Source of the DNA: Opitutus sp. GAS368
Lineage (GTDB): Bacteria > Verrucomicrobiota > Verrucomicrobiia > Opitutales > Opitutaceae
Length of the DNA: 64,000 nucleotides
Reading direction: 5' to 3'
Assembly (NCBI RefSeq): GCF_900104925.1
Contig: NZ_LT629735.1
Span: forward strand, 2,698,291 to 2,762,290
The notes beneath the pieces were generated by a model. That model saw only the letters and a program-made list of their open reading frames with translations, was not told where the DNA came from and did not search any database. The position numbers were made by a program, and so were the translations under genes. This document shows, one piece after another, positions 1 to 64,000 of this stretch (positions are counted from its first letter, which is position 1; every line of letters starts with the position of its first letter).

Positions 1-316
1 GCTCCTTAAAAACCCGCCAGCGGCCATCGGGCAGTTGCGCCTCGAAGCGGCCCAGGTGGATCCCCGCGGGAAGACTGCCCTCCAGGGTGAAGCCGGCGCG
101 GCCGGCGGCTTTTTCGCCGGGCAGAAGGGTCGCGACGTCGGCGCGCTCGTGGCGCCCGCCCAGGGGGATGACGGCGGGGCCGGCGACAAGACGGACCGGC
201 GGCGGGAACGATTCGCCGCGGGCGACGCACCAGCCGACGACCGACAGCCGCCCGCCCGCGGCGCGCAACGGACGGGGCGACTCGATTTCGCCGATGAGCG
301 TGGACGCGTTCATCAT
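1..316 (-). CDS. N-terminal part of a probable glycosyltransferase with beta-sandwich-like lead domain (cut by window edge)
   Basis: The reading frame opens at tandem ATGs (316 and 313) and is open to the window edge, so only the first about 105 residues are seen. They contain GWC near residue 28, VRL, R-x-DV, LPG, a GF...G-SLPAG stretch and a closing DGRW. The same spaced residues form the first about 110 residues of the GT2 protein at 14896-16146, so this is probably the same lead domain in front of a glycosyltransferase. No catalytic motif is visible in the part present. The start lies 10 bp after the stop of the upstream coiled-coil gene, so the two are probably co-transcribed. Its function as a glycosyltransferase is inferred from the paralogue only. 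Confidence 0.6.
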   Translation of the reverse strand, partial: MMNASTLIGEIESPRPLRAAGGRLSVVGWCVARGESFPPPVRLVAGPAVIPLGGRHERADVATLLPGEKAAGRAGFTLEGSLPAGIHLGRFEAQLPDGRWRVFKE

Positions 317-326
317 TCGGCCGTGT

Positions 327-728
327 TCAGCCCAGCCAGGCGGTCCAGCGCCAGCGGCGGGAGGATTTCATCGCGGCGATTTCGGTGCGGAGTTCGTCCA
401 GCGCCTTTTCGGCTGCAGCCACAGCGGTTTCGGCCTGGGCCAGCCGGGCGCGGGCGGTGGAGAGATCGGTGCCGGCGCCGGCCAGCTGCTGCTGCAGGCC
501 CGCGGCATGGGCCTGGGTGTCGGCGAGGACTCCGCCGAGGTGTGCGGCCTCGCCGATCTTGCCATCAGCGAGTCTCTGGGCGGCCGCCAGCAGGCCCTCG
601 ATTTCGGCCAGGCGTGGCGCAAGGCGGTCGTGCTCATCCTCCAATTCCATGATGCGCACCTGGGCCAGGATGAGTTGCTGGCGCAGCCGGATGATAAGTT
701 CAGCCGTCTCCGAAGGGGCGGGCGTCAT
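327..728 (-). CDS. Small coiled-coil protein of glycosyltransferase-tether type
   Basis: This encodes 133 residues from the ATG at 728; a TTG at 743 in frame is a possible longer start. Residues about 8-120 are an uninterrupted heptad-like helix rich in Ala, Leu, Glu and Gln. The C-terminus reads SSRRWRWTAWLG, like the S-x-SWR-x-T-x-P tails that end coiled coils in many bacterial surface-glycan glycosyltransferases. There is no signal peptide and no catalytic domain. It sits between the transaldolase and the truncated glycosyltransferase gene, 10 bp from the latter. I infer a detached scaffold or length-ruler module that may pair with a glycosyltransferase; no specific function can be assigned. 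Confidence 0.55.
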   Translation of the reverse strand: MTPAPSETAELIIRLRQQLILAQVRIMELEDEHDRLAPRLAEIEGLLAAAQRLADGKIGEAAHLGGVLADTQAHAAGLQQQLAGAGTDLSTARARLAQAETAVAAAEKALDELRTEIAAMKSSRRWRWTAWLG

Positions 729-785
729 GGGTGCTGCACTCAACCCGCGGGGCCTCGGGAAGTGAAGCCTATTTCGGGTCGCGGC

Positions 786-1505
786 TCAGAGCCGGTAGCC
801 GGCGGAGGCGGCGTCGTTGGCGAACATCTTCACGGTGTCGAGCGACAGCGCGGCGAGGTCCAGGCCGAGAAGCTTGGCGGCCTTGGCGAGGATGTCGTGC
901 TGCACGGTGACGATGTGGCAGCCGCTCTGCTCGGCCTGCACGATGTTCAGCACCTCGCGCACGCTGGCCCACAGCAGCTCGGCCTTGGGCTGGCCGGCGA
1001 GGATCTGCCGGCTTTCGCGCATGATCGGCATCGGATCGACGCCGGTGTCGGCGATGCGGCCGGCGAAAATCGAAACGACGGACGGCACCTGGGGATTCAA
1101 CGCCGCCGCGACAGCCCGCACCTGCTCCAGGGTGAGGATGGCGGTGATGTTGAGCTGCACACCCTGGGCGGCCAGCTCCCGGATGAGCGGGATGGCCGAC
1201 TCGGCGCGGGTGTTGGTGATGGGGATCTTGACATAGACGTTCTTGCCCCAGCCGGTGATTTTCAACGCCTGGCGCTTCATCTCCGGGAAATCGTCGGCGA
1301 AAACCTCGAGCGAGATCGGCTTGGCCGTGACGGTCTGCAGGATGTCCCTGGCAAAGGCCTCGTAGTCGGTGATGCCCGCCTTTTTCATCAGGGTCGGATT
1401 GGTGGTCAGGCCCTTGATATAGGGCTTGGCGTAGAGGTCGAGAATCCCGGCCTTGTCCGCTCCGTCGGCGTAGATGTGGATCTTGAGAGTATTCAGGGTC
1501 AGCAT
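786..1505 (-). CDS. Transaldolase family protein (TalC/F6P-aldolase-like)
   Basis: A 239-residue TIM-barrel aldolase of the short transaldolase type. Visible motifs are TTNPT (residues 34-38), VYVKIPIT with the Schiff-base lysine at 93, and NITAIL (119-124). Family members move a dihydroxyacetone unit between fructose 6-phosphate and erythrose 4-phosphate, giving sedoheptulose 7-phosphate, or cleave fructose 6-phosphate. The next genes upstream in the operon (gmhB-like, gmhA-like, hddC-like) consume sedoheptulose 7-phosphate, so a local supply role is attractive but inferred. The start ATG is 8 bp downstream of the gmhB-like stop. Short transaldolases and fructose-6-phosphate aldolases cannot be separated here by eye. 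Confidence 0.88.
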   Translation of the reverse strand: MLTLNTLKIHIYADGADKAGILDLYAKPYIKGLTTNPTLMKKAGITDYEAFARDILQTVTAKPISLEVFADDFPEMKRQALKITGWGKNVYVKIPITNTRAESAIPLIRELAAQGVQLNITAILTLEQVRAVAAALNPQVPSVVSIFAGRIADTGVDPMPIMRESRQILAGQPKAELLWASVREVLNIVQAEQSGCHIVTVQHDILAKAAKLLGLDLAALSLDTVKMFANDAASAGYRL

Positions 1506-1513
1506 GCAGCCAG

Positions 1514-2074
1514 TCAGCTAATCGCCTTGGACTGGGCAAGAACAATGCCGGCCGCCTCGGTGAAGGTGCGGGCCGTAAAGTCGGGCTTTTGTCGCAGCGG
1601 CTCGTCGTAACCCCGGTCGATGAAGACGGTGCGGCAAGCGGCGCGGGCGCCGCAGTCGACGTCGCGCCAGCGGTCGCCGATCATCCAGCTGCCGGCGAGG
1701 TCAAGGCCAAGCGCCTGCGCGGCGTCGGTGAGCATGCCCGGCTCGGGCTTGCGGCGCCGGTCATCCGGGTGCCCCACGCCCCGGCCGGGGGCGTAGCAAA
1801 CCTCGATGCGGGCGATCTCTGGGATGAGCTGCCGCAGGTGGGCGTGCATGGCCTCGACCACCGCCTGAGGCTGCGTCCCGCGGCCGACATCAGGCTGGTT
1901 GGTGGCGACGACGAGCACATAGCCGGCGGCGTGGAGTTGCCTGCAGCCTTCCGCGACGCCGGGCAGCAACTGGAACTCCACCACCGTCGCGGGCGGGTAG
2001 GGCCGGCCTTCGCGCACGAGCGGCGCGTTCAGCGTTCCGTCGCGGTCCAGAAACACGGCACGCCGCTTCGTCAT
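1514..2074 (-). CDS. gmhB: D-glycero-D-manno-heptose 1,7-bisphosphate phosphatase, HAD family
   Basis: A 186-residue HAD phosphatase. It shows the nucleophile motif DRDGT (residues 10-14), TNQ at 58-60, KPEPGM at 109-114 and GDRWRDVDCG at 133-142, the layout of the GmhB/HisB-N group. It should remove the 7-phosphate from heptose 1,7-bisphosphate in the cytoplasm. Typical GmhB enzymes carry a zinc loop with several Cys and a His before K-P-x-P-G-M; here the segment 93-108 keeps only one Cys and one His, so a structural zinc is unlikely. It lies 13 bp after the gmhA-like stop. The neighbouring genes supply the other three steps to GDP-heptose, which supports the assignment. Confidence 0.85.
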   Translation of the reverse strand: MTKRRAVFLDRDGTLNAPLVREGRPYPPATVVEFQLLPGVAEGCRQLHAAGYVLVVATNQPDVGRGTQPQAVVEAMHAHLRQLIPEIARIEVCYAPGRGVGHPDDRRRKPEPGMLTDAAQALGLDLAGSWMIGDRWRDVDCGARAACRTVFIDRGYDEPLRQKPDFTARTFTEAAGIVLAQSKAIS

Positions 2075-2087
2075 GGCGGAACGCGGC

Positions 2088-2684
2088 TCAGCGCGTGCTC
2101 TCCCATTTCGTCTGATTCACCTTGAGGTCCGGGTGGGAGACGAAGAGGTGCCAGACGACAGCCTGGAAGGCCTCGGAGTGCGGTGTGACGTTGTTCGGGT
2201 TAACGGTCGGCACGATGACGCAGGCGTCGGCGACCGTGGCGGTGTAGCCGCCGTCCTTGCCGACGATGCCGATGACGCGGGCGCCGACCTGCTTGGCGAA
2301 CTGGAGCGCCAGGACGAGGTTGGGCGAGACGTTCTTCTCGAGGTTGCCGCCGCCGACGGAGAGGATGAGGAGCGTGTCCTTCAACGTGAGCCGCGAGCCG
2401 CGCAGCCACTCGACGAACACGCTGGCCCAGCCCTCGTCGTTGGTGCGGGCGGTGAGCTCGGAGACGTTGTCAGTCGGGGCGTAGCACTCGAGCCCGGCGA
2501 TCTTCCGGAAATCGTTCACCGCATGCGATGCGTTGGCCGCGCTGCCGCCGACGCCGAGGATGAAGAGCCGGCCGCCGCGTTCGCGCGTGGCACGCAGCTC
2601 GGCGACGCACTTCTCGCAGTCGGCGGGGTTGAGCTTCGCGACAATCTCGGCGGTTTCCTTGAGGTGTTGGGCGGCGTAGGACAT
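2088..2684 (-). CDS. gmhA: Phosphoheptose (sedoheptulose 7-phosphate) isomerase, SIS domain
   Basis: A 198-residue single SIS-domain protein, the usual GmhA length. The sugar-phosphate loop GVGGSAANASH is at residues 44-54, TNDEGW at 81-86, and the C-terminal HSEAFQAVVWH helix at 169-179 carries the His and Glu expected in the active site. GmhA converts sedoheptulose 7-phosphate to D-glycero-D-manno-heptose 7-phosphate, the committed step to activated heptose. It is 5 bp from the nucleotidyltransferase stop-start junction on one side and 13 bp from gmhB on the other, in a single run of minus-strand heptose genes. Confidence 0.9.
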   Translation of the reverse strand: MSYAAQHLKETAEIVAKLNPADCEKCVAELRATRERGGRLFILGVGGSAANASHAVNDFRKIAGLECYAPTDNVSELTARTNDEGWASVFVEWLRGSRLTLKDTLLILSVGGGNLEKNVSPNLVLALQFAKQVGARVIGIVGKDGGYTATVADACVIVPTVNPNNVTPHSEAFQAVVWHLFVSHPDLKVNQTKWESTR

Positions 2685-2689
2685 GGGGA

Positions 2690-3415
2690 TTAGGCGCCAG
2701 CAGAACGTTTTCGGAGGAGTTGGTCGAGTTCGTTCAGGCCGGCGGGCGAGCCGATCTCGTAGAAACGCTCCTTCACCTCGTAGCCCGCCAGTTCGCCCCG
2801 GGCGCAGAGATCGGCCTGCACCGCAGTCAGGTCAACGACAGTGTTGCGCGGGCAGCCGGCGAAGGCGGCGGCGCGGAACAGGCCTAGGCCATAGTCGATG
2901 TGCCGCATCTGCAGGGGCTTCTCCTTCTTCGAGTAAAGCCTGATACGGCCGTCCTCGAACCACACGTTGCTGGCGTCGTAGGCCTCTCGGTTCTCGAACA
3001 CGGTCATCAGGCCGAGCTTGCCGGACACCAGAAAGGCGCGCCCGACGTCCCGGTAATCGATGGGCAGGTAGGAATCGCCGTAGAGGACGTAGAAGGCGTC
3101 GCCGAGTTTGGGCAGGGCGCGGATGAGCGCGCCGCCGGTGCCGAGGAGGTTCGGGCCGTCGAACGAGTAGTCGATCTGCACGCCCCATTTCGCGCCGTCG
3201 CCGTAACGGTCGGCAATCATCTCGCCGAGATGGCCGACACAGAGCACGACATGCGTGAGGCCGGACTTTTTGAGCAGGCGCAGCTGGTGGGAGAAGAACG
3301 GCTCGCCCGCGACCTCGACGAGCAGCTTGGGGATTTTCTCCGTGACGGGCCGGAGCCGGGTGGCGAGGCCGCCCGCGAGGATGGCGACGGGGAGGTCTGG
3401 GTCTGGGGTTTTCAG
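2690..3415 (-). CDS. hddC: Heptose 1-phosphate nucleotidyltransferase (HddC-like), probable CTG start
   Basis: A 241-residue nucleotidyltransferase with AILAGGLATRLRP (residues 11-23), PKLLVEV and the metal-binding LYGDS at about 111-115. With gmhA, gmhB and the GHMP kinase alongside, the expected product is GDP-D-glycero-alpha-D-manno-heptose; an ADP or CDP donor cannot be excluded. No ATG, GTG or TTG lies in frame between the upstream membrane-peptide gene and the core motif. The best start is CTG at 3415, which overlaps the TGA of that peptide gene as CTGA, so initiation is probably by translational coupling. The open frame extends to 3745, but that part only shadows the neighbouring genes. 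Confidence 0.82.
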   Translation of the reverse strand: MKTPDPDLPVAILAGGLATRLRPVTEKIPKLLVEVAGEPFFSHQLRLLKKSGLTHVVLCVGHLGEMIADRYGDGAKWGVQIDYSFDGPNLLGTGGALIRALPKLGDAFYVLYGDSYLPIDYRDVGRAFLVSGKLGLMTVFENREAYDASNVWFEDGRIRLYSKKEKPLQMRHIDYGLGLFRAAAFAGCPRNTVVDLTAVQADLCARGELAGYEVKERFYEIGSPAGLNELDQLLRKRSAGA

Positions 3416-3564
3416 AAAGCGACGTAGATGAAGGGCTGCACGGGCAGGGAAATCCGGTAGAGCAGGTAGTGCAACAACACGCCGATGGCGAGCCCGAGCA
3501 AAAAATGGCCGAGCAGGCGCAGCTGAGGCGCGAAGGGAAGCCGGTCGAGCAGACGGGTCAGCAT
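3412..3564 (-). CDS. DltX-like 50-residue membrane peptide of an MBOAT/SGNH acylation system
   Basis: This short gene reads MLTRLLDRLP at its start, has one hydrophobic segment (about residues 17-36) and ends in PVQPFIYVAF. It begins 2 bp after the SGNH-protein stop and directly follows the MBOAT-SGNH pair. In Dlt systems a peptide of similar size, DltX, has one membrane helix and a C-terminal FIY-x-x-F-like motif whose tyrosine is proposed to carry the acyl group between the MBOAT DltB and the SGNH protein DltD. Length, topology, the C-terminal FIYVAF with Tyr47 and the position all fit that role. The assignment is inferred from motif and context. Confidence 0.62.
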   Translation of the reverse strand: MLTRLLDRLPFAPQLRLLGHFLLGLAIGVLLHYLLYRISLPVQPFIYVAF

Positions 3565-3566
3565 GG

Positions 3567-4727
3567 TCAGGGGTGGTTGATTTCGGTGATCCGGCGGGCG
3601 ACGATTTGGGCGACTTTTTGCCCGCCGTCGCCGGAAAGATGGGCGCGATCAATGAAGTCCTCCGGCGCGAAATCGATGCCGACGATGTCGCAGGCGATGC
3701 CATGATCGCGCCAGATTTGGGCGCAGGCGGCATAGACGCAGGCATCGCGCGCCTGTTCGGCGGGGGTCAACCGGGCCCGGTAGTAGGGAGCATTCTGGCT
3801 GAGCAGAATGAGGGAGCGCGGCCGTAGCGCGGGGAGGAACGAGGCTTCGATGTCATCGGCCAGTCGTTGCCGGTTGCCGGCCTCCAGGAGCCAGCCACCC
3901 GCCGCATCCGGCACGGCCAAGGAGGCCGAGAAGCTGCGCACGATGGCCATTTCCTCGGGTAGGAACTGCCGGAAGCGCAGGTCGGGCGGCTGGGCGTGCG
4001 GCTCGTTGTCGGGGAAGCTGGCTCGCGGCTGCCAGGAGTCGCCGGCCAGGACGAAGTTCCAGACCGTGAAGAAGTGACGGTAGCCCACATGGTGCCACAA
4101 TGATTGGTGCCGGAACCACGGTTCCAGCCGGGCGCCGAGGTGTTCCTCCGCCTGCTGCTGTTTTTCCGCGGGCGACAGCGCACCCAGCCAGAGGCGTATG
4201 CCCTGGTCCCGCGCGACGAAGGACGCGAGCCGGTCCTGCTCGAGGGCCTGCCAATAGAAGTAGCCGCTGGCGCCGCCGGGTGCGCGGCCCGCGGCGGCCG
4301 CTGGGTTGGTGTTCGCCACGTAGAGGACCGGCAGGCCACGGCGCAGCAGGGACTCGGCCACGAGGGCGGCGCCTTGGGTGGGTGCGGCGCCCCGAAACGC
4401 CAGGTTCACCACCACGTAGGAGTCGCCCAGCAATTCCTGCAGCCGCGTGCTCCACAACTCGTCCGCCGGCTGGCCCACGCCGTTCAGGATGGAATTGCCC
4501 CCGATGATGACCAGCGTCTTGCCGGGTTGCCAGCGCGCGAGAGCGAGGGTTTCCAGCATCGCATAGGGTGGAAAATAAATGGTGTCCGGGCTGATCCGCT
4601 GGTGAAAGCGTTTGAAGTTGTCGGGCTTGCTGTAGCCGGCGGCCAGGTGTCCCTGCCAAGTCGCGCCGAGGAATCCGAGGAGGATTCCGGCTAGCAGGAT
4701 CCAGCTGGAGCGACGCGGGGAGTTCAT
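3567..4727 (-). CDS. SGNH-hydrolase-like membrane-anchored O-acyltransferase partner (AlgJ/DltD-type)
   Basis: 386 residues from the ATG at 4727, which overlaps the MBOAT stop as ATGA. An N-terminal hydrophobic segment (about 8-25) anchors it, and the rest should be periplasmic. GGNSILNG at 76-83 provides the nucleophilic Ser79. DRAHLSGDGG near residue 360 gives the Asp and His of block V, so the SGNH triad is complete. Such proteins accept an acyl group delivered through the partner MBOAT channel and place it on a polysaccharide. The frame stays open upstream to 5591, but that part shadows the MBOAT gene. The glycan acceptor is unknown. Confidence 0.75.
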   Translation of the reverse strand: MNSPRRSSWILLAGILLGFLGATWQGHLAAGYSKPDNFKRFHQRISPDTIYFPPYAMLETLALARWQPGKTLVIIGGNSILNGVGQPADELWSTRLQELLGDSYVVVNLAFRGAAPTQGAALVAESLLRRGLPVLYVANTNPAAAAGRAPGGASGYFYWQALEQDRLASFVARDQGIRLWLGALSPAEKQQQAEEHLGARLEPWFRHQSLWHHVGYRHFFTVWNFVLAGDSWQPRASFPDNEPHAQPPDLRFRQFLPEEMAIVRSFSASLAVPDAAGGWLLEAGNRQRLADDIEASFLPALRPRSLILLSQNAPYYRARLTPAEQARDACVYAACAQIWRDHGIACDIVGIDFAPEDFIDRAHLSGDGGQKVAQIVARRITEINHP

Positions 4728-5929
4728 GATTGATCCAAGGCGAAGAGTTTGGCCGCCATCCGCAGGGCAGGCAAAGGTTCGTAGAAGAAGAGCAGCCAGC
4801 CCAGTGCGACGTGGAGCAGGGTGAGCGCCCAGCCCAGCACCGGCAGGCGGGCAAACCCGCCGGCCAGCCACCGGCCCGTCGCGCCGAGCACGCGGGAGTA
4901 GGACAGGCTCACCGCGAGCCCGAGGCCATGCCAGAGGCCCCACAGCACGAAATGCCAGGCGGCTCCGTGCCATAGTCCGCAAAGGGCGAAGACCACCAGG
5001 CCGTTCAGAAGCTGGCGGGCCAGCCCGTGCCGATTGCCCCCGAGCGGAATGTAGACGTAGTCGCGGATCCACGAGGTCAGGGACATGTGCCAGCGCTGCC
5101 AGAAATCCCCCAGGCTCGTGGCTAGGTAGGGATACTGGAAATTCTCGGGCAGGCGCACCCCGAGCATCCGCGACAGGCCGATCGCCATGTCGGTATAGCC
5201 GCTGAAATCGAGCAGGATGCGCGCGGTGATCGCGGCGAGCAGGAGCCAGGCCCGGCCGAGCGGCAGCGCGGCGAAGTTGTCGCCGTAGAAATTGATCACC
5301 AGCGTGAGGTTGTCCGCGAGGATGATCTTCTTCACCAGGCCCAGGGCCAGGCGCCGGGCGCCCGCGGCCACGTCGTCCACATTGACCCCGGCGAGGCCGG
5401 CGTGGAGGCTCGGAAGGTATTCCTGGAAGCGCTTGATGGGGCCGGCGACGAGCGAGGGAAAATGGATCGCAAAGAGCGCGAAGTCGTCGGGCCGCCGGAT
5501 CGGCGGTTTGCCGCGGAATACCTCCACGAGGTAGTGCACGAACTCGAAGGCAAAGAAGCTGATGGCCAGCGGGGCCGCCGCCGGCAGCCAAGCCCGAGCC
5601 TGGCGTTCAAAATGCTCCGCCGCCACGGGACTGATCCGGCCCAGCAGCCCCTGGCTGAAAAACAGGGCATATTTATAGAAACACAGGGCCGCCACGCACA
5701 GCACGATCGCCGCCACGCAAGCCGCGCGAAGCCGCGTGAGGGCCGCCAGGTAGGTGACCAGGCCGAGTACCACGATCGGCAGCACGCCGGCGGGACCGGC
5801 GAAGTGCAGGTGAAAGAACGCGCAACCGGCCAGCAGCCAGGCCCGGCGCGCCAACGGGTGGCGGAGAAGCCAATAGACGGGAAAGAACGCGGCGCTGAAG
5901 CAGAAGAACCAGTAGGTATTGAAGATCAT
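4724..5929 (-). CDS. MBOAT O-acyltransferase (AlgI/DltB-like)
   Basis: A 401-residue polytopic membrane protein with about ten hydrophobic segments. It has the family signature region FWQRWHMSLTSWIRDYVYIP (277-296) and the invariant histidine in GLWHGAAWHFVLWG (His321). MBOAT proteins of this type move an acyl group, usually acetyl, across the inner membrane for O-acylation of exported polysaccharide. The SGNH gene and a DltX-like peptide gene follow with a 4-bp overlap and a 2-bp gap, making a three-gene acylation unit inserted within the heptose genes. The unit presumably decorates the glycan built by this locus. Confidence 0.9.
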   Translation of the reverse strand: MIFNTYWFFCFSAAFFPVYWLLRHPLARRAWLLAGCAFFHLHFAGPAGVLPIVVLGLVTYLAALTRLRAACVAAIVLCVAALCFYKYALFFSQGLLGRISPVAAEHFERQARAWLPAAAPLAISFFAFEFVHYLVEVFRGKPPIRRPDDFALFAIHFPSLVAGPIKRFQEYLPSLHAGLAGVNVDDVAAGARRLALGLVKKIILADNLTLVINFYGDNFAALPLGRAWLLLAAITARILLDFSGYTDMAIGLSRMLGVRLPENFQYPYLATSLGDFWQRWHMSLTSWIRDYVYIPLGGNRHGLARQLLNGLVVFALCGLWHGAAWHFVLWGLWHGLGLAVSLSYSRVLGATGRWLAGGFARLPVLGWALTLLHVALGWLLFFYEPLPALRMAAKLFALDQS

Positions 5930-5951
5930 GCCACCTGCCGGTCAACGGCGG

Positions 5952-6935
5952 TCAGTTCTGGGTCACCACTTTTGTGCCCTCGAAGTCGAAGCGGAAACGG
6001 ACCTCCTGCAGGCCCTTCTCGCGCATGGCGTGCCGGAGCCTGGTCTTGTCCGCGGCGTAGAACATGAGAAAGCCGCCGCCGCCGGCGCCGATCAGCTTCC
6101 CGCCGAGGGCGCCGTGCGCCCTAGCGTAGTCATACCACTCGTTGATGCGGGCGTTGCTCATGCCGGTGCTGCGCGATTTCTTGCGCTGCCAGTGGACGTC
6201 CATGAGCCGGGCGAACTCGTCGAGGTTGCTGCTTTCGAGCGCGGCGAGGGACTGATGGCCGAGATCCTTGGTGAAATGCAGGTGGTCGAGCATCGCCTGG
6301 TTGTTCTGCTTCGACTTGTCGTTCTGGTCCTTGAGAATCGCCGAGGCGGAGCGCGAGTAGCCCGTGAAGAAGAGCAGCAGGTTGTCCTCGAGGTTGAAGA
6401 GCGTCTCCTCGGTGATCTTGACGGGCCGGTATTCGACGCGGCCGTCCTGGTGGAAGGTGAAGGCCGTGATGCCGCCGATCGCGGCGATATACTGGTCCTG
6501 CTTGCCGATGGGCTCGCCGAGTTTGTCGATCTCGATGTGGCAGGCCTGCTCCGCGAGCTCGGCGGGGGAGATCAGGTGCTTGTTGGCCGCGTGGAGAACC
6601 TTCAGCAGCGCGGTGGTGAAGCTGCCCGACGAGCCGAGCCCGGTGCCGCCCGGAATGTCGGCCATCGACGTCAGCTCGAGCGAGCGGCCGTCCATGCCGA
6701 GCAGCGCGAAGGCTTCGCGGATGATCGGGTGTTCCAGCTGCGCGGCAGTGGGGACGCGCTCCAGCTTGGAATACTTTACGATCAGGTCGGGCACGAAGGT
6801 GCGGTGCAGGGTGAGGTAGACGTATTTGTCGAGCGCCCCCGCCACGAGAAAGCCACCGTGCTCGCGGTAATAGGAGGGCAGGTCGGTGCCGCCGCCGCCG
6901 AGGGAGATGCGCAGGGGGGAACGGGTGATGATCAT
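5952..6935 (-). CDS. hddA: D-glycero-alpha-D-manno-heptose 7-phosphate kinase, GHMP family
   Basis: 327 residues from the ATG at 6935, where MIITRSPLRISLGGGGTDLP opens a classic GHMP kinase. The ATP-binding loop PGGTGLGSSGSF is at 95-106 and a C-terminal KLIGAGGGGF segment completes the fold. HddA phosphorylates C1 of heptose 7-phosphate to the alpha 1,7-bisphosphate, which commits the pathway to GDP-heptose rather than the ADP-heptose of inner core. The start overlaps the oxidoreductase stop as ATGA. With gmhA, gmhB and hddC types present, the four-step pathway is complete. The frame reaches 7274 but the N-terminal excess shadows the oxidoreductase gene. Confidence 0.88.
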   Translation of the reverse strand: MIITRSPLRISLGGGGTDLPSYYREHGGFLVAGALDKYVYLTLHRTFVPDLIVKYSKLERVPTAAQLEHPIIREAFALLGMDGRSLELTSMADIPGGTGLGSSGSFTTALLKVLHAANKHLISPAELAEQACHIEIDKLGEPIGKQDQYIAAIGGITAFTFHQDGRVEYRPVKITEETLFNLEDNLLLFFTGYSRSASAILKDQNDKSKQNNQAMLDHLHFTKDLGHQSLAALESSNLDEFARLMDVHWQRKKSRSTGMSNARINEWYDYARAHGALGGKLIGAGGGGFLMFYAADKTRLRHAMREKGLQEVRFRFDFEGTKVVTQN

Positions 6936-7948
6936 GGGGAAAGCGGCGCGTCGGCGACGGGGTAGCCGCTTGAGCGGTAGATGTGCTCGACGATTTCGAG
7001 GGTGCGGATGCCTTCGCGCAAGCCGGGATTGGGCGCGCGGCCGGTGCGGATGTCCGCCTCGAAGGCGGCGAGCTCGAGCTGCCAGGAATTGTCGCCGGCC
7101 GGATAGTCCCACACGGTCGTTTCCGGCGGGCCCATCTGCGGCAGCATCTTGTAGTAAGTGCATTTCTCCGGCCCGTAGCTGCCGCCGAGGCCGTCGATGG
7201 AAATCTTGGCGTCGCGGCCATAGAGCTCGAGGGAGAAGAGATTCTTCCACTCGGTGCAACTCACGTGCAGCCACGCGGTCTGGCCGCCGGCCGTGCGCAG
7301 CGAGAGGAAGGCGTTGTCATCCACCTTCATGTCCCAGAAATAGGTCGCGGCGTGGCCGGCGACGCTCGGGAAGTCGCCCAGGAACCAGCCGGCGAGGTCG
7401 ATCAGATGCACGCCTTGGTCGATGAGTTCGCCGCCGCCGGAGAGCTTGGGGTCGGCGCGCCACTCGCGGTCGTAGCCCGTGCGACCGCCGTGGCCGTAGC
7501 GGCCGCGCAGGAACATCATCGGACCGAGGACGCGGGACTCGAAGAGCTCGCGGGCCTTCTGCAGCGCCGGATGAAAGCGGTGGTTGTAGCCGAGGCGCAC
7601 CCTGACGCCGGCCGACTCGGCGGCGGCCTGCACGGTGCGCAGCTGCGCGGCGTTGAGGGCGCCGGGTTTCTCCACGAGCACGTGCTTACCAGCGCGCACC
7701 GCCGCCAGAGTGAGCGGCGCGAGCGAACCGTTGAGGGTGGCGATGATGACGGCGTGGACGGCGGGGTCGGCCAGGACCTGCTTGAAATCCGTCGTGGCCA
7801 TCGCGCCGGCGTGGGTCTGGGCCAGCTCGGCGGCGCGGGCGGCGTCGAGATCGCAGGCATGGCGCAGTTGGCCGGGCGCAAGGGCCGCGGCGCGCTTGCG
7901 GCCGATGAGGCCGCACCCGGCGATGGCGAACTGCAGCGGGGCAGCCAT
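6932..7948 (-). CDS. Gfo/Idh/MocA-family sugar oxidoreductase
   Basis: 338 residues from the ATG at 7948. The Rossmann loop GCGLIG (11-16) and the EKP motif (93-95) mark the Gfo/Idh/MocA family, and GGELIDQGVHLIDLAGWF carries the conserved catalytic-region histidine. These enzymes oxidise or reduce a sugar hydroxyl with NAD(P). Its start overlaps the SDR stop by one base (TGATG) and its end overlaps the kinase start, so it belongs to the heptose module. I infer that it modifies the heptose or its nucleotide form, but the position oxidised cannot be read from sequence. Confidence 0.85.
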   Translation of the reverse strand: MAAPLQFAIAGCGLIGRKRAAALAPGQLRHACDLDAARAAELAQTHAGAMATTDFKQVLADPAVHAVIIATLNGSLAPLTLAAVRAGKHVLVEKPGALNAAQLRTVQAAAESAGVRVRLGYNHRFHPALQKARELFESRVLGPMMFLRGRYGHGGRTGYDREWRADPKLSGGGELIDQGVHLIDLAGWFLGDFPSVAGHAATYFWDMKVDDNAFLSLRTAGGQTAWLHVSCTEWKNLFSLELYGRDAKISIDGLGGSYGPEKCTYYKMLPQMGPPETTVWDYPAGDNSWQLELAAFEADIRTGRAPNPGLREGIRTLEIVEHIYRSSGYPVADAPLSP

Positions 7949-8808
7949 CAGGGCGTGGGTTTCTTGACGCGGTCCTCGGGCACGATCCGGCGGAGCGTGT
8001 AGACGTCGCCCGTGGCCAGGGCGCGGAATTTGGCCGGGTCCTTCCACGGGTCCCACTGGGCGCTGATGAGCTTGCCGGTGATGCCGTCGCTTTCCGCGCT
8101 GGCCAGCCAGACGCAGAGTCCCGCGCCGAGCTTCGGGTCGGCCGCGCCTTCGTCGGACCACTTCTTGTTCTTGGCGTAGAAGTCGGCCCCGGCCTTGTCC
8201 GGGCCGGCGGCGAGGACCTGCTGGGTCAGTCGCGTGCGCAGCGCGCCGGGCGCGACGGCGTTCACGTCGATACGGTTGGCGCGGCATTCCTCGGCGAGCG
8301 TCTCGGTCAGGCGGACGACGGCGGCCTTGGTGGCGGCGTAGGCGACGAAACGCGGCATGGGGTTGGTGGCGCCGCCCCCGGAAATATTGATGATCTTGCC
8401 GATGCCGTGCGGCTTCATCGCGCGGATGGCGTGCTGGCAGACCAGCAGCGTGCCGGTGACGTTGATCTGCCAGGCCTGCGTCCAGTCAGCGAGGGTGACC
8501 TCCTCGGTCGGTCCGATGGGGCCGTAGATGCCGGCGTTGTTGACGACCGCGTGGAGCGGCCCGAGCTGCGTGGCGCGGGCAAAGAGCGCCGCGACACTCG
8601 CGGGATCGGCGACATCGCAGGCGAGGCCGACGAGCTGTTGGCCGGGCTTGAGGCTCGGTGCGAGCGCCGCCTGGGCCTGGGCGACGTCCTGGGCGGTGCG
8701 GGCGCAGAAGGCCACATTGGCGCCCTCGGCGAGGAAGGCTTCGACGATATGGCGGCCAAAGCCCTGGCTGCCGCCGGTGATGAGGGTGTTGTGTCCGGAA
8801 AGTTTCAT
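7948..8808 (-). CDS. Short-chain dehydrogenase/reductase, GGGAT subfamily
   Basis: 286 residues from the ATG at 8808. TGGSQGFG (11-18) binds NAD(P), NNAG is at 90-93 and the YxxxK pair is Tyr157 and Lys161. The usual catalytic serine thirteen residues before the tyrosine is glycine here (ISGGGAT, with Ser143 one position earlier). The preserved GGGATNPMPRF context suggests a distinct SDR subfamily rather than a dead enzyme. It overlaps the dehydrogenase gene upstream by 4 bp and the Gfo/Idh gene downstream by 1 bp, so translation is tightly coupled within the heptose module. The substrate is probably a sugar or nucleotide sugar. Confidence 0.82.
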   Translation of the reverse strand: MKLSGHNTLITGGSQGFGRHIVEAFLAEGANVAFCARTAQDVAQAQAALAPSLKPGQQLVGLACDVADPASVAALFARATQLGPLHAVVNNAGIYGPIGPTEEVTLADWTQAWQINVTGTLLVCQHAIRAMKPHGIGKIINISGGGATNPMPRFVAYAATKAAVVRLTETLAEECRANRIDVNAVAPGALRTRLTQQVLAAGPDKAGADFYAKNKKWSDEGAADPKLGAGLCVWLASAESDGITGKLISAQWDPWKDPAKFRALATGDVYTLRRIVPEDRVKKPTP

Positions 8809-10067
8809 GGGCGTCCGACAGTGAGGTAGACAGCGCCGGCGACGGGAGCCACCGCTTTTTCCACCAGGCGGTTGGCATCGACGACCACCGGCCGGGCCAT
8901 CGCGCCCAGCAGGGCGGGCCAGGGGAGGTCGCGGAACTCGGGCCACTCGGTGCAGATGACAGCGGCGTGCGCGCCGCGCAGGGCGTCGGCCGCCGAGGCA
9001 GCCAGCGGCAAGTCGCGGTGGTCCGCGTCGGTCGTGCGGATGAGCGGGTCAAAGGCCCGGACCGTGACGCCCGCAGCGAGCAGCTGGCGGCAGAGCTCAA
9101 CGGCCGAGCTGCGGCGGAGCGTGCTGGTGTTGGGCGTGTAGGCCAGGCCGAGCACGGCGACGACGGGCAGCTTCACGCCGGCGAGGACGGGTTGGAGCTT
9201 GCGGAAGGCCCAGTCGCGGTGCCGATCGTTGCTCTCCTTGATGGCGGGGATGAGTGCAAGCGGGAGGTGCTTTGCCTCGCCGAGTCTGGTCAGTGTCACG
9301 ACATCCCGGGCGAGGGTACCGCCGGCGAACGGGCCGCCGGGGCTGAGGTAGGCGCGCGGGCCGATGCGCGGTTCGCTCTTCAGGCCGGCGGCGACCTCCT
9401 GGGCGTCGGCGCCGACGTTCTCGGACAAGGCGGCGATCTCGTTGATGTAGGCGACGGAGAGGGCGAGGAAGGAATTGAGCGCATGCTTCACCATCTCGGC
9501 CGACTCGGGGCGCATCCACACCAGCGGGGCGCCGAGCGGGGCGAGCAGCTGCTCCAGCACCGGCCGGGCCGGCGCGGAGGCGCCGACGATGATGCGCGCG
9601 GGTTTCTCGAAGGCCTCGATGGCCTTGCCGAGCCGCAGATTCTCCGGCGAGCAGGCGAAATGCAGCGCCGGGTATTTTTTCGCCAGCTGCGCGCAGGTGC
9701 CGACGGGTAGTTGGGAGGAGATGAGCACGACGGTGCCAGGCCGCAATCCCGGCAGCACACGGGCGAGGCGGGTGTGCACCCAATCGAGGTCGGAGCGATC
9801 ATCGGCGTCAACCGGCGTATCGTAGCAAACCCAGAGCACGTCGGCGGAGGCGGCGGAGCCGGCATCGGTGGAAAACGCGAGATTGCCGCCAGCCAGCCCG
9901 GCAGCGAGCAGCGCTTCCAGTCCCGGCTCGTGCAGCGGCGCGCGGCCGGCGCGCAGTCCGGCCACGACGGCCTCGTCGAAGTCGAGGCCGGTCACACGGC
10001 GATGCCGCGCCACGCAGGCGGCCGTGACCGAGCCGAGGTGCCAGAGGCCGAGGACAGTGAGTTTCAT
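8805..10067 (-). CDS. UDP-glucose/GDP-mannose dehydrogenase-like protein lacking the catalytic cysteine
   Basis: 420 residues from the ATG at 10067. The N-terminal Rossmann segment (TVLGLWHLGSV) and the central EMVKHALNSFLALSVAYINE helix with Lys194 and Asn198 match nucleotide-sugar 6-dehydrogenases. The active-site loop that normally reads FGGxCFxKD reads FAGGTLARD (248-255), so the catalytic cysteine is replaced by Thr251. Without it the second, thioester-forming oxidation to an acid should not work, so a two-electron oxidation of an alcohol is more likely. The gene heads the heptose sub-cluster and overlaps the SDR by 4 bp. The real substrate is unknown; a GDP-heptose derivative fits the context. 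Confidence 0.8.
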   Translation of the reverse strand: MKLTVLGLWHLGSVTAACVARHRRVTGLDFDEAVVAGLRAGRAPLHEPGLEALLAAGLAGGNLAFSTDAGSAASADVLWVCYDTPVDADDRSDLDWVHTRLARVLPGLRPGTVVLISSQLPVGTCAQLAKKYPALHFACSPENLRLGKAIEAFEKPARIIVGASAPARPVLEQLLAPLGAPLVWMRPESAEMVKHALNSFLALSVAYINEIAALSENVGADAQEVAAGLKSEPRIGPRAYLSPGGPFAGGTLARDVVTLTRLGEAKHLPLALIPAIKESNDRHRDWAFRKLQPVLAGVKLPVVAVLGLAYTPNTSTLRRSSAVELCRQLLAAGVTVRAFDPLIRTTDADHRDLPLAASAADALRGAHAAVICTEWPEFRDLPWPALLGAMARPVVVDANRLVEKAVAPVAGAVYLTVGRP

Positions 10068-10086
10068 GAATGCGCGGGCGCCAGTC

Positions 10087-11739
10087 TCAAGGAAGATCCT
10101 TTCGCTGGTAAAGCGACATATCACGTCCGAATACCGAGAAGGTTTCAACCAGCCGCAGGTGCCCGTCGCACCAAGCCTTGAGCTGCGGATAGAGGCGCCA
10201 CATCTGCTGATCGTAGGGCCAGTGACCGTGGCCGGGCATCTGGTCGGTGAGGATCATGAAGTCGGTCGCCTGCAGTTTGAAGAACACCGCTTCGTCCGGC
10301 CCGGCGAGGATGCTGTCGGGCAGGTGAACGCCGAAAGGAATCCAGACTTTGTGCCGTTCGTAGCAGACCAGCCGGAGGATCCGCCCGTCAATGAAGTCGA
10401 CGATCTGATCCACGCCGACACTCGGCGCGGCGAGGTTCCCCGCGCGGACCCTGGCATAAATATAATCGGATATCTGGCTGACGCGGACGGCGCTCTGCCG
10501 GAATTCCGGGGAGTAGGACGGCTGGAGCTCGTGGAGGACGAAGTAGCTGCCGCCGGCCGAAAGGGCGGCGAGAGCGGGCAAGGCCGGCAACCAGCGGCGC
10601 CAGGCCGGGTCGGGGCAAAACTCAATCCGGCTCCACAAGACCTGCCAGAGCCACAGAACCAGCAGCACCACGCCCGGCACGAGGACCCCGAGGACCGCCT
10701 CCGATTTTTGCTGGTGAAGGGTGAGGATCACCGCGGGCACGAGCAGGAAGACCAGACCGAAAAAAAAGATGCCGGGGGCGAAACCGGCGGCCGGTTTCCG
10801 CGGGTGGCACGCGAGGAGCAATAGCAGCAGGCCGGTGAGGCCCGCCACCGTCCAGCCAAACCAAGCGCCGAGATACAGGTCACCCAGGTGCCCGATGACA
10901 AATTTCGCCGACTGCCCCAGATCGAAACCCAGCAACCGGGCGGCACTCTCGGCGCCGGTCACATGACCAACCCAATAATAGCCCAGGATGCCCTCCCGGT
11001 TGACCCAGAAGACGGGGAGCGCCAGCGCGGCGGCCACTCCGCCCGCCAGCAACAAATTGAGCAGACGGGGCCAGCGGTCCTTGGTGCAAAGCAGCCAGAT
11101 GACGAGGAGAACGAAAATCGGGGCGAAATAGGCACCGGCAAGGAATCGCTCCAACAGGGTCGCGCCCACGGCCACCCCCAGGGCGAGCGACCAGCCTTTC
11201 GAACGAAAGCCGTCGGTCAGCAGGGCGACGCAAGAGGTCACGCCGAACAGGCACATCGCCCCATGGTCGAGCCGGAAATCGACCGCCGAGCCGGCCTCCC
11301 CGGACCAGGACCGCGCCGCGCACAACACCAGGCCGAAGCCCATCCACGCAAGAACCCGTGAGCCCGTCACCCGCGGAATGGTGAACAGCAGCGCGGCCTG
11401 CCAGGCGAGGAAGACGAGCAGGTTCAGGCTGAGCGCGGCGCTCCGGGAAGCGGAACCCGCGACCCAGAAGATCAGCACGGCGCAGGTATTGTGCAGCTTG
11501 CCCTGCACGGCGGGCGTGTCCCAGGCAAACTTCAGGCCGGCGGCCAAGCCGTGGGCCTGCATGTGATCATAGGCGTAGTAGGATTCGGTGAGATACTGGA
11601 TCTGGTCGTTCCAGCGCGGGTAGAGCGACGCGTGATCCCGGGAGGCCATGCGGTCGAACAGCAGAAACTCGGCCAGCATCAGCACGCCGGCGAGCAGCCA
11701 CATCCGGATCGGGAGGGTGTTGCGCGGGGCGGTCATCAT
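10087..11739 (-). CDS. Polytopic membrane protein, possible GT-C-like glycosyltransferase
   Basis: 550 residues starting at tandem ATGs (11739 and 11736), overlapping the epimerase stop. A first hydrophobic helix (about 12-28) is followed by a loop with DRMASRDH and RWNDQIQYLTESYY, then about ten further membrane segments to about residue 390, and a soluble C-terminal part of about 160 residues. This resembles GT-C enzymes that use lipid-linked sugar donors, which have acidic residues in the first outward loop. No family-defining motif is clear, so glycosyltransferase activity is inferred from topology and locus context. Confidence 0.5.
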   Translation of the reverse strand: MMTAPRNTLPIRMWLLAGVLMLAEFLLFDRMASRDHASLYPRWNDQIQYLTESYYAYDHMQAHGLAAGLKFAWDTPAVQGKLHNTCAVLIFWVAGSASRSAALSLNLLVFLAWQAALLFTIPRVTGSRVLAWMGFGLVLCAARSWSGEAGSAVDFRLDHGAMCLFGVTSCVALLTDGFRSKGWSLALGVAVGATLLERFLAGAYFAPIFVLLVIWLLCTKDRWPRLLNLLLAGGVAAALALPVFWVNREGILGYYWVGHVTGAESAARLLGFDLGQSAKFVIGHLGDLYLGAWFGWTVAGLTGLLLLLLACHPRKPAAGFAPGIFFFGLVFLLVPAVILTLHQQKSEAVLGVLVPGVVLLVLWLWQVLWSRIEFCPDPAWRRWLPALPALAALSAGGSYFVLHELQPSYSPEFRQSAVRVSQISDYIYARVRAGNLAAPSVGVDQIVDFIDGRILRLVCYERHKVWIPFGVHLPDSILAGPDEAVFFKLQATDFMILTDQMPGHGHWPYDQQMWRLYPQLKAWCDGHLRLVETFSVFGRDMSLYQRKDLP

Positions 11740-12716
11740 CAGGGGCGGGCGGTGTAGACCCAGCGGTTGGCCTCGAGCCAGCGCAAGGTCCGCACGATGC
11801 CCTGCTCGATCGTGAGCCTGGGCTTCCAGCCGGTCGCCAGGATTTTCTTCGTGTCGAGAAAGATGAACGGACTGTCGCCGATCCAGCCGCGGTCGCCGCC
11901 GGTGTATTCGAGCTTCGGCTTCAGGCCGAGTGCGGCGCAGATGTGGCCCACGCTGTCGTTGACGCGCACGTATTCCGCCGTGCCGAGGTTGTAGACCTGC
12001 GTGCGGTGCTTCGCGTCGCGCGCGGTGCGGGCGCGGGTCACATGGAGCAGGGCATCGATGCAGTCCTGCACGTAGAGATAGCTCTTGCGCTGCTGCCCGT
12101 CGCCGAGGATGCGGAGCCGGTCGGGATGTTCGACCAGCTGCCGGTAGAAATCAAAGACGTGGCCGTGGGTGTAGCGTTCGCCGAGGATGGAGACGAAGCG
12201 GAAGATATAGGCCTCGTCCAGCTGGCCGCCCTCGGCGTAGGCGGAGAGGAGGGTCTCGCCGGCGACCTTGCTGGCGGCGTAGAGGGAGGTCTGCACCGGG
12301 AACGGCGCATCCTCGGGCGTCGGGATCAGCGTGGCTTCGCCGTAGGTGGAGCCGGTCGAGGAGAACGCGATGCGGCGGACGCCATGGGCGCGCAGGGCCT
12401 CGAGGACGTTGAAGGTGGCGACGGTGTTCTGCTCGAGATCCTTCTTGGGATGGGCCCAGCCGTCCTTGATGTCGGCGTTGGCGGCGAGGTGGAAGACGAA
12501 GTCGGCGCCCGCCATCGCGGCGGTCAGCGCGGGCAGGTCGAGGTTGTCGCCGCGCACGAGCCGGAAGCGCGGGTGCTGGCGCGTAGCCGCCAGGAAGCGT
12601 TCCTGGCCGGTCGAGAAATTGTCCCAGCCGGTGACCGTGACGCCGTCCGCCAGGAGACGGTCGACGAGGGAGGAGCCGATGAAGCCGGCGGCGCCGGTGA
12701 CAAAAGCGTGTTGCAT
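11739..12716 (-). CDS. NAD-dependent nucleotide-sugar epimerase/dehydratase (extended SDR)
   Basis: 325 residues with TGAAGFIGSS (7-16), a Ser/Thr-rich active site (SSTGSTYG) and Tyr146/Lys150 in LYAASK. The length and the ADIKDGWAHP segment place it among extended SDRs related to UDP-glucose 4-epimerase. It should invert or oxidise C4 of a nucleotide sugar. The following gene (10087) starts on its stop codon, while the preceding methyltransferase ends 8 bp away. Because it adjoins the GDP-heptose genes it could act on GDP-heptose, but UDP-hexose is equally possible. Confidence 0.82.
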   Translation of the reverse strand: MQHAFVTGAAGFIGSSLVDRLLADGVTVTGWDNFSTGQERFLAATRQHPRFRLVRGDNLDLPALTAAMAGADFVFHLAANADIKDGWAHPKKDLEQNTVATFNVLEALRAHGVRRIAFSSTGSTYGEATLIPTPEDAPFPVQTSLYAASKVAGETLLSAYAEGGQLDEAYIFRFVSILGERYTHGHVFDFYRQLVEHPDRLRILGDGQQRKSYLYVQDCIDALLHVTRARTARDAKHRTQVYNLGTAEYVRVNDSVGHICAALGLKPKLEYTGGDRGWIGDSPFIFLDTKKILATGWKPRLTIEQGIVRTLRWLEANRWVYTARP

Positions 12717-12724
12717 GGAGGGAA

Positions 12725-13462
12725 TCAGCCGGGGAGGCGTTGCGCGCGCGGCTTCAGGACGTAGCCGATAACGAGATTGCAGAAGACGAAGGGCAGGAAG
12801 GGCAGGGGAAAATGGGCGCGGCGCTCGATGGTGAAGAAAGGGTGCAGTTCCGCCAGGATCTCGGGCACGAGGTTGATATGTTCACGGCCGTAGAACTCGA
12901 CGTAAGGGGCGGTGAAATGTCGATACCAGACGCGCTGGGCGGAGAGGCGGCGCGCCAGGCCGTAGGCCGGACTGCCCTCGGTGGGGATGACGATAAGCAG
13001 TCGGCCGGTCTCCTTGTTCACGAGCCGGTGCAGCTCGTGCAGGCAGGCGGGCAGGTCGGGCAGGTGTTCGAGCACGTGGATGGCGAGGATGCGGTCGAAG
13101 AAGCCGTCGGCGAAATCCATGCGCCGCTGGCAGTCGCCGACGACGGTCTGGACGGCGGGGTGGCGCCGGCGGATGTCCGCGGCCATGTTCTCGCGGTATT
13201 CGTTGCAGTAGTAAGCCCGTTCCTGCTCCGGGGTCAGTTTTTCGTAGTCGAGGTGCTCGCCGAGGCCGGCGCCGATCTCGAGCGTGGTGCGGAAGCCGGC
13301 GGGCGAATGCCGCACGGGCCAGGTGTGGTTGAAGCGTTCGACGAGTCCGTAGCGGGAGCGGCCCGCGAGTTCCTCGTGCCAGAGCTTCATGAACTGGTTG
13401 TTGCGCGCCTGCTGCTCGGGCGTGAGCGGCGGCAGGATTTTCGGCCACTTGGCGGTCGGCAT
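12725..13462 (-). CDS. Class I SAM-dependent methyltransferase
   Basis: 245 residues from the ATG at 13462, 8 bp after the GT2 stop. Motif I is LEIGAGLGEHLD (61-72), followed by a VVGDCQRRMDF acidic motif and an IHVLEHLPDLP motif typical of Methyltransf_11 proteins. It probably transfers methyl to a sugar hydroxyl or to a lipid-linked intermediate. A hydrophobic C-terminal patch (FPLPFLPFVFCNLVIGYVL) may contact the membrane. The frame is open to 14086, but that part is the shadow of the GT2 gene. Confidence 0.75.
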   Translation of the reverse strand: MPTAKWPKILPPLTPEQQARNNQFMKLWHEELAGRSRYGLVERFNHTWPVRHSPAGFRTTLEIGAGLGEHLDYEKLTPEQERAYYCNEYRENMAADIRRRHPAVQTVVGDCQRRMDFADGFFDRILAIHVLEHLPDLPACLHELHRLVNKETGRLLIVIPTEGSPAYGLARRLSAQRVWYRHFTAPYVEFYGREHINLVPEILAELHPFFTIERRAHFPLPFLPFVFCNLVIGYVLKPRAQRLPG

Positions 13463-13470
13463 GGTGGGGG

Positions 13471-14409
13471 TCAGTGGCGCGGCTCGAAACCGACGGACTG
13501 GTCGACGATGAACCGGGGGCGCCCGCGCACCTCCTCGTAGATCCGCCCGATGTATTCGCCGAGGATGCCCACGCTGATAAGCTGGATACCGCCGAGGAAG
13601 GAGATGAGGATGACCAGGGTCGGATTGCCCCAGAGGATCGTCCACCCCATTAATTTGTAGAAAAGGTAGATGCCCATCAACAAGAAGGAGAAGCCGGCGA
13701 TCGCGAAGCCCAGCATGGTGCTGAGCTGCAGCGCGTAGGTGGAGAAACAGAAGATGCCGTTGAAGCCGATGCGCAGCGAACCGAGGAAGCGATTGTAGTG
13801 GGTCTCGCCGGCGTGTCGCGGCGGCCGGTCGAAGGGGAGCAGGGTCTGCCGGAAGCCGACCACCGCCACCATGCCGCGCAGGAAGCCGTGCGACTCCTTG
13901 AGCTTGACCAGCTCGCCGACCACGCGGCGCGACATCAGGCGGAAATCGCCGGTGTTGGGCGGGATCGACACGTCGGCGATCTTGTTGATGACCTTGTAGC
14001 CGACGGCGGAGACAAGCTGCTTGATCCAGGGCTCGCCAGTGCGCTGCCGGCGCTGCGGCAGCACGATGTCGAAGCCGGCGCGCCACTGCGCCATCATCTC
14101 TTGGATCAGCTCAGGAGGATCCTGCAGGTCGACGTCCATGACAATGACGGCCTCGCCGCGGGAGTATTCGAGGCCGGCCAGCGTGGCCATGGGCTGGCCC
14201 ACGCGGCGGGAAAACTTCAGGAGCTTGATGCGTTCGTCGCCGGCCCGGTGCTCCCGGATGACCCCCTCGGTGCGATCGGGGGACGGGTCCATCGAGAAAA
14301 TGATCTCATAGTCGCCGGTGATCGGGGCGAGGATGGCCTGCACGCGCCGCAGGAATTCCAGGATGTTTTTCTCCTCCTTATAGACGGGGACGATGATCGA
14401 GAGCAGCAT
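13471..14409 (-). CDS. GT2 glycosyltransferase with two C-terminal membrane helices (DPM1/ArnC-like)
   Basis: 312 residues. The GT-A domain opens with SIIVPVYKEEKNI and has the metal site VMDVDLQDPPE (residues 91-100). Two hydrophobic helices follow near 232-255 and 265-290. Such proteins transfer a sugar to polyprenyl phosphate at the cytoplasmic face. They could supply donors for the GT-C-like membrane proteins of this locus. It is the first gene of its transcription block, after a 486-bp non-coding stretch, and its ATG lies inside an 8-bp inverted repeat (14408-14438) that may control translation. Confidence 0.87.
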   Translation of the reverse strand: MLLSIIVPVYKEEKNILEFLRRVQAILAPITGDYEIIFSMDPSPDRTEGVIREHRAGDERIKLLKFSRRVGQPMATLAGLEYSRGEAVIVMDVDLQDPPELIQEMMAQWRAGFDIVLPQRRQRTGEPWIKQLVSAVGYKVINKIADVSIPPNTGDFRLMSRRVVGELVKLKESHGFLRGMVAVVGFRQTLLPFDRPPRHAGETHYNRFLGSLRIGFNGIFCFSTYALQLSTMLGFAIAGFSFLLMGIYLFYKLMGWTILWGNPTLVILISFLGGIQLISVGILGEYIGRIYEEVRGRPRFIVDQSVGFEPRH

Positions 14410-14438
14410 CGGCCCTATTCATCACGGAGCGGGCCGAT
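14408..14438 (-). promoter_or_regulatory. Inverted repeat over the start codon of the GT2 gene at 14409
   Basis: Two perfect 8-bp arms, ATCGGCCC and GGGCCGAT, are separated by 15 bases. In the minus-strand transcript the second arm contains the first two bases of the ATG. A hairpin here would mask the start region of the first gene of this block. No obvious purine-rich ribosome site is seen upstream, so the structure may matter. Its regulatory effect is inferred only. Confidence 0.4.
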
Positions 14439-14895
14439 AAAATCAACCCTTGGTGCGCCCCGGGGTCAGGCGGTCATGCCCCAATCTGGAAAATCGGCCC
14501 AGTTCCTTAAGGCGTGTTGCTAAAATGATGGAACCGGGTGGCAAGCGACGAGTCGAAGCCGAGGCTTGGATTGACTGATCGCCAAACAATCCCCGCGCTG
14601 GCGCGCGATGGTTTGCTCCGGCCGCCAGTAGGAATGAGCTTTACCGCTAACTCCAAAGGACAGCACAAGGACAGCGCCAAGATAGCGCAAGGATGAAGTA
14701 AGGACCTAGTAAGGCAGCACGAAGGCAGTTCGAAGGGAGACCAGGTTGAGCCGGCAGCCAGCCAGTCAGCACCCCGGGACCGACCGTCTGCCCGGCACCT
14801 TGGCTATTTGAAGTTTATTAACCTATCTTCCCCGACCTGGGGTAACTGGCAAACGGGATTGGTTTAGAGGGGGATTCAAATTAGGACACCACCGG
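14410..14895. other. Non-coding 486-bp stretch between two GT genes
   Basis: Both flanking genes are on the minus strand, so this holds the 3' end of the 14896-16146 transcript and the leader of the 14409 gene. It contains the start-codon hairpin at 14408-14438, an 11-bp periodic repeat at 14656-14743 and an AT-rich run near 14806-14830. No convincing ORF, tRNA or strong sigma-70 promoter was found. A clean GC hairpin with a T-run was not seen either. Confidence 0.6.
14656..14743. repeat. Degenerate 11-bp tandem repeat, consensus AAGGnnnnnnn
   Basis: Eight units begin with AAGG (one AAGA) at 14656, 14667, 14679, 14689, 14700, 14711, 14722 and 14733. The spacings are 11, 12, 10, 11, 11, 11 and 11 bases. 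The fourth to seventh following bases vary (ACAGCAC, ACAGCGCC, CAGCACG, CAGTTCG). The period is close to one DNA helical turn and is not a multiple of three, so it is not coding. It lies in the only long gap of the first 59 kb. Confidence 0.7.
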
Positions 14896-16146
14896 TCAAT
14901 CCAGCCGGAAACCGAGTTTCCACGCGAATTCGATGAACGCGCTTTTGCGCAGGTAGCGCATGAGGCGGGGATGGTTCTCGATTTCGCTGGCGGGAAAGCG
15001 GCGGCCGTGGGTGCGCTCGCGCAGGCGGGTGATCTCGCTCTGGCCGGTGCTGTGCATGAAGGCGGCGGTCTTCTGCGCGACATGGGAGCGGAAGCAGGCC
15101 AGGAAATACGGCACGCGCACGATCTTCGCCCCGGCGGCCGAGAAGCGCAGCAGCAGGTCCCAGTCGATCGCGAAATGGAAGGAGGTGTCCAGCCCGCCGG
15201 CCCGGTCCCAGACCCGGCGCCGCCAGAACAGGGTTTCCTGCGGCACAAAGTCGTTCAGCCGGAGCACCTCGTCGTCGTGGGCGGGCAGGAACCAGCGGGC
15301 GATTTCCCGCGACTCCTCGTCGACCACGATGCGGTGGCCATAGAGCACGTCCACCTCGGGATGCCGGGCAAAATAGTCGGCGACGAAGGCCAGCGCGCCC
15401 GGCATGTAATAGTCGTCGGAATTGATCCACGCCATCACGTCGCCCGGCCCGCCGCTGGTGCGGGCGAAACCCTTGGCGATGGCGTCGGCCTGGCCGGCGT
15501 CGCGCTGGCTGGCCCAGGCGTGGAGGCGCGGGGCCTGTTGGCGGATGAGTTCGGCGCTGCCGTCGGTCGATCCGCCGTCCAGCACGACATACTGGCAACT
15601 CACGCCCGGCTGCTCGTCGAGGACGCTGCGCATGGTCTGCTCGAGGTAGCGGGCCTGCTGGTAGGAGGGTGTGACGAGGGAGAACCTGGGGCGAGCGGCA
15701 ACCGGGCCGGGAGCGGGAAACGTCTCGGGCCGGATCGCGCGGGGCGGGTAGGCCATGTGCGCCGGCATTTGGAAGAACATCAGCTCCGTCCACTCCCCGC
15801 CGCCGAGCCAGAGCGGCAGCAGCTGGCGCTTGATGTGCACGGTGCGTTCCATGATCGGCATCCAAGTGTTGTTTGCCAGCTGCACCTCGATGCGCAGCTC
15901 TTGGCGGCCCGCGGGCAGGGTGCCGCGGATCTCAAAGCCGGTGTGGTCATCGGGCGCGGCCGGCAGGGCGGCTTTCACGTCGGGCCGCGGCAGCCCGACG
16001 ACGCCATGCAGCGTCCGGTCGGTGGTGCGCAGACGGACGCCCGTAACCGCGCGCGCATCGTCCGCAAAGCACCAGCCGCGGATGATCACGCAGCGTGACG
16101 GGTGGTCCCAGTCGGCGGGCTGATCGATGTAGGCCTGGAGAGACAC
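14896..16146 (-). CDS. GT2 glycosyltransferase with N-terminal beta-sandwich-like lead domain
   Basis: 416 residues. Residues 1-115 form the lead domain shared with the truncated gene at 1-316 (GWC near 25, VRL, R-x-DV, GF...LPAG). A GT-A domain follows from about 145 (FSLVTPSYQQARYLEQTMRS), with [10 protein letters not shown] and the DxD-like WINSDDYY. It then has FVPQETLFWRRR and IDWDLLLRF, typical of WcaA-type GT2 enzymes. It should add one sugar to the growing repeat at the cytoplasmic face. The start is 14 bp after the stop of the MT-GT2 fusion gene. The role of the lead domain is unknown; acceptor or partner binding is plausible. Confidence 0.85.
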   Translation of the reverse strand: MSLQAYIDQPADWDHPSRCVIIRGWCFADDARAVTGVRLRTTDRTLHGVVGLPRPDVKAALPAAPDDHTGFEIRGTLPAGRQELRIEVQLANNTWMPIMERTVHIKRQLLPLWLGGGEWTELMFFQMPAHMAYPPRAIRPETFPAPGPVAARPRFSLVTPSYQQARYLEQTMRSVLDEQPGVSCQYVVLDGGSTDGSAELIRQQAPRLHAWASQRDAGQADAIAKGFARTSGGPGDVMAWINSDDYYMPGALAFVADYFARHPEVDVLYGHRIVVDEESREIARWFLPAHDDEVLRLNDFVPQETLFWRRRVWDRAGGLDTSFHFAIDWDLLLRFSAAGAKIVRVPYFLACFRSHVAQKTAAFMHSTGQSEITRLRERTHGRRFPASEIENHPRLMRYLRKSAFIEFAWKLGFRLD

Positions 16147-16160
16147 AGTGGCCGCGGCGC

Positions 16161-17579
16161 TCAGACGAACTTCAGCTTGCGGGCGGCGAAGAGCACCATG
16201 CGCAGCAACAGCCAGCCGTGGCTCCAGCGCTGGATGTTAGTGGTGCCGTAGGTGCGCTCCTTGTAGCGGATGGGCACATCGGCGATCTTGAGGTTCAGCT
16301 TGGCGGCGCCGAAGAGCAGGTCGAAGTCCCCGAAGGGGTCGAAGTCCCCGAAGTAGGCGCGGTTGGCGGCAATCCGCTCGTAGTGGGCGCGGCTGAGCAC
16401 CTTGGTGCCGCAGAGCGTGTCCTTCACCGGCTGGCCGAGCAGCCAGGTGAAGATGATCCCGAAGGCCTTGTTCGCGCAGAGGTTCAGGAACTGCATGGCC
16501 TCCTCGTCCATCGGGTAGACGAGCCGCACGCCGTTGGCGAACTCGGCCCGGCCGCTCGCGAGCACGTCGTAGAATTTCGGCAGTTCCTCCGGCGGCATGG
16601 TGAGGTCGGCATCGAGGATCATGAGGATGTCGCCGGTCGCGGCGGCAAAGCCCATCCGCACGGCGTCGCCCTTGCCCTTGCCGGTCTGCTGCATGATCTT
16701 GATTTTCCGCTGTGGAAATTCGTGCTGCACGCGCTGGATCTCAGCCCAGGTGTCGTCCTTGGAGTGGCCCTCGACAAAAATCAGTTCGGTGCCGGCGCCC
16801 ATGTCAGGCGTGCGCCGGACGGCGGCCTCGATGTTGCCGGCCTCGTTGCGGGCGGGGATGATGACCGAGACCGTGCGCGGCGGCGCAGCGCGGGGTCGTG
16901 CGGGCCGGGCCACGCAAAAATTCGTGAGGCAGAACCAGCTTAAGACCGGCGCCAGCCAGCGGTTGACGGGATGTTCCAGGCCGAGGCAACGCACCGGCAT
17001 CAGCAGGCGTGGCTGGATCGTCAGCGGGCTCCAGTCGGCGAGCTGGAGCAGGTTGCGGGCGTCCGCCGGGCTCAGCCAGCTGTATTGCGGCTGCGGGGCC
17101 CGCAGGCCGGTGAGCGATGCGAACGCGAACAGCGGGCGCCAGAGCGCCGAGTAGTAATTGATGATGAGCCGGGTGTCGGCGTGCGTGACCCGGTGCAGCT
17201 GCTCGAGCAGCAGCTGCACGTCCGCCGCGAGGTTCAGCGTGTCGGAGATGATGATGCAGTCGAATTTCTCCGTGAGCGCCAGGTCCTCGCCGGCCGACAC
17301 ATGGAACTCCGCATCGGGCACGCGCGCGCGGGCCGCGGCGACCTGGGTGGTGGAAAGGTCGACGCCGACTTTGCGGCCGGCGCGCAGTCCCCGGAGCAGT
17401 TCGCCTGAGCCGCAGCCGATTTCCAGCACCGAGGCGCCGGCCGGGATGAGAAGATTGTAGTAATGCGCCAGCCACATGCGGTAGTAACGGCCGTCCTCGC
17501 TGACCGCGGGCGGCGCGGCGTTGAAGAAGCCCCGGATCTTTTCCAGGTGCTGCCGGGTGAGGGCGGAGGAGGCGGGCAT
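16161..17579 (-). CDS. Methyltransferase-GT2 fusion protein
   Basis: 472 residues from the ATG at 17579, one base after the upstream methyltransferase stop. Residues 30-200 are a class I methyltransferase with VLEIGCGSGE (51-60). Residues 236-460 are a GT2 domain starting VSVIIPARNEAGNIE with ILDADLTMPPEE (321-332), resembling polyprenyl-phosphate glycosyltransferases without the C-terminal membrane helices. The order is opposite to the glycosyltransferase-methyltransferase fusions at 33281 and 55497. Coupling a methyl transfer and sugar transfer in one chain suggests that they act on the same intermediate. Confidence 0.83.
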   Translation of the reverse strand: MPASSALTRQHLEKIRGFFNAAPPAVSEDGRYYRMWLAHYYNLLIPAGASVLEIGCGSGELLRGLRAGRKVGVDLSTTQVAAARARVPDAEFHVSAGEDLALTEKFDCIIISDTLNLAADVQLLLEQLHRVTHADTRLIINYYSALWRPLFAFASLTGLRAPQPQYSWLSPADARNLLQLADWSPLTIQPRLLMPVRCLGLEHPVNRWLAPVLSWFCLTNFCVARPARPRAAPPRTVSVIIPARNEAGNIEAAVRRTPDMGAGTELIFVEGHSKDDTWAEIQRVQHEFPQRKIKIMQQTGKGKGDAVRMGFAAATGDILMILDADLTMPPEELPKFYDVLASGRAEFANGVRLVYPMDEEAMQFLNLCANKAFGIIFTWLLGQPVKDTLCGTKVLSRAHYERIAANRAYFGDFDPFGDFDLLFGAAKLNLKIADVPIRYKERTYGTTNIQRWSHGWLLLRMVLFAARKLKFV

Positions 17580-17580
17580 G

Positions 17581-18348
17581 TCAGAGGTTCTCCTTTTCGA
17601 GGACAATGAGCAACCGGGCGGCGAAAATGCGCGGGAAGGGCGCGGTGAGAAAATCCAGGGAACGCACGAGCCCGTGCAGGAAGCGGCCGCCGAGCTGCGG
17701 GCCGGAAAACCCACCGGAGGCAAAGTAGTCGAACGAAGCGAGCGGGCGCACCTCGCGCAGGTGCCAGCCGTTAAGGCGGGCGCGACCCTCTCCCCACCAG
17801 AACAGGCGGGTGGCGGAGCCTTGGGCGGCATAGTAGTCCGCGTCGGCGGCCGAGAAGCCCTCGGGAGCCTCCCATGTGATCGGGTCGCGCACTGCGACCG
17901 GTTCATGATGGAAGAAGTGATAGACAAACCGTCCGACCCAGCTGGCCGCAGGTTCAAACAAGATGAGCCGGCCGCCGGGCGCCAGCGCGCGCCGGAATTC
18001 CCGCAGGGCGGTGCCGGGGTAGCGCAGGTGATGCCACACATCGAATAGGATGAGGTGAGAAACTGAGCCGTCGGCAAAGCTCAATTGGTAGCAGTTTTCC
18101 TGTCGATCCAGCCACGGATTGGGGAAGAGGTCGGTAGTCATGCACTGCGGGATGACATCCTTGATGCGCCCCATGCCGGAGCCGAGTTCAACCACGGGAC
18201 CGGGGATCGTGGGATCTATCCGGCTGGCGATCCGTCCGTAGAAATCATGATAAACCTTCCGGAGCATGGGTTTGCGCGCCCAAGCCTTTTGATTGCGCTG
18301 AATTTCCGTGTTGTGCTGTGCGAGTGGGAGTGCGCCAATGACTTTCAT
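17581..18348 (-). CDS. SAM-dependent methyltransferase, ELGSG-x-x-RxKD type
   Basis: 255 residues from the ATG at 18348 (MKVIGALP); an in-frame ATG at 18390 gives 269 residues. Motif I is the unusual ELGSGMGRIKD (54-64), and LILFDVWHHLRYP is the post-motif strand. The FFHHEPVAVRDPITWE stretch resembles FHPEPFSPELDW in the methyltransferase at 24698, so the two are paralogues. Its product is followed after one base by the methyltransferase-GT2 fusion. The acceptor is probably a sugar of this glycan. Confidence 0.75.
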   Translation of the reverse strand: MKVIGALPLAQHNTEIQRNQKAWARKPMLRKVYHDFYGRIASRIDPTIPGPVVELGSGMGRIKDVIPQCMTTDLFPNPWLDRQENCYQLSFADGSVSHLILFDVWHHLRYPGTALREFRRALAPGGRLILFEPAASWVGRFVYHFFHHEPVAVRDPITWEAPEGFSAADADYYAAQGSATRLFWWGEGRARLNGWHLREVRPLASFDYFASGGFSGPQLGGRFLHGLVRSLDFLTAPFPRIFAARLLIVLEKENL

Positions 18349-18555
18349 GGCAGGAACGGTTCGACCAGCCAGGCGTCCCGGCGGCGGCATGCCCTTTCGG
18401 AACTTACGGTTTCTGGAGAGGGCATCGGTGGTCGGACGGATTTGGCAAATGAAAAACGAGACTGAAGGCAGCCGCTTTTTGCCTTTTGCGTCGAGTAGAA
18501 TTTGCCTCCCGGCGCAGTGAAGGGAGACGAACGCGGCAGGCTGCCCGACTTGCTA

Positions 18556-20139
18556 TCAGTGGCTGAAAGCCAAGACCCGCCAGTCGGGCAGGACGTTCTT
18601 TCCGTCGCTGGCCGGAATCCTGATCTCCTCCATGTGTGTGAAACCGAGGGAACTCATGCGGGCGGCGAGGTCGGGCCGTTGCGCCATGACTGAAACCGAC
18701 TCCAGATACACCAGGCGGTTGACGGCCGTGGTGGCCGTGGTTTCCAGTTCGGGCAGCACGATGAACGGGTTTGGGATCGGCCGGGTGAAGCTAAGTGTCG
18801 AGCGGATGACGAAATCGTGGGCGATCACCATATCGCCCGGTTTGATCACACTCGACAGCTCGGCGCACAGTGTGCGCCAGTTCGAGGAACGCGAGAATCC
18901 GGTATCGAACGTGGGGTCCTGGTGGTAGCTGTGGGTCTGAAAAATCGCCGAGGCCACCGCCACCACGGCAATCGTGCCAACGGCGGTCGTCAGCCCCCTG
19001 CGAGTCCAGTTTGACCCGGTCCCGGCGCAGCGGAGATCGTCCAGATACTTGAACCCCAGGGCGGTCAGAAAGGTGACAAAGAAATAATGGATGACGAAGT
19101 AGCGGGGCCAGACGGAGAGATTTTCCACTTTGAAGAAATATCCGACCTGAAATGCCAGCGAAATCCCGATGCACAGGGCCATCAGGAGCCCCCGACGTTT
19201 GAACTCCTCGGGCACCACGGTTGCGACGAGGTCGAATTTTCTGCTGAAAAGCAGCGCGGTCGCACCTGCGATGACTGCCGGCCAGAACCAGAAGAGAAAC
19301 TCAGTGAAGCCGTCCCGGCCCGTCATGTGCCCTGACAACACAAGGTGAAAACCATCGGAGAGCTGGGGCCACAGTCGGGTCCCTTCCTGTCCCCAGCGAC
19401 CGACATCGGCTCGCTGCCGGTGCGACTCCAGATAGGGCCAAGTGGCGATCAGCACGATAATATAACTGAGTGCCAAGTGAGAAAGATAGCGAAGCGGGGC
19501 AGCCCTGCGCCGGAAGGTCAGGAACAAAAACTGCCCGATGGCCGGAAATACAACCCAGCTTTGCAGATAAAACCCGGCGCTCAACAGCACACCATACGCG
19601 GCGAACCAAGCCACATCCGCCCAGGCGCGCCCGAGAGACCTTGTGTCCAGGCGCAGCACCAGCCAGGTCGACCAGACATAGAAGGCCACACCGACGATGT
19701 ATTCCCGGATTTGCAGGACATGCATGAACAAGTAGGCGTTGAACGAAAAAATGCCGATCAAGAATAGCCGGGAAACCAGCCGCCAGCCCTGCGAAAGCGC
19801 GATCAGCCCTTGCAGCGAAACCCAAAGAAAGAAGATGTTAACCAGCCGGAAAAAGAGCACATCATGCGTTTGGGCCACCCGCATGAGGGTGTTCTGCATC
19901 AGATAGTAGAGCGGCTGGTAGGCATAGGGGTTGCCGGTATCGAGCACCATCGCCCAGGTGGGAGGAGTCGCCGGAGTGTCCAGAGTGAACGGCCGTCCGC
20001 CGTTGATGATGGCCAGGCGGATTCCCTCATCCGTGCTGATGCCTTTCAAATCGATCATCATTACATAGGTCGCAATGACCACCATACACGCCAGTGTGAG
20101 AGCCAGGCGTGCATCTATTGTTTTAGGCTGGAGTGTCAT
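18556..20139 (-). CDS. GT-C-like polytopic glycosyltransferase (GT39/ArnT-like)
   Basis: 527 residues from the ATG at 20139; a TTG at 20223 would add 28 residues but overlaps the upstream gene by 38 bp. The first helix (about 13-27) leads to the loop LKGISTDEGIRL with adjacent Asp and Glu, as in GT39-type enzymes that use polyprenyl-phosphate sugars. About eleven membrane helices follow, then a periplasmic C-terminal part from about 400. It probably transfers a sugar on the periplasmic side. Base composition is less GC-rich than in the heptose genes. Confidence 0.65.
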   Translation of the reverse strand: MTLQPKTIDARLALTLACMVVIATYVMMIDLKGISTDEGIRLAIINGGRPFTLDTPATPPTWAMVLDTGNPYAYQPLYYLMQNTLMRVAQTHDVLFFRLVNIFFLWVSLQGLIALSQGWRLVSRLFLIGIFSFNAYLFMHVLQIREYIVGVAFYVWSTWLVLRLDTRSLGRAWADVAWFAAYGVLLSAGFYLQSWVVFPAIGQFLFLTFRRRAAPLRYLSHLALSYIIVLIATWPYLESHRQRADVGRWGQEGTRLWPQLSDGFHLVLSGHMTGRDGFTEFLFWFWPAVIAGATALLFSRKFDLVATVVPEEFKRRGLLMALCIGISLAFQVGYFFKVENLSVWPRYFVIHYFFVTFLTALGFKYLDDLRCAGTGSNWTRRGLTTAVGTIAVVAVASAIFQTHSYHQDPTFDTGFSRSSNWRTLCAELSSVIKPGDMVIAHDFVIRSTLSFTRPIPNPFIVLPELETTATTAVNRLVYLESVSVMAQRPDLAARMSSLGFTHMEEIRIPASDGKNVLPDWRVLAFSH

Positions 20140-20185
20140 GTCGTTGGGAGAGACGTGGGTTGGCCGGACTGTCGCCAACGGGAAA

Positions 20186-21934
20186 TCAGTAACGGTTGGC
20201 CGGGTCGGCGAGGTATTGGTCAAGCACCTTGGCGAAGTTTTCCCGGTCGCGGTAATGGTCCTTCATTATTTTTAAATACGCCTCGGTGTGGACATCATGA
20301 TCAAAAAGGAAAGTCAACGTGAGCCCGTTCACCGGTAGGCCGGCATCACTCTGATACATGGTGTATTTGGGTTGCAGGCGGAAATAACCGGTCAGCATCA
20401 GGACAAAGATTGCGGTGAAAGAAACCGGGAGCGCCCAATGGGTGTCTTCCGACCGGAGCGGTTCCCGCCGCCATGCGGCAAAAAACGCGGAAAGGCTGAG
20501 CGACCACACCAATAACAACGGCACTTGGGGAAAGATGCTATATTGGGCGGTGAAATACCGCTCACTCATCAGCAAGGTCATGCCCAGTCCGGTGGCCAGC
20601 AGGAGCAAAATGAACGCCTTGATTCGCAGTGGAACCGAGCGCAACGAACATACTGCGAGGGCCGCCACCGTGGCACTGATGAAAAGGGCGGGAGTTTCCT
20701 TGAAAAACTGCAGGAATTCCCGGGACACGTCCGGCTTGCTGGCCAGTAAATCGTGCATAAGAGGGCGGGGATTGACCAGGACGTGCAGGACGCCCGCGAG
20801 GTAATCCGCGGCACTCGATTCCGTCATTACCGTCCGCAGCGACAAATAGCTGATGGAAAGCGCCACCAGCGCGCCGGCTCCCAGCAAGGCCAGTTCGCGA
20901 CTTCGCTCGAGGAGAAACGACCAGAGACGATGGCGACGGGTCCAAAGCGTCAGCGAGGGCAGGACAGCTACAAGGACGGCCGCGATTCGCAGCCGGAGAA
21001 TCACAACCGGGTCGAGTTCCGCATGGTATTTCGCAACCTGGAGCAGCAGCAAGAGGACGGACGCTCCGCTGGCGGCGGGCAACAGACCCCACCAAAAATC
21101 CGTTTGGCCGGAGCGCGGAACGGATGGCGGCACACCAGTGCCGGGAGTCAGGGCAGCCAGCCAGCACCATCCGTAACAGACAGCGAGGTAGCACATGCCG
21201 GGCAATTTGGTCAGGGCGGCCAGTCCAACAAACAATCCAGACAGAAAAAGCCAGAAATACTTCCTGGTTTGATGGGGTGTGGCGGTGGCCCGCCACACGC
21301 AGGCCAGCGCGAGCACATTGCCAAATCCCACACAGAGAAGTTCGGGCCGCGTGAGCAGACCGTGGAAAAGCAGCCCGGCGCTCCCGCACAATAAAATCAC
21401 GGTCAGACAGGGGGATTCGAGATTGCGGGCAACCGAGCCGGTCAGCCACGCGGCGGAAAGGATGACGAGGAAAACCAGCACGCGGCTGTGGACCCGGCCA
21501 ACGCGGATCAAGGCTGGTATCTCCTGCAAGGGATCCTCGCTCGCGCCAAACTTCTTGAGATTCCATACCGGCAGCAGCCCGGCATAATGCCTGACGCGGT
21601 AGTCGAGGGCCAGGAGGTATTTCAACGGCAGGCCGGGCTGGTCGATGCCATGGGGCGACACATTCGAATTGATCGACAGGGCGTCGACCATGTTGTGGGC
21701 GTTCATATCCGTGTTGCGATACCACGGATCAGTCCGGGAAATAACGGTCATCCAAACCCCGGCGAGAATCAGGGAGACCAGAGCCAGTGAAACAACAATC
21801 AGACGGTGCAGGTTAAATTGGGAAACGCGGAACGACCTGCCCGGCCCGGTCGGAGAGGATAAATCCTGATGGCGGCCGGAACCTGCTTCCGCCGCAAAGT
21901 TGTCCTCGGTCGGGTCGCGTGACGATCGGTTCAT
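20186..21934 (-). CDS. GT-C-like polytopic membrane glycosyltransferase
   Basis: 582 residues. A polar N-terminus of about 45 residues precedes the first helix. The outward loop has SRTDPWYRNTDMNAHNM, and GIDQPGLPLKYLLALDYRVRHY resembles the second-loop region of dolichol- or polyprenyl-phosphate sugar transferases. About eleven helices and a 90-residue C-terminal soluble tail follow. The start overlaps the stop of the 910-residue membrane protein as ATGA. Activity is inferred from topology and neighbours; the sugar is unknown. Confidence 0.6.
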   Translation of the reverse strand: MNRSSRDPTEDNFAAEAGSGRHQDLSSPTGPGRSFRVSQFNLHRLIVVSLALVSLILAGVWMTVISRTDPWYRNTDMNAHNMVDALSINSNVSPHGIDQPGLPLKYLLALDYRVRHYAGLLPVWNLKKFGASEDPLQEIPALIRVGRVHSRVLVFLVILSAAWLTGSVARNLESPCLTVILLCGSAGLLFHGLLTRPELLCVGFGNVLALACVWRATATPHQTRKYFWLFLSGLFVGLAALTKLPGMCYLAVCYGWCWLAALTPGTGVPPSVPRSGQTDFWWGLLPAASGASVLLLLLQVAKYHAELDPVVILRLRIAAVLVAVLPSLTLWTRRHRLWSFLLERSRELALLGAGALVALSISYLSLRTVMTESSAADYLAGVLHVLVNPRPLMHDLLASKPDVSREFLQFFKETPALFISATVAALAVCSLRSVPLRIKAFILLLLATGLGMTLLMSERYFTAQYSIFPQVPLLLVWSLSLSAFFAAWRREPLRSEDTHWALPVSFTAIFVLMLTGYFRLQPKYTMYQSDAGLPVNGLTLTFLFDHDVHTEAYLKIMKDHYRDRENFAKVLDQYLADPANRY

Positions 21935-24663
21935 GGGGACCTGAATCCCTCCAGTCGGATATTGCGAAACACGAAATAGTAGGAGTCGGGGGCCAGCGCG
22001 GGCATTTCCATCGTTTGCAATGTCCGTCCCTCGGCCCGGCCGTGCATTTCATAGTGCTCCCGGGCGCCTTGTTCCAGCGGGATGTTATGGGTGACGAGGT
22101 GTTTCATCACATCCGGGTAGCGTTTGAGATAGTCCAGCCAGTCCGGTTCATTCTTGAGAGATACATCCCTGAACTCCACGATATTTTCCCCCTTGCGCGG
22201 AATCAGTTTCAAAGTCTGGTCCAGCCAGGTGGTCCGGTCCTCGATCCGGTAGTGTTGCACGGGTTCGCCATTGAAAAGCACTTCCACGGCGGCTTTGGCC
22301 CGCACATGCAGGCGGAGGCTGAATGACAACTGCAAGACGGCCAATTCGGGTGTGGGGGGGATGGTAAGCGAAATGGAGGGCCGTCTCGCCCAGCGGATAT
22401 AGGGAAGGTCCCATTGGGGGAAGGGCCCTTCGGTGGGCAGCAGCCCCTCCCCCGCGATCACCTTTGTATCCCGGGACAGCACCATTTCAGTCACAAAAAT
22501 CGAGCGGCCGTTGGAAGGCCGGCTGAAGTCAATCGGTTTGTAGGCCGCGGACATTTGCGGCAGGTAGGGGATGGCGCCGACGCCGATTTCCGCTCCTGAT
22601 TTCTCATCCAGTGCTCTAAATACCAGGCGATGAAATGGCCGGGTGGTCGCAATGGTGGTTTCGTCATCGGCGGTGAAAGCAGCCAGGGGAACGGTGGTGC
22701 CGTCATCGTTTTCTTGGACGACCACAAGGCGCGCCTGATCCTCGGGATTCAGCCCCTCCAGCATGATATGCGTTTGCGCCGGGTCTTCCGGTTGCCGGGG
22801 CGCGGCCGAGAGCGTGATCAACAGAAACCGATTGCTGTCGACCGGGGCGGTGCGGCCGGCATGGGGCTCGATGCCGAAATAATCACGGGTCGACGCGTCT
22901 CTTCCGATGGTCGCGAGAAATTCCACCCCGGCCGTTCGCTTGGTCGGAATGGGCACCAAGGTGTAGATGGAAAGCCGCGAGAGATTTTGGTAGTCCGAGT
23001 TGCGCGATTGGGACGAGCGGGACAGAATACGGTAGGCGTCGGGATCGCCTTCGCTTCGGGAGGTAAACCGCTGGTCCCGCCTCAGGGTCATGAGCGGGAA
23101 GATGCGCTCGTTGGCGCCATCCGTGTCGATGTTGATCCGGGTTTGGCGGGACAAGTGGTATTCCAGTAGCAAGGGCAGACTGGGCAAACCGGGCGGCACG
23201 AAGGCGGCATGCAGCAATGGGTCAAGCGGCCGGCTGGTGTTCCTGAGTAGATAAATCCCGCCGGACCAGCCCGCCACGAGCGCAACCAGAAGCAGTGCCA
23301 AATAACAGGCATACCGTGCGACGGTCCGCCGCTCGCGGCCGGCGTCAATGACCCCGGCAACCCCCGGACTCAGCAGCGCCAGGGCGGGCACGAAATTCCG
23401 CGGATCGGAAGAAAACCCTGTCGGCAGGAGAAGGCTGGCGGCGATCCAGCCGAGGCCCAAGCATACTGACCATGTGGCGCCCGCGCTGAGTTTCCGGTAA
23501 GTTATCAGGCAGAAGGCCGCACCAAGGAGAAACAGCAGGCCAGCAAGGCCGAATCCCACACTGTCTTCGTTCAGAACGAGGAGGGGTGGGTGGGGGCGCA
23601 GGAACTGCATGAATCCGAGCGAATTGCCGGGGGCCGACTCCGCTTTTTGCCCGGGAAACGCATAATCAAGAATCTGCCTTACCGCGTCACCTTTCTCGAC
23701 CAGATTGATGAGAACGAAAGGAAGGGTAAAGGCGCAAGCCAGCGAGGCCGGAATGATCCAAGCCCGGAGACCGTCGCCCTCGTTGGTCCGCCAGCGCCAA
23801 TATAGCCAAGCCGACAGAAGCAGTCCGGCGGTGAGCAAAAAAAGCAGGGCACCCAGGTCGCTGCCCGCTGACAAGCCTACCGCAAGGCCCGTCAGGGTGG
23901 CATAGCGCATTTGCCTGGTTTGCTTCCAGCGCAAGGCAAAGACGAGGGCGCAAAGCATGGCGGCGCCGACCGGCAGGTCGGGCGTGGTGGTGGCGGCCTG
24001 GGCAAGCACCGGGGTGGCTGTGAGCACCAGCCAGCAGGCAATCAAGGAAGCGTCGGCTCCGAAGGTTCCCAGGCGGCAGAGGCGGTAAGCGGCGATGCCA
24101 CTGACAACCCATGCGGCGATATTGAAAAAGTTGAGGCACTGCAGCGGGGCGCCGTAAATCAACCCGAAGAGCTGGAGCAGATTGTAGTTGAAAGGCAGAT
24201 AGATTTGCCGGGGATCAGCCGCGGTAAAATGGGCCAGATTGCCCTGGCCGAGATAATACATGGCCCGGGGCAGATGATAGATGAGGGAGTCGGAATTGTT
24301 GGGCTCATAAGTGTAAGCCACCGCCAGACTGGCGAAAGCCAGCGGTCCGGTTGTCAGGATGAAGGCGCCAAGCAGCCAGCGATGGGGTCTGGTTTCTGGC
24401 GAAGAGAAATCGGCTTGGCCCTCCGGCGCGAGCAACATCGACACCAGACAGGTCACCACGGCGAGAAGTGACGAGGTGCTGAAAAACCATACAGGCTCGC
24501 CCAACCAGTGAAGCATGGAGAGAAACAGGCTGGTGGCGACAATGTTGCCCCAAGCCAGCAGAGCGGCCGCCAAGAGTTGTTCCGGCACGCGCGGAGTCAG
24601 ACACCGCGCAGCCCCGATCGATGTCCAGATCAGGATGAGAGAATGGAGGAGAAAGAGGTCCAT
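21931..24663 (-). CDS. Large membrane glycosyltransferase-like protein with C-terminal NPDV/HY module
   Basis: 910 residues. About twelve membrane helices fill residues 1-460. The outward loop has NNSDSLIYHLPRAMYYLGQ followed by LPFNYNLLQLFGLIYG, a pattern seen in GT-C-like proteins. Residues about 500-835 look beta-rich and soluble. The C-terminus carries one module WLDYLKRYPDV...EQGAREHYEMHGRAEGR (about 22018-22152). It is a clear paralogue of the 999-residue protein at 30285-33284 through its whole length. The gene overlaps the next by 4 bp. It probably acts on the periplasmic face; the beta part may bind glycan. Confidence 0.68.
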   Translation of the reverse strand: MDLFLLHSLILIWTSIGAARCLTPRVPEQLLAAALLAWGNIVATSLFLSMLHWLGEPVWFFSTSSLLAVVTCLVSMLLAPEGQADFSSPETRPHRWLLGAFILTTGPLAFASLAVAYTYEPNNSDSLIYHLPRAMYYLGQGNLAHFTAADPRQIYLPFNYNLLQLFGLIYGAPLQCLNFFNIAAWVVSGIAAYRLCRLGTFGADASLIACWLVLTATPVLAQAATTTPDLPVGAAMLCALVFALRWKQTRQMRYATLTGLAVGLSAGSDLGALLFLLTAGLLLSAWLYWRWRTNEGDGLRAWIIPASLACAFTLPFVLINLVEKGDAVRQILDYAFPGQKAESAPGNSLGFMQFLRPHPPLLVLNEDSVGFGLAGLLFLLGAAFCLITYRKLSAGATWSVCLGLGWIAASLLLPTGFSSDPRNFVPALALLSPGVAGVIDAGRERRTVARYACYLALLLVALVAGWSGGIYLLRNTSRPLDPLLHAAFVPPGLPSLPLLLEYHLSRQTRINIDTDGANERIFPLMTLRRDQRFTSRSEGDPDAYRILSRSSQSRNSDYQNLSRLSIYTLVPIPTKRTAGVEFLATIGRDASTRDYFGIEPHAGRTAPVDSNRFLLITLSAAPRQPEDPAQTHIMLEGLNPEDQARLVVVQENDDGTTVPLAAFTADDETTIATTRPFHRLVFRALDEKSGAEIGVGAIPYLPQMSAAYKPIDFSRPSNGRSIFVTEMVLSRDTKVIAGEGLLPTEGPFPQWDLPYIRWARRPSISLTIPPTPELAVLQLSFSLRLHVRAKAAVEVLFNGEPVQHYRIEDRTTWLDQTLKLIPRKGENIVEFRDVSLKNEPDWLDYLKRYPDVMKHLVTHNIPLEQGAREHYEMHGRAEGRTLQTMEMPALAPDSYYFVFRNIRLEGFRSP

Positions 24664-24697
24664 GAATCCAACCGGATGCGCTCAGGACCAGCCATTC

Positions 24698-25474
24698 CTA
24701 GTGACTGGCGGCTTTGCGCAACCGAATAAACCAATGCAGGGCAAAGAGTGGATAGAGGCCGCGCAGGATCCGATCGGTGCTTATGATGGCGGGTACGATG
24801 GCCCGGGGCAGCACGTCACGGCGCGTGACACCGCCGCTCAGGAGATAGGGCAGCCATGGGAGCCAGCGCTTTTCCTCGAGCATCAGGCCGGAATGCTCGC
24901 GTTGGAAGCGAGCATGGTCGCGCTCGAAGACGATCCAGCTCAGCGCCTGGTTTGAATCCATCATCGAGTGGCTCTGGGCGAAGTTCCAGTCGAGTTCCGG
25001 GGAAAACGGCTCGGGGTGAAAGTGGTTGAAGAAAAACCGCGCGAACGGCGTCGCCGCGACCTCGATCATGCCGATCACCCCGCCGGGCACGAGCACGCGC
25101 TGGGCCTCGCGCAGGAACCGGCTGACGTCGGGGATGTGGTGGAACACGTGCGTCAGGAAGATCGCGTGCAGGCTGGCGTCGGGAAACGGGAGTTCGCGCG
25201 CATCCACCACCATTTCCGCTATGCCGGGGGACACATCGGAAGTGATGATGCGCGGATCGAACTCCTTGAGCCGGCTGCCGCCGCTGCCGAGTTCCAGGAA
25301 CCGGGCGTCCGGCGGCGCATCCCGCACCGCGGGATCATCCAGCAGGGTGCGATACCACACGTCATAACAATGCCGGAGCGCGGGCCGGGTCGCGATCAGC
25401 TCGTTTTGGATCTGGAAAAACTCCGGGGATCCGACGGCGATGCCGTCAAGGCGTGGTTCGTGGAGAAAACTCAT
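24698..25474 (-). CDS. SAM-dependent methyltransferase, ELGSG-x-x-RxKE type
   Basis: 258 residues. Motif I is LELGSGGSRLKEF (60-72), with IITSDVSPG as the acidic second strand and IFLTHVFHHIPD as the post-motif region. It is a paralogue of the methyltransferase at 17581 (shared GSG-x-x-RxK loop and FHPEPFSP). The start overlaps the preceding epimerase-like gene stop by 4 bp. It is probably a sugar or lipid-intermediate methyltransferase; the acceptor is not known. Confidence 0.75.
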   Translation of the reverse strand: MSFLHEPRLDGIAVGSPEFFQIQNELIATRPALRHCYDVWYRTLLDDPAVRDAPPDARFLELGSGGSRLKEFDPRIITSDVSPGIAEMVVDARELPFPDASLHAIFLTHVFHHIPDVSRFLREAQRVLVPGGVIGMIEVAATPFARFFFNHFHPEPFSPELDWNFAQSHSMMDSNQALSWIVFERDHARFQREHSGLMLEEKRWLPWLPYLLSGGVTRRDVLPRAIVPAIISTDRILRGLYPLFALHWFIRLRKAASH

Positions 25475-26331
25475 GGAGGCGGCGAGGGGATGCTCCAGTT
25501 CAGGTCATCCAGCGGCGCGGGCGTCAGGCCGAGCCGGATGAACGAGGCGGACGTATCGAAGGCGCGCAGGCATTTCTGGCCAAGGAGATTCTCGACCGTC
25601 ACGGGCAGATGCAGGCCCAGGCGTTCGCCCACGCGCAGCAGCGCCACGGTGAAATCGCCCGGGAGCGGCACAATGGCCCGGCGCAAGCCGGTGGCGGCCA
25701 GCATCCGCGCATAGAGTTCGCGGACCGTGATGGGCTCGGGCGCGCCGAGATTGAAAACGCCGGCGAGGCGTCCGGTCGCGAGGCGCTCGAGTCCCCGGAC
25801 CACGTCATCCAGGCCGGCGGGTTGCACGGGCTGCGTGCCGCCGTAGAACACCGGCACGACCGGCGCGCGTCGCAGCGCGGCGAGCATCCGCGCGTAGGTG
25901 CCGCCGGGACCGACGATCAAGCCGGGCCGCACGATCGTGTCCCCGGCCGGGTCGAGCATTTGTTCGATCGCCCACTTGGCGCGGCCATAGGAGGAGGCGG
26001 CGTCGGCGTGCGCCGACATGGAGGAAATGAAAATAAAATGCGCACCCTGCTTCCGGGCGGCGGCGAGCAGCCGCTGCGCGGCGGAGCGATTCAGTTCCTG
26101 GAGCGCCGGCCCGGCCGCGCCCTGGGCGAAGGCGGCGTGCACCACGACGTCGATATTTTCCAAGTTGGCGGTCCCGGGTCCGGCCAGGTCGTAGGTCTTC
26201 CATTCCGCCCCCGCCAGGTTCGGCGCGCGGCGGGCGAGCGCCTGCACACCCGCGCCTGCGGCGAGCAGGCGGCGGGCGAGGGCGGCGCCGAGCATCCCGT
26301 TGGCTCCGGTGATGGCGACACGCAGTTTCAC
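25471..26331 (-). CDS. NAD(P)-dependent epimerase/dehydratase-like SDR, GTG start
   Basis: 286 residues from a GTG at 26331 that overlaps the GMC oxidoreductase stop as GTGA; this start puts VAITGANGMLGAALARRL at the N-terminus as expected. The active-site region has ISSMSAHADAASSYGRAKW with the YxxxK pair. It is shorter than typical 4-epimerases and looks like an atypical extended SDR, perhaps a reductase. Its tight coupling to the FAD oxidoreductase suggests that one oxidises and the other reduces the same substrate. The substrate is unknown. Confidence 0.75.
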   Translation of the reverse strand: MKLRVAITGANGMLGAALARRLLAAGAGVQALARRAPNLAGAEWKTYDLAGPGTANLENIDVVVHAAFAQGAAGPALQELNRSAAQRLLAAARKQGAHFIFISSMSAHADAASSYGRAKWAIEQMLDPAGDTIVRPGLIVGPGGTYARMLAALRRAPVVPVFYGGTQPVQPAGLDDVVRGLERLATGRLAGVFNLGAPEPITVRELYARMLAATGLRRAIVPLPGDFTVALLRVGERLGLHLPVTVENLLGQKCLRAFDTSASFIRLGLTPAPLDDLNWSIPSPPP

Positions 26332-27938
26332 TTGCCCGCCCCCAGGCTGGCCACCACGTGGCCGGCGACCACCCGCGCGCCAGCCATGGCGGTGAAGGTC
26401 GGCCCTTTGCAGGGCAGCCAGTTCCAAGTGGAGCTATCGCCCACAAACACGCGCCGGCTGTCGCCGAGCCGGCCGTCAGGCTGCGAATGGAAGCGCGGGT
26501 TGACCGGATTCCGCTGCGGGATGGTGCCGGCATAGTGGATGCTCGCGGCCTGGCCGGGATCCACCCGCGTGAGCGGCACGCAACCCAGCCGCCAGAAGCA
26601 ACGCCGCAGCCGGGCCTCGAGGCCGGCCTGGAGCGCCTGTTGCGCGGCGGGACGCGCATAGGCGATGTGGAGATCGGGGGCGGCCGAGGTGGTGCTGGCG
26701 CCGAGCCGCATGGTTTTGGCCGGGCCGGCGTCGTCGGGAAAAAAGACTCCGAAGACCGCAAGCGCGTCCACGATGGCGCGCGACACGAGCAGCCCGGCCC
26801 ACGGGGCAAGGGGGATTTCCTTGACCAGCTTGAAGAGCAGCAGGGAGCGATAGGAATACATCTGCAGGCTGCAGGTGCGCTCCGGCTGCGCGAGGTCGCC
26901 GAAGAGCGCCGTGAGCTGCGCCATGCTGTGGCGGCGGTCGGCGGCTGCGCGGCCCAGCATGCGCAGGTTCAGGGTCGGGTAGTAGACATAGGCGCTGGAC
27001 AGGATGGTGGTGACGCGCGCCTCCAGCGGCAGCGATGCGAGGGCGAGTCGCGCCGAGTTGATCGCCCCCGCACAGAGCAACAACCGCCGCCCGCGGAAGG
27101 TCACGCGTCCGCCGTCGCGCGCGCAAGTGAGCGCGACGCCGTCGGCGTCCTCCTGGAAACTGAGCGCGAGGCATCCCCGTTCGTAGCGGAAATTCGGCTC
27201 CCGTTGCAGCCGTTCGACCGTGTAGCGCGGCCGGTAGGCGGAGCGCCGCACGTCGCCGTAGAAGTCCGTATCGAAATAGGGATTGGCGCCGCGGTCGCCG
27301 TGCGGCCGGGAATTGATCGCCAGCGGCACGCGGCCCAGCACGAAGCCCCTGCGTTGCCAGTCTGCGGCATGGCGTTCGTAGCCGGCGAGGATGCTGGCGC
27401 CGTTGGTGTCGAGTTCGAGCGGCGGCTGGTGGCCGGACACCTCCTCCCACCAGTCGGCGCGCGGCGGTCCGCTGATGCCCGCCTCGGCGACGACGCGGGC
27501 ATACTGGGTTGCAAGCGCGGCGGGATCGAGGCCGATGCGCGCGCACTCCGCGGCGGTATAGGTGAAGCACGCGGTGCCCCACGCTGCGCCGAGGCCACCG
27601 AGCGCGAGCGATTGCATGGGATGAAAATCCGGGCTGTGCACAGGCAGCAGGCTTTCGGCGGCGCGGCTGGCGAACTGGCGCGGCGGGGTCAGCTGCGCGC
27701 CGACGCGGACACCGGTGCGCGGCACGCCCTCGAGGTTGTCCCCGAGCAGGTAACCGCGCTGCGCCGGATCCCCGGCGTGAAGCTGGCTGAACGGTGCGTC
27801 GGGCACGCGGGCGCGCATCGCGGGATCGTCGTCGCCATAGTCCACGAGCGTGACGCGCACGCCCCGCGCCACGAGTTCGGCCGCAGCCATCGCCCCGGCC
27901 GGCCCGGAGCCGACAAGCAACACATCATCGGGCGTCAT
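26328..27938 (-). CDS. GMC-family FAD oxidoreductase
   Basis: 536 residues. The FAD-binding loop LLVGSGPAGAMAA is at 7-19, ALGGLGAAWG lies in the GMC substrate loop and the C-terminal SIHYAGTIP and CKGPTFTAMAGARVVAG segments match GMC_oxred_C with its active-site histidine. Such enzymes oxidise alcohols or sugars with a flavin. There is no signal peptide. A 71-residue membrane protein gene overlaps its 5' end by 14 bp, and an SDR overlaps its 3' end by 4 bp. A flavoprotein of this type is not a standard part of O-antigen loci. A role in a ketosugar or in a lipid carrier is speculative. Confidence 0.8.
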   Translation of the reverse strand: MTPDDVLLVGSGPAGAMAAAELVARGVRVTLVDYGDDDPAMRARVPDAPFSQLHAGDPAQRGYLLGDNLEGVPRTGVRVGAQLTPPRQFASRAAESLLPVHSPDFHPMQSLALGGLGAAWGTACFTYTAAECARIGLDPAALATQYARVVAEAGISGPPRADWWEEVSGHQPPLELDTNGASILAGYERHAADWQRRGFVLGRVPLAINSRPHGDRGANPYFDTDFYGDVRRSAYRPRYTVERLQREPNFRYERGCLALSFQEDADGVALTCARDGGRVTFRGRRLLLCAGAINSARLALASLPLEARVTTILSSAYVYYPTLNLRMLGRAAADRRHSMAQLTALFGDLAQPERTCSLQMYSYRSLLLFKLVKEIPLAPWAGLLVSRAIVDALAVFGVFFPDDAGPAKTMRLGASTTSAAPDLHIAYARPAAQQALQAGLEARLRRCFWRLGCVPLTRVDPGQAASIHYAGTIPQRNPVNPRFHSQPDGRLGDSRRVFVGDSSTWNWLPCKGPTFTAMAGARVVAGHVVASLGAGK

Positions 27939-28140
27939 CGGGGGACGAACGGAAGGTTTGCCGCCAAAGCGTGGCGAACAGGGCGTGGACGAAGCCCGCG
28001 CCGGCGGCGAAGGCGATGAGGAGCAGGTTGCCGAGGAATCCCCGCCGCACGGGGGCGAAGCGGGACTGCCGGTGCGGGTCCGTTTCGGCCAGCGCCAGCG
28101 CCTCGATTTCCGCTGGGGTCGGCTTGAGCTGCTCCAGCAT
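27925..28140 (-). CDS. Small single-helix membrane protein upstream of GMC oxidoreductase
   Basis: 71 residues. The N-terminal half is charged (MLEQLKPTPAEIEAL...), then one hydrophobic helix (about 35-56, FLGNLLLIAFAAGAGFVHAL) and a short basic tail. It overlaps the GMC oxidoreductase start by 14 bp and begins 7 bp after the GT2 stop. It could anchor the flavoprotein to the inner membrane or link it to the electron-transport chain. No known family is recognised. Confidence 0.6.
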   Translation of the reverse strand: MLEQLKPTPAEIEALALAETDPHRQSRFAPVRRGFLGNLLLIAFAAGAGFVHALFATLWRQTFRSSPDDAR

Positions 28141-28147
28141 GGTGCGT

Positions 28148-29104
28148 TCAGGGCCGGCGGCGCCGCGCCGCTTCCAACTCGATAAGGCGGAGCTCGGAAT
28201 CGTGCCGCTGCATGTGCGCGACGCTGTCGAGGATGAGGGCGATGGCCGAGGTGGTGACCGCGCAGACCATCAGGCCGGAGGCGAGGATGGCGGAGGGAAT
28301 GTGCAGGATCAAACCGGTGTGGTAATACTCCACCACCGGCAGCGAGCCGATCGCGAGGCCGAAGGCGGCGAAGACGCCCGCGATGCCGCCGAAGAAGAGG
28401 AGCGGGCGGTTGTAGCGCAGGATGGAAAAGAGCGCGGTGAGCACCTTCCGTCCGTCGCGGAACGTGGAGAGCTTGGAAAAATTCCCGGCCGGCCGGTCCT
28501 GGTAGGAAATCGGCAGCTCGACGATGCGGAAGCGTTTGTCGACGGCGTGCAGCGTGATCTCCGTTTCCAGCTCGAAGCCGGCGGTGAGGACGGGGAAGGA
28601 CTTCACAAACGTCCGGGAAAACACGCGGTAGCCGGAAAGGATGTCGTGAAGCGTCACGCCAAACAGCCGGTTGATGAGCGCCTTCACCAGGCTGTTGCCG
28701 AAGTTATGCAGGGGGCGCTTGTTCTCGCGGCGATAATGGCCCTGGGCGTGGCGGTCGCCCACGACCATGTCGGCTTCGTCGGCCAGCACCGGCGCGAGAA
28801 GCGGGGCGAGGTCGCTGGCGCTGTAGGTCGAGTCGGCGTCGCTCATCACATACGCGTCGGCCTCGATGAGGGTGAAGGCGCGGCGCATGGCGAAGGCCTT
28901 GCCCTGGCGTTTTTCCGCGAGCAGGAGGAACCGGCAGGACGGCAGGGCGGCGGCCGTCGCCCGCGCCGCCTCGGCCGTGCCGTCGGTGGAATTGTTGTCC
29001 ACGACACACAGCAGCGCCGCCGGCAGGGCGCGGTGGAAATCGCGCAGCGTCGAGCCGATGGTTTTGGCCTCATTGTAGGCGGGGAGGATGATCGCGATTT
29101 CCAT
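28148..29104 (-). CDS. GT2 glycosyltransferase with C-terminal membrane helices (polyprenyl-phosphate type)
   Basis: 318 residues from the ATG at 29104, where IAIILPAYNEAKTIGSTLRD opens the GT-A domain. CVVDNNSTDGT (33-43) and YVMSDADSTY (85-94) form the nucleotide and metal sites. Two hydrophobic helices follow (about 226-250 and 262-285), then a charged tail. This resembles enzymes charging polyprenyl phosphate with a sugar. The frame extends to 29266 without a good start. It is 23 bp from the acyltransferase stop. Confidence 0.83.
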   Translation of the reverse strand: MEIAIILPAYNEAKTIGSTLRDFHRALPAALLCVVDNNSTDGTAEAARATAAALPSCRFLLLAEKRQGKAFAMRRAFTLIEADAYVMSDADSTYSASDLAPLLAPVLADEADMVVGDRHAQGHYRRENKRPLHNFGNSLVKALINRLFGVTLHDILSGYRVFSRTFVKSFPVLTAGFELETEITLHAVDKRFRIVELPISYQDRPAGNFSKLSTFRDGRKVLTALFSILRYNRPLLFFGGIAGVFAAFGLAIGSLPVVEYYHTGLILHIPSAILASGLMVCAVTTSAIALILDSVAHMQRHDSELRLIELEAARRRRP

Positions 29105-29127
29105 GACAGCGGTGGGGGGACGGGTTT

Positions 29128-30288
29128 TCACCACGGGTTGCGGACCAAGACGAGGCGATATTGCCGGACGAGGGCCACCCCGGCGGTCCATCCGTATTTG
29201 GCGCCGGCGAGCAGCAGGCAGGCGAAGGCGGCGATGAGCAGGATGACTTCGGGCATCTGGCGGCAAGATTCGAGGGCCTCAGCGTGCCGCCACGCGCCTT
29301 CGTAGAGCAACAGAATATGCCAGAGATAAATCTCGAGGGTGTAGGGCCCGAGGAACGAAACGATGCTGGCGCGGCAGCTCCAGCCGAGCGCGATGCCCAC
29401 CGACAGCATGGCCACCATCGCGAGGTCGTAGACCAGGAGCGGGGGGCGCGCGTAGGCCCAGTCCATGTTGTTCAATTCGAAGTGGGCGCCCACCGCGCTG
29501 CGATCGGTCAGGTAACGGAAATCCGCGACCAGCGCGCCGAGCGCCACCAGCGTGGCGGCGCCGGCCAGGACCAGGAGGGTCCGGCGCGAGAAAAAGGAGA
29601 TGAGCGCCTTGAAGTGCAGGCCGCTGAAGAAATAGCACAGCCAGAACAGCGCGCAGGGCCGGCACCAATAATAATAGCTCAGGATGCCGCGATAGCACAG
29701 CACTCCGAGGACGACATGCAGCGCGAGGAACAGCAGCGCCAGGCCCAGGATGGCCGGCTCCAGTTTGACGGTCCCGCCGGTCGCACGCTCAATCCAGCGA
29801 GGCAGTGCCGCCAGGAACGGTTGCAGGAGATACAGCTGGAGGATCAGCGGGATGAAATACAGGGTGGGTTCCACGCCGAGATAGCACAGCCGCTGTGCCA
29901 GCCAACCCAGCTTGGCGTTGAAACCGGGCAGGGCCTGCCAGGTTACATAGTGGTTGAGCAGGAAAAACGAGGCGACGCTGGCGGCGAGGTAGGGCAGCCC
30001 GATGCGGACCAGGCGGCTGCGGTAGTAGGCTCCCACCGAGGGTCGCGCCGAACTGAAGCCCGCCAGCACGCCCGAGATAAAAATGAACACCGGCACCGCG
30101 AAGTTGAACAACTGTCCGACCACCAGCCCGAGGTAGAAGGAAGGCGTCCAAGCGTTCTCCACGGTGACGAAACTGCCGCCAAAATGAATGCACACGACCC
30201 CGAAGATCGCGGCCCCCCGAAGGGTGTCGAGGTAGGCGTTGCGTGCGCGGGGCGCAGCGGCGGCGGCGGGATGGGCGGCGGGATTCAT
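29128..30288 (-). CDS. Acyltransferase-3 family membrane O-acyltransferase (OafA-like)
   Basis: 386 residues with about ten membrane helices. The N-terminal signature NAYLDTLRGAAIFGVVCIHF carries the family R-G-x-A and the conserved histidine (His36), and HYVTWQALPGF with LYFIPLILQLYLL follows later as in OafA/WecH relatives. It would transfer acetyl to a sugar hydroxyl on the membrane-linked glycan. Its start overlaps the stop of the 999-residue membrane protein as ATGA. It is the second O-acylation device of the locus, beside the MBOAT set at 3.4-5.9 kb. Confidence 0.83.
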   Translation of the reverse strand: MNPAAHPAAAAAPRARNAYLDTLRGAAIFGVVCIHFGGSFVTVENAWTPSFYLGLVVGQLFNFAVPVFIFISGVLAGFSSARPSVGAYYRSRLVRIGLPYLAASVASFFLLNHYVTWQALPGFNAKLGWLAQRLCYLGVEPTLYFIPLILQLYLLQPFLAALPRWIERATGGTVKLEPAILGLALLFLALHVVLGVLCYRGILSYYYWCRPCALFWLCYFFSGLHFKALISFFSRRTLLVLAGAATLVALGALVADFRYLTDRSAVGAHFELNNMDWAYARPPLLVYDLAMVAMLSVGIALGWSCRASIVSFLGPYTLEIYLWHILLLYEGAWRHAEALESCRQMPEVILLIAAFACLLLAGAKYGWTAGVALVRQYRLVLVRNPW

Positions 30289-33284
30289 TGGTTGCTTAGT
30301 CCCTCCACCTGCAGGTGGCGGTAAACAAAATACTCGGACTCGGGCGGAGTGATCGCGGCGGGCGCCGGTTTGCGGGGCAGCGTCCGGTGTTCGTTCCGGC
30401 CGTAGGCTTCATAGTGCGCGCGCGCGCCTTCCTCCAGGGGCTGGCCTCGCCCCACGACGAACGCTTTGACGTCGGGATTTTGCTCGAGATAGCCGAGCCA
30501 GTCGGGAACCTCGCGGGGATTGGATTTCATCGGCAGGCGGCGGTGTTCGGCCGCGCCGTGTTTTTCGTAGTGCTCGCGCGCACCCGCCTCCAGCGGCTGG
30601 CCGCTGGCGACCACAGCGTCCTTGACGTCGGGGTTTTGTTCGAGATAGCCGAGCCAGTCGGGCGTCTCGTTGTCCGGCGCGTCGCGGAGTTCGATGACAT
30701 TTTCGCCGGCGTCCGCCGCAAACTCGAGCACGGCGTGCTGCCATTCGGTGCGACCGCGGAGGAGGAAATCCTGCACCAGCCGCCCGTTGTGGAGCACGCT
30801 GAGACGGCCTTCGTCGCGCACCTGCAGGCGCGCGTCAAAGGTGAGCCGGAGGCGCCGGAGGCGGGGATTGGCGGGAATTTCGATCCGCACCGTGGGCTGC
30901 CTGGCCCAGCGGAACAGCGGCAGGTCCCACCGGACGTAGGGGCCTTCGAGGTCCGCCAAACCGTTGATCGAAAGGTTTCGCACCGGCTTCATGGAAATCA
31001 ACTCCGAACGGAATAGGGTGGTGGCATTGAACGCCGGCTCGGTCTCCACCTCGGAGGGCTTGATCGTGTAGGGCAGGTCGCCGTAGCCGATCTTGCGGCC
31101 GGTGGCGCGATCGAACACCTGGATGGCGAGGCGCTTGAACGGCTTGGACAGGCCGAATTTGACCTCGCCCGAATGGTCCTGCGCCATGAGCGGCACAGTG
31201 GTGCCGTCCTCCATCTCGGCATTGATCTCGACGCGGGCGTCGTCGCGTGGATTGAGGCCGTTGACCCGCAGGCTGCAATGCCGGAAGCGTTCGGGTTCCC
31301 CCGCGCCGTAGCGCACGAGGACGACGATGTTGGCGTTGGCTGGACTGGCCTTCGTCTCATTGGCGTGCGGCATGAGGCCGGCGTAATCAAAGGCGTTGAC
31401 GCCTTTCCCGATGGTGCCGAGGAATTCCACGCCGGCGGTCTTCTTGTCCGGCACAGCGACGACGGCGTGGGAGGCGATATGCGCGATGTTGCTGTAGATG
31501 TTATTGCGGGTGAATCCCCAGAAGGAAAAAATGTTGTATCTGGCGGGGTCGACCGGCTGGTTCGAGGTGAACCGCTGGTTGTGGCCCAGGTTCATCAGGA
31601 GGAAGGCCCGCTCGTTCGTGCCGTCCGTGATGACGTTGACGCGCGGCTGTTCGGCGAGGCGGTCGCGCAGCATCGGCGGCACATCCGGGAGGATGACCGG
31701 CGGGGTGTATTCGGTGGACGGGAGCCAGAACGGCCGGTTGCGGTTTTCGTTGAGATAGATGACCGAGAACCAGAGGGCGGTGGCCATGACCAGGAAAAAC
31801 ACCGCGCGCTTAATCCCGTGAAGAATGCGCGAGCCGCCGCCGTCCCACACCGCGGCGGCGCAGGGCGCCAGCAGCGTCAGCGCGGGAAGGAAGTAGCGTT
31901 GGATGTAGAGCGACCACTTGTTCATCGCGAAATACGTCGCGAACCAGCCGAGCCCGAGCAGCGCCAGCCAGGCCAGCGGGCCGCGCAGCCGGCGGTCGCG
32001 CCAGAGACAAAGCACCGCGCACGCGAGAAACAGGGGGCCGGCGAAGCCATACCAGACGTGGTCCTCGTTCAGGTCCGGGGGAATGACGTAGAAATCGGAG
32101 TAGGCAAACGCTTTGTTCCAGCCGGAAAAAAAAGTGCGTTCGAACCAGCCGTTCAACCTGGCGACGAACTCCAGGTCATAGGAAAAGCGGCCGAAGGGTT
32201 CGCAGCACAACTGAAACAGATAGGCCTTCCCGGTCTGCCAGGCACCGGCCAGGCTGAACGGTTTGTTAAGCGTGAAGTCCAGGAGGTTGGTCATCCAATG
32301 GCCGGTGGCGGAAAGATTATAGAGGATGAACGGCACGCTGAGAACGATCGCGAGCATCGCGGGCACACTCCACGCGCGCACCCCGCCGGAAAAGGCCCGG
32401 GCCTGCTGCTCGCGCCGATGCTGATACCAAAAGGTGAGGAGCAACACCACCACGGCGGGGCCGAAGAACACCACCGTCAGCTTCGCGCCTGCCGCAAGGC
32501 CGGCGGCCAGGCCGCCCAGCACGGCGTCCGCCGGCGCCGCGGATTGCCGCCAGCGCAGGGCGAAGACCAAGGCGCTGAGCAACGCGGCGGCGGTGGTGAG
32601 GTCGAGGGTCGTCGCGGTGGCCTGGGCGAGCACGCCGGTGGCCGTGAGGGCCAGCCACATCCCGACCAGCGAGCCACCGGTGCTGCAGCCGCAGAGGCGC
32701 GCGAGCCGGTAGACCGCGCCGCCCGCGATCACCCATGAAAAGACGTTGATGAAGTTGATCGTCACCCACGGCGGACCGTAGATGAAGCAAAACAACTGGA
32801 GCAGGTTGTAGTTGAACGGAAAATAAACCTGCCGGATGTCCGCGGTCTCGAAGTGCGCGAGGGAATTCTGGCCGAGGTAATACATCACCCGGGGCAGGTG
32901 ATAGGCGAGCGAGTCGTAGTTGTTGGGCGGATTGGCCGACGCCATCCGGAGGTTCGCCAGCAGCATCAGGCCCAGGCTGCCGAACACAAAACAGAGCAGG
33001 AGCCGGCTCGGCTTCGCCAGGGTGGCGGCCAGCACGGGCGGGGCGGCCGGCAGCCTGCGGGCCAGCCATAGCAGGAGGAGGCCGAAAAGGAGCGAGGTGC
33101 GGAAAAACCAGTTGGGTTCGCCCAATTTTTCCAAGAGCGACAGCGCGAGGCTGGTGAGTACGATATTGCCCCAGAAAAGCATGGCCCCCGCCAGCATGCG
33201 GTCGAGCCAGCCGGATACCAGTTTTTGGGCCATGGCGCGGGAGATCCAAGCCAGCAGCACGAAATGGATAATCAGTAGGGTCAT
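30285..33284 (-). CDS. Very large membrane glycosyltransferase-like protein with two tandem C-terminal NPDV/HY modules
   Basis: 999 residues from the ATG at 33284, overlapping the upstream stop as ATGA. It is paralogous to the 910-residue protein at 21931: shared FWGNIV-TSL, NNYDSLAYHLPRVMYYLGQ and FPFNYNLLQLFCFIYG. Membrane helices occupy about 1-520, followed by a beta-rich soluble region (about 560-870) containing a carbohydrate-binding-like segment. The C-terminus has two copies of a 44-residue module opening PDWLGYLEQNPDV (30375-30662) instead of one. The likely role is a periplasmic-face glycosyltransferase. Confidence 0.68.
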   Translation of the reverse strand: MTLLIIHFVLLAWISRAMAQKLVSGWLDRMLAGAMLFWGNIVLTSLALSLLEKLGEPNWFFRTSLLFGLLLLWLARRLPAAPPVLAATLAKPSRLLLCFVFGSLGLMLLANLRMASANPPNNYDSLAYHLPRVMYYLGQNSLAHFETADIRQVYFPFNYNLLQLFCFIYGPPWVTINFINVFSWVIAGGAVYRLARLCGCSTGGSLVGMWLALTATGVLAQATATTLDLTTAAALLSALVFALRWRQSAAPADAVLGGLAAGLAAGAKLTVVFFGPAVVVLLLTFWYQHRREQQARAFSGGVRAWSVPAMLAIVLSVPFILYNLSATGHWMTNLLDFTLNKPFSLAGAWQTGKAYLFQLCCEPFGRFSYDLEFVARLNGWFERTFFSGWNKAFAYSDFYVIPPDLNEDHVWYGFAGPLFLACAVLCLWRDRRLRGPLAWLALLGLGWFATYFAMNKWSLYIQRYFLPALTLLAPCAAAVWDGGGSRILHGIKRAVFFLVMATALWFSVIYLNENRNRPFWLPSTEYTPPVILPDVPPMLRDRLAEQPRVNVITDGTNERAFLLMNLGHNQRFTSNQPVDPARYNIFSFWGFTRNNIYSNIAHIASHAVVAVPDKKTAGVEFLGTIGKGVNAFDYAGLMPHANETKASPANANIVVLVRYGAGEPERFRHCSLRVNGLNPRDDARVEINAEMEDGTTVPLMAQDHSGEVKFGLSKPFKRLAIQVFDRATGRKIGYGDLPYTIKPSEVETEPAFNATTLFRSELISMKPVRNLSINGLADLEGPYVRWDLPLFRWARQPTVRIEIPANPRLRRLRLTFDARLQVRDEGRLSVLHNGRLVQDFLLRGRTEWQHAVLEFAADAGENVIELRDAPDNETPDWLGYLEQNPDVKDAVVASGQPLEAGAREHYEKHGAAEHRRLPMKSNPREVPDWLGYLEQNPDVKAFVVGRGQPLEEGARAHYEAYGRNEHRTLPRKPAPAAITPPESEYFVYRHLQVEGLSNQ
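30375..30662 (-). repeat. Tandem duplication of the NPDV/HY module (156-bp period)
   Basis: Two copies opening PDWLGYLEQNPDVK and closing GAR-x-HYE-x-x-G-x-x-EHR-x-LP are 52 codons apart. The DNA of the copies is still very similar around the WLGYLEQNPDV codons, so the duplication is recent compared with the divergence from the single-copy paralogue at 22018-22152. Confidence 0.75.
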
Positions 33285-35221
33285 GTCCGGGGCGCGGAAT
33301 CCGCCGCCGTTAAATAGAGGGCGGCGTCGCCAAAGCAACCCGTGAACCGGCTGCCGGTGACCCGGGCCCATTCCTCCACGGCCCGGCGGACGCCGATCGC
33401 GCCGGTCGCATTGTCGGGGTTCAGAAAATCATGGACCAGCACCGGCGTGCCGGGCCGGAGATAGCGGCTGAGGGTTGCCAGATCGGCCATGACGCCCTCG
33501 TAGCTGTGGTCGCCGTCCAGAAACACCATGGTGGGGGCAATGTCCCAGCGCTGCACGAAATCCTGGAGCGTGCCATGGAAGAGGTGGCAATAGTCGCTGA
33601 GGCATTCATCGGCCAGGGTGCCGCGGGTGCGGGCGATGGAGCTGGCCTCGATGTCGATGCCGTAAAACTGCGGGCGGGCCGTGCGGGCGGGATTGGCGAG
33701 GGCCCCGCGCAGTTCCGCCGTGGCGGACCGGCCGCCGTAGGTGCCAATTTCCAGGATCACATCGCCCGCATGGTAGCCCATTTCATATAGTTTGAACGCG
33801 TCGCCGGGCGACTGCCATCCGGGGAGGTGCTTGGTTTTTTCGTAGATTTCCCGGTGCTCGACGTTGATGAAAACCCCGGCCGCCGAGGGGACCGGCCAGG
33901 AGGGGAAGTGCGCGGCATTGTCACCGCGGTCATTCAGCGGATAGACATGGCGGGGCGGAACAAACCCGGTGCCGGTCTTCCCAAGGCCGACGAGAAAATG
34001 ATGCCAGCCCAGCTCATGTGCCCACTGGGAAAAGCGGCTGACGGCATATTGCCGCGCCCAAGCCGAGGCGTTGGCCAGAAACAGGGCGTCGCCCAGCAAC
34101 TGTTGGATGGCAGCCACCGCTTCCGCGGCGTTGCCGTTGCTCACGAGCAACCCGGTGATTTCATGGCGCACGATTTCATCGACGCCACCGGTTTTGAACG
34201 CAACCACCGGCAGGCCGCAGAGCTGCGCCTCCATGAGAGTCTGGCCAAAGGCCTCCTCGGTGGCGGTGCCGAGAAAAATATCCGCGGCTTGATAAATCAT
34301 CGCGATCTTGTCCGCCTGCAGATGGTAGCCCAGACCGATGAGGCCGGGAACCTCGTGGGCGTTGTGCCCGAAGGCGGCGAAAGTGCAGGTGTTCTGCAGC
34401 GCCGCGGCGATTTCGCGCAACTGGCGGCCGCCCTTCCGGGGTTCTTGGAAATTGACGGCCGCGGAGAGCACGACCGGCTTGTCGCCGGGCAGGCCGAGAA
34501 TCTTGCGCGCAACCGCCTTGTCGCCCGGCTTGAACACCAACTCGTCGGCGCCCAAGTGGATGGTTTCCACCGAGCGGCAGGCGGGCAGCGCCGTCCGGAA
34601 CATCCGGTTGCTCCAATCGCTGTTGGCGACCACCTCGACGCCGTTCGGGCCGCCGAAGATGTCCCGCCGGATTTGCCAGGCCCCGGCGATGCGGGCCGGC
34701 TCGAGCTTGGGATACTGGTCGGCGGTAGGGCAGGTCGCGTTGCAGCCGGTCAGGTAGAGTTCGCAGCCGCCCGGATAAGCGCAGCGGCCCGTGTAGAGAT
34801 AGGCGTCGTGCAGGAAGGCGATCACGCGGCACCCGATTTCGCGCAGGGCGGGCAGCAGGCTGAAGGGCCAGTTCGCCGCGTGGAGATTGCCGATGATGAT
34901 GATCGCGGGATTGAAGCGGGCCACCTCCATGAGGATCCCGGCGATCACGCTGGCATCGGACAGTTTTTTCCCGCCTTCCAGCGCGTTGATTTCGCGGATG
35001 CCGCGCCAAAGGTCCGGGTCGATGGGCCGGGTGGCGACATCCTTGAGGTCGATGTTGCCGGTCGCCCACGCGAAGACGCCGACCTCGATGCCGAGGGCCA
35101 GCAGGGTTTCAACCTGGCGGGCCTGCGCCACGCCCGCGCCATATTGAAAACCTACGTCGTTGAGAAACAGAACGCGTTGCGGCAGTTCCAAGGCGCGGCG
35201 TTTGTCGGGCGGGGATTTCAT
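33281..35221 (-). CDS. GT4-type glycosyltransferase fused to a methyltransferase (Methyltransf_24)
   Basis: 646 residues from the ATG at 35221. Residues about 15-400 are a GT-B enzyme: VLFLNDVGFQYGAG near the start, PVVLSAAVNFQEPRKG, and EEAFGQTLMEAQLCGLPVV with the two glutamates of the GT4 donor site. Residues about 440-640 are a class I methyltransferase with VILEIGTYGGRSATAEL and FLDGDHSYEGV, the Methyltransf_24 signature. A Cys-rich patch (GRCAYPGGCELYLTGCNATC) lies in the N-terminal domain, as in some GT4 proteins. It ends within the next gene by a 4-bp overlap. Confidence 0.85.
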   Translation of the reverse strand: MKSPPDKRRALELPQRVLFLNDVGFQYGAGVAQARQVETLLALGIEVGVFAWATGNIDLKDVATRPIDPDLWRGIREINALEGGKKLSDASVIAGILMEVARFNPAIIIIGNLHAANWPFSLLPALREIGCRVIAFLHDAYLYTGRCAYPGGCELYLTGCNATCPTADQYPKLEPARIAGAWQIRRDIFGGPNGVEVVANSDWSNRMFRTALPACRSVETIHLGADELVFKPGDKAVARKILGLPGDKPVVLSAAVNFQEPRKGGRQLREIAAALQNTCTFAAFGHNAHEVPGLIGLGYHLQADKIAMIYQAADIFLGTATEEAFGQTLMEAQLCGLPVVAFKTGGVDEIVRHEITGLLVSNGNAAEAVAAIQQLLGDALFLANASAWARQYAVSRFSQWAHELGWHHFLVGLGKTGTGFVPPRHVYPLNDRGDNAAHFPSWPVPSAAGVFINVEHREIYEKTKHLPGWQSPGDAFKLYEMGYHAGDVILEIGTYGGRSATAELRGALANPARTARPQFYGIDIEASSIARTRGTLADECLSDYCHLFHGTLQDFVQRWDIAPTMVFLDGDHSYEGVMADLATLSRYLRPGTPVLVHDFLNPDNATGAIGVRRAVEEWARVTGSRFTGCFGDAALYLTAADSAPRT

Positions 35222-35225
35222 CGCG

Positions 35226-38102
35226 TCAGGCCCGGTGGGCGGCATTCACCTTTCGCAGTTCGGGCAGGAAGGGCAGGAGGGCGCCGCCGGTTTTCTGTTG
35301 GGCGTGCTCGCGGAAAATGGCGAGGATTTCGGGCAGCGCGAAAATCTTCGCGCCCGCCTTGGCGAGGCGTACCCACAGGTCGTAGTCCATGCTGTAGTAG
35401 AGTTCCTCGTCCATCCGGCCGCCGGCCCGGTCGAAAATTTCCCGGGTGAAGAAGACCTCCGGCTGGTGGAAGAACCAGCCCTTCTGCCAGCAGCCTTCCA
35501 AGTCGAGCAGATGATCGAGGCGCAGGCGGTCGATGCGGCCAAACGGGATCGTGCTGCGGTGAATGTGGTGGGGCTCGATCGCCTGGTCCGCGACGCGCGC
35601 ACACCGGCCGGCGACCATGTCCGTGCCGTGCAGGAGAAAGGTCTGGCCGACCGTGAACAGGCTGGCGGGAGCCAGCCGGTCGTCACTGTTCAGCCAGGTG
35701 AGGATGCGGCCGGTCGCTTGCGCAAAACCCTTGTTCAGGGCATGCGACTGCCCGCGGTCCTTTTCGCTGACCCACCATTTCAAGCGGCTCGCATATTTTT
35801 TGATGATCTGGACCGAGCCGTCGGTCGAGCCGCCGTCGACAACGATGTATTCCAGGTTGGGATAATTTTGGTCCAAGACGGAGCGGATGGTCTCCTCGAG
35901 ATACGCGGCTTGGTTGTAGCTCACGGTGATCACGCTGATGGTCGGCCACTCGGCCGCCTGCGCCGGCCGGGGGGGGTAGACATCCTGGGCCCGGACGAGC
36001 GGCCAGCTGAAGGCGGCGGAGTTGACGGGCACGCGCGGTCCCAGCCAGTCCTGCGGAGGCCGAAAGCAGATGAGGGTGTCGCCGAGCACGGTGACCCGGG
36101 CGTTGTCGGGCGGGAGCCAGGTGGCCGCCGGATCGTAACTGCCGATGAGCAGCTTGTGGTGCGGTTGCAGGCGCCCGGCGAGGCAGGGCAGCACCTCGGC
36201 GGCGTCCGAGCTATCGAAAGCGATGGCGTCGACCTCCGCGAGGCCGGTGCGGTAAGTCTTGATGCCGGACTTGCGCCACTCGCGCTCCCCGAACAACAGG
36301 TAATGGTCCCAGGCGCCGGGCAGCAGGCCCTGCGCGACGGCGTCACTGACATCCGGATTGGCCAGCAGGTAGGCCTTTTCATTGAACAGGCTGTTGATCC
36401 GGCCGAGCCATTCCCACAGGGTTTCCTTCCGGAAGTGCACCGGGCCGTGGGCGGCCAGAGCCAGCTCCGGCGGACAGTCGAAGACGTCCACCGTGGTGCC
36501 CATGGCCGAAAGCCAGAGGATATGGGGCAGAAGGTGCTGGTGATATTTGGTCACGATCAGTTTGCGCAGGTGGCGGCCGTAGGGGTCCAGCGCCGCCCGG
36601 ATCTCCTCGTGGTTGAATTGCGCGGCGGTGACCGTCTGGCGGGCCAGCTGTTGGTTCAGGCCAGCGATCAGGGCGTCCCGCTCGCTCGCGACCCGGACGT
36701 GCGCCGCGATCTCGGCCTCGAGTTTTTTCAAATAGGTGACGTTACGATCCAGATCCACGTAGGCGGTTTTCAGCTTGTCCTGATAAATCTCGATGGACGC
36801 GAGGCGTTCGGCGGAATCCTTTTCCACTTGCTGGAGGAAACCGACGGTCTGAGCCAACGCGACCTTGGAATCCGCGAGCTGTTCGTGCAAGCGCCCGGCA
36901 AGGTGCTTGTGCCACAGGGTGAGCAGATCCAGGTCGAACTCGGGCCGCAGGGCGCTGACCGGTCTGTCCGCCGGGGCTTGGTAAGGAACGGGATGCAGGG
37001 GGCCCGGGACGATTTTTCCGGTCAGCAGCGGCTGTTCGGGAAGATCAAAATCGGCCAACCCCCAAGACGAACCATTTACTTTAGTCGGCAGTTCCCCTTG
37101 CCTCATGGCCTCCACCAAAGGGTGCAGGACCTCCCAGTCGGGGTTTAGGATTTTGTTCTCCTCGAGCCGCGCGAAGAGTTTTCCCTCCCCTTCCGGGGTC
37201 CAGCCGGAGCCGAGGCTGTGCTCGATGTGGAAGCACACGCAGGGCGGCAACAGGGCGACTTCCTCGAAGCCAGCATGGTGCGCGGCAAGCAGGCCAAAAG
37301 AGTCAATATTGAAGGCGAAGGCCTCGAATTCGGCGTAGCCGGCGATGGCCTCCCAGCCCTCGCGGGAGAGCAGCATAAAATCGCCGCAGGCGTAGGTGTG
37401 CAGGTCCTCCAGGCCACTGTCCTTTTTGGGGCGCACCGACCAGGCGCCGTTTTCTGCGACCACCTTGATCCCCTTGATCTTCCGGCAGACTTCGGGATCG
37501 GGCTGACAGTGGCGTTTGAACATCTCCTCTCCGTAAAGATGTTCCACCAGCGCCTTGGGACCGAGCCGGCGGTAGCTGCGGACGGGATGGTTCCAAGCGT
37601 ATTCCAAGGTTTCGTCCAGCGGCAATTTGCCGGAGAGACCGCCGTGGATGTCATAGCGGTCCACCCGGAGTATTTTGCGTGGGTCGAGCTGCTGCCGGCT
37701 GAGATGGCGAATCAGTTCGTCGGAAAAGATGATGTCGATGTTCGTCGCCAGGATGAACTGGCCGGCCGCGCGCCGGATGCCGGCGTTTTTGGCGATCATC
37801 TGGAAGAACTGCAGCCGGTCGGCGTATTTGAATCGCGCGTGCAGGACGGCCGGGACGGTGATCACGCGGGCCCGGCAGAAGGTCGCCTCCGGGGGCAATT
37901 GCAGGACGCCGGCCAAGCCGGGGCGGCCGGGGACCGGATTCCAATCGACCAGGATCAGTTCGGCCGGCAGGTGGTGTTTCTCACACTGGCGCGCAAAGTT
38001 ATTGATGAAGATCTGGGTGCGGCTCAGTGGATCGCCCCCGTGGTCATCATTCCGCGAAGCGGCGACCACAGAGAGATAGGGGGGACGTTCGTTCATGGAC
38101 AT
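35226..38102 (-). CDS. Giant two-domain glycosyltransferase: RNDDHGG N-terminal domain, coiled coil, NPDV module, GT2
   Basis: 958 residues from the ATG at 38102 (38096 is an alternative). The N-terminal part (1-330) opens [18 protein letters not shown], has [13 protein letters not shown] as a likely metal motif and looks like a divergent GT-A fold. A coiled coil (about 420-500), an NPDV/HY module (about 570-612) and a canonical C-terminal GT2 (about 715-955; [20 protein letters not shown]) follow. From about residue 490 on it is paralogous to the 887-residue protein at 39301. Two catalytic domains in one chain suggest that it adds two sugars in sequence. A TTGACA lies 47 bp upstream of the start but no good -10 follows it. 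Confidence 0.82.
36271..36392 (-). repeat. NPDV/HY module inside the giant GT at 35226
   Basis: Residues about 570-610 read [14 protein letters not shown], then about ten variable residues, then [13 protein letters not shown]. This is the same layout as in the GT at 39301 and the membrane proteins at 21931 and 30285. The limits are approximate. Confidence 0.7.
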
Positions 38103-38291
38103 GCTTGGACGAACCGGTGCGGCGCAAGGCCCCGGATCAAGTCGTGGGTGTCAAAAAGGAGGGAAAATTGTCGCATGGGTAGCGCGCTGGGGCGGGCCCG
38201 GCAGGAGGCGAACATCAAGGGCAAGGGAAGATGTTGTGCCGGGACAGGCCAGCAAAAAAGCGTGGGCGGGGCGGGACCGCAGCCGGCGACA

Positions 38292-39290
38292 TCAACGGAC
38301 CGGGTCGCGGGGTTTCTGCAGGAGGAAAATGCTGCTGACCGCCGGGCCGGCGTGGCTGCGGTGGCAGTCGTCGATGAACTTGAGCTGCGGTTTCAGGTGC
38401 TCGCGGATCTGCGCCATGAATTCGTCGCCGAAGCGCATGCAGAATTGCATATACATCAGGAAAAAACTGCTGAAGCAGTGAAAAGCGCAGCCATAGGGCG
38501 GGGCGAAATCCTGAAAGGAGCCCGTGGGCAGGAATTCGAGTTTCAAGCCGTGGGCGTCACCCAGCTTGGCCAGCTCCATCGGGTCGAAGAAGTGCTTGTC
38601 CTCGCCATGGGTCTTGTCGATGTCCCGGTTGCAGCAGAACTGCACGGTGCTGGTGAAATCGTTGAGCTTGAAGGTCCACTCCGGGCGCATCTCGATGCCG
38701 GCCGCCTTCAGCGCACTGGGGATGGACTGGGCGACGGCAGCCATGAGCAGGAACCCGGTGGCGCACGGCTCGGAGCCCATGACCAGGGCCCCGCCGGTTC
38801 GAAGCGCTCGCGCGCAGGCGCCGATGAAATCCTCCACCTTCAGGATGTGGTGCAGGGTGGACCGCAGCGCGATGACCGAGAACATCCCGGCGGGCAGGAG
38901 CGCGATGTCATCGGCATTGAACACGGCGTAGTGCCGGCGGGTGGTGCCGGCGAAATCCGGGCCGAACAGGCCCTGGGTCAGCCGCAGGAAGGTGGGCGAC
39001 GGATCCGTGATCAGGTAGTCGGGGCCGGGATAATGCCGGGCCAGGCCATACGAAAGGTAACCCGTGCCGCAGCCGATTTCCAGCGCCGGGCCGCTGGTGT
39101 CCACCCGGTGGGTTTGCAGCAGATTGCAGAAGCCTTCACCCTCGCGCAGCTCGACGGCGGCCACGCCATAGTGGCTGTTGTATTCCTCCTCCGCGTGCAT
39201 GTAGGCCCGCTCGGCGGAGAGCTGCAACCAGCCATGCCACTTGTGAAGGCTGGCGATCCAGGCGGGGAAGGAAGCGGATGCGGGAGTCAT
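38292..39290 (-). CDS. Class I SAM-dependent methyltransferase
   Basis: 332 residues from the ATG at 39290, 10 bp after the giant GT stop. Motif I is LEIGCGTGYLSYGLA (about 72-86), with LITDPSPTFLRL as the second strand and VIALRSTLHHILK after it. The C-terminal third (MELAKLGDAHGLKLEFLPTG) is longer than in most sugar methyltransferases. It sits between the two paralogous giant glycosyltransferases and so may methylate their product. The frame extends upstream to 39581 in the shadow of the neighbour. The 189 bp after its stop contain no clear terminator. Confidence 0.75.
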   Translation of the reverse strand: MTPASASFPAWIASLHKWHGWLQLSAERAYMHAEEEYNSHYGVAAVELREGEGFCNLLQTHRVDTSGPALEIGCGTGYLSYGLARHYPGPDYLITDPSPTFLRLTQGLFGPDFAGTTRRHYAVFNADDIALLPAGMFSVIALRSTLHHILKVEDFIGACARALRTGGALVMGSEPCATGFLLMAAVAQSIPSALKAAGIEMRPEWTFKLNDFTSTVQFCCNRDIDKTHGEDKHFFDPMELAKLGDAHGLKLEFLPTGSFQDFAPPYGCAFHCFSSFFLMYMQFCMRFGDEFMAQIREHLKPQLKFIDDCHRSHAGPAVSSIFLLQKPRDPVR

Positions 39291-39300
39291 GGGCGGCGCC

Positions 39301-41964
39301 TCAGGTTGAAGCCCGGTGGGCGGCGTTGACCGCGCGCAGTTCGGGCAGATAGGGCACGTCGGGGCCGCCGGTTTTCTGTTTCGCATGCTCGCGGAAGAGC
39401 GCGAGGATTTCCGGCAGCGGCAGGATTTTCGCGCCGGCCCTGGCCATGCGCACCCAGAGGTCGTAGTCCATGCTGTAGTAGAGGTCCTCGCGCAGGCGGC
39501 CCCCGGCGCGATCGAAGATATCGCGACTGAAGAAAACCTCCGGCTGGTGGAAGAACCAGCCTTGCAGCCAGCAGCGGTCAAGGTCGAGCAGCTCGGCGAG
39601 CGGCAGGGGCTGGATCTGGCCGAAGGTCAGGACGCTGCGATGGACGTGGCGAGGCTGCGGCGCCCGATCGGCCACCCGGGCGCAGCGGCCGGCCACCAGG
39701 TCGGTGGCATGCAGGAGGAATTGCTGCGCCACCGTGAAAAGACTGCCCGGGGCGAGCCGGTCGTCGCTGTTCAACCAGGCCAGGATGCGACCGGTGCTTT
39801 TGGCGAAGCCCTTGTTGAGGGCATGGGACTGGCCCTGGTCCTTTTCGCTCACCCACCAGGCCAGGCGATCGGAGTAGCGCTGGAGGATTTCCAGGGACCC
39901 GTCGGTCGAGCCGCCGTCGACGACGAGGTATTCCAGGTTGGGATAATTCTGGTCCAGCACGGAACGGATCGTTTCCTCGAGATAGGCCCCTTGGTTGAAA
40001 CTGGTGGTGACCACGGAAATTTTTGGCCACACGGCCTGCTGGGCCGGGGTGGCCGGATAGATCTGCTCCGCCGTGAGCGGCGGCCGGTGCGCCACCGGCA
40101 GGGCGGCCGGAAGCCGCGGCCCGACCCAGGTCCGGGGCGGCCGGGCACAGCACAACAGGTCGCCCAGCACGATGGTGCGGGCCGTCTCGGGCGGCAGCCA
40201 GAGGGTGGCGGGGTTGAAGCAGCTGCTCACAAACAGCCGGTGTGGCGGCTGGAGGCGACCGATCAGGCAGGGCAGGAGCGGCCCGGCATCTGCGCTGTCG
40301 AACGCGAGGGCATCGGCATCGGCGAGCCCCGCGCGGAAATGCGGCGTGCCGGTGGCCCGGCCCTCGCGCTGGCCGAACCGCTGGTAATGATCCCAGCCGC
40401 TCGGCACCTCGCCCCGGCCGATGGCGGCGTCGATGTCCGGGTTGGCGAGCAGATAACCCTGTTCATTGAACAGCGTGTTGAGTCCGCCCAGCCACTCCCA
40501 CATCGATTCGGCCCAGAACTGCACGTTGCCGCGCGGCGGACCGGCCAGCTCGGGGGGGCTCGCCAGTACTTCCACACTGATTCCCCAGGTGGACCACCAG
40601 AGGATGGCCGGCAGCAGGCGCGGGTGGTATTTGAGCACCAGGATGCGGCGGAGATCGCGGGAGTGTGGCTCGAGGGCCCGGCCGAACTCCCCGAGATCCG
40701 GTCCGCCGCCGCCGGTTTCCCGCCGGGCCAGTTGTTCGTTGAGGTTGGCGATGTAGGCTTCGCGGTCTATGGCGGCCTGCTTGAACATGTCCGCCTCCGC
40801 GTGAAGCGTTTTGATGTAGGCGATGTTGCGCACCAGGTCATCGTGAAAGGCCAGCAGTTTTTGTCGCGTGTCGAAAAAGGACTGCCGCTGCTGGTCGCGC
40901 TCCAGCTCGACTTCCCGCGTGTAGCGTTCGCGTTCGACCTTGGCGGCGTGCTCGTCCTCGATGAACTGGCGCGCTGCGTCGCGGGTTTTCTCCAGGGCCA
41001 CCAGGGAGGCGCCGCGATTCTCCTCGGCGGTGCGCACGCGATCCAGCAGCTGGGGGATCACCGCGCCGCAACGCGGGTCGTCGGCGGCGGCCGGCGGGAC
41101 AATCTCGGGCGCGTTCGCGGTGTCGTTGCCGGCGAGCAGCCGCAGGTAAGGGTGGTAGATTTGCTCGCGCAGTTCGCGCGTCGGGGTGACGCCATACCGG
41201 TGCAGGCCGGGATCGTAGAGTTGACGGTCCAAATGCACCAGGCCGTGAAAATGATAGCAGATCAGCGGCGCCTGGTTGATCCGCAGTCCTAGCGGGGTCG
41301 CGGCAATCACGCAGTCCTGGATGTTCCAAGGGGCGGCGTTGACGCCGGGATGGCTGATACTGACGGTGCCGGGAAACTGGGTGGGCCAGGCATCCAGGTA
41401 TTTTTGTTCCGCATAGCGGCCGGCTTCCCGAAAGGTGAAGCACCAGGCGGCGCACTGTTCCGCCCAGGTCGCGGCGCAGGCCAGGCCGGTGTCGTCATGC
41501 CGCAGGGAAACCCAGCCGGCATTGAATTTGCCGCAACGCTCCAGGTGGGTGAGGACGGCGGGATAGCGGAATGGAGTGATCGCGACGGAAGCGGCACCGA
41601 TCTCGTCGTAGATGGGCTGGGGCGAGCTGAAGAAATACATGCCCGCGTCGATATAGGTGAGCAACCCGCCGGCGGGGATCTGCGGTAAGGTATGCCGGAG
41701 CAGCCAGGCCTTGCAGGTGAGAGCGAACTCTTCCGGGGTGCGGTCGGCTTGCGCGGCGGCAAGCGCCGGATACCGCGCAATCAGTTCCGCGCCCGGCAGC
41801 ACCGTCATTCGGTCCGGGCTTCGGCTTTCCAAGGTGGTCACTGTGACTTCGTCCAAGGCAAGCACGGTGAGATTGAAATCCGCGTCGTGGGTCACCAGCG
41901 ACCGGTGCAGGGCGAGGCCCCGGGGCAGGTGCCCGGCGGTCAGGACGGTGCAGTAGTGGCGCAT
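39301..41964 (-). CDS. Giant two-domain glycosyltransferase: nucleotide-diphospho-sugar-transferase-like N-terminus, coiled coil, NPDV module, GT2
   Basis: 887 residues. The N-terminal domain (1-290) begins YCTVLTAGHLPRGLALHRSL and has TYIDAGMYFFSSPQP as its metal site, like GT8/GT77-type or nucleotide-diphospho-sugar transferases. A coiled coil (about 305-415), an NPDV/HY module (about 495-537) and a C-terminal GT2 (about 645-885) follow. From about residue 415 to the end it closely parallels the protein at 35226 (shared [42 protein letters not shown]). Only the N-terminal module differs. Just upstream lies a stub of the other N-terminal module, pointing to a swap. Confidence 0.83.
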   Translation of the reverse strand: MRHYCTVLTAGHLPRGLALHRSLVTHDADFNLTVLALDEVTVTTLESRSPDRMTVLPGAELIARYPALAAAQADRTPEEFALTCKAWLLRHTLPQIPAGGLLTYIDAGMYFFSSPQPIYDEIGAASVAITPFRYPAVLTHLERCGKFNAGWVSLRHDDTGLACAATWAEQCAAWCFTFREAGRYAEQKYLDAWPTQFPGTVSISHPGVNAAPWNIQDCVIAATPLGLRINQAPLICYHFHGLVHLDRQLYDPGLHRYGVTPTRELREQIYHPYLRLLAGNDTANAPEIVPPAAADDPRCGAVIPQLLDRVRTAEENRGASLVALEKTRDAARQFIEDEHAAKVERERYTREVELERDQQRQSFFDTRQKLLAFHDDLVRNIAYIKTLHAEADMFKQAAIDREAYIANLNEQLARRETGGGGPDLGEFGRALEPHSRDLRRILVLKYHPRLLPAILWWSTWGISVEVLASPPELAGPPRGNVQFWAESMWEWLGGLNTLFNEQGYLLANPDIDAAIGRGEVPSGWDHYQRFGQREGRATGTPHFRAGLADADALAFDSADAGPLLPCLIGRLQPPHRLFVSSCFNPATLWLPPETARTIVLGDLLCCARPPRTWVGPRLPAALPVAHRPPLTAEQIYPATPAQQAVWPKISVVTTSFNQGAYLEETIRSVLDQNYPNLEYLVVDGGSTDGSLEILQRYSDRLAWWVSEKDQGQSHALNKGFAKSTGRILAWLNSDDRLAPGSLFTVAQQFLLHATDLVAGRCARVADRAPQPRHVHRSVLTFGQIQPLPLAELLDLDRCWLQGWFFHQPEVFFSRDIFDRAGGRLREDLYYSMDYDLWVRMARAGAKILPLPEILALFREHAKQKTGGPDVPYLPELRAVNAAHRAST
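40355..40478 (-). repeat. NPDV/HY module inside the giant GT at 39301
   Basis: Residues about 495-537 read LFNEQGYLLANPDI, then a variable stretch, then GWDHYQRFGQREGR. It aligns position by position with the module at 36271-36392. The limits are approximate. Confidence 0.7.
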
Positions 41965-42029
41965 CAGGAAAGGGGGGAAGCGACGCGGTCCGGAACCCAG
42001 TCAGCCGGACCAGCCGCAAGGATACGGAT

Positions 42030-42227
42030 TCACCACCCGGGCCGGCTGGGCACCGGATTCCAATTGACCAAGATCAGCTCGGCCGGCAACTGGTATTTCT
42101 CGCATTGCCGGGCGAAGGTATTGATGAAAATCTGTGTGCGAATCAGCGGGTCGCCGCCGTGATCATCATTGCGCGAAGCCGCGACGACGGAGAGATAGGG
42201 AACCGGCAGGCTATCAGGTACTGACAT
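42030..42227 (-). pseudogene. 65-codon stub of the RNDDHGG N-terminal glycosyltransferase module
   Basis: The 65 residues are almost identical to residues 1-63 of the giant GT at 35226: [19 protein letters not shown], then RTQIFIN-x-FARQCEK and PAELIL-x-WNPVP-x-RPG, then a stop. Homology ends exactly there; the next 65 bp lead to the start of the giant GT at 39301. The stub therefore appears to be the remaining 5' end of a longer gene whose N-terminal part was replaced. It keeps its start codon and could still be translated as a leader. Confidence 0.8.
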
Positions 42228-42233
42228 CTGGAT

Positions 42234-42263
42234 ATTAAACGGCTAGCTTTGGCATATTGTAAA
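42234..42263 (-). promoter_or_regulatory. Candidate sigma-70-type promoter upstream of the stub and giant GT
   Basis: On the minus strand TTTACA (42263-42258) and TTTAAT (42239-42234) are separated by 18 bases; each matches the E. coli consensus at five of six positions. The -10 element ends six bases before the stub ATG at 42227, so a transcript would start at or next to that codon. No other strong candidate was seen in the 196-bp gap. Confidence 0.35.
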
Positions 42264-42423
42264 GATTCACGTGGCCGGGGATTTTCTCGACTCCCGCAAC
42301 GGGAGGCGAGTCTCGAGCAATTCTGGCCGGTTGCGCCACGTAAGCGATCGATCCGAGGCGATGGAAATTCCGGTCAGGACATGTCGTGGCGATGTGACCT
42401 CCAGCGGCCCGGGCGCAAGAGGC

Positions 42424-43383
42424 TTATAATGCGGGATGCTGCTGCTGACGAACGGAGGCTTCATTTAATCGAACGGTTCTTTCGACAATATAGCCGAGGT
42501 TCCAGGCCTTCATCACAAGAATGATACGCCAATCCGGATGCCTTTGGTATGGTTGCGTGGCCCAGAAATATGCCCAGGCATTTTTGGGGGTAAGCGGCGG
42601 CAGCTCATTGCCGAAGACGCGTTCCAAACGGACATAGGAACGACCGTAGCCGTATAACAGGCGAAAGAGAAAGCGAAGTCGGAAGCGGCGGTTGTCGAGG
42701 TGATGAATGCCCCATAGGCTCGGCTGGTAGGAGCAGGCGAAACCTGCGCGGTGGGCCATACGCATCAGGAGGGAATCTTCTCCGCGCATCAGATTTCTGC
42801 TTCCAACCTGTCCAATGCTGTATGCCGGTGGCAGCTTGTCCACAAACTCGAGGTAGCACGCGATCACCTCGCGACGCACAACCGCGCCGGCCGTCGGAGG
42901 TTCCCAGTGGCCCCATTGATCGGTCTTGTTGGTAATCGGTTGTTCCCCGCGATCAACGACGGCCAGCCAGGGGTGAAGGGAGACGGTCCAGGCGGGGAAC
43001 CGGCACTGGGGACCAAGGCGCAGTTTGCCGCCGAAGCAGCCAATCTCGGGATGTTGACGAGCGATGGTCAGACATTTCGACACGTGGTCGGGGGGGAACT
43101 CGGTGTCGTCGTCGACCCAGAGAATCAGCGGTTGTGTGGATTCACGCATGGCCCGGTTGCGTGCGTGGAAAATGCCCGGCCGGGATTCCCGCACGAGGCG
43201 GCTGCTGATGCCGCGACTACGCAAAGGCGCGAGCACGGTCTCGGGCACCGCGGGTGACGAGGCGTTGTCGACTAGGAGGAATAAAACCCCACCCTCGGGG
43301 ACGATTTGTGCCGCGATACTACGCAGGACCACGTCAAGCACGTCGCGGCGGGGATTGTGCGTGCACAGGCAAATTTCGATCAT
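42424..43383 (-). CDS. GT2 glycosyltransferase
   Basis: 319 residues with a GT-A core: EICLCTHNPRRDVLDVVLRS at the N-terminus, LLVDNASSP as the nucleotide site and WVDDDTEFP (90-97) as the metal site. GEDSLLMRMAHRAGF marks the acceptor-side acidic motif. The C-terminal 100 residues are basic and aromatic (FRLRFLFRLLYGYGRSYVR), suggesting membrane contact. It belongs to the large family of GT2 enzymes that extend surface glycans in the cytoplasm. It lies 63 bp downstream of a short unassigned ORF. Confidence 0.85.
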   Translation of the reverse strand: MIEICLCTHNPRRDVLDVVLRSIAAQIVPEGGVLFLLVDNASSPAVPETVLAPLRSRGISSRLVRESRPGIFHARNRAMRESTQPLILWVDDDTEFPPDHVSKCLTIARQHPEIGCFGGKLRLGPQCRFPAWTVSLHPWLAVVDRGEQPITNKTDQWGHWEPPTAGAVVRREVIACYLEFVDKLPPAYSIGQVGSRNLMRGEDSLLMRMAHRAGFACSYQPSLWGIHHLDNRRFRLRFLFRLLYGYGRSYVRLERVFGNELPPLTPKNAWAYFWATQPYQRHPDWRIILVMKAWNLGYIVERTVRLNEASVRQQQHPAL

Positions 43384-43446
43384 GGAGGAAAATTCTTGTC
43401 GGTGATTCTGCCGGAGTTTCTCGAGGGAGGCGACGCGGTTGTTCGT

Positions 43447-43608
43447 CTAGGGCAGTCTAGCCTGCGGGTTCACGCTTAACGGCCAAGGGGAGGAGAATCC
43501 CGCGCTTTCGCGCCATGGCCCGTTTTCGATCGCCAGCCTGACCGCCGCGGCTGCGCGTTTTTCCGCCTCTGGCAACAGGGTGCTCAATTCAGCGGCGGAT
43601 TTGGTCAT
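43447..43608 (-). CDS. Short ORF of 53 residues, unassigned
   Basis: It reads MTKSAAELSTLLPEAEK at its start and ends PLSVNPQARLP. The first 30 residues form a plausible amphipathic helix; the rest is Pro- and Trp-containing and not membrane-like. It starts 34 bp after the flavoprotein stop and no good ribosome site precedes it. It could be a small gene, the 5' remnant of a lost gene, or chance. Confidence 0.25.
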   Translation of the reverse strand: MTKSAAELSTLLPEAEKRAAAAVRLAIENGPWRESAGFSSPWPLSVNPQARLP

Positions 43609-43642
43609 CGGAAGGTAGCAGCATCAGACATTGAAGCGGGCT

Positions 43643-44854
43643 TCAATGCTGTAGCACAGGAGGGGGCACCAAGGCGGCAATTCTCGCCCCGAGGGCAAGT
43701 GATGCGGTGGCGGCGGGCGAGGGTGCATTCACGACGTGGAGAATGCCAGGCCCGGTTTCGAAATGGAAGTCGTCGACCAACCGGCCGGCGCGCGTCATCG
43801 CCTGAGCCCGCACCCCCGCGCCGCCGGCCTGTAGGTCGGCAACGGTAATTTCGGGCACGAGTCGTTGCAAAGACCGACAAAATGCCGCTTTGCTTAGCGA
43901 GCGATAAAACTCATAGCCCGCGATGGAAGGATAATTGGCAATGAATCGCCACAGGCCCGGGAACAGGGCGGCTTCCACGAAATCGGCAAAGTTGAAATCG
44001 GTCTTGCGATAGCCTTCCCGCGCGAAGGCCAGCACGGCGTTGGGGCCTGCTTCAACGCCGCCCCCGATCATCCGTGTGAAATGTACACCGAGAAAAGGGA
44101 AGGTCGGATTCGGCACGGGATAGATAAGATTTCGCACGAGATGCCGGCGCTCCGGCTTCAATTCAAAATACTCTCCCCGGAACGGCACGATCTGGACGGT
44201 CGGGCTTCCTCCCGCGAGTTTCACCAAACGGTCGGAGTGCAGGCCGCCGCAATTTACGACGAAAGCGCTCGCATGCTCCCCGGAGGGCGTTCTCACGATC
44301 CACTCTCCCTGGCGGCGGCTGAGACCAATTACCGGGGCGCCCACTTCAATCCGCCCCCCGAGGCGCTGGACCTCCAAGGCCAGCCGATCGGCGGCCGCAC
44401 GGTAATCCACGATGCCCTCCTGGGGCACATGAAGCGCGGCGATGCCGGCCGCATGCGGTTCCTGTTCCCTGATCTGCTCTGGTCCCAGGCGGCGGAGCCC
44501 CACAAGGCCATTGAGCCGTCCGCGATTTTCGAGGTCGGCCAGGTGGGGTAGTTCGGCCTGTTTGGTCGCCACCACGATTTTGCCGCAGATTTCATGCGGC
44601 ACACCATGTTCACGGCAAAATTCGACCATCTGCCGCAAGCCGTCCACGCTGAGGCGGGCCTTTTCGGAGCCTGGCTTGTAGTAAAGGCCGGCGTGAAGCA
44701 CGCCGCTGTTGTGTGTGGACTGCTGCGAGGCGACGCGTGGATCCTTTTCCAGCACGGTGACGATGGCCTGCGGGAACCGTTGTAACAGGCGATATGCTGT
44801 TGCCAGGCCGACCAAGCCGGCGCCGATGATGAGGTGTGAGGATTTTCCGCTCAC
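43643..44854 (-). CDS. lhgO: L-2-hydroxyglutarate oxidase-like FAD protein
   Basis: 403 residues, the normal LhgO length. The N-terminal LIIGAGLVGLATAYRLL (8-24) binds FAD, and STHNSGVLHAGLYYKPGSEKA is characteristic of L-2-hydroxyglutarate oxidase (LhgO/YgaF), as are FRGEYFELKPE and VPNPTFPFLGVHFTRM. The family oxidises L-2-hydroxyglutarate to 2-oxoglutarate and passes electrons to quinone or oxygen. Here it sits 3 bp from a GT2 gene in the same run as WlbA-, WlbB- and WlbC-like genes, whose dehydrogenase step can reduce 2-oxoglutarate. A recycling role is inferred. Confidence 0.85.
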   Translation of the reverse strand: MSGKSSHLIIGAGLVGLATAYRLLQRFPQAIVTVLEKDPRVASQQSTHNSGVLHAGLYYKPGSEKARLSVDGLRQMVEFCREHGVPHEICGKIVVATKQAELPHLADLENRGRLNGLVGLRRLGPEQIREQEPHAAGIAALHVPQEGIVDYRAAADRLALEVQRLGGRIEVGAPVIGLSRRQGEWIVRTPSGEHASAFVVNCGGLHSDRLVKLAGGSPTVQIVPFRGEYFELKPERRHLVRNLIYPVPNPTFPFLGVHFTRMIGGGVEAGPNAVLAFAREGYRKTDFNFADFVEAALFPGLWRFIANYPSIAGYEFYRSLSKAAFCRSLQRLVPEITVADLQAGGAGVRAQAMTRAGRLVDDFHFETGPGILHVVNAPSPAATASLALGARIAALVPPPVLQH

Positions 44855-44857
44855 AAA

Positions 44858-45802
44858 TCATCGAGGCAATCCGGGAGCATGGCCGTCTATGCTTTCGATG
44901 ATGAAACGCGGCCGTGGGCGCGTCTGATCGAGACACCGCCACAAATATTCGCCCATCGTGCCCAGCATGAGGAGCTGAATGCCCGAGGTGATGAGCACCA
45001 CGCAAATCAGAGACGTCCAGCCCTCGACTGGATTGGCAAATCCAAATCGCCGGACGATCAGGAACAACGCGTAAAGAAAGCCGAGAAACGCCAGCGAGAG
45101 CCCGAGCACAATGGTGGCGCGGATTGGAACATAGGAGAACCCGACAAATGAATCGATTGCCAGCTTGAGGCGCGTCTTGAAATTCCATTTAGAAACCCCA
45201 CCATGGCGCTGGGCCTTGGTATAAGCGATGTGCGCCTGGTCGAAGCCCATCCATTGAATGAGGGCGAAGAGCGAAGTGTTTTTTTCCGGGGCGGCCTTCA
45301 GCGCGTCGATCACCAGGCGATCCATGAGCAGGAAATCCGCGCCCGAAGGGGGAAGCTTGGCCGAAGTGTATCGGCGCATGAGCTCATAGTAGATCCGGGC
45401 AAAGGCAAGGGAGAGCAGTGATTCGCCGGGCCGGTCCGCCCGCACCGCCCAGACGACTTTGCTGCCCGCGCGCCATTCGTTGACGAGCGGGAAGATGGTT
45501 TCGGGCGGGTCCTGCAGGTCGGCCGCGAGAACAACGGCGGCATTGCCCGTGCAGAGTTCCAGCCCGGCGGCGCACGCGGCATGACTGCCAAAATTTCGCG
45601 CAAAACGGATGTGATGCACCCGAGGATTTATCTCCGCCAGGTGCTGCAAATACGCGTCCGTCCCGTCATGCGAGTGGTCGTCGACCACCAGCCATTCCCA
45701 GTCGAGCTGCTGGTCCTTCCAATCCAGCGCGAGGATGCGCTGGTAAAGCAAGGGAAGGTTCGGGTCCTCGTTGTAAGCGGGAGTGATGATGGAGATTTTC
45801 AT
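44858..45802 (-). CDS. GT2 glycosyltransferase with two C-terminal membrane helices (ArnC/GtrB-like)
   Basis: 314 residues. SIITPAYNEDPNLPLLYQ opens the GT-A core; VVDDHSHDGT (39-48) and LAADLQDPPE (92-101) are the donor sites; RHGGVSKWNFKTRLKLAIDS leads into two hydrophobic helices near 226-250 and 262-285. The family loads polyprenyl phosphate with a sugar. The start overlaps the acetyltransferase stop by 4 bp. This is one of three such genes in the window, matching the several GT-C-like proteins that would use lipid-linked sugars. Confidence 0.88.
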   Translation of the reverse strand: MKISIITPAYNEDPNLPLLYQRILALDWKDQQLDWEWLVVDDHSHDGTDAYLQHLAEINPRVHHIRFARNFGSHAACAAGLELCTGNAAVVLAADLQDPPETIFPLVNEWRAGSKVVWAVRADRPGESLLSLAFARIYYELMRRYTSAKLPPSGADFLLMDRLVIDALKAAPEKNTSLFALIQWMGFDQAHIAYTKAQRHGGVSKWNFKTRLKLAIDSFVGFSYVPIRATIVLGLSLAFLGFLYALFLIVRRFGFANPVEGWTSLICVVLITSGIQLLMLGTMGEYLWRCLDQTRPRPRFIIESIDGHAPGLPR

Positions 45803-46251
45803 GGCGGCGAGGATTCGGCAGCCCAGTGCTGCGCCTCATTCTCGATGGAGCGAACGACCCGTGCCGGCACTCCGGCCACCAACGAGTAGGGCGGCACCTC
45901 CATATGCTCGAGCACAATGGCACCCGCCGCCACAATCGAATGATGACCGATCTTCGCGCCCATGAGGATCACGGCGTTGGCTCCGATAAAGACGCAGTCG
46001 CCGATTTCCGAGGCACAGTGCTCGATGGTCGCATGCCTGCGCGCAGTGACGCAGCGCTTTACCGTCGAGTGCGTAAGTATCTGGGCGCCGCAACTGATGT
46101 CGCAACCCGACCCGATCGTCAGTCCGCCGCTCCCATCGATGAGCGTGAACGCTCCAATCCAGGTGCCCTGACCGATCCGCGGTTCGCCGGTAATCCAGGC
46201 TTGCGCGTTATAAGGGTTGGGCGGCAGGCCGCGGGTGGCGTCCCATTTCAT
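45799..46251 (-). CDS. Left-handed beta-helix acetyltransferase
   Basis: 150 residues with hexapeptide repeats (IGQGTW, IGSGCD, ISCGAQ, IGDCVF, IGANAV, IGHHSI) and the closing SLVAGVPARVVR typical of the LbH acetyltransferase family. A trimer should carry acetyl-CoA at the subunit interface. Two His-containing segments (THSTVKRC and RRHATIEHC) may hold the catalytic histidine. The gene lies 13 bp after the DegT aminotransferase and so probably N-acetylates the amino sugar that enzyme makes. Confidence 0.8.
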   Translation of the reverse strand: MKWDATRGLPPNPYNAQAWITGEPRIGQGTWIGAFTLIDGSGGLTIGSGCDISCGAQILTHSTVKRCVTARRHATIEHCASEIGDCVFIGANAVILMGAKIGHHSIVAAGAIVLEHMEVPPYSLVAGVPARVVRSIENEAQHWAAESSPP

Positions 46252-46264
46252 CGCGGGGTGGGCT

Positions 46265-47410
46265 TTACGCCGAAAGCACGGCGGCCAGCCGGTTGATGAC
46301 CAAGTTCAGGTCGGCTTCCGTCATTTGATGGTAGAGCGGCAATAAAATGCACCGGTCGGTGGCGCGTTCGCTCTGGCCAAGGCCGACGCCGGCGTCCCAC
46401 GGCTCAATCTGGTAGGCCGGCTCGCGATGGCTGCACATGATTCCCCGACGTGTGGCGATCCCGGCATCCAGCATCTGCTGCATCACGCCCACCTGGTCGA
46501 TCCCGTCGGGTAGCCGGACGCAGAAGCTCTGCCAATTGGTCCGGGCCCAAGGCGGCTCATGGGGCAGACCAAGTCTCGGGATGGAAGCCAGCTGTTTGAG
46601 GTAATGGCCGGCCAGCTCCCGCCGGCGCGCGACGATTGCCGGCAAACGCCGAAGCTGAACGCGTCCGATCGCGGCTTGCACATCCGTCAAGCGGTAGTTG
46701 AAGCCGAGTTCGGTGTAGTTCTCGAACACGATGCTCGCGGAATGGTGCCGCACCGTGTCGGGGACGCTCATGCTGTGCTGACGCCACAGGCGGAACTTCC
46801 GGTCCCACTCGGAGTGGTTCGTCGTGATCATTCCCCCGTCGCCGGTCATGACCAGTTTACGAGGGTGAAAGGAGAAGACGGCCACATCGCCATAGGGACG
46901 GCCGATGCGCTCCCAGACCCCGTCACGGGCAACCTCGCTGCCGATCGCGCACGCGGCATCCTCAACGACTGGCAAGCCCCGCTCACGGGCGAAGGCCACG
47001 ATGGCCGGGAGAGGGCAAGGCAGGCCCATCTGATGCACGCAAAGGATGGCCTTGGTCCGCGGGGTGATGACGCGCGGCAAAAGTTCCGGGTCTAAATTAT
47101 AGGTTTGCGGGTCAATATCGATGAAGACCGGCCGGGCGCCGAGATAACGAACCGCGTTGGCGGTCGCGATAAAAGAGTGACTCACCGTGAGCACGTCGTC
47201 GCCCGGCCCCACGCCGCAGGCGCGAAGGGCAAGGTGCAAGGCGGTCGTGCAATTCGAGACAGCACAAGCATGCTTTGCGCCGGTGAACGATGCAAGCTCG
47301 CCCTCAAATGCGGCGACTTCCGGACCTTGCGTGAGCCATCCCGAAAGAATGACGCGGGCGGCGGCGTCCGCCTCTTCCTGGCCGACAACGGGCTTGATGA
47401 TCGGAATCAT
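46265..47410 (-). CDS. DegT/DnrJ/EryC1-family sugar aminotransferase
   Basis: 381 residues from the ATG at 47410, overlapping the epimerase stop as ATGA. The PLP lysine is Lys185 in [15 protein letters not shown], preceded by [10 protein letters not shown]. The sequence is of the group that aminates 3- or 4-keto nucleotide sugars. It is followed by a hexapeptide acetyltransferase, a common amination-acetylation pair. The keto-sugar could come from the adjacent SDR. The product cannot be fixed from sequence. Confidence 0.85.
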
Positions 47411-48375
47411 ACCGATTTGCGCTTTTCCTCGGCCCACCACGCGGCAAGCCGTCGCAGGCCTTCATGGAGGGGAATCTCTGCGGTAAAGTTGATTTGCTCA
47501 CGGGCGGCGACGGTGGCGGCGAGCCGGCGCGATACCGGGTTGACAGCGCGGGCTGGTCCGTAGGTGGGAGCCAGTGGATTGCCCATGACCTGACCGAGAG
47601 CAGCGGCGAGCTGGTTGAGGCTGGTCTCGGTGCCACTGGCAATATTGAGCACCGTATCAGTGGCGGAAGAGAGCATGGCGAGGACGTTGGCCCGGGCGAT
47701 GTCTTCGACGTAGATGAAGTCCATGGTCTGTTCACCGTCGCCATGGATCAGGGGGGGCTGACCCGCGATGAGTCGGTCCATCCAGCGGATGAGCACTTCC
47801 GTGTAGGCCCCATGGATATCCATGCGTGATCCGTAGACATTGAAGTAGCGCAGGGCGACATAATCGAGCCCATGCATCGCATGATAGCTGCGGAGCAGGC
47901 CTTCGTTGTAGACCTTGAGCGCCCCGTAGAGGGTGCGGTTGTCGTAGGGGTTGTCCGTTTCCGGGGTCGGGAAATGCTGGGCCAGACCATAGACGGATGC
48001 GCTTGAGGCGGCGACTACCTTCTTGACGCCCGCTTTCACCGCGGCCTCCAAGACGTTGAAAGTGCCGGTGCCGAGAACGTCATGCGCGAGTCGCGGTTCC
48101 GCGGCGCAGTGGGTAATCCGGATGGCCGCCAGGTGGAATACCAGGTCGACGTCTGGCATCAGCCGGCCCAGCAGCGCCTCGTCCCGAACGTCGCCCTGCA
48201 CCAGATCGACCTTCCCGGTCGGCAGCGCCGCGGAGAGGTTCTCGAGCCGGCCGCGGGTGAGGTTATCCACGATGGTGATCTTGGCTGGTCGCTGGAGCAG
48301 GAGCTGGTCGATCGTATGTGAGCCGATCAGGCCGGCCCCACCGGTCACGAGAATATGCATTCCTTCAATTTTCAT
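47407..48375 (-). CDS. NAD-dependent nucleotide-sugar epimerase (WbpP/GalE-like)
   Basis: 322 residues. [14 protein letters not shown] (10-23) binds [11 protein letters not shown] and Tyr in LYGALK form the active site. [20 protein letters not shown] and [16 protein letters not shown] are typical of UDP-hexose 4-epimerases and 4,6-dehydratase relatives. It sits between two DegT aminotransferase genes, so it may convert a UDP-GlcNAc or UDP-GalNAc-type intermediate. The gap to the upstream aminotransferase is 55 bp. Confidence 0.82.
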
Positions 48376-48430
48376 CTGAAATGGCAGACCTTTGGACCTG
48401 GGTTAGAATTGGAAATGCGATGGTCATGGC

Positions 48431-49537
48431 TCACTGGAAAAACCGACTGATCACACCGGCTGCAATATCGACCTGCTCATCGGTCATCTCGGGATAGATG
48501 GGGAGACTGAGGCAGTCGCGGCCAATGGCCTCGGCCAAGGGGAAATCCCCAGCCTGGTAGCCGAGGCTCGCGTAACATTTTTGCAGATGGATCGGGAGGG
48601 GATAGTGCAACGCAGTGCCAACGCCATTCGCCTCCATGAATTTCTTCAGTTCGTCGCGCCGCGGGTGCCGGACAACATAGAGGTGGAACACCCCTTCGCC
48701 GCGCGGCACCACTCGCGGCAGCTTGAGCGGCGTGCCTGTCAGCAGTTGGGTGTAACGTGCGGCAATCTCGCGCCGCCGCGCAGTCCAGGCGTCCAGATGC
48801 TTGAGCTTTACGCCGAGCACCGCGCCCTGAATGCCTTCCATGCGATAATTAAAACCGATCTCATCATGGTAATACCGCACCGTCGACCCATGTTCGCGCA
48901 GCGCGCGGGCGCGCGCGGCCAATGCGGGGTCGCGGGTGACTAGAGCTCCGGCCTCGCCGCACGCCCCGAGATTCTTTCCGGGGTAAAAACTAAACCCGGC
49001 TACAGCCCCGAAGCTGCCGACCTTCCGCCCGGCATAGGTGGCGCCATGCGCCTGCGCGGCATCTTCCACCAGCGCAAGATTACGACGGGCACAGATTTCC
49101 GAAATCGCACCCAAGTCGAATGGCTGTCCGTACAGATGGACCGGCATGACCGCCTTGGTGCGGGGCGTAATTGCCGCTTCGATCCGAGCCGGATCGAGGT
49201 TACAAGTTGCATCGTCGACGTCGACAAACACCGGCTTGGCCCCGGCATAGGTGATGGCCCAGCAGGTGGCGACAAAGCTCATTGGCGTCGTAATGACCTC
49301 ATCGCCTGGCCCGACATTGAGGAGCAAGAGCGCAATATGCAGCGCTGAAGTGCCGCTATTGAAGCCGACGGCGTGCGCGGAATCGCAATACCGGGCAAAG
49401 CTCTGCTCGAAATCGACCACGTCCGGGCCAAGGCAGAAGCTGCCGCGGTCGAGATTGCGACCGATGGCGACGTCGAGCTCGGGGCGGATCGTGCGAGTCT
49501 GGGCCGTGAGATCGAAATAAGGGACGCGGAGGTTCAT
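48431..49537 (-). CDS. DegT-family aminotransferase, WlbC/WbpE-like
   Basis: 368 residues. The PLP lysine is Lys188 in FSFYPGKNLGACGEAG and ALVEDAAQAHGA holds the cofactor, a pattern shared with WbpE/WlbC. Those enzymes use L-glutamate to aminate UDP-3-keto-GlcNAcA. The two preceding genes are an LbH acetyltransferase and a WlbA-like oxidoreductase with 4-bp overlaps, the classical trio for UDP-2,3-diacetamido-2,3-dideoxy-glucuronate. A matching UDP-GlcNAc 6-dehydrogenase is not clearly in the window, so this pathway reading is probable but not proved. Confidence 0.82.
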   Translation of the reverse strand: MNLRVPYFDLTAQTRTIRPELDVAIGRNLDRGSFCLGPDVVDFEQSFARYCDSAHAVGFNSGTSALHIALLLLNVGPGDEVITTPMSFVATCWAITYAGAKPVFVDVDDATCNLDPARIEAAITPRTKAVMPVHLYGQPFDLGAISEICARRNLALVEDAAQAHGATYAGRKVGSFGAVAGFSFYPGKNLGACGEAGALVTRDPALAARARALREHGSTVRYYHDEIGFNYRMEGIQGAVLGVKLKHLDAWTARRREIAARYTQLLTGTPLKLPRVVPRGEGVFHLYVVRHPRRDELKKFMEANGVGTALHYPLPIHLQKCYASLGYQAGDFPLAEAIGRDCLSLPIYPEMTDEQVDIAAGVISRFFQ

Positions 49538-50031
49538 CGGGGGGAAGATTTCTTTAAAATGTTGGCGGGATTTCCGGCGACAACCGCGCCGGGCGGCACG
49601 TCACGCGTGACGACACTGCCCGCGCCAACCAAGGCACCTTCGCCGACGGTGACACCGCACAGGATCGTGGCCGAGCTGCCAATGGAAGCACCGCGCCGAA
49701 CGAGCGTAGGCGAAACGGTCCAATCGACTTCAGTCTGCTGCGAGCCGTCCGCATTTACTGCGCGCGGATAGCGATCATTGATGAAGGTGACATTGTGGCC
49801 CACGAAGACTCCATCCTCAATGATCACCCCCTCGCAGATGAACGAGTGACTGGAGATCTTGCAGTTCCGGCCGATCTTCGCGCCTTTCTGGATCTCGACG
49901 AAGGATCCGACCTTGGTGTTGTCACCAATGCTGCATCCGTAGGCATTAACGAAATTAAAGATGCGGACGTTCTCCCCGGCCTCCACATTTACGAGGCTGC
50001 GGCTCGGGCTTTGCTCATTGAGAACTTTCAT
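49534..50031 (-). CDS. Hexapeptide N-acetyltransferase, WlbB/WbpD-like
   Basis: 165 residues of left-handed beta-helix repeats (IGDNTK, VGSFVE, IGRNCK, ISSHSF, IEDGVF, VGHNVT, IGSSAT, VGEGAL) ending in PPGAVVAGNPANIL. WlbB/WbpD proteins have this form and acetylate the 3-amino group added by WlbC/WbpE. VGHNVTFINDRYPR resembles the conserved N-D-R-x-P active loop of this subfamily. Overlaps of 4 bp on both sides put it firmly in the WlbA-WlbB-WlbC-like trio. Confidence 0.85.
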   Translation of the reverse strand: MKVLNEQSPSRSLVNVEAGENVRIFNFVNAYGCSIGDNTKVGSFVEIQKGAKIGRNCKISSHSFICEGVIIEDGVFVGHNVTFINDRYPRAVNADGSQQTEVDWTVSPTLVRRGASIGSSATILCGVTVGEGALVGAGSVVTRDVPPGAVVAGNPANILKKSSPR

Positions 50032-51044
50032 GCGAGACGAATTTCCGTGCCATTACTGCGGATGGACCGCTCGGCGGCGGCGAGCACCTTCACGATTTCC
50101 AGGCCAAATGCGCCGTTCGAAATGGCGGGCCGCTGGGCGTGAATCGAGCGGACAAAATCACGCGCCATCGACTGCAAGGCCTCTGCGATAACGATCTTGG
50201 GCGAATGGATGTCGCCGACGCGGTAATCGAACAGCAGCTGGCTGCGCTCGTCGTCGGAACGGGCTTCAAATCCGGAGTCGTAGATTTTTATCGGCTCCTC
50301 GGTATCGAGATCGTTGTAGAGAATCATGCGTTTGTCGCCGCCAAACAACATATGACGAATCTTGACCGGCGAGATCCAGCTGCAGTTAGAGTGCACGATG
50401 AGACCCGAGGCATAACGCAACACGAGGAAGCCGATATTTTCCAGGCCATTGGCGACGTGCGACGCACCGATCGCCTGCACCGAAACCGGTCGTTCGGGCA
50501 CGAGGTGATGCACAATGGAAACATCGTGCACCGCAAGATCCCAGATGACGTTCACATCATGCTGGAAAAGACCGAGATTGATGCGCGTCGAATCGATATA
50601 GCGCAATTTGCCCAGATGGCTCTCGTCGAGCAGCGTCTTGATCCGGGCGACGACCGAGTGGTAGACAAACGTGTGATCAACCATCAACGAAAGCCCCTGG
50701 CGGGCGGCCAGAGCCACAAGTTCTTCTGCATGCTCTGCGGTGGTGGCGAGAGGCTTTTCAACCAACACATGTTTGCCGGCGAGTAGCGCGGCTTTGGCCA
50801 GCGGAAAATGAGTCGTTACGGGCGTCGCGATCACCACGGCGGCGATGGCAGGGTTGGCGAGGACCGAGGCAAAATCTGCCGTGACCTGCACGCTCGGAAA
50901 GTCTGCTACCGCTTGGAAGCGACGGGTTTCCATGCTATCGCACACCACGATATTCCGGCATTCCTTGAGACCGAGAAAATTGCGCACTAGCTTCGGGCCC
51001 CAGTAGCCATAGCCCACGATACAGAGCGAGATTCGAGCGGTCAT
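50028..51044 (-). CDS. Gfo/Idh/MocA oxidoreductase, WlbA/WbpB-like
   Basis: 338 residues with LCIVGYGYWGPKLVRNF (7-23) and the EKPL motif near 97. DSTRINLGLFQHDVNVIWDL followed by AVHDVSI matches the WlbA/WbpB group, which oxidises C3 of UDP-GlcNAc-uronate. WlbA keeps NAD(H) bound and regenerates NAD+ by reducing 2-oxoglutarate to 2-hydroxyglutarate. The WlbC-like enzyme in the same operon yields that 2-oxoglutarate. It is the first gene of the run after a 72-bp gap, so a promoter may lie at 51045-51116, but none is obvious. Confidence 0.82.
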   Translation of the reverse strand: MTARISLCIVGYGYWGPKLVRNFLGLKECRNIVVCDSMETRRFQAVADFPSVQVTADFASVLANPAIAAVVIATPVTTHFPLAKAALLAGKHVLVEKPLATTAEHAEELVALAARQGLSLMVDHTFVYHSVVARIKTLLDESHLGKLRYIDSTRINLGLFQHDVNVIWDLAVHDVSIVHHLVPERPVSVQAIGASHVANGLENIGFLVLRYASGLIVHSNCSWISPVKIRHMLFGGDKRMILYNDLDTEEPIKIYDSGFEARSDDERSQLLFDYRVGDIHSPKIVIAEALQSMARDFVRSIHAQRPAISNGAFGLEIVKVLAAAERSIRSNGTEIRLA

Positions 51045-51116
51045 GTAATTCTAGGCAGTAGAGGTCGACGATAAGTTTCTTGCAAGCTGCAACAGCATGA
51101 CTCTGCCGTCTGCGGA

Positions 51117-52796
51117 TTAGTGCGTTCCGAGTAATATGGCCGCTAACGGTCCGTCCGGCCGGAGGGAGGAAATAACGGAGTCAGCGGGGGCGAGGGACAG
51201 GGAAAGCGGGACACCCTGGACCATCCAGGTCCGAGCCTGGCGAAGAAAGTGTCCGTCATGATATTCGAAGTAGGCAATGCGCTTGGGATCGACTGCGACG
51301 TATTGCCCCTCCGGTCCAAGCCAGGGCCGCAATGAGAACTTCCATTCCTCCCCGGTTTTAACCATACGTGAGGCGGCGAGGGTGAGTGTATCGGGTTCGT
51401 TGCTGGCGAAGAAATTTGCCGGGCCGGACCAATCGGGTGGCCAGCGGAAAACTTGATCCAACACCAGGGTATCGGCCCATGAGCTGCTCATGACGGCGGT
51501 TGTCGCCGGGGCACCGTGCAGGTTCACGACAATAAGCGAGCGCGGACCCAGGTCGGGGGTTCCGCTCAGCGCTTCGCCAAACATCTGCCGCTGGTTTGCC
51601 CAGCACTGGACATATATGTTCTGAATGCGCAACTGGAAGGTCCCCACGGCCACGCTCACCAACGCGCAGCCCGCAACGGAAATCAGCCGGACGGCGCGAT
51701 TGGTCCGGACACCGGCATCGATGAGCAGGGCGCACACGGCCGCGACGGGAAACGCGCCGAGAAAATGGATCCATGACAACCGCCCGCCGGTCCAAGTGGC
51801 CGGATGATACTTGAAAGCCGTGGCATAGGCGGCCGGCACGGCGACCAAGCAGAAGAGAAACAGGCCAAGACGCAGGTCTGAATCCTCGAGGTCGCTCTGG
51901 CGAGGGGATGAAAAATAAAGCAAAGCAGCACGCGTGAAGACCAGCGCGGTGAAAAATAGGGTAATCGCGAACACCGGAGACTGGTGAAATAATTCCGCGA
52001 CCGACGACGAGGCATTGACCCAGAGGTTCGTGGCATGCGTCTTGGTCCCATTCACGATCGTTTCAGAAACCAAGCGGAAAGTTTCCCGGGGTGAGCCGGC
52101 ATACTGCACCACGCGTTGCTCTCCCGCGAACCACCGCCCCAAGAGAACCGCCAGAATGAGGAGCGCGACTCCCATTGCATGGATGATGGCGCGCCGCACC
52201 CAGGCACGCGTGCGCTCGATGCGCAGCAGGGGGGCGACGATATAGTAAATAATGAAGCTTTCCACCATGAGCATGGAAATCGCGGCGGCCGCCATTGCCC
52301 ACCAAGGGTGCCGCGCCTGATAAAGGCGCAGGGCGCCAAGAGCGAAGAAGCAGGCGAGAAACACGCCATAAGAATGGATGACGAGCTGGCCCGCCGTATG
52401 GGAAGGTTCTAGGATAAACAGCGCGGCGCCCAAAAGCGCAGCGAATTCACTGACAAACCGACGCAGGATCGAAAAGGCGACGGCAGCACAGCCAAATTTG
52501 ATCAAGTACGCGCCGAGGTGCACGCCCCATAATCCTCCGATGGCATTGGCGCCGGCTATGAGTGTGTAAGTCAAAGCCAGCAGCGGCCGGCCCTGGATCG
52601 GGTGCACGAGATAATACCAGCCGCGGGAGATGATGCCGCCGGGCGGCGTCAGGATTGCTTCCAGCGGCAGCCAAAAGTCATCCTCATATAGGCCGAACTT
52701 CGCCGAATGGAGATAGAGCCCGGCATAGACCAGGCCGCCCAGCAGCAGCAGGGCGATTGCGGTCCTCGGTGAGCGCGGTGGATTGCTGGACGCCAT
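51117..52796 (-). CDS. Polytopic membrane protein, possible GT-C-like glycosyltransferase
   Basis: 559 residues from the ATG at 52796; a GTG at 52829 directly after the upstream stop would give 570. The first helix is followed by SAKFGLYEDDFWLPLEAIL, whose Asp-Asp pair is in the position of the GT-C catalytic acid. About eleven hydrophobic helices extend to about 390, then a soluble tail of 170 residues. It shows no significant resemblance by eye to the other GT-C-like proteins. Its activity is inferred from topology and the locus. Confidence 0.55.
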   Translation of the reverse strand: MASSNPPRSPRTAIALLLLGGLVYAGLYLHSAKFGLYEDDFWLPLEAILTPPGGIISRGWYYLVHPIQGRPLLALTYTLIAGANAIGGLWGVHLGAYLIKFGCAAVAFSILRRFVSEFAALLGAALFILEPSHTAGQLVIHSYGVFLACFFALGALRLYQARHPWWAMAAAAISMLMVESFIIYYIVAPLLRIERTRAWVRRAIIHAMGVALLILAVLLGRWFAGEQRVVQYAGSPRETFRLVSETIVNGTKTHATNLWVNASSSVAELFHQSPVFAITLFFTALVFTRAALLYFSSPRQSDLEDSDLRLGLFLFCLVAVPAAYATAFKYHPATWTGGRLSWIHFLGAFPVAAVCALLIDAGVRTNRAVRLISVAGCALVSVAVGTFQLRIQNIYVQCWANQRQMFGEALSGTPDLGPRSLIVVNLHGAPATTAVMSSSWADTLVLDQVFRWPPDWSGPANFFASNEPDTLTLAASRMVKTGEEWKFSLRPWLGPEGQYVAVDPKRIAYFEYHDGHFLRQARTWMVQGVPLSLSLAPADSVISSLRPDGPLAAILLGTH

Positions 52797-52829
52797 GACG
52801 GGATAACTGGATCTCTGGGCGATAATCAC

Positions 52830-53600
52830 CTAGCTGTTGCGCCAGCTCAGGTTTAACGAAAAGGGTCGACCGAAGATGGAATAGTCGTCCTTGGTAATCG
52901 GCTTCCAATTTGCATCATAGGCGTGCTGCGACATGACATAGGTGTCGGCGTCGGTATCGATTTCGGAGAGAGGCACAAACTTCGTTAGCAAGGGAGCATT
53001 GGCATATATGTATGGGATCAACCCGTTGACCCAGGATGCGCCGGCCGGGCGCAGGATGGCGTCAAAACAGTGGAACGAGAAACCGCCCGGCTTGAGCACC
53101 CGGTTCATGTCCTTGAGCACATTCACCCTGATCGCCTGATCTTCAGGCGTGTGCTCCAGGGCGGAAATGGAGAAGACGAAATCAAAATAGTCATCAGGAA
53201 GCTCCTTATTGAACGAACCCACATAATCGTAGACTATCCGATAGTGTGGGGAGGTGAACTTGGTCGGACCGTTGCCCAGACCCTCGCATTTGTCGGCGTT
53301 CCAGCATTCATACTCACTTGAGAAGAATTTCAGGATGCGACTGTCGCCCCCGCCCACCTCAAGGATCCGGGCTCCGGGCCGCACGTTGCGCCGGATGAAG
53401 CAGTAAGTGAGGTAATCCTGGTATACCTTCAGGTCGCAGATGGTGGGATTGGGATCGCCGACATTGTAAGATTTGAACGGCAGATCGTTGAAAAGGGTGA
53501 AGTGGCTCAGTCTGGAATAACTGAAGCCGGCGATATTTTCAGGCGAGGGCCATTGGGAATGCATCGGTATAAGAGTGGATGATGGATCAACAGAATTCAT
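52830..53600 (-). CDS. SAM-dependent methyltransferase
   Basis: 256 residues from ATG 53600 (MNSVDPSST); ATG 53564 gives 244 residues, and the frame is open to 53744. The 53600 start overlaps the preceding gene by 14 bp. ILEVGGGDSRILKFF is motif I, with CWNADKCEGLG after it and FSISALEHTPEDQ as the acidic-loop motif. The proximity to another methyltransferase (53587-54354) suggests successive methylations. The acceptor is unknown. Confidence 0.75.
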   Translation of the reverse strand: MNSVDPSSTLIPMHSQWPSPENIAGFSYSRLSHFTLFNDLPFKSYNVGDPNPTICDLKVYQDYLTYCFIRRNVRPGARILEVGGGDSRILKFFSSEYECWNADKCEGLGNGPTKFTSPHYRIVYDYVGSFNKELPDDYFDFVFSISALEHTPEDQAIRVNVLKDMNRVLKPGGFSFHCFDAILRPAGASWVNGLIPYIYANAPLLTKFVPLSEIDTDADTYVMSQHAYDANWKPITKDDYSIFGRPFSLNLSWRNS

Positions 53601-54354
53601 TGGGATTGGAATCCAAGCCGCGGTAATCCCGGTCGCCGTAGCGGAAGTGGATTCCCCAGCAGTCAAAATCCGCGCCCGGTGATGTTTTCCAGAGGGTAAA
53701 GTTATCCAGCCCACGCGCCCGTAGCTCCTTCGCCAAGGTATCACGGATCATCTGGAGATAATGCCGGGCATAAGTCGGACGGACCATATAACCCTTGTTG
53801 TAGCCGCAGGCAAAGAGAGTAAGTTCAAACCTGTGGGCTTGCAGAAAGGCGAAAGTGGCCGCTGAGATCTGAGGATAGGCGGGATTGAGGAAATCATCGA
53901 TGCAGATGATGCCATCATCCGCGAGCAGCTCGTGGGCGATGGCGAGATCGGTGGCGACAGCCTGCCCAGTGTGTTCCCCGTCGATGTGAAACCAACGGAA
54001 TGTGCGTCGGTGGGTCGCCAAATCGGGGCTGCGAAACAACTCGACGGATTTTTGTTTAATGTAGCGAATCTCGTTCGGCGTGATCGATGCGAGGTTGATC
54101 TTGGCTTCATCAATGAAATTGGAGAAATCAACCAGCCAGAGCTCCTCACCCGAGCACTGGTGGTGGGCCAATATCGTGGCCGACTTGCCTTTGTAGACGC
54201 CAATTTCTCCCAAGTGACCGGTAATATAGCGGGTCTTTTGATATTCCAACAGGGAGTCCCAGACGGCGATACTGGTGTCGGCCAGAAAACCTTCAACCCT
54301 GTCAACATCGGCTTTGATTTGGGGGTAACGCGGACTGGCGGCATTAATATTCAT
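53587..54354 (-). CDS. SAM-dependent methyltransferase, Methyltransf_24/TylF-like
   Basis: 255 residues. GHLGEIGVYKGKSATILAHH is motif I in the form seen in Methyltransf_24 and macrocin O-methyltransferases, LWLVDFSNF is the second strand, WFHIDGEHTG carries a likely metal-binding acidic residue and IICIDDFLNPAYPQ follows. Such proteins often O-methylate sugars in a metal-dependent way. It lies 10 bp after the glycosyltransferase stop. Confidence 0.78.
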   Translation of the reverse strand: MNINAASPRYPQIKADVDRVEGFLADTSIAVWDSLLEYQKTRYITGHLGEIGVYKGKSATILAHHQCSGEELWLVDFSNFIDEAKINLASITPNEIRYIKQKSVELFRSPDLATHRRTFRWFHIDGEHTGQAVATDLAIAHELLADDGIICIDDFLNPAYPQISAATFAFLQAHRFELTLFACGYNKGYMVRPTYARHYLQMIRDTLAKELRARGLDNFTLWKTSPGADFDCWGIHFRYGDRDYRGLDSNPNEFC

Positions 54355-54364
54355 ATGGGATGAT

Positions 54365-55417
54365 TCAAGACATCTGGTTGCTAGTGGCGTGCTGTTGGAC
54401 CAGGGCTTGGGTGGCGGAGAGCAACTGGCGGCGTTTTTCGTTTAACTCGAGCTCGAGCTGACGGAAGAGGCGGTTCCGCTTCGCCAACTCATTGCGCACG
54501 GCGCCCAATTGTTGGTCCGGTGAAATCACCTGCTCCAACCAGTAAGTGTGGGTCAGCGATTCCATGAAACGTAGATAGAAAATGAGGTTATCCACGATGG
54601 GGTCGGGCGTCAGAGCTACGGATTCAGGACCCACAGTGAGAGGTTGAGTGGGGAGTTCCGCCATTGAGCTGGCGAAGTTGGTATGGGTCGCCTCTGGGCC
54701 ATAACCAATATTTGATATCAGATTGCGCCCAGACATGATGTGGTTGGCCCCGGTGCGCCAGGAACTGAAAAACATCTGGAAATCCCACGTATCGATTGCG
54801 CCGGCTTTGAGGGCGTTGTAAATCTGGATCCAGTATTTGCACTCGACGGAAATCGGATGGATTGCTGGCAACAGCTCGCTGCAGCCTTCGGGGCTGAGCT
54901 TGCTCAGATCGAAATCATAAAGCTCCCAAGTGCGCCGCCAGGTCGCCCAGCCCCACATCTGGAAATATTTTGAGACATAATGGCTGTGCTCATGCGGCAG
55001 CGTCGCGGGGAGAAAGTGGGTGCCGGCGATCGTTGCGATCCGGGGTTCATGGCGATACCGTTCGAGCAGGGTCTCGCAGTAGGGGAAGAAGTCCGGATGG
55101 GGGAGGCAATCGTCCTCCAGGATGATTCCTTCCTCGACCTGTTCGAAGAACCATGAAATCGCGCCGCTGACCGCTAGGCCGCAGCCCAGATTGGAGTCGC
55201 GGAACAGAGTCTTCAATTCACAGGGCCAATCCACTTGGGACAGGATAGCCCGAGTTTCCTGCACCAGCTTAAACTCTCCTGGTCGGTCAGGCCGGGCCCC
55301 GTCCGCGGCCACATATAACCTGTGCGGTCGCTGTTCCCGGATGGCCGCGAACACCCGGGCGGTCTCAGTGGGCCGGTTGAAAACGAGGAAGAGAACAGGG
55401 GTCTTAAGGCCGGGCAT
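54365..55417 (-). CDS. Glycosyltransferase (HlpA/GT-A nucleotide-diphospho-sugar transferase) with C-terminal coiled coil
   Basis: 350 residues. PVLFLVFNRPTETARVFAAI, LYVAADGARPDRPGE, and WPCELKTLFRDSNLGCG open a GT-A domain, and the metal site is ILEDDCLP (99-106). QMWGWATWRRTWELYD is a conserved acceptor-side region. This family is widespread in surface-polysaccharide loci and has been called hemolytic protein HlpA-like. Residues 300-345 are a heptad-like coiled coil. The gene ends 10 bp from the methyltransferase start. Confidence 0.82.
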   Translation of the reverse strand: MPGLKTPVLFLVFNRPTETARVFAAIREQRPHRLYVAADGARPDRPGEFKLVQETRAILSQVDWPCELKTLFRDSNLGCGLAVSGAISWFFEQVEEGIILEDDCLPHPDFFPYCETLLERYRHEPRIATIAGTHFLPATLPHEHSHYVSKYFQMWGWATWRRTWELYDFDLSKLSPEGCSELLPAIHPISVECKYWIQIYNALKAGAIDTWDFQMFFSSWRTGANHIMSGRNLISNIGYGPEATHTNFASSMAELPTQPLTVGPESVALTPDPIVDNLIFYLRFMESLTHTYWLEQVISPDQQLGAVRNELAKRNRLFRQLELELNEKRRQLLSATQALVQQHATSNQMS

Positions 55418-55496
55418 GGTGGGTGTGCGAAATCAGGAAATCATTTGTATTCGCACCCCGTTCCCCGACACAAGGCAAAGCTTGGCCAGTTGGGCG

Positions 55497-57404
55497 TCAA
55501 GCCACTGGCTTCCGCCAAAATATGAACAGGCCAAGCGGTTTGCCGAAGTCCTGGTAGGTTTTCCCCGTGTTGGGCTGCCAGCATCTGGCATAGGTTTCTT
55601 CGTTCATGCAAAAAAGGTCCGGGGCGGTGAGGATTTCATCCATCCCTGGCCAGTCCTTCAGGCCCCAATGGGCGCGGAGATGAGCATGGGCGGGGTACGT
55701 CCAAAAATAACCAGGATTAAGCACTGCCGTGACGGCATGAAGATTGAATCCGCCCGTCTTTGTGTGGCGGGTCAGGTAGCTGGAAAGAGGGGCCAGGGCT
55801 TCAGGCGTCATTACCTGATGCAGCCAGGTCGTGCTGATGATCGCATCGAAATTGGCCACGGGCCGGGGAAAGGATTCGTTGCCGGTTAAACTTACCAAGT
55901 GGCTGGCTTCGGGCGCGAAACCCTTTTGCTGCCATTCTGCGATATCCCGAATACGCCAGCCGGCGGTATTGGCGGGCAACTCACTGACCCAACCCGGAAT
56001 GTGGGAACCCAACACCAGCAAGTCACCGCCGCTGGGCAGCAGTTTTTTCAGGAGATACCCCGTCAACATCTCCAGAAATTGGGTAATTTCCACATCGTCG
56101 GCAATCGGTTGGGCCGCTCCTTTGGGGCCCAACAAAGGCAGGTGCGTGCTGCGGAGAAATGCGAACGCCTTCATGGCATCATCGCTCAGGCGCTCATACG
56201 CGGCTGGCACAGGTCGGTCCGGTTTGGGTTGGGCAGGAGGCACGCTCCTCAGCCAGGCCGTATCGTCTGCTTTGCGTTGGAACGCCGCATCAAATGTTGC
56301 TGGCAGGGGCAAACGCCGGGCCAATGATTCCCACAGCCACTGGCCGCCATTGGGCAGGATAAGATGAGGTGCCCAGTGGCGAATGGCCTGGCGAAGCTTG
56401 AGGTGTTCGGTCCGGTCCTGGAGTCGGGCCAGTTGACGACGCAGGTCCTGGGCTTGATAAGCGGAGCACAGCCCGGTGCCGAGATTCAGGATAAAGTGGC
56501 CGGCCGCGGAATCCCCGCTCCCGAGCAGCAGCACCGGAGTATCGGTACGGGCGTGGAGAAAGATCAAACGGGAGGGTAGGCTCAGCCGGGAGAAGGACAG
56601 GTTGTCATCGTCTTGGTCGAGACTGCCCGAGGGCACGAGGATGCAGGGATAGGACGCCAGCGAGGCGATCAGGTCATCCTCCGGCAGATGGCCCAGGCAA
56701 TGGATATTGTCTGCTTCCCAATCCTCCGGCGTACCCGGCAGCCAACTGGCGGCGGATCCGTTGCCATACCAATCAACGTGCAGGTCTGCCGTGCGAAGGA
56801 GCGTGCGCAACTGCTCAAACCGGTTGGCGGTCCACACATTCCCGATCATGGCCACCTTCAGGGGGGCGGAGGCATCTGGCGGCCAGTAGCAGGGGACCAA
56901 GGGCTCGCTGCGTTCCACCAGCGGAGGCAGGAGATGGAACGCATAATCATACTTGTGCTGATAGGCGGCGCACATTTCCGGGGATATGCCCAGGCAAAGA
57001 TCCGAGACGCGCAGCAGGCTCTCCACCCAATGATCGGGAACATGGGAGGAAAAGACATTCTGATCATCCATGAGGTAGGTGCAGATCGGCGCCTGGGTCA
57101 ATTTGTGCGCCAGCAGCCCATGGATGAAGTCCTCCCGGTAATACGGGACACACAGAATCCGCCGGATACGATAGCGAGCCAGGATTGCTTTCAACCGGAC
57201 CTCGGTTTCAGCCACGGTGAGATTTACTGATCTCAGTTCGTGATGACCGATGCCGAAAGATTCCTCACCTCCATAGACACTGAAGGAACGCAAGGTAACC
57301 AAATTGGTGGAGTCGGGAAAGAGACGCTGCAGCAGAATACCTACGCCATGGTGCGGATTGATCTCGATCGCCGATACAATGAGGTCGTGGTACTCGTGGG
57401 CCAT
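55497..57404 (-). CDS. GT-B-like glycosyltransferase fused to a C-terminal methyltransferase-like domain
   Basis: 635 residues. Residues 1-360 look like a GT-B domain without the usual N-terminal glycine loop: VSAIEINPHHGVGILLQRLF, TYLMDDQNVFSSHVPDHW and LKVAMIGNVWTANRFEQLR. The C-terminal part (about 430-630) has LLVLGSHIPGWVSELPAN and FDAIISTTWLHQVMTPEALA, a methyltransferase-like order with weak motif I and no clear acidic second strand. It may be catalytically altered or serve as an acceptor-binding domain. It is the third glycosyltransferase-methyltransferase chain of the locus. Confidence 0.65.
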   Translation of the reverse strand: MAHEYHDLIVSAIEINPHHGVGILLQRLFPDSTNLVTLRSFSVYGGEESFGIGHHELRSVNLTVAETEVRLKAILARYRIRRILCVPYYREDFIHGLLAHKLTQAPICTYLMDDQNVFSSHVPDHWVESLLRVSDLCLGISPEMCAAYQHKYDYAFHLLPPLVERSEPLVPCYWPPDASAPLKVAMIGNVWTANRFEQLRTLLRTADLHVDWYGNGSAASWLPGTPEDWEADNIHCLGHLPEDDLIASLASYPCILVPSGSLDQDDDNLSFSRLSLPSRLIFLHARTDTPVLLLGSGDSAAGHFILNLGTGLCSAYQAQDLRRQLARLQDRTEHLKLRQAIRHWAPHLILPNGGQWLWESLARRLPLPATFDAAFQRKADDTAWLRSVPPAQPKPDRPVPAAYERLSDDAMKAFAFLRSTHLPLLGPKGAAQPIADDVEITQFLEMLTGYLLKKLLPSGGDLLVLGSHIPGWVSELPANTAGWRIRDIAEWQQKGFAPEASHLVSLTGNESFPRPVANFDAIISTTWLHQVMTPEALAPLSSYLTRHTKTGGFNLHAVTAVLNPGYFWTYPAHAHLRAHWGLKDWPGMDEILTAPDLFCMNEETYARCWQPNTGKTYQDFGKPLGLFIFWRKPVA

Positions 57405-57434
57405 GGGCAGAGAGGGCAGGCGGAACCGAACAGG

Positions 57435-58580
57435 TCACTTCCGGGTAGTCAACGCACGCTGAGCTTCCAGGGCCTTGATGTAGGCCGTCTGTTCGCCGAT
57501 GGTCTTTAGGTAATGCTCACAGTCCTGGGCCCGGGTGGTCGATAGGGCGTCAAGCCGGTCGCGTTCCTTTTCCAAGATGGCAATATGGTTGGCCTGCTCG
57601 ATTGAGGTGGCGGCCAGGTTCTTGAGTTGAAGCAGCAAGTCGTCGATGTGCTTCTGTGCGTCCTTGGCTTCGACGGTGAGCCTGGCGCACTCCACCTCCG
57701 TGGACTTGCCGGCTTGAGTTTGCTCTTGGACGATCTTCTCGAGACGCCCGATCTCCGCCGCCGCGTCTTTGCGGGTAAAGAGTGCGGCTTGGAATTCAGC
57801 GATTTTTTGAAGGAGTAAACCCTTATACTTCTCGAAAGCAGTGACGGCCAGAAGCGCTTTATAGCGAATGATGAGCTCAATAAGCTGGGGGGCCTCCCTC
57901 TGCCCGCTCCAGATGCCACCGACATGTTTCCGATACGCGCCCATGTTGCGCCGGACGAAACCGAGGGAACCGTGGTTGGTCAGGAGGATGTCAAGGTAGA
58001 GATCGCAGGGCAGGCTCACAAACCATTCAGGCAAGGGCTCGGCAAGGGCCGTGCGGCGGAAAACAAGTGAACAAGTCGGTTCACGGCTGAGCAAAGATTC
58101 CAGTGCATCGCGTTGTGTGAATTCTTCTTGTTCTGACTGGAAATAGCTTTCGAGCAAAGTTTGTCCCTTTGCATCCACGAGCTTGGCGTCATGGAAGCAA
58201 CCAACGCAGTCAGGATTGGCACGGAGGTAGTCGACCTGTCGCTGAAGTTTGGTTGGATCGGTCCAATAGTCATCGCCCTCGCAGAGGGCGATGAAATCGC
58301 CGTGGGCCTCGCGCAGAGTCATGAGGAAGTTGCGCGCGATATATGCCGGGCTGCCGCCGGATAAGACTTCGGTCCGGTCGCGCAAGGAAACCCGGATCCG
58401 GTTGGGCTGACGCCGGGCGTATTCAAGACAGATTTCGCGGGTGCCATCAGTCGAGCCATCTTCTCCGATAAGTACTTCAAAGGGGAAATCCGCCCTTTGA
58501 GCCAATGCGCCCTCGATGGCCTGCTTGATGAATGCGGCGTGCTGGTAGGTAACGATGCAAACACTTACGGTGGGGGTCAT
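57435..58580 (-). CDS. GT2 glycosyltransferase with long C-terminal coiled coil
   Basis: 381 residues from the ATG at 58580. VSVCIVTYQHAAFIKQAIEG and LIGEDGSTDGT (37-47) give the GT-A fold, and LCEGDDYWTDPTKL (99-112) is the metal site typical of GT2 enzymes in capsule and O-antigen loci. Residues about 270-375 form a continuous coiled coil (LEKIVQEQTQAGKS, HIAILEKERDRLD). The coil resembles the detached one at 327-728 and the internal ones of the giant glycosyltransferases. Confidence 0.85.
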   Translation of the reverse strand: MTPTVSVCIVTYQHAAFIKQAIEGALAQRADFPFEVLIGEDGSTDGTREICLEYARRQPNRIRVSLRDRTEVLSGGSPAYIARNFLMTLREAHGDFIALCEGDDYWTDPTKLQRQVDYLRANPDCVGCFHDAKLVDAKGQTLLESYFQSEQEEFTQRDALESLLSREPTCSLVFRRTALAEPLPEWFVSLPCDLYLDILLTNHGSLGFVRRNMGAYRKHVGGIWSGQREAPQLIELIIRYKALLAVTAFEKYKGLLLQKIAEFQAALFTRKDAAAEIGRLEKIVQEQTQAGKSTEVECARLTVEAKDAQKHIDDLLLQLKNLAATSIEQANHIAILEKERDRLDALSTTRAQDCEHYLKTIGEQTAYIKALEAQRALTTRK

Positions 58581-58694
58581 ATGGTTCAGATTGAGTGGCG
58601 ACACCAAATTGGCAATGGAGCTTGCATGTGGGCGAACGTCCGGGGCAAAGGGAAATTGCGCGCCCGTATACGAGCTTTCCGGTTCGCGTCTGGC

Positions 58695-59798
58695 TCAGTA
58701 TCGGGTCGCCTGGAGAATTGCGGTCGCGACGGTTTCCTGGACCTCCGCGCTAACCAGGTCTGAAAGGGGCAGGCACAAAACCGACTGGGCGGCCCTCTCC
58801 GAGACGGGACAGGCTCCACCCTGGATGTACGGTATCTGGTTGATTGAAGGAAAAAAATACCTGCGTGGGTGAATGTTCTTCGCGGCAAGGATGGCAAGGG
58901 TTCGGGCCACGGCGGCTCCGTCTGGCAGCAAAACTGGAAAATAGGCGTAATTATAATCCAGGTTCGGATGGGCCGAATGCAGGACCTTAACGGCCGACCC
59001 GGCGAGCAGTTGAACATAGTGGGCGTGAAGTCGCTGGCGCATGGCCAGGGCCGCGGGTACCCGCGGCAGATTGCACAGGCCCATAGCGGCGTGAAGTTCA
59101 GAGTTCTTTCCATTGATGCCCACGCAACGGTGGTCGTCGGAACTGTGGCCGAAGCTGCGCATCAACCGGACGCGCTCGGCCACCGGGGGATCGCCATTGA
59201 TCACCACGGCTCCGCCCTCAGCAGTGTGGAAGACTTTGGTCGCGTGGAAACTCAGGCAGCTGATGTCACCGTACGTCGCAAGGTGGCGGCCATCCACGCG
59301 ACAGCCGAAAGTGTGCGCCGCATCGTAAATCACCTTTAGTTTGTACTGGCGGGCGAGCCTGGCGATCGCCTCCAGCTCGCAAGGGAAGCCGTAGACATGG
59401 GTCGCCAGGATAGCCGAGGTACGCGGAGTGATCGCGGCGGCAATTTGCTTGGGATCGATGGTGAGGTCTTGGGGTCGGACATCGACGAAGACGGGCGAAC
59501 AATTTTCCCACAATATGGCGCTGGTCGTCGCTACATAACTGAACGGGCTGGTGATAACCTCGCCGCGAACGTCGAGGGCTTTTAGGGCAAGTTGGAGCGC
59601 AATGGTTCCATTGCTTACGAACGAAAGTTCATCGCAGCCCAGAAATTCCTTAAGCCGCTTTTCAAGTTCAAGAGAAAGGGGGCCACTGTTGGTTAGATGG
59701 TGACTCTGCCAAATCAGCTTCAGGTAGTCTACATACTCCTCTAACGGCGGTAGCATGCTGCGGGTTACCATAATTCCACCGCCAAGGGTCTCGTTCAT
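58695..59798 (-). CDS. DegT-family sugar aminotransferase, VioA/FdtB-like
   Basis: 367 residues, with the conserved VTRSMLPPLEEYVDYLKLIW opening of VioA/FdtB relatives. The PLP lysine is Lys188 in LSFHATKVFHTAEGG, and SPFSYVATTSAILWEN and ILATHVYGFPCELEAI are typical. These enzymes aminate a dTDP-4- or 3-keto-6-deoxyhexose. It is the most upstream minus-strand gene, opposite the plus-strand operon starting at 60273; the GNAT acetyltransferase there could N-acylate its product. The dTDP-glucose genes needed are not in the window. Confidence 0.85.
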   Translation of the reverse strand: MNETLGGGIMVTRSMLPPLEEYVDYLKLIWQSHHLTNSGPLSLELEKRLKEFLGCDELSFVSNGTIALQLALKALDVRGEVITSPFSYVATTSAILWENCSPVFVDVRPQDLTIDPKQIAAAITPRTSAILATHVYGFPCELEAIARLARQYKLKVIYDAAHTFGCRVDGRHLATYGDISCLSFHATKVFHTAEGGAVVINGDPPVAERVRLMRSFGHSSDDHRCVGINGKNSELHAAMGLCNLPRVPAALAMRQRLHAHYVQLLAGSAVKVLHSAHPNLDYNYAYFPVLLPDGAAVARTLAILAAKNIHPRRYFFPSINQIPYIQGGACPVSERAAQSVLCLPLSDLVSAEVQETVATAILQATRY

Positions 59799-60272
59799 GG
59801 TGGTTATGGTTTTAGCACCGTTCGGGAACCAGGATCAGTTTTTGGCGAAGGCACATCGAGGCAAATCTGGATTTAGATTGGCCTGGAAGGCAAGGAGATC
59901 AAGCGCGCGGAGGGCGCGGATTGCGAAGAAGGCGGATAAGCAGAATCACCGGCTTCCCGAAGTCGCCCCGGTGGGTATGATTACCCTCCACGAACTCCAG
60001 CTTGCTTGTCCGGCTTTGGGGCATGGCTTCAGGTCGCCTGCCGTTCCTCCGGGAACGGCGTCATCGAGAACTCAACGACCACTTTCTCCTCCCTCGCCCG
60101 ATTGCCTGGCATCAACTAGGGTTCCCGCGAAATCATCGAGGACCTGTATGAGGCCTTTTGCGGTAGATTAACACATCCCTTGCAGTTACAGAGACGAACC
60201 ACACATTTAGTCAAAACGCTTTGCAGTGTAGCTGTAACCTTCGAATCACTGACGCAGATCACCATACCAGTT
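59799..60272. other. Divergent intergenic region between the two operons
   Basis: This 474-bp gap separates the minus-strand block from the plus-strand operon and should hold both promoters. No perfect sigma-70 promoter could be picked. An inverted repeat, GTTACAG at 60185-60191 and CTGTAAC at 60232-60238, sits just upstream of the plus-strand start. A purine-rich GC run near 59890-59945 has no recognised function. The open frame on plus at 59755-60171 has no protein-like composition. Confidence 0.5.
60185..60238. repeat. 7-bp inverted repeat upstream of the plus-strand operon
   Basis: GTTACAG and CTGTAAC are perfect complements 40 bases apart. TTGCAG also occurs directly next to the left arm and 41 bases later. 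The pair ends 35 bases before the wbqC-like ATG. It could be a regulator site; the arm length is short enough to be chance. Confidence 0.25.
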
Positions 60273-60998
60273 ATGAGAATTGCAATTATGCAGCCGTACA
60301 TCCTTCCGTACATCGGCTACTTTCAGCTCATATCTTCTGTTGATGTTTTTGTTTTATACGACGAGGTGAAGTACACGAAAAAAGGATGGATTAACAGAAA
60401 CAGGTTTCTCCTGAACGGAAAGGCGGAGGTTTTCACCGTTCCTTTGGTCAAGGGCTCTGATTCCGCCACGATTAACGAAAAAAGAATCGTGCCGGACTAC
60501 GACGGCCAGTCCGTGTTGCGACAGCTGGAAGCGGCTTATTCGAGGGCGCCGCATTTCAAGGAAGGGTTCAGCCTCGCCAAAAAATGCCTGGCCCAGGACG
60601 AGAAGAATCTCTTCCGCTACTTGAACGAGTCGATCAGGGCGGTTTGCGATTATCTCAACATCGCGACGAAGATAGTCATATCCTCCGAGGTGGAGAGCCA
60701 TCCCGCGAAGCATGGGCAGGACCGGGTGATCTCTCTCTGCAAGGACTTAAAGGCTACAACCTATATCAACTCGATGGGAGGAGAAGAGCTGTATTCTGGA
60801 CCGGAGTTCAGGAAAAATGGCATAGACTTGGTGTTCCTCAGCCCAAACATAGCGACTTATTCGCAGTTCCAAGAGCCATTCGCACCGCGCCTCTCCATTA
60901 TTGATGTGCTCATGTTCCTTTCCCGGGAGACGGTGGCCAACGAGGTGAAAAAGCACGAATTGATCAGCAGCAAGGACGATGACAATAGAGACGGCTAA
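60273..60998 (+). CDS. WbqC-family protein
   Basis: 241 residues from the ATG at 60273; an in-frame upstream start at 60180 adds 31 residues of no recognisable content. The start IAIMQPYILPYIGYFQLI is the family signature, followed by VLYDEVKYTKKGWINRNRF. WbqC-like proteins are found in O-antigen and glycosylation clusters and are suspected to act in sugar modification or transfer, but the reaction is not known to me. The codons are markedly AT-richer than elsewhere. It is followed after one base by the first beta-propeller gene. Confidence 0.85.
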   Translation: MRIAIMQPYILPYIGYFQLISSVDVFVLYDEVKYTKKGWINRNRFLLNGKAEVFTVPLVKGSDSATINEKRIVPDYDGQSVLRQLEAAYSRAPHFKEGFSLAKKCLAQDEKNLFRYLNESIRAVCDYLNIATKIVISSEVESHPAKHGQDRVISLCKDLKATTYINSMGGEELYSGPEFRKNGIDLVFLSPNIATYSQFQEPFAPRLSIIDVLMFLSRETVANEVKKHELISSKDDDNRDG

Positions 60999-60999
60999 C

Positions 61000-61962
61000 A
61001 TGGCCATCTGGAGAAAACTAGGCCGGATCTTCAAGCCGCAGGACCATCTCGGTCGCCCGTGGATGCATGCCTTTGCCCAGGCGCCGTCCACCGTCCTCAT
61101 GGAGGATCGCCTCCGCGTGTATTTCTCTTGCAGACCAAGTCCTGAGGCCGACGGCAGCTACGTCAGCTATACTGCCTACGTGGATTTCGACCGACAGGAC
61201 CTTACCAGGATCATCGGTCTGGCGGAAACCCCCATCATGCCACTGGGCGGAGTCGGCGAGTTTGACGAATTCGGGACTTATCCGGTTTCGGTCATCAGGG
61301 TGGATCATGAATTCCATGCCTATTATGGCGGTTGGACCCGCTGCGAGTCGGTCCCCTTTGATGTCGCCATCGGCAAGGCAGTCAGCCGGGACAATGGAGT
61401 CACCTTTACCAAATTAGATCGCGGCCCCGTGCTCGGCCCATCGTTGCACGAGCCTTTCATTCTAAGTGGTCCAAAGATCAGAAGGTATCACAATGAGTGG
61501 TTCTTATGGTACATTGCCGGCCGGAAATGGCTCAAACACAATGATCGGATGGAGCCTGTTTATAAAATACGTATGGCGCGTTCGTCCGATGGCGTGACCT
61601 GGCGGCGGGAAAACCGGGATTTGATCACCAATGTGCTCGAAGAAGACGAGGCCCAGGCGAGCCCCGACGTTTTCTTCAAAGACGGTCTGTGGCACATGTT
61701 CTTCTGTTACCGCTACAGTGTCGACTACCGGGGCAAAGAGAAGGGGTATCGCATAGGCTACGCGAAATCGGCGGACGCGTTGAACTGGGTTCGCTGCGAT
61801 GAGAACGCGGGGATTGGCGTCTCGGCGGATGGATGGGATTCGGAAATGGTGAGTTACCCGCACGTGTTCGAATTGAACGACAGTATTTATATGCTCTATC
61901 TGGGAAATCAGGTTGGGCGCGAGGGCTTCGGCTTCGCCGTTTTGGAGGACGGCTCGCTTTGA
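61000..61962 (+). CDS. GH43/GH32-type beta-propeller protein, copy 1
   Basis: 320 residues from the ATG at 61000, one base after the wbqC-like stop; an ATG at 60979 would overlap, but WRKLGRIF matches the paralogue start. Repeated strand motifs, GGVGEFDEFGTYPVS, the EDEAQASPDVFFKDGLWHMF segment and GWDSEMVSYPHVFEL fit a five-bladed propeller of the GH43/GH32/GH130 superfold. No signal peptide is seen, so the protein should stay in the cytoplasm. It is not likely to be a secreted glycosidase; handling a nucleotide-sugar or lipid-linked intermediate is possible. Confidence 0.75.
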   Translation: MAIWRKLGRIFKPQDHLGRPWMHAFAQAPSTVLMEDRLRVYFSCRPSPEADGSYVSYTAYVDFDRQDLTRIIGLAETPIMPLGGVGEFDEFGTYPVSVIRVDHEFHAYYGGWTRCESVPFDVAIGKAVSRDNGVTFTKLDRGPVLGPSLHEPFILSGPKIRRYHNEWFLWYIAGRKWLKHNDRMEPVYKIRMARSSDGVTWRRENRDLITNVLEEDEAQASPDVFFKDGLWHMFFCYRYSVDYRGKEKGYRIGYAKSADALNWVRCDENAGIGVSADGWDSEMVSYPHVFELNDSIYMLYLGNQVGREGFGFAVLEDGSL

Positions 61963-62918
61963 TGAAGTGGCGAAAACTCGGCAGGATATTCGACCCGGCT
62001 CACAGTCATCCGGCCGGGCCATTGCTTTACGCCCAGTCGCCCCAGGCCCTGGTCTTGGCTGACCGCGTGAGGATCTATTATTCTACCCGGACGATTGATG
62101 CCGGAACCATGAAATATATCAGCCACGTGGCTTTCGTGGAGTTCGACCGCCAGTTCTCAGCGATATTGCGCCCTAGCGACCGGCCGATTATCCGCCGCGG
62201 GGTTGTTGGTGCCTACGATGAACATGGCATTTTTCCGTTTCATGTCTTCCGTGATCGGACCTCGCTCTATGGCTTCATTTCAGGTTGGAGCCGGCGAAAA
62301 TCAGTGCCCGTCGAGACGGCCATCGGCCTGTCCATGAGCGAGGACGGCGGCGAAACCTTCGTGCGCCTCGGCGATGGCCCCGTGCTAGCGAGTTCACCCA
62401 AGGAGCCTTTCCTGGTCGGCGACCCTTTCGTTTGCGCAGGCCGCGACCACTATCATATGTGGTATATCTTTGGGGTTGCATGGCACCGTCGTCCCGGGCA
62501 CCCCGCGCCTGAACGGACCTATAAGATTGGTCATGCGATCTCCCATGACCTGAAGTACTGGATAAAACCCACCGAGGGCGAGCCGATCGTCAGCGACCGG
62601 CTCGGGGAGACGGAAGCGCAGGCCCTGCCCACGGTGATTTTCCGGGATGGTCTGTTCCACATGGTGTTTTGTTACCGCGCGTCCTTTGACTTCCGGCACA
62701 ACCGGGAAAACGGATACAGGCTTGGCTATGCGGTTTCGGCCGACGGATACAATTGGAGCCGGGACGACCAATCCTTGGGGCTGGAACGATCTGCGTCCGG
62801 CTGGGATTCAGAAATGATGTGCTACCCGCACCTGTTTGAGCTAAACGGACAGGTTCACTTGCTGTACAATGGCAATGCATTTGGCAAAACTGGCTTTGGC
62901 TTGGCCGTATTGGAATGA
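61962..62918 (+). CDS. GH43/GH32-type beta-propeller protein, copy 2
   Basis: 318 residues from the ATG at 61962, which overlaps the stop of copy 1 as TGATG. It is a tandem paralogue: WRKLGRIFDP at the start, GAYDEHGIFPFHVFRD, then GETEAQALPTVIFRDGLFHM and GWDSEMMCYPHLFEL. Acidic residues in the D-E-x-G and E-x-EAQA positions are conserved between the copies. The two could form a heterodimer or act on related intermediates. The gene overlaps the GNAT gene by 4 bp. No signal peptide. Confidence 0.75.
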   Translation: MKWRKLGRIFDPAHSHPAGPLLYAQSPQALVLADRVRIYYSTRTIDAGTMKYISHVAFVEFDRQFSAILRPSDRPIIRRGVVGAYDEHGIFPFHVFRDRTSLYGFISGWSRRKSVPVETAIGLSMSEDGGETFVRLGDGPVLASSPKEPFLVGDPFVCAGRDHYHMWYIFGVAWHRRPGHPAPERTYKIGHAISHDLKYWIKPTEGEPIVSDRLGETEAQALPTVIFRDGLFHMVFCYRASFDFRHNRENGYRLGYAVSADGYNWSRDDQSLGLERSASGWDSEMMCYPHLFELNGQVHLLYNGNAFGKTGFGLAVLE

Positions 62919-63370
62919 TCAGATATACCATCAACGAGTCGGGCGACGCCCTGATCAAGGGGCATCTAATAGCCTGCGATGAAGCCTACGTTCCCCGTCT
63001 CAGCGATCGTGTGGACCTCGATCACTACGCCAGCAAGCTGCATCAGCTCGCCACCAGGTATGAAGCCTGGCAGGACGAAAGGCTGATCGGCTTGGTGGCC
63101 GCCTATTTCGGGGCCGGCAATGAGCCGGAAATATTTGTGAGTAACGTCAGCGTGGATCCCAGCCTGACCGGACGCGGGATTGGGACCAGCCTCCTGGCCA
63201 GGTTGATTGCCGATGCCCGGTTGCGCCACTGCGGCAGTATCCGCCTCGAAGTGAGTCCTCAAAATCTTGCCGCCCAAAAGTTTTATTCCAAATTTGGCTT
63301 CGTTGTCTTAGCTGATGGCGAGGACGAACCGGCGAGCATGGTCTTATCTCTGCGTGAAAAGAAACTATAA
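62915..63370 (+). CDS. GNAT-family N-acetyltransferase
   Basis: 151 residues. The acetyl-CoA binding motif V-x-P-x-x-x-G-R-G-I-G-x-S-L lies at about 80-94 (SVDPSLTGRGIGTSLL), and LEVSPQNLAAQKFYSKFGF is the usual C-terminal motif. The layout resembles WecD-type enzymes that acetylate amino-deoxysugar nucleotides. It starts 4 bp before the propeller stop. The DegT gene at 58695 could provide its substrate. Confidence 0.85.
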   Translation: MIRYTINESGDALIKGHLIACDEAYVPRLSDRVDLDHYASKLHQLATRYEAWQDERLIGLVAAYFGAGNEPEIFVSNVSVDPSLTGRGIGTSLLARLIADARLRHCGSIRLEVSPQNLAAQKFYSKFGFVVLADGEDEPASMVLSLREKKL

Positions 63371-64000
63371 TTCCGAACTCAAGAATACGCGGACCCACAA
63401 ATACGCGTATGATTTTGATCTCGAGGTCATGCATCATTACATGATGCGGACGTTTGAGCCGCACTTGCGCCAAGGGAACGCGCTCGAACTGGGCAGCTAT
63501 CAAGGGCTGTTCACCGAACGCCTGCTGGCCCGCTTCAAAAGGGTGGACTGCGTGGAGGCTTCGGCCGCGGCCATTGCGGTGGCAAAGAAAAAAGTCGGGC
63601 GCCGGGCCAAATTCATCCATGGCACCTTCGAGCAGGTTGCCTTGGAGCGGAAATACGACGCAGTCTTCATGACGCACGTGCTTGAGCACGTGGATGACCC
63701 GGTGGCCGTTCTCCGGCGGGTGAATGACGAGTGGCTCGCCGATACCGGCCAGCTGTTTCTTGTCTGTCCCAATGCCCATGCGGCTTCCCGGCAGATCGCG
63801 GCAAAAATGGCTGTGGTATCCCACAATGCCGCCGTGACCGAATCGGAAGGCAGGCACGGGCACCGCGTGACCTATTCGTTTGATACTTTGGAACGCGATG
63901 CCAGGGAGGCCGGGCTTAAGATTGTGGTGCGTTCTGGGATCTTCTTCAAGGCGCTCGCCAACTTCCAGTTGGATGCTGTGATAAAGAACAAGATAGTGTC
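63354..64000 (+). CDS. Class I SAM-dependent methyltransferase (cut by window edge)
   Basis: 215 codons are seen and the frame is open at the edge. The best start is GTG at 63354, overlapping the GNAT stop by 17 bp; it gives NYNSELKNTRTHKYAYDFD at the N-terminus. ALELGSYQGLFTERLL is motif I, VDCVEASAAAI the second strand and FMTHVLEHVDDP the post-motif acidic region. Related proteins in O-antigen clusters have the same HHYMMRTFEP start. It probably methylates a sugar or modified lipid intermediate. Confidence 0.8.
   Translation, partial: MKRNYNSELKNTRTHKYAYDFDLEVMHHYMMRTFEPHLRQGNALELGSYQGLFTERLLARFKRVDCVEASAAAIAVAKKKVGRRAKFIHGTFEQVALERKYDAVFMTHVLEHVDDPVAVLRRVNDEWLADTGQLFLVCPNAHAASRQIAAKMAVVSHNAAVTESEGRHGHRVTYSFDTLERDAREAGLKIVVRSGIFFKALANFQLDAVIKNKIV

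Follow-up and report, generated by a model that had tools for sequence, protein, structure and literature searches.

A separate 50-residue microprotein beside an MBOAT–SGNH gene pair, probably a detached acyl shuttle of Gram-negative bacteria

The gene cluster and its central products

The window analysed here is a 64,000-nucleotide stretch of Opitutus sp. GAS368, in which the genes for an MBOAT acyltransferase (4724..5929), an SGNH-type transferase (3567..4727) and a 50-residue microprotein (3412..3564) lie consecutively, all on the minus strand. The ATGA that opens the SGNH gene forms the final four bases of the MBOAT gene, and the microprotein starts 2 bp past the SGNH stop. A first-pass annotation had described this pair and the 50-codon gene ending in FIYVAF; its coordinates, the 4-bp overlap and the 2-bp gap are all confirmed, and Tyr47, Ser79 and His321 are found at the residue numbers it gave. 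The flanking genes, likewise on the minus strand, encode a GHMP-family sugar kinase adjoining the MBOAT gene upstream (5952..6950, start approximate; Pfam GHMP_kinases_N/C), a sugar-nucleotide nucleotidyltransferase (2690..3415; NTP_transferase), a SIS-domain protein (2088..2684; SIS_2), a HAD phosphatase-like protein (1514..2074; HAD families) and a transaldolase/fructose-6-phosphate aldolase-like protein (786..1505; TAL_FSA). Comparison of the start region with relatives suggests that the nucleotidyltransferase gene probably begins at a CTG overlapping the TGA of the microprotein gene (CTGA).

The MBOAT protein has 401 residues, the length of DltB, and belongs to Pfam PF03062 (94.8 bits against a cut-off of 27, E 8.4e-27). 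Its His321 (codon 4967..4969, minus strand) is the invariant MBOAT histidine, present in 28 of 28 MBOATs aligned, and its C-terminus reads FALDQS and lacks an FxYxxF motif. The SGNH protein (386 residues) has an N-terminal hydrophobic helix and the conserved stretches GGNS79ILNG and D360RAH363. Ser79 (codon 4491..4493, minus strand), the proposed acyl-serine nucleophile, is conserved in 33 rows of a 34-row SGNH alignment that has Asp360 and His363 throughout, while all three are invariant in a second (A5, 28 rows). The pattern G[NGDS]SxxxG fits 27 of 29 SGNH proteins, the remaining two reading GGASYFRG with the serine retained, and DxxH occurs in 29 of 29; the block I serine and block V DxxH place the protein in the SGNH superfamily, although it matches no Pfam family above cut-off and no NCBIfam family.

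The microprotein, MLTRLLDRLPFAPQLRLLGHFLLGLAIGVLLHYLLYRISLPVQPFIYVAF, contains a single hydrophobic stretch, as the earlier reading had it: residues 17–35 (3460..3516, minus strand; mean Kyte-Doolittle 2.03). It ends in the hexapeptide FIYVAF, which includes Tyr47 (3415..3432, minus strand). Its sequence matches nothing in the PDB and nothing significantly in Pfam or NCBIfam, and it had no hits when searched against plasmids.

Conservation of the microprotein and separation of the motif from the MBOAT

With the SGNH protein as bait, seven matches were found in five of 273 genomes of the order, and the microprotein gene adjoins the SGNH gene in all six that could be judged (the window and L004–L008), the seventh (L009) ending at a contig edge. 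A profile search returned 63 of 387 genomes at E<=0.1; matches with E above 1.2e-4 were regarded as chance hits. Among 386 genomes from the phylum to which G639 belongs, only G639 itself and a weak match in G859 (E 6.9e-4) were found; no motif-ending ORF was seen at the latter, which was not counted. Forty copies were tallied, leaving out L022 (in-frame stop in the microprotein, MBOAT in pieces), L042 (contig edge), L015 (contig stretch identical to L005) and the repeats L045–L048. L039, in which an MBOAT piece is joined to an SGNH tail, was kept in the tally and in alignment A2 and excluded from the 32 usable partner MBOATs discussed below.

The expectation that a C-terminal FIYxxF would be conserved downstream of MBOAT/SGNH genes in relatives was borne out. 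F-x-Y-x-x-F forms the C-terminal end of 39 of the 40 copies, although 32 of these copies were found through the motif or the stretch HY[LV][LI]YR, so that conservation among those 32 is partly a matter of selection; the motif is kept in seven of the other eight. Divergent copies ending in PFVYVGF and PFIYANF were recovered by the profile and missed by the motif. The only copy without the tyrosine, L007, ends in PFIHVAF, with His in its place; no MBOAT lies within 5.6 kb upstream of it, and the only MBOAT match of its genome is of the fused type. In alignment A2 (39 rows) the C-terminal residues are the most conserved part, and the helix and the LP-x-x-P stretch preceding the motif are likewise conserved.

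The codon pattern is that of a protein-coding gene. Substitutions at the three codon positions number 271/115/788 (53 within-group pairs summed, last 32 codons), and dN is below dS in all 44 pairs with a computable dS, the other nine being saturated. The complete gene orders comprise 28 loci with MBOAT–SGNH–microprotein (L039 included), three with MBOAT–microprotein–SGNH and one with SGNH–microprotein–MBOAT, the remaining eight of the 40 loci being incomplete; the microprotein stays adjacent in all three orders. In 24 of the 40 copies its start shows an exact 4-bp overlap with the preceding stop, the start codon being our choice where several were possible. At one locus (L033) the microprotein and MBOAT are present with no SGNH protein of the window's family in 12 kb. 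The 50-residue gene is thus genuine and conserved, and purifying selection acts on it.

MBOATs that partner the microprotein do not carry the fused motif found on the remaining MBOATs of the bacterial family. The survey covered every PF03062 match (38 in total) in 61 genomes of that family, with flanking sequence of up to about 5 kb as far as contigs extended. Of the 38, 28 have the fused motif as their final six residues (F-x-Y-x-x-F in 27, Y-I-Y-G-Q-F in one); for these, neither the microprotein (profile E<=1e-3) nor a small ORF ending in the motif occurs in the surrounding stretch. Seven have no tail; six of these have the microprotein, and a contig end cuts the seventh (G260:C141). The other three matches (G627:C90, G627:C5 and one in G126) are fragments. 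Furthermore, at none of the 33 loci where the microprotein has an MBOAT ORF within reach does that MBOAT end in the motif; with L039 excluded, 32 of 32 usable partner MBOATs lack it.

Relation to known systems and alternative readings

Among the closest known systems is DltX, which binds both DltB and DltD according to a 2025 paper (PMC12148441); in the same paper, acyl-tyrosine is reported on DltX and on PatA, and non-Dlt pathways are said to have no DltX-like microprotein. Like DltX, the microprotein is a separate peptide of similar length with a single hydrophobic helix and a C-terminal FxYxxF, and a tail-less MBOAT of DltB length and an SGNH protein are encoded beside it. For example, DltX of Enterococcus casseliflavus has 45 residues and ends in FIYNEF; used as a query against plasmids, it recovered only itself, and a scan of two additional dlt regions showed no DltX ending in the motif. 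The earlier description as 'DltX-like' therefore holds in the sense of working like DltX and fails in the sense of family membership: the DltX profile PF12459 has no match anywhere in the genome at E<=1, and DltX is not among the Pfam matches of five microproteins at E<=10. The microprotein profile aligned with one DltX (probability 1%) and with fused MBOAT C-termini (16%) only in the motif region, so that common descent with either is not shown.

That the locus is a true Dlt (D-alanylation) system spread to Gram-negative bacteria is very unlikely, even though DltB (TIGR04091) is the only NCBIfam model matched by the MBOAT. The score of 154.7 bits lies under the cut-off of 375, and in the tree the window-type MBOATs group with fused-motif MBOATs, apart from three DltBs. 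Structural comparison leans towards Dlt, with DltB (6bug/8jem) as the best PDB folds for the model of a relative's MBOAT (L033) and SGNH/DltD folds ranking first in Foldseek for that of a close relative's SGNH protein (L025; nearest DltD 6pfx, E 2.1e-4), albeit with a weak TM score of only about 0.4; the SGNH profile, however, gave no alignment with one DltD (probability 0.3%), and the SGNH protein is of no known family. All ten genome matches to the carrier domain PF00550 lie outside the window, which holds no DltC-type carrier gene, and no AMP-ligase family (dltA) occurs among the 20 window ORFs scanned. Instead, the cluster consists of sugar-nucleotide/glycan genes, and the microprotein gene adjoins MBOAT/SGNH, whereas dltX lies in front of dltA. 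The microprotein hosts belong to diderm groups, as opposed to the Gram-positive hosts of Dlt. On the cut-off, DltX, carrier, clade and DltD results, membership in Dlt was rejected.

The microprotein could instead be a structural clamp on MBOAT and SGNH protein, or an MBOAT stabiliser replacing the missing C-terminal helices, and carry no acyl group. The double binding reported for DltX (PMC12148441) and the conservation of the helix and LP-x-x-P stretch would suit such a role, but conservation is highest at the C-terminus, where 39 of 40 copies have the tyrosine, and the partner MBOATs offer no alternative tail; this reading is considered improbable. The chance that the ORF is no gene at all, or merely the start of the downstream gene, is practically negligible: its 50 codons fall under usual cut-offs and it matches no known family or structure, but conservation in 40 copies, the 24 exact overlaps and the varying gene order speak against it, and in our view the substitution pattern, with dN well under dS, refutes it.

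A detached acyl shuttle, acting in trans for the adjoining MBOAT–SGNH pair, is the reading preferred here, at a probability of roughly 85%. It resembles PatA–PatB (peptidoglycan O-acetylation) in the FIYxxF hexapeptide and in having no dedicated carrier protein, and fused-motif MBOATs are the nearest to the window-type MBOATs in the tree. AlgI is presumably another fused-motif MBOAT. The microprotein of L141 ends in FIYANF, as does Neisseria PatA, and an O-acetylated FIYANF hexapeptide served PatB as donor (PMC12148441). In PatA and other fused-motif MBOATs, however, the motif belongs to additional helices at the C-terminus of the enzyme, whereas here it is encoded by a separate gene, in most cases with the SGNH gene between it and the MBOAT gene. 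An acyl-Tyr to acyl-Ser relay would also be shared with AT3–SGNH enzymes such as OatA (PMC12148441), although OatA is a single fused protein with an AT3 membrane domain and its tyrosine between helices. The suggestion that a DltX-like shuttle would extend the mechanism to Gram-negative bacteria thus needs qualification: MBOAT–SGNH shuttle chemistry is already known there from PatA and its fused motif, and the novelty is the shuttle as a separate peptide.

Proposed relay and evolution

The A2 alignment, codon pattern and gene adjacency support the microprotein as a proposed trans-acting shuttle, which in some Gram-negative bacteria very probably brings acyl groups through the membrane and on to sugars of the cell surface. 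The MBOAT (His321) would pick up an acyl group on the cytoplasmic side, most likely acetyl from acetyl-CoA, and hand it to Tyr47 of the FIYVAF end placed at its periplasmic mouth. The acyl-tyrosine tail would then swing over to Ser79 of the SGNH protein, itself anchored in the membrane. That protein may transfer the acyl group onto a surface-glycan hydroxyl; at this locus, the glycan probably contains a heptose that the flanking genes produce. Acyl-tyrosine chemistry, donor, cargo and acceptor are all inferred. Two single-chain read-through AlphaFold2 models gave the peptide part low scores (pLDDT 43–59 and 31–74), so that the docking is without AlphaFold2 support; a mixed alignment of MBOAT and microprotein (A3) put the peptides in the wrong place and was unused for folding.

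If correct, the locus breaks the division in which only Dlt has a separate shuttle microprotein and other systems a fused tail, and offers a natural separation of MBOAT, shuttle and SGNH protein outside Dlt, with no neighbouring carrier protein. With the parts separated, one can ask how a shuttle reaches the two active sites, whether one shuttle can replace another and in what order the two states arose. Tentatively, the free peptide may be the ancestral form and the fused tail the derived one, because DltB and the window-type MBOAT clade both fall outside the fused clade. Equally tentatively, the system may represent a third bacterial MBOAT–SGNH lineage, with shuttle and SGNH protein acting as a cassette that can be served by an MBOAT encoded elsewhere. 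The genome G196 has one MBOAT match and two SGNH–microprotein cassettes about 82–86 kb apart, one of which sits in a heptose-type cluster without an MBOAT. Owing to its small size, the microprotein gene is of a kind that annotation can easily miss.

Gene context and conservation of the microprotein

The first-pass annotation described an MBOAT-SGNH pair followed by a 50-codon gene, an observation that is confirmed by the open reading frames, the 4-bp overlap between MBOAT stop and SGNH start and the 2 bp separating the SGNH stop from the microprotein start. Transcription on the minus strand runs from a GHMP-type sugar kinase (about 5952-6950) through the MBOAT acyltransferase (4724-5929), the SGNH protein (3567-4727), the microprotein (3412-3564) and a nucleotidyltransferase (2690-3415) to genes for a SIS-domain protein (2088-2684), a HAD phosphatase-like protein (1514-2074) and a transaldolase-like protein (786-1505). 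Judged by their Pfam families, the kinase, nucleotidyltransferase, SIS and HAD genes resemble the GDP-D-glycero-D-manno-heptose pathway (HddA, HddC, GmhA, GmhB). Farther upstream in the window lie sugar dehydrogenases, an epimerase, glycosyltransferases and methyltransferases, and the cluster is therefore of the surface-glycan type. The window nucleotidyltransferase has no ATG, GTG or TTG close to its conserved N-terminus; a CTG at 3413-3415 (-) overlaps the microprotein TGA as CTGA, which also occurs in the related loci L023 and L025, with TTGA in L028 and CTGA plus an ATG slightly further in at L010.

Searching 273 genomes of the order with the SGNH protein as bait gave seven matches in five of them, and the microprotein adjoins the SGNH gene in all six judgeable loci (window, L004-L008), the seventh locus (L009) stopping at a contig edge and lying outside these six. 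A scan of genome contigs with five microproteins yielded 35 loci, labelled Opitutae/Opitutia/Opitutales or below (31), Verrucomicrobiales (1) and Cyanobacteria/Melainabacteria/Obscuribacterales (3). The helix end and the tail are conserved in an alignment of 39 copies, and 35 of 40 tallied copies end in PFIYVAF, the remaining endings being PFIYVVF, PFIYAVF, PFVYVGF, PFIYANF and PFIHVAF. The contig scan, which relied on the motif or on the residues just ahead of it, supplied 32 of these 40 copies; among the other eight (window, L004-L008, L049, L141), which were the starting point or were reached via the SGNH bait or the profile, F-x-Y-x-x-F is kept in seven, the exception being L007. With start codons picked by the analyst, 24 of the 40 copies have a start that shares exactly 4 bp with the stop of the gene before. 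Furthermore, substitutions by codon position amount to 271/115/788 over the last 32 codons, summed over 53 pairs drawn within five groups of close relatives, and dN is below dS in all 44 pairs with computable dS. The copy at L022:6001-6162 has an in-frame stop beside an MBOAT spread over several frames; this locus is decayed or poorly assembled.

Separate and fused tails

The MBOAT profile PF03062 has 38 matches in 28 genomes, among 61 of the same bacterial family, and all were examined together with up to about 5 kb of flanking sequence, less at contig ends. In 28, the motif forms the last six residues of the MBOAT itself, 27 times as F-x-Y-x-x-F and once as Y-I-Y-G-Q-F. The stretches around these fused MBOATs, with flanks up to about 5 kb, contain no microprotein profile match (E<=1e-3), no small ORF with the terminal motif and no SGNH gene of the window's SGNH family (E<=1e-5). 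Seven of the 38 are tail-less, six of them with a microprotein nearby (window, L005 and genomes G614, G607, G256 and G013), and at the seventh (G260:C141) the contig ends inside the SGNH gene; the last three are fragments. None of the 33 MBOAT ORFs near a microprotein has a tail of its own (none of 32 when the joined ORF of L039 is left out). The Melainabacteria genome G640, with nine MBOAT matches, combines one tail-less MBOAT with microprotein, four fused and four unclassified ones. From these tallies, the motif accompanies every judged MBOAT, at the enzyme's own terminus or in a neighbouring gene.

Several loci depart in detail. The fused-type MBOAT L181:5287-6897 (-) (G600:C340) ends in PYIYGQF, with Tyr replacing the first Phe of the motif. 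At L039:5264-5914 a piece of an MBOAT and the C-terminal portion of an SGNH protein share a single ORF, with an intact microprotein gene downstream; it is a deletion or an assembly fault. G256 (L049/L138/L188) carries a divergent trio of a microprotein ending PFVYVGF, the tail-less MBOAT L097 and a long SGNH-like protein, and about 1.3 kb downstream a second, broken microprotein-like stretch with similar surroundings.

A phylogeny of 56 MBOATs (29 fused, 23 paired with a microprotein, three DltB and the divergent L097) groups the 23 microprotein partners in one clade (100/99) with L097 adjoining (99/86); the fused MBOATs sit opposite (93/87), and DltB is distant on a long branch. On this topology, plain import of a Dlt system does not account for the separate-peptide state seen here. 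With DltB as outgroup, a separate-first history takes one fusion and a fused-first history two splits; either may hold, the sampling being narrow and the DltB branch long. The microprotein profile aligns with fused tails and one DltX over the motif region only. The earlier description of the peptide as DltX-like is supported in the sense of working like DltX, not as a statement of family membership.

Proposed shuttle, donor and acceptor

The shuttle model reportedly goes back to Schultz and others 2023 (Nat Microbiol). Both DltX and the fused PatA tail are described as acyl-Tyr shuttles in passages of PMC12148441, two of which describe MBOAT-SGNH pathways other than Dlt as being without a DltX-like microprotein. 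In a full-text literature search, with preprints and most subscription journals outside its scope, no listed title or abstract reports a non-Dlt microprotein, and PMC12148441 is the one paper to use the term 'DltX-like'. Compared to the Neisseria PatA ending FIYANF, the window FIYVAF differs at two positions, whereas FIYANF itself occurs in the microprotein of the relative L141.

The carrier-domain profile PF00550 has ten matches in the genome and none inside the window, so that acyl-CoA is a likelier donor than a dedicated DltC-type carrier. The cargo would be acetyl and the acceptor may be a heptose-containing glycan. Heptose-type neighbours are common to 12 compared loci (window, L004, L005, L010, L011, L012, L022-L025, L028, L029); the others have glycosyltransferase, methyltransferase or epimerase neighbours, or, within the fetched stretch, no neighbour of the kinds compared, and the acceptor therefore probably varies.

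For L033, an AlphaFold2 read-through of the MBOAT and the in-frame downstream microprotein, with the stop read as Gly, has a mean pLDDT of 80 (MBOAT mostly above 80, peptide 43-59), and DltB (6bug, 8jem) ranks first in Foldseek. The corresponding SGNH-microprotein model of L025 has a mean of 89 (SGNH mostly above 90, peptide 31-74), with DltD (6pfx) first in Foldseek (E 2.1e-4, TM about 0.4). In these models the peptide helix is predicted and docking is not.

Distribution, gene order and loci with missing partners

The microprotein system is rare and patchy. Its profile matches 6 of 384 genomes of the class and none of four sampled other members of the window's genus; around the Obscuribacterales genome G639, two of 386 sampled genomes match, one being G639 itself and the other doubtful. 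Presence in Opitutaceae and in Obscuribacterales-labelled genomes suggests transfer between them.

The G181 microprotein (L007:2720-2905, L140) ends in PFIHVAF, with His for Tyr, and has an SGNH gene alongside. Its 5.6 kb of upstream sequence contains a LacI-like ORF, seen by inspection, and no MBOAT, and the sole MBOAT match of that genome is of the fused type. In this single case, loss of the Tyr accompanies loss of the partner. At L033:1-12108, MBOAT and microprotein are adjacent, with no SGNH gene of the window's SGNH family in 12 kb. Complete gene orders are MBOAT-SGNH-microprotein (28 loci), MBOAT-microprotein-SGNH (3) and SGNH-microprotein-MBOAT (1), eight loci being incomplete; such variation is expected of an independent gene bound to stay with its partners.

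The genome G196 has one MBOAT match and two SGNH-microprotein pairs, the first adjoining the MBOAT (L008/L144) and the second about 82-86 kb off. This second pair (L004/L153, G196:C17:694575-698696) lies in a heptose-type cluster ordered kinase-SGNH-microprotein-nucleotidyltransferase from which the MBOAT gene is absent, some 70 bp separating the kinase and SGNH genes at the MBOAT's place in relatives. If the second pair works, the single MBOAT must supply both.
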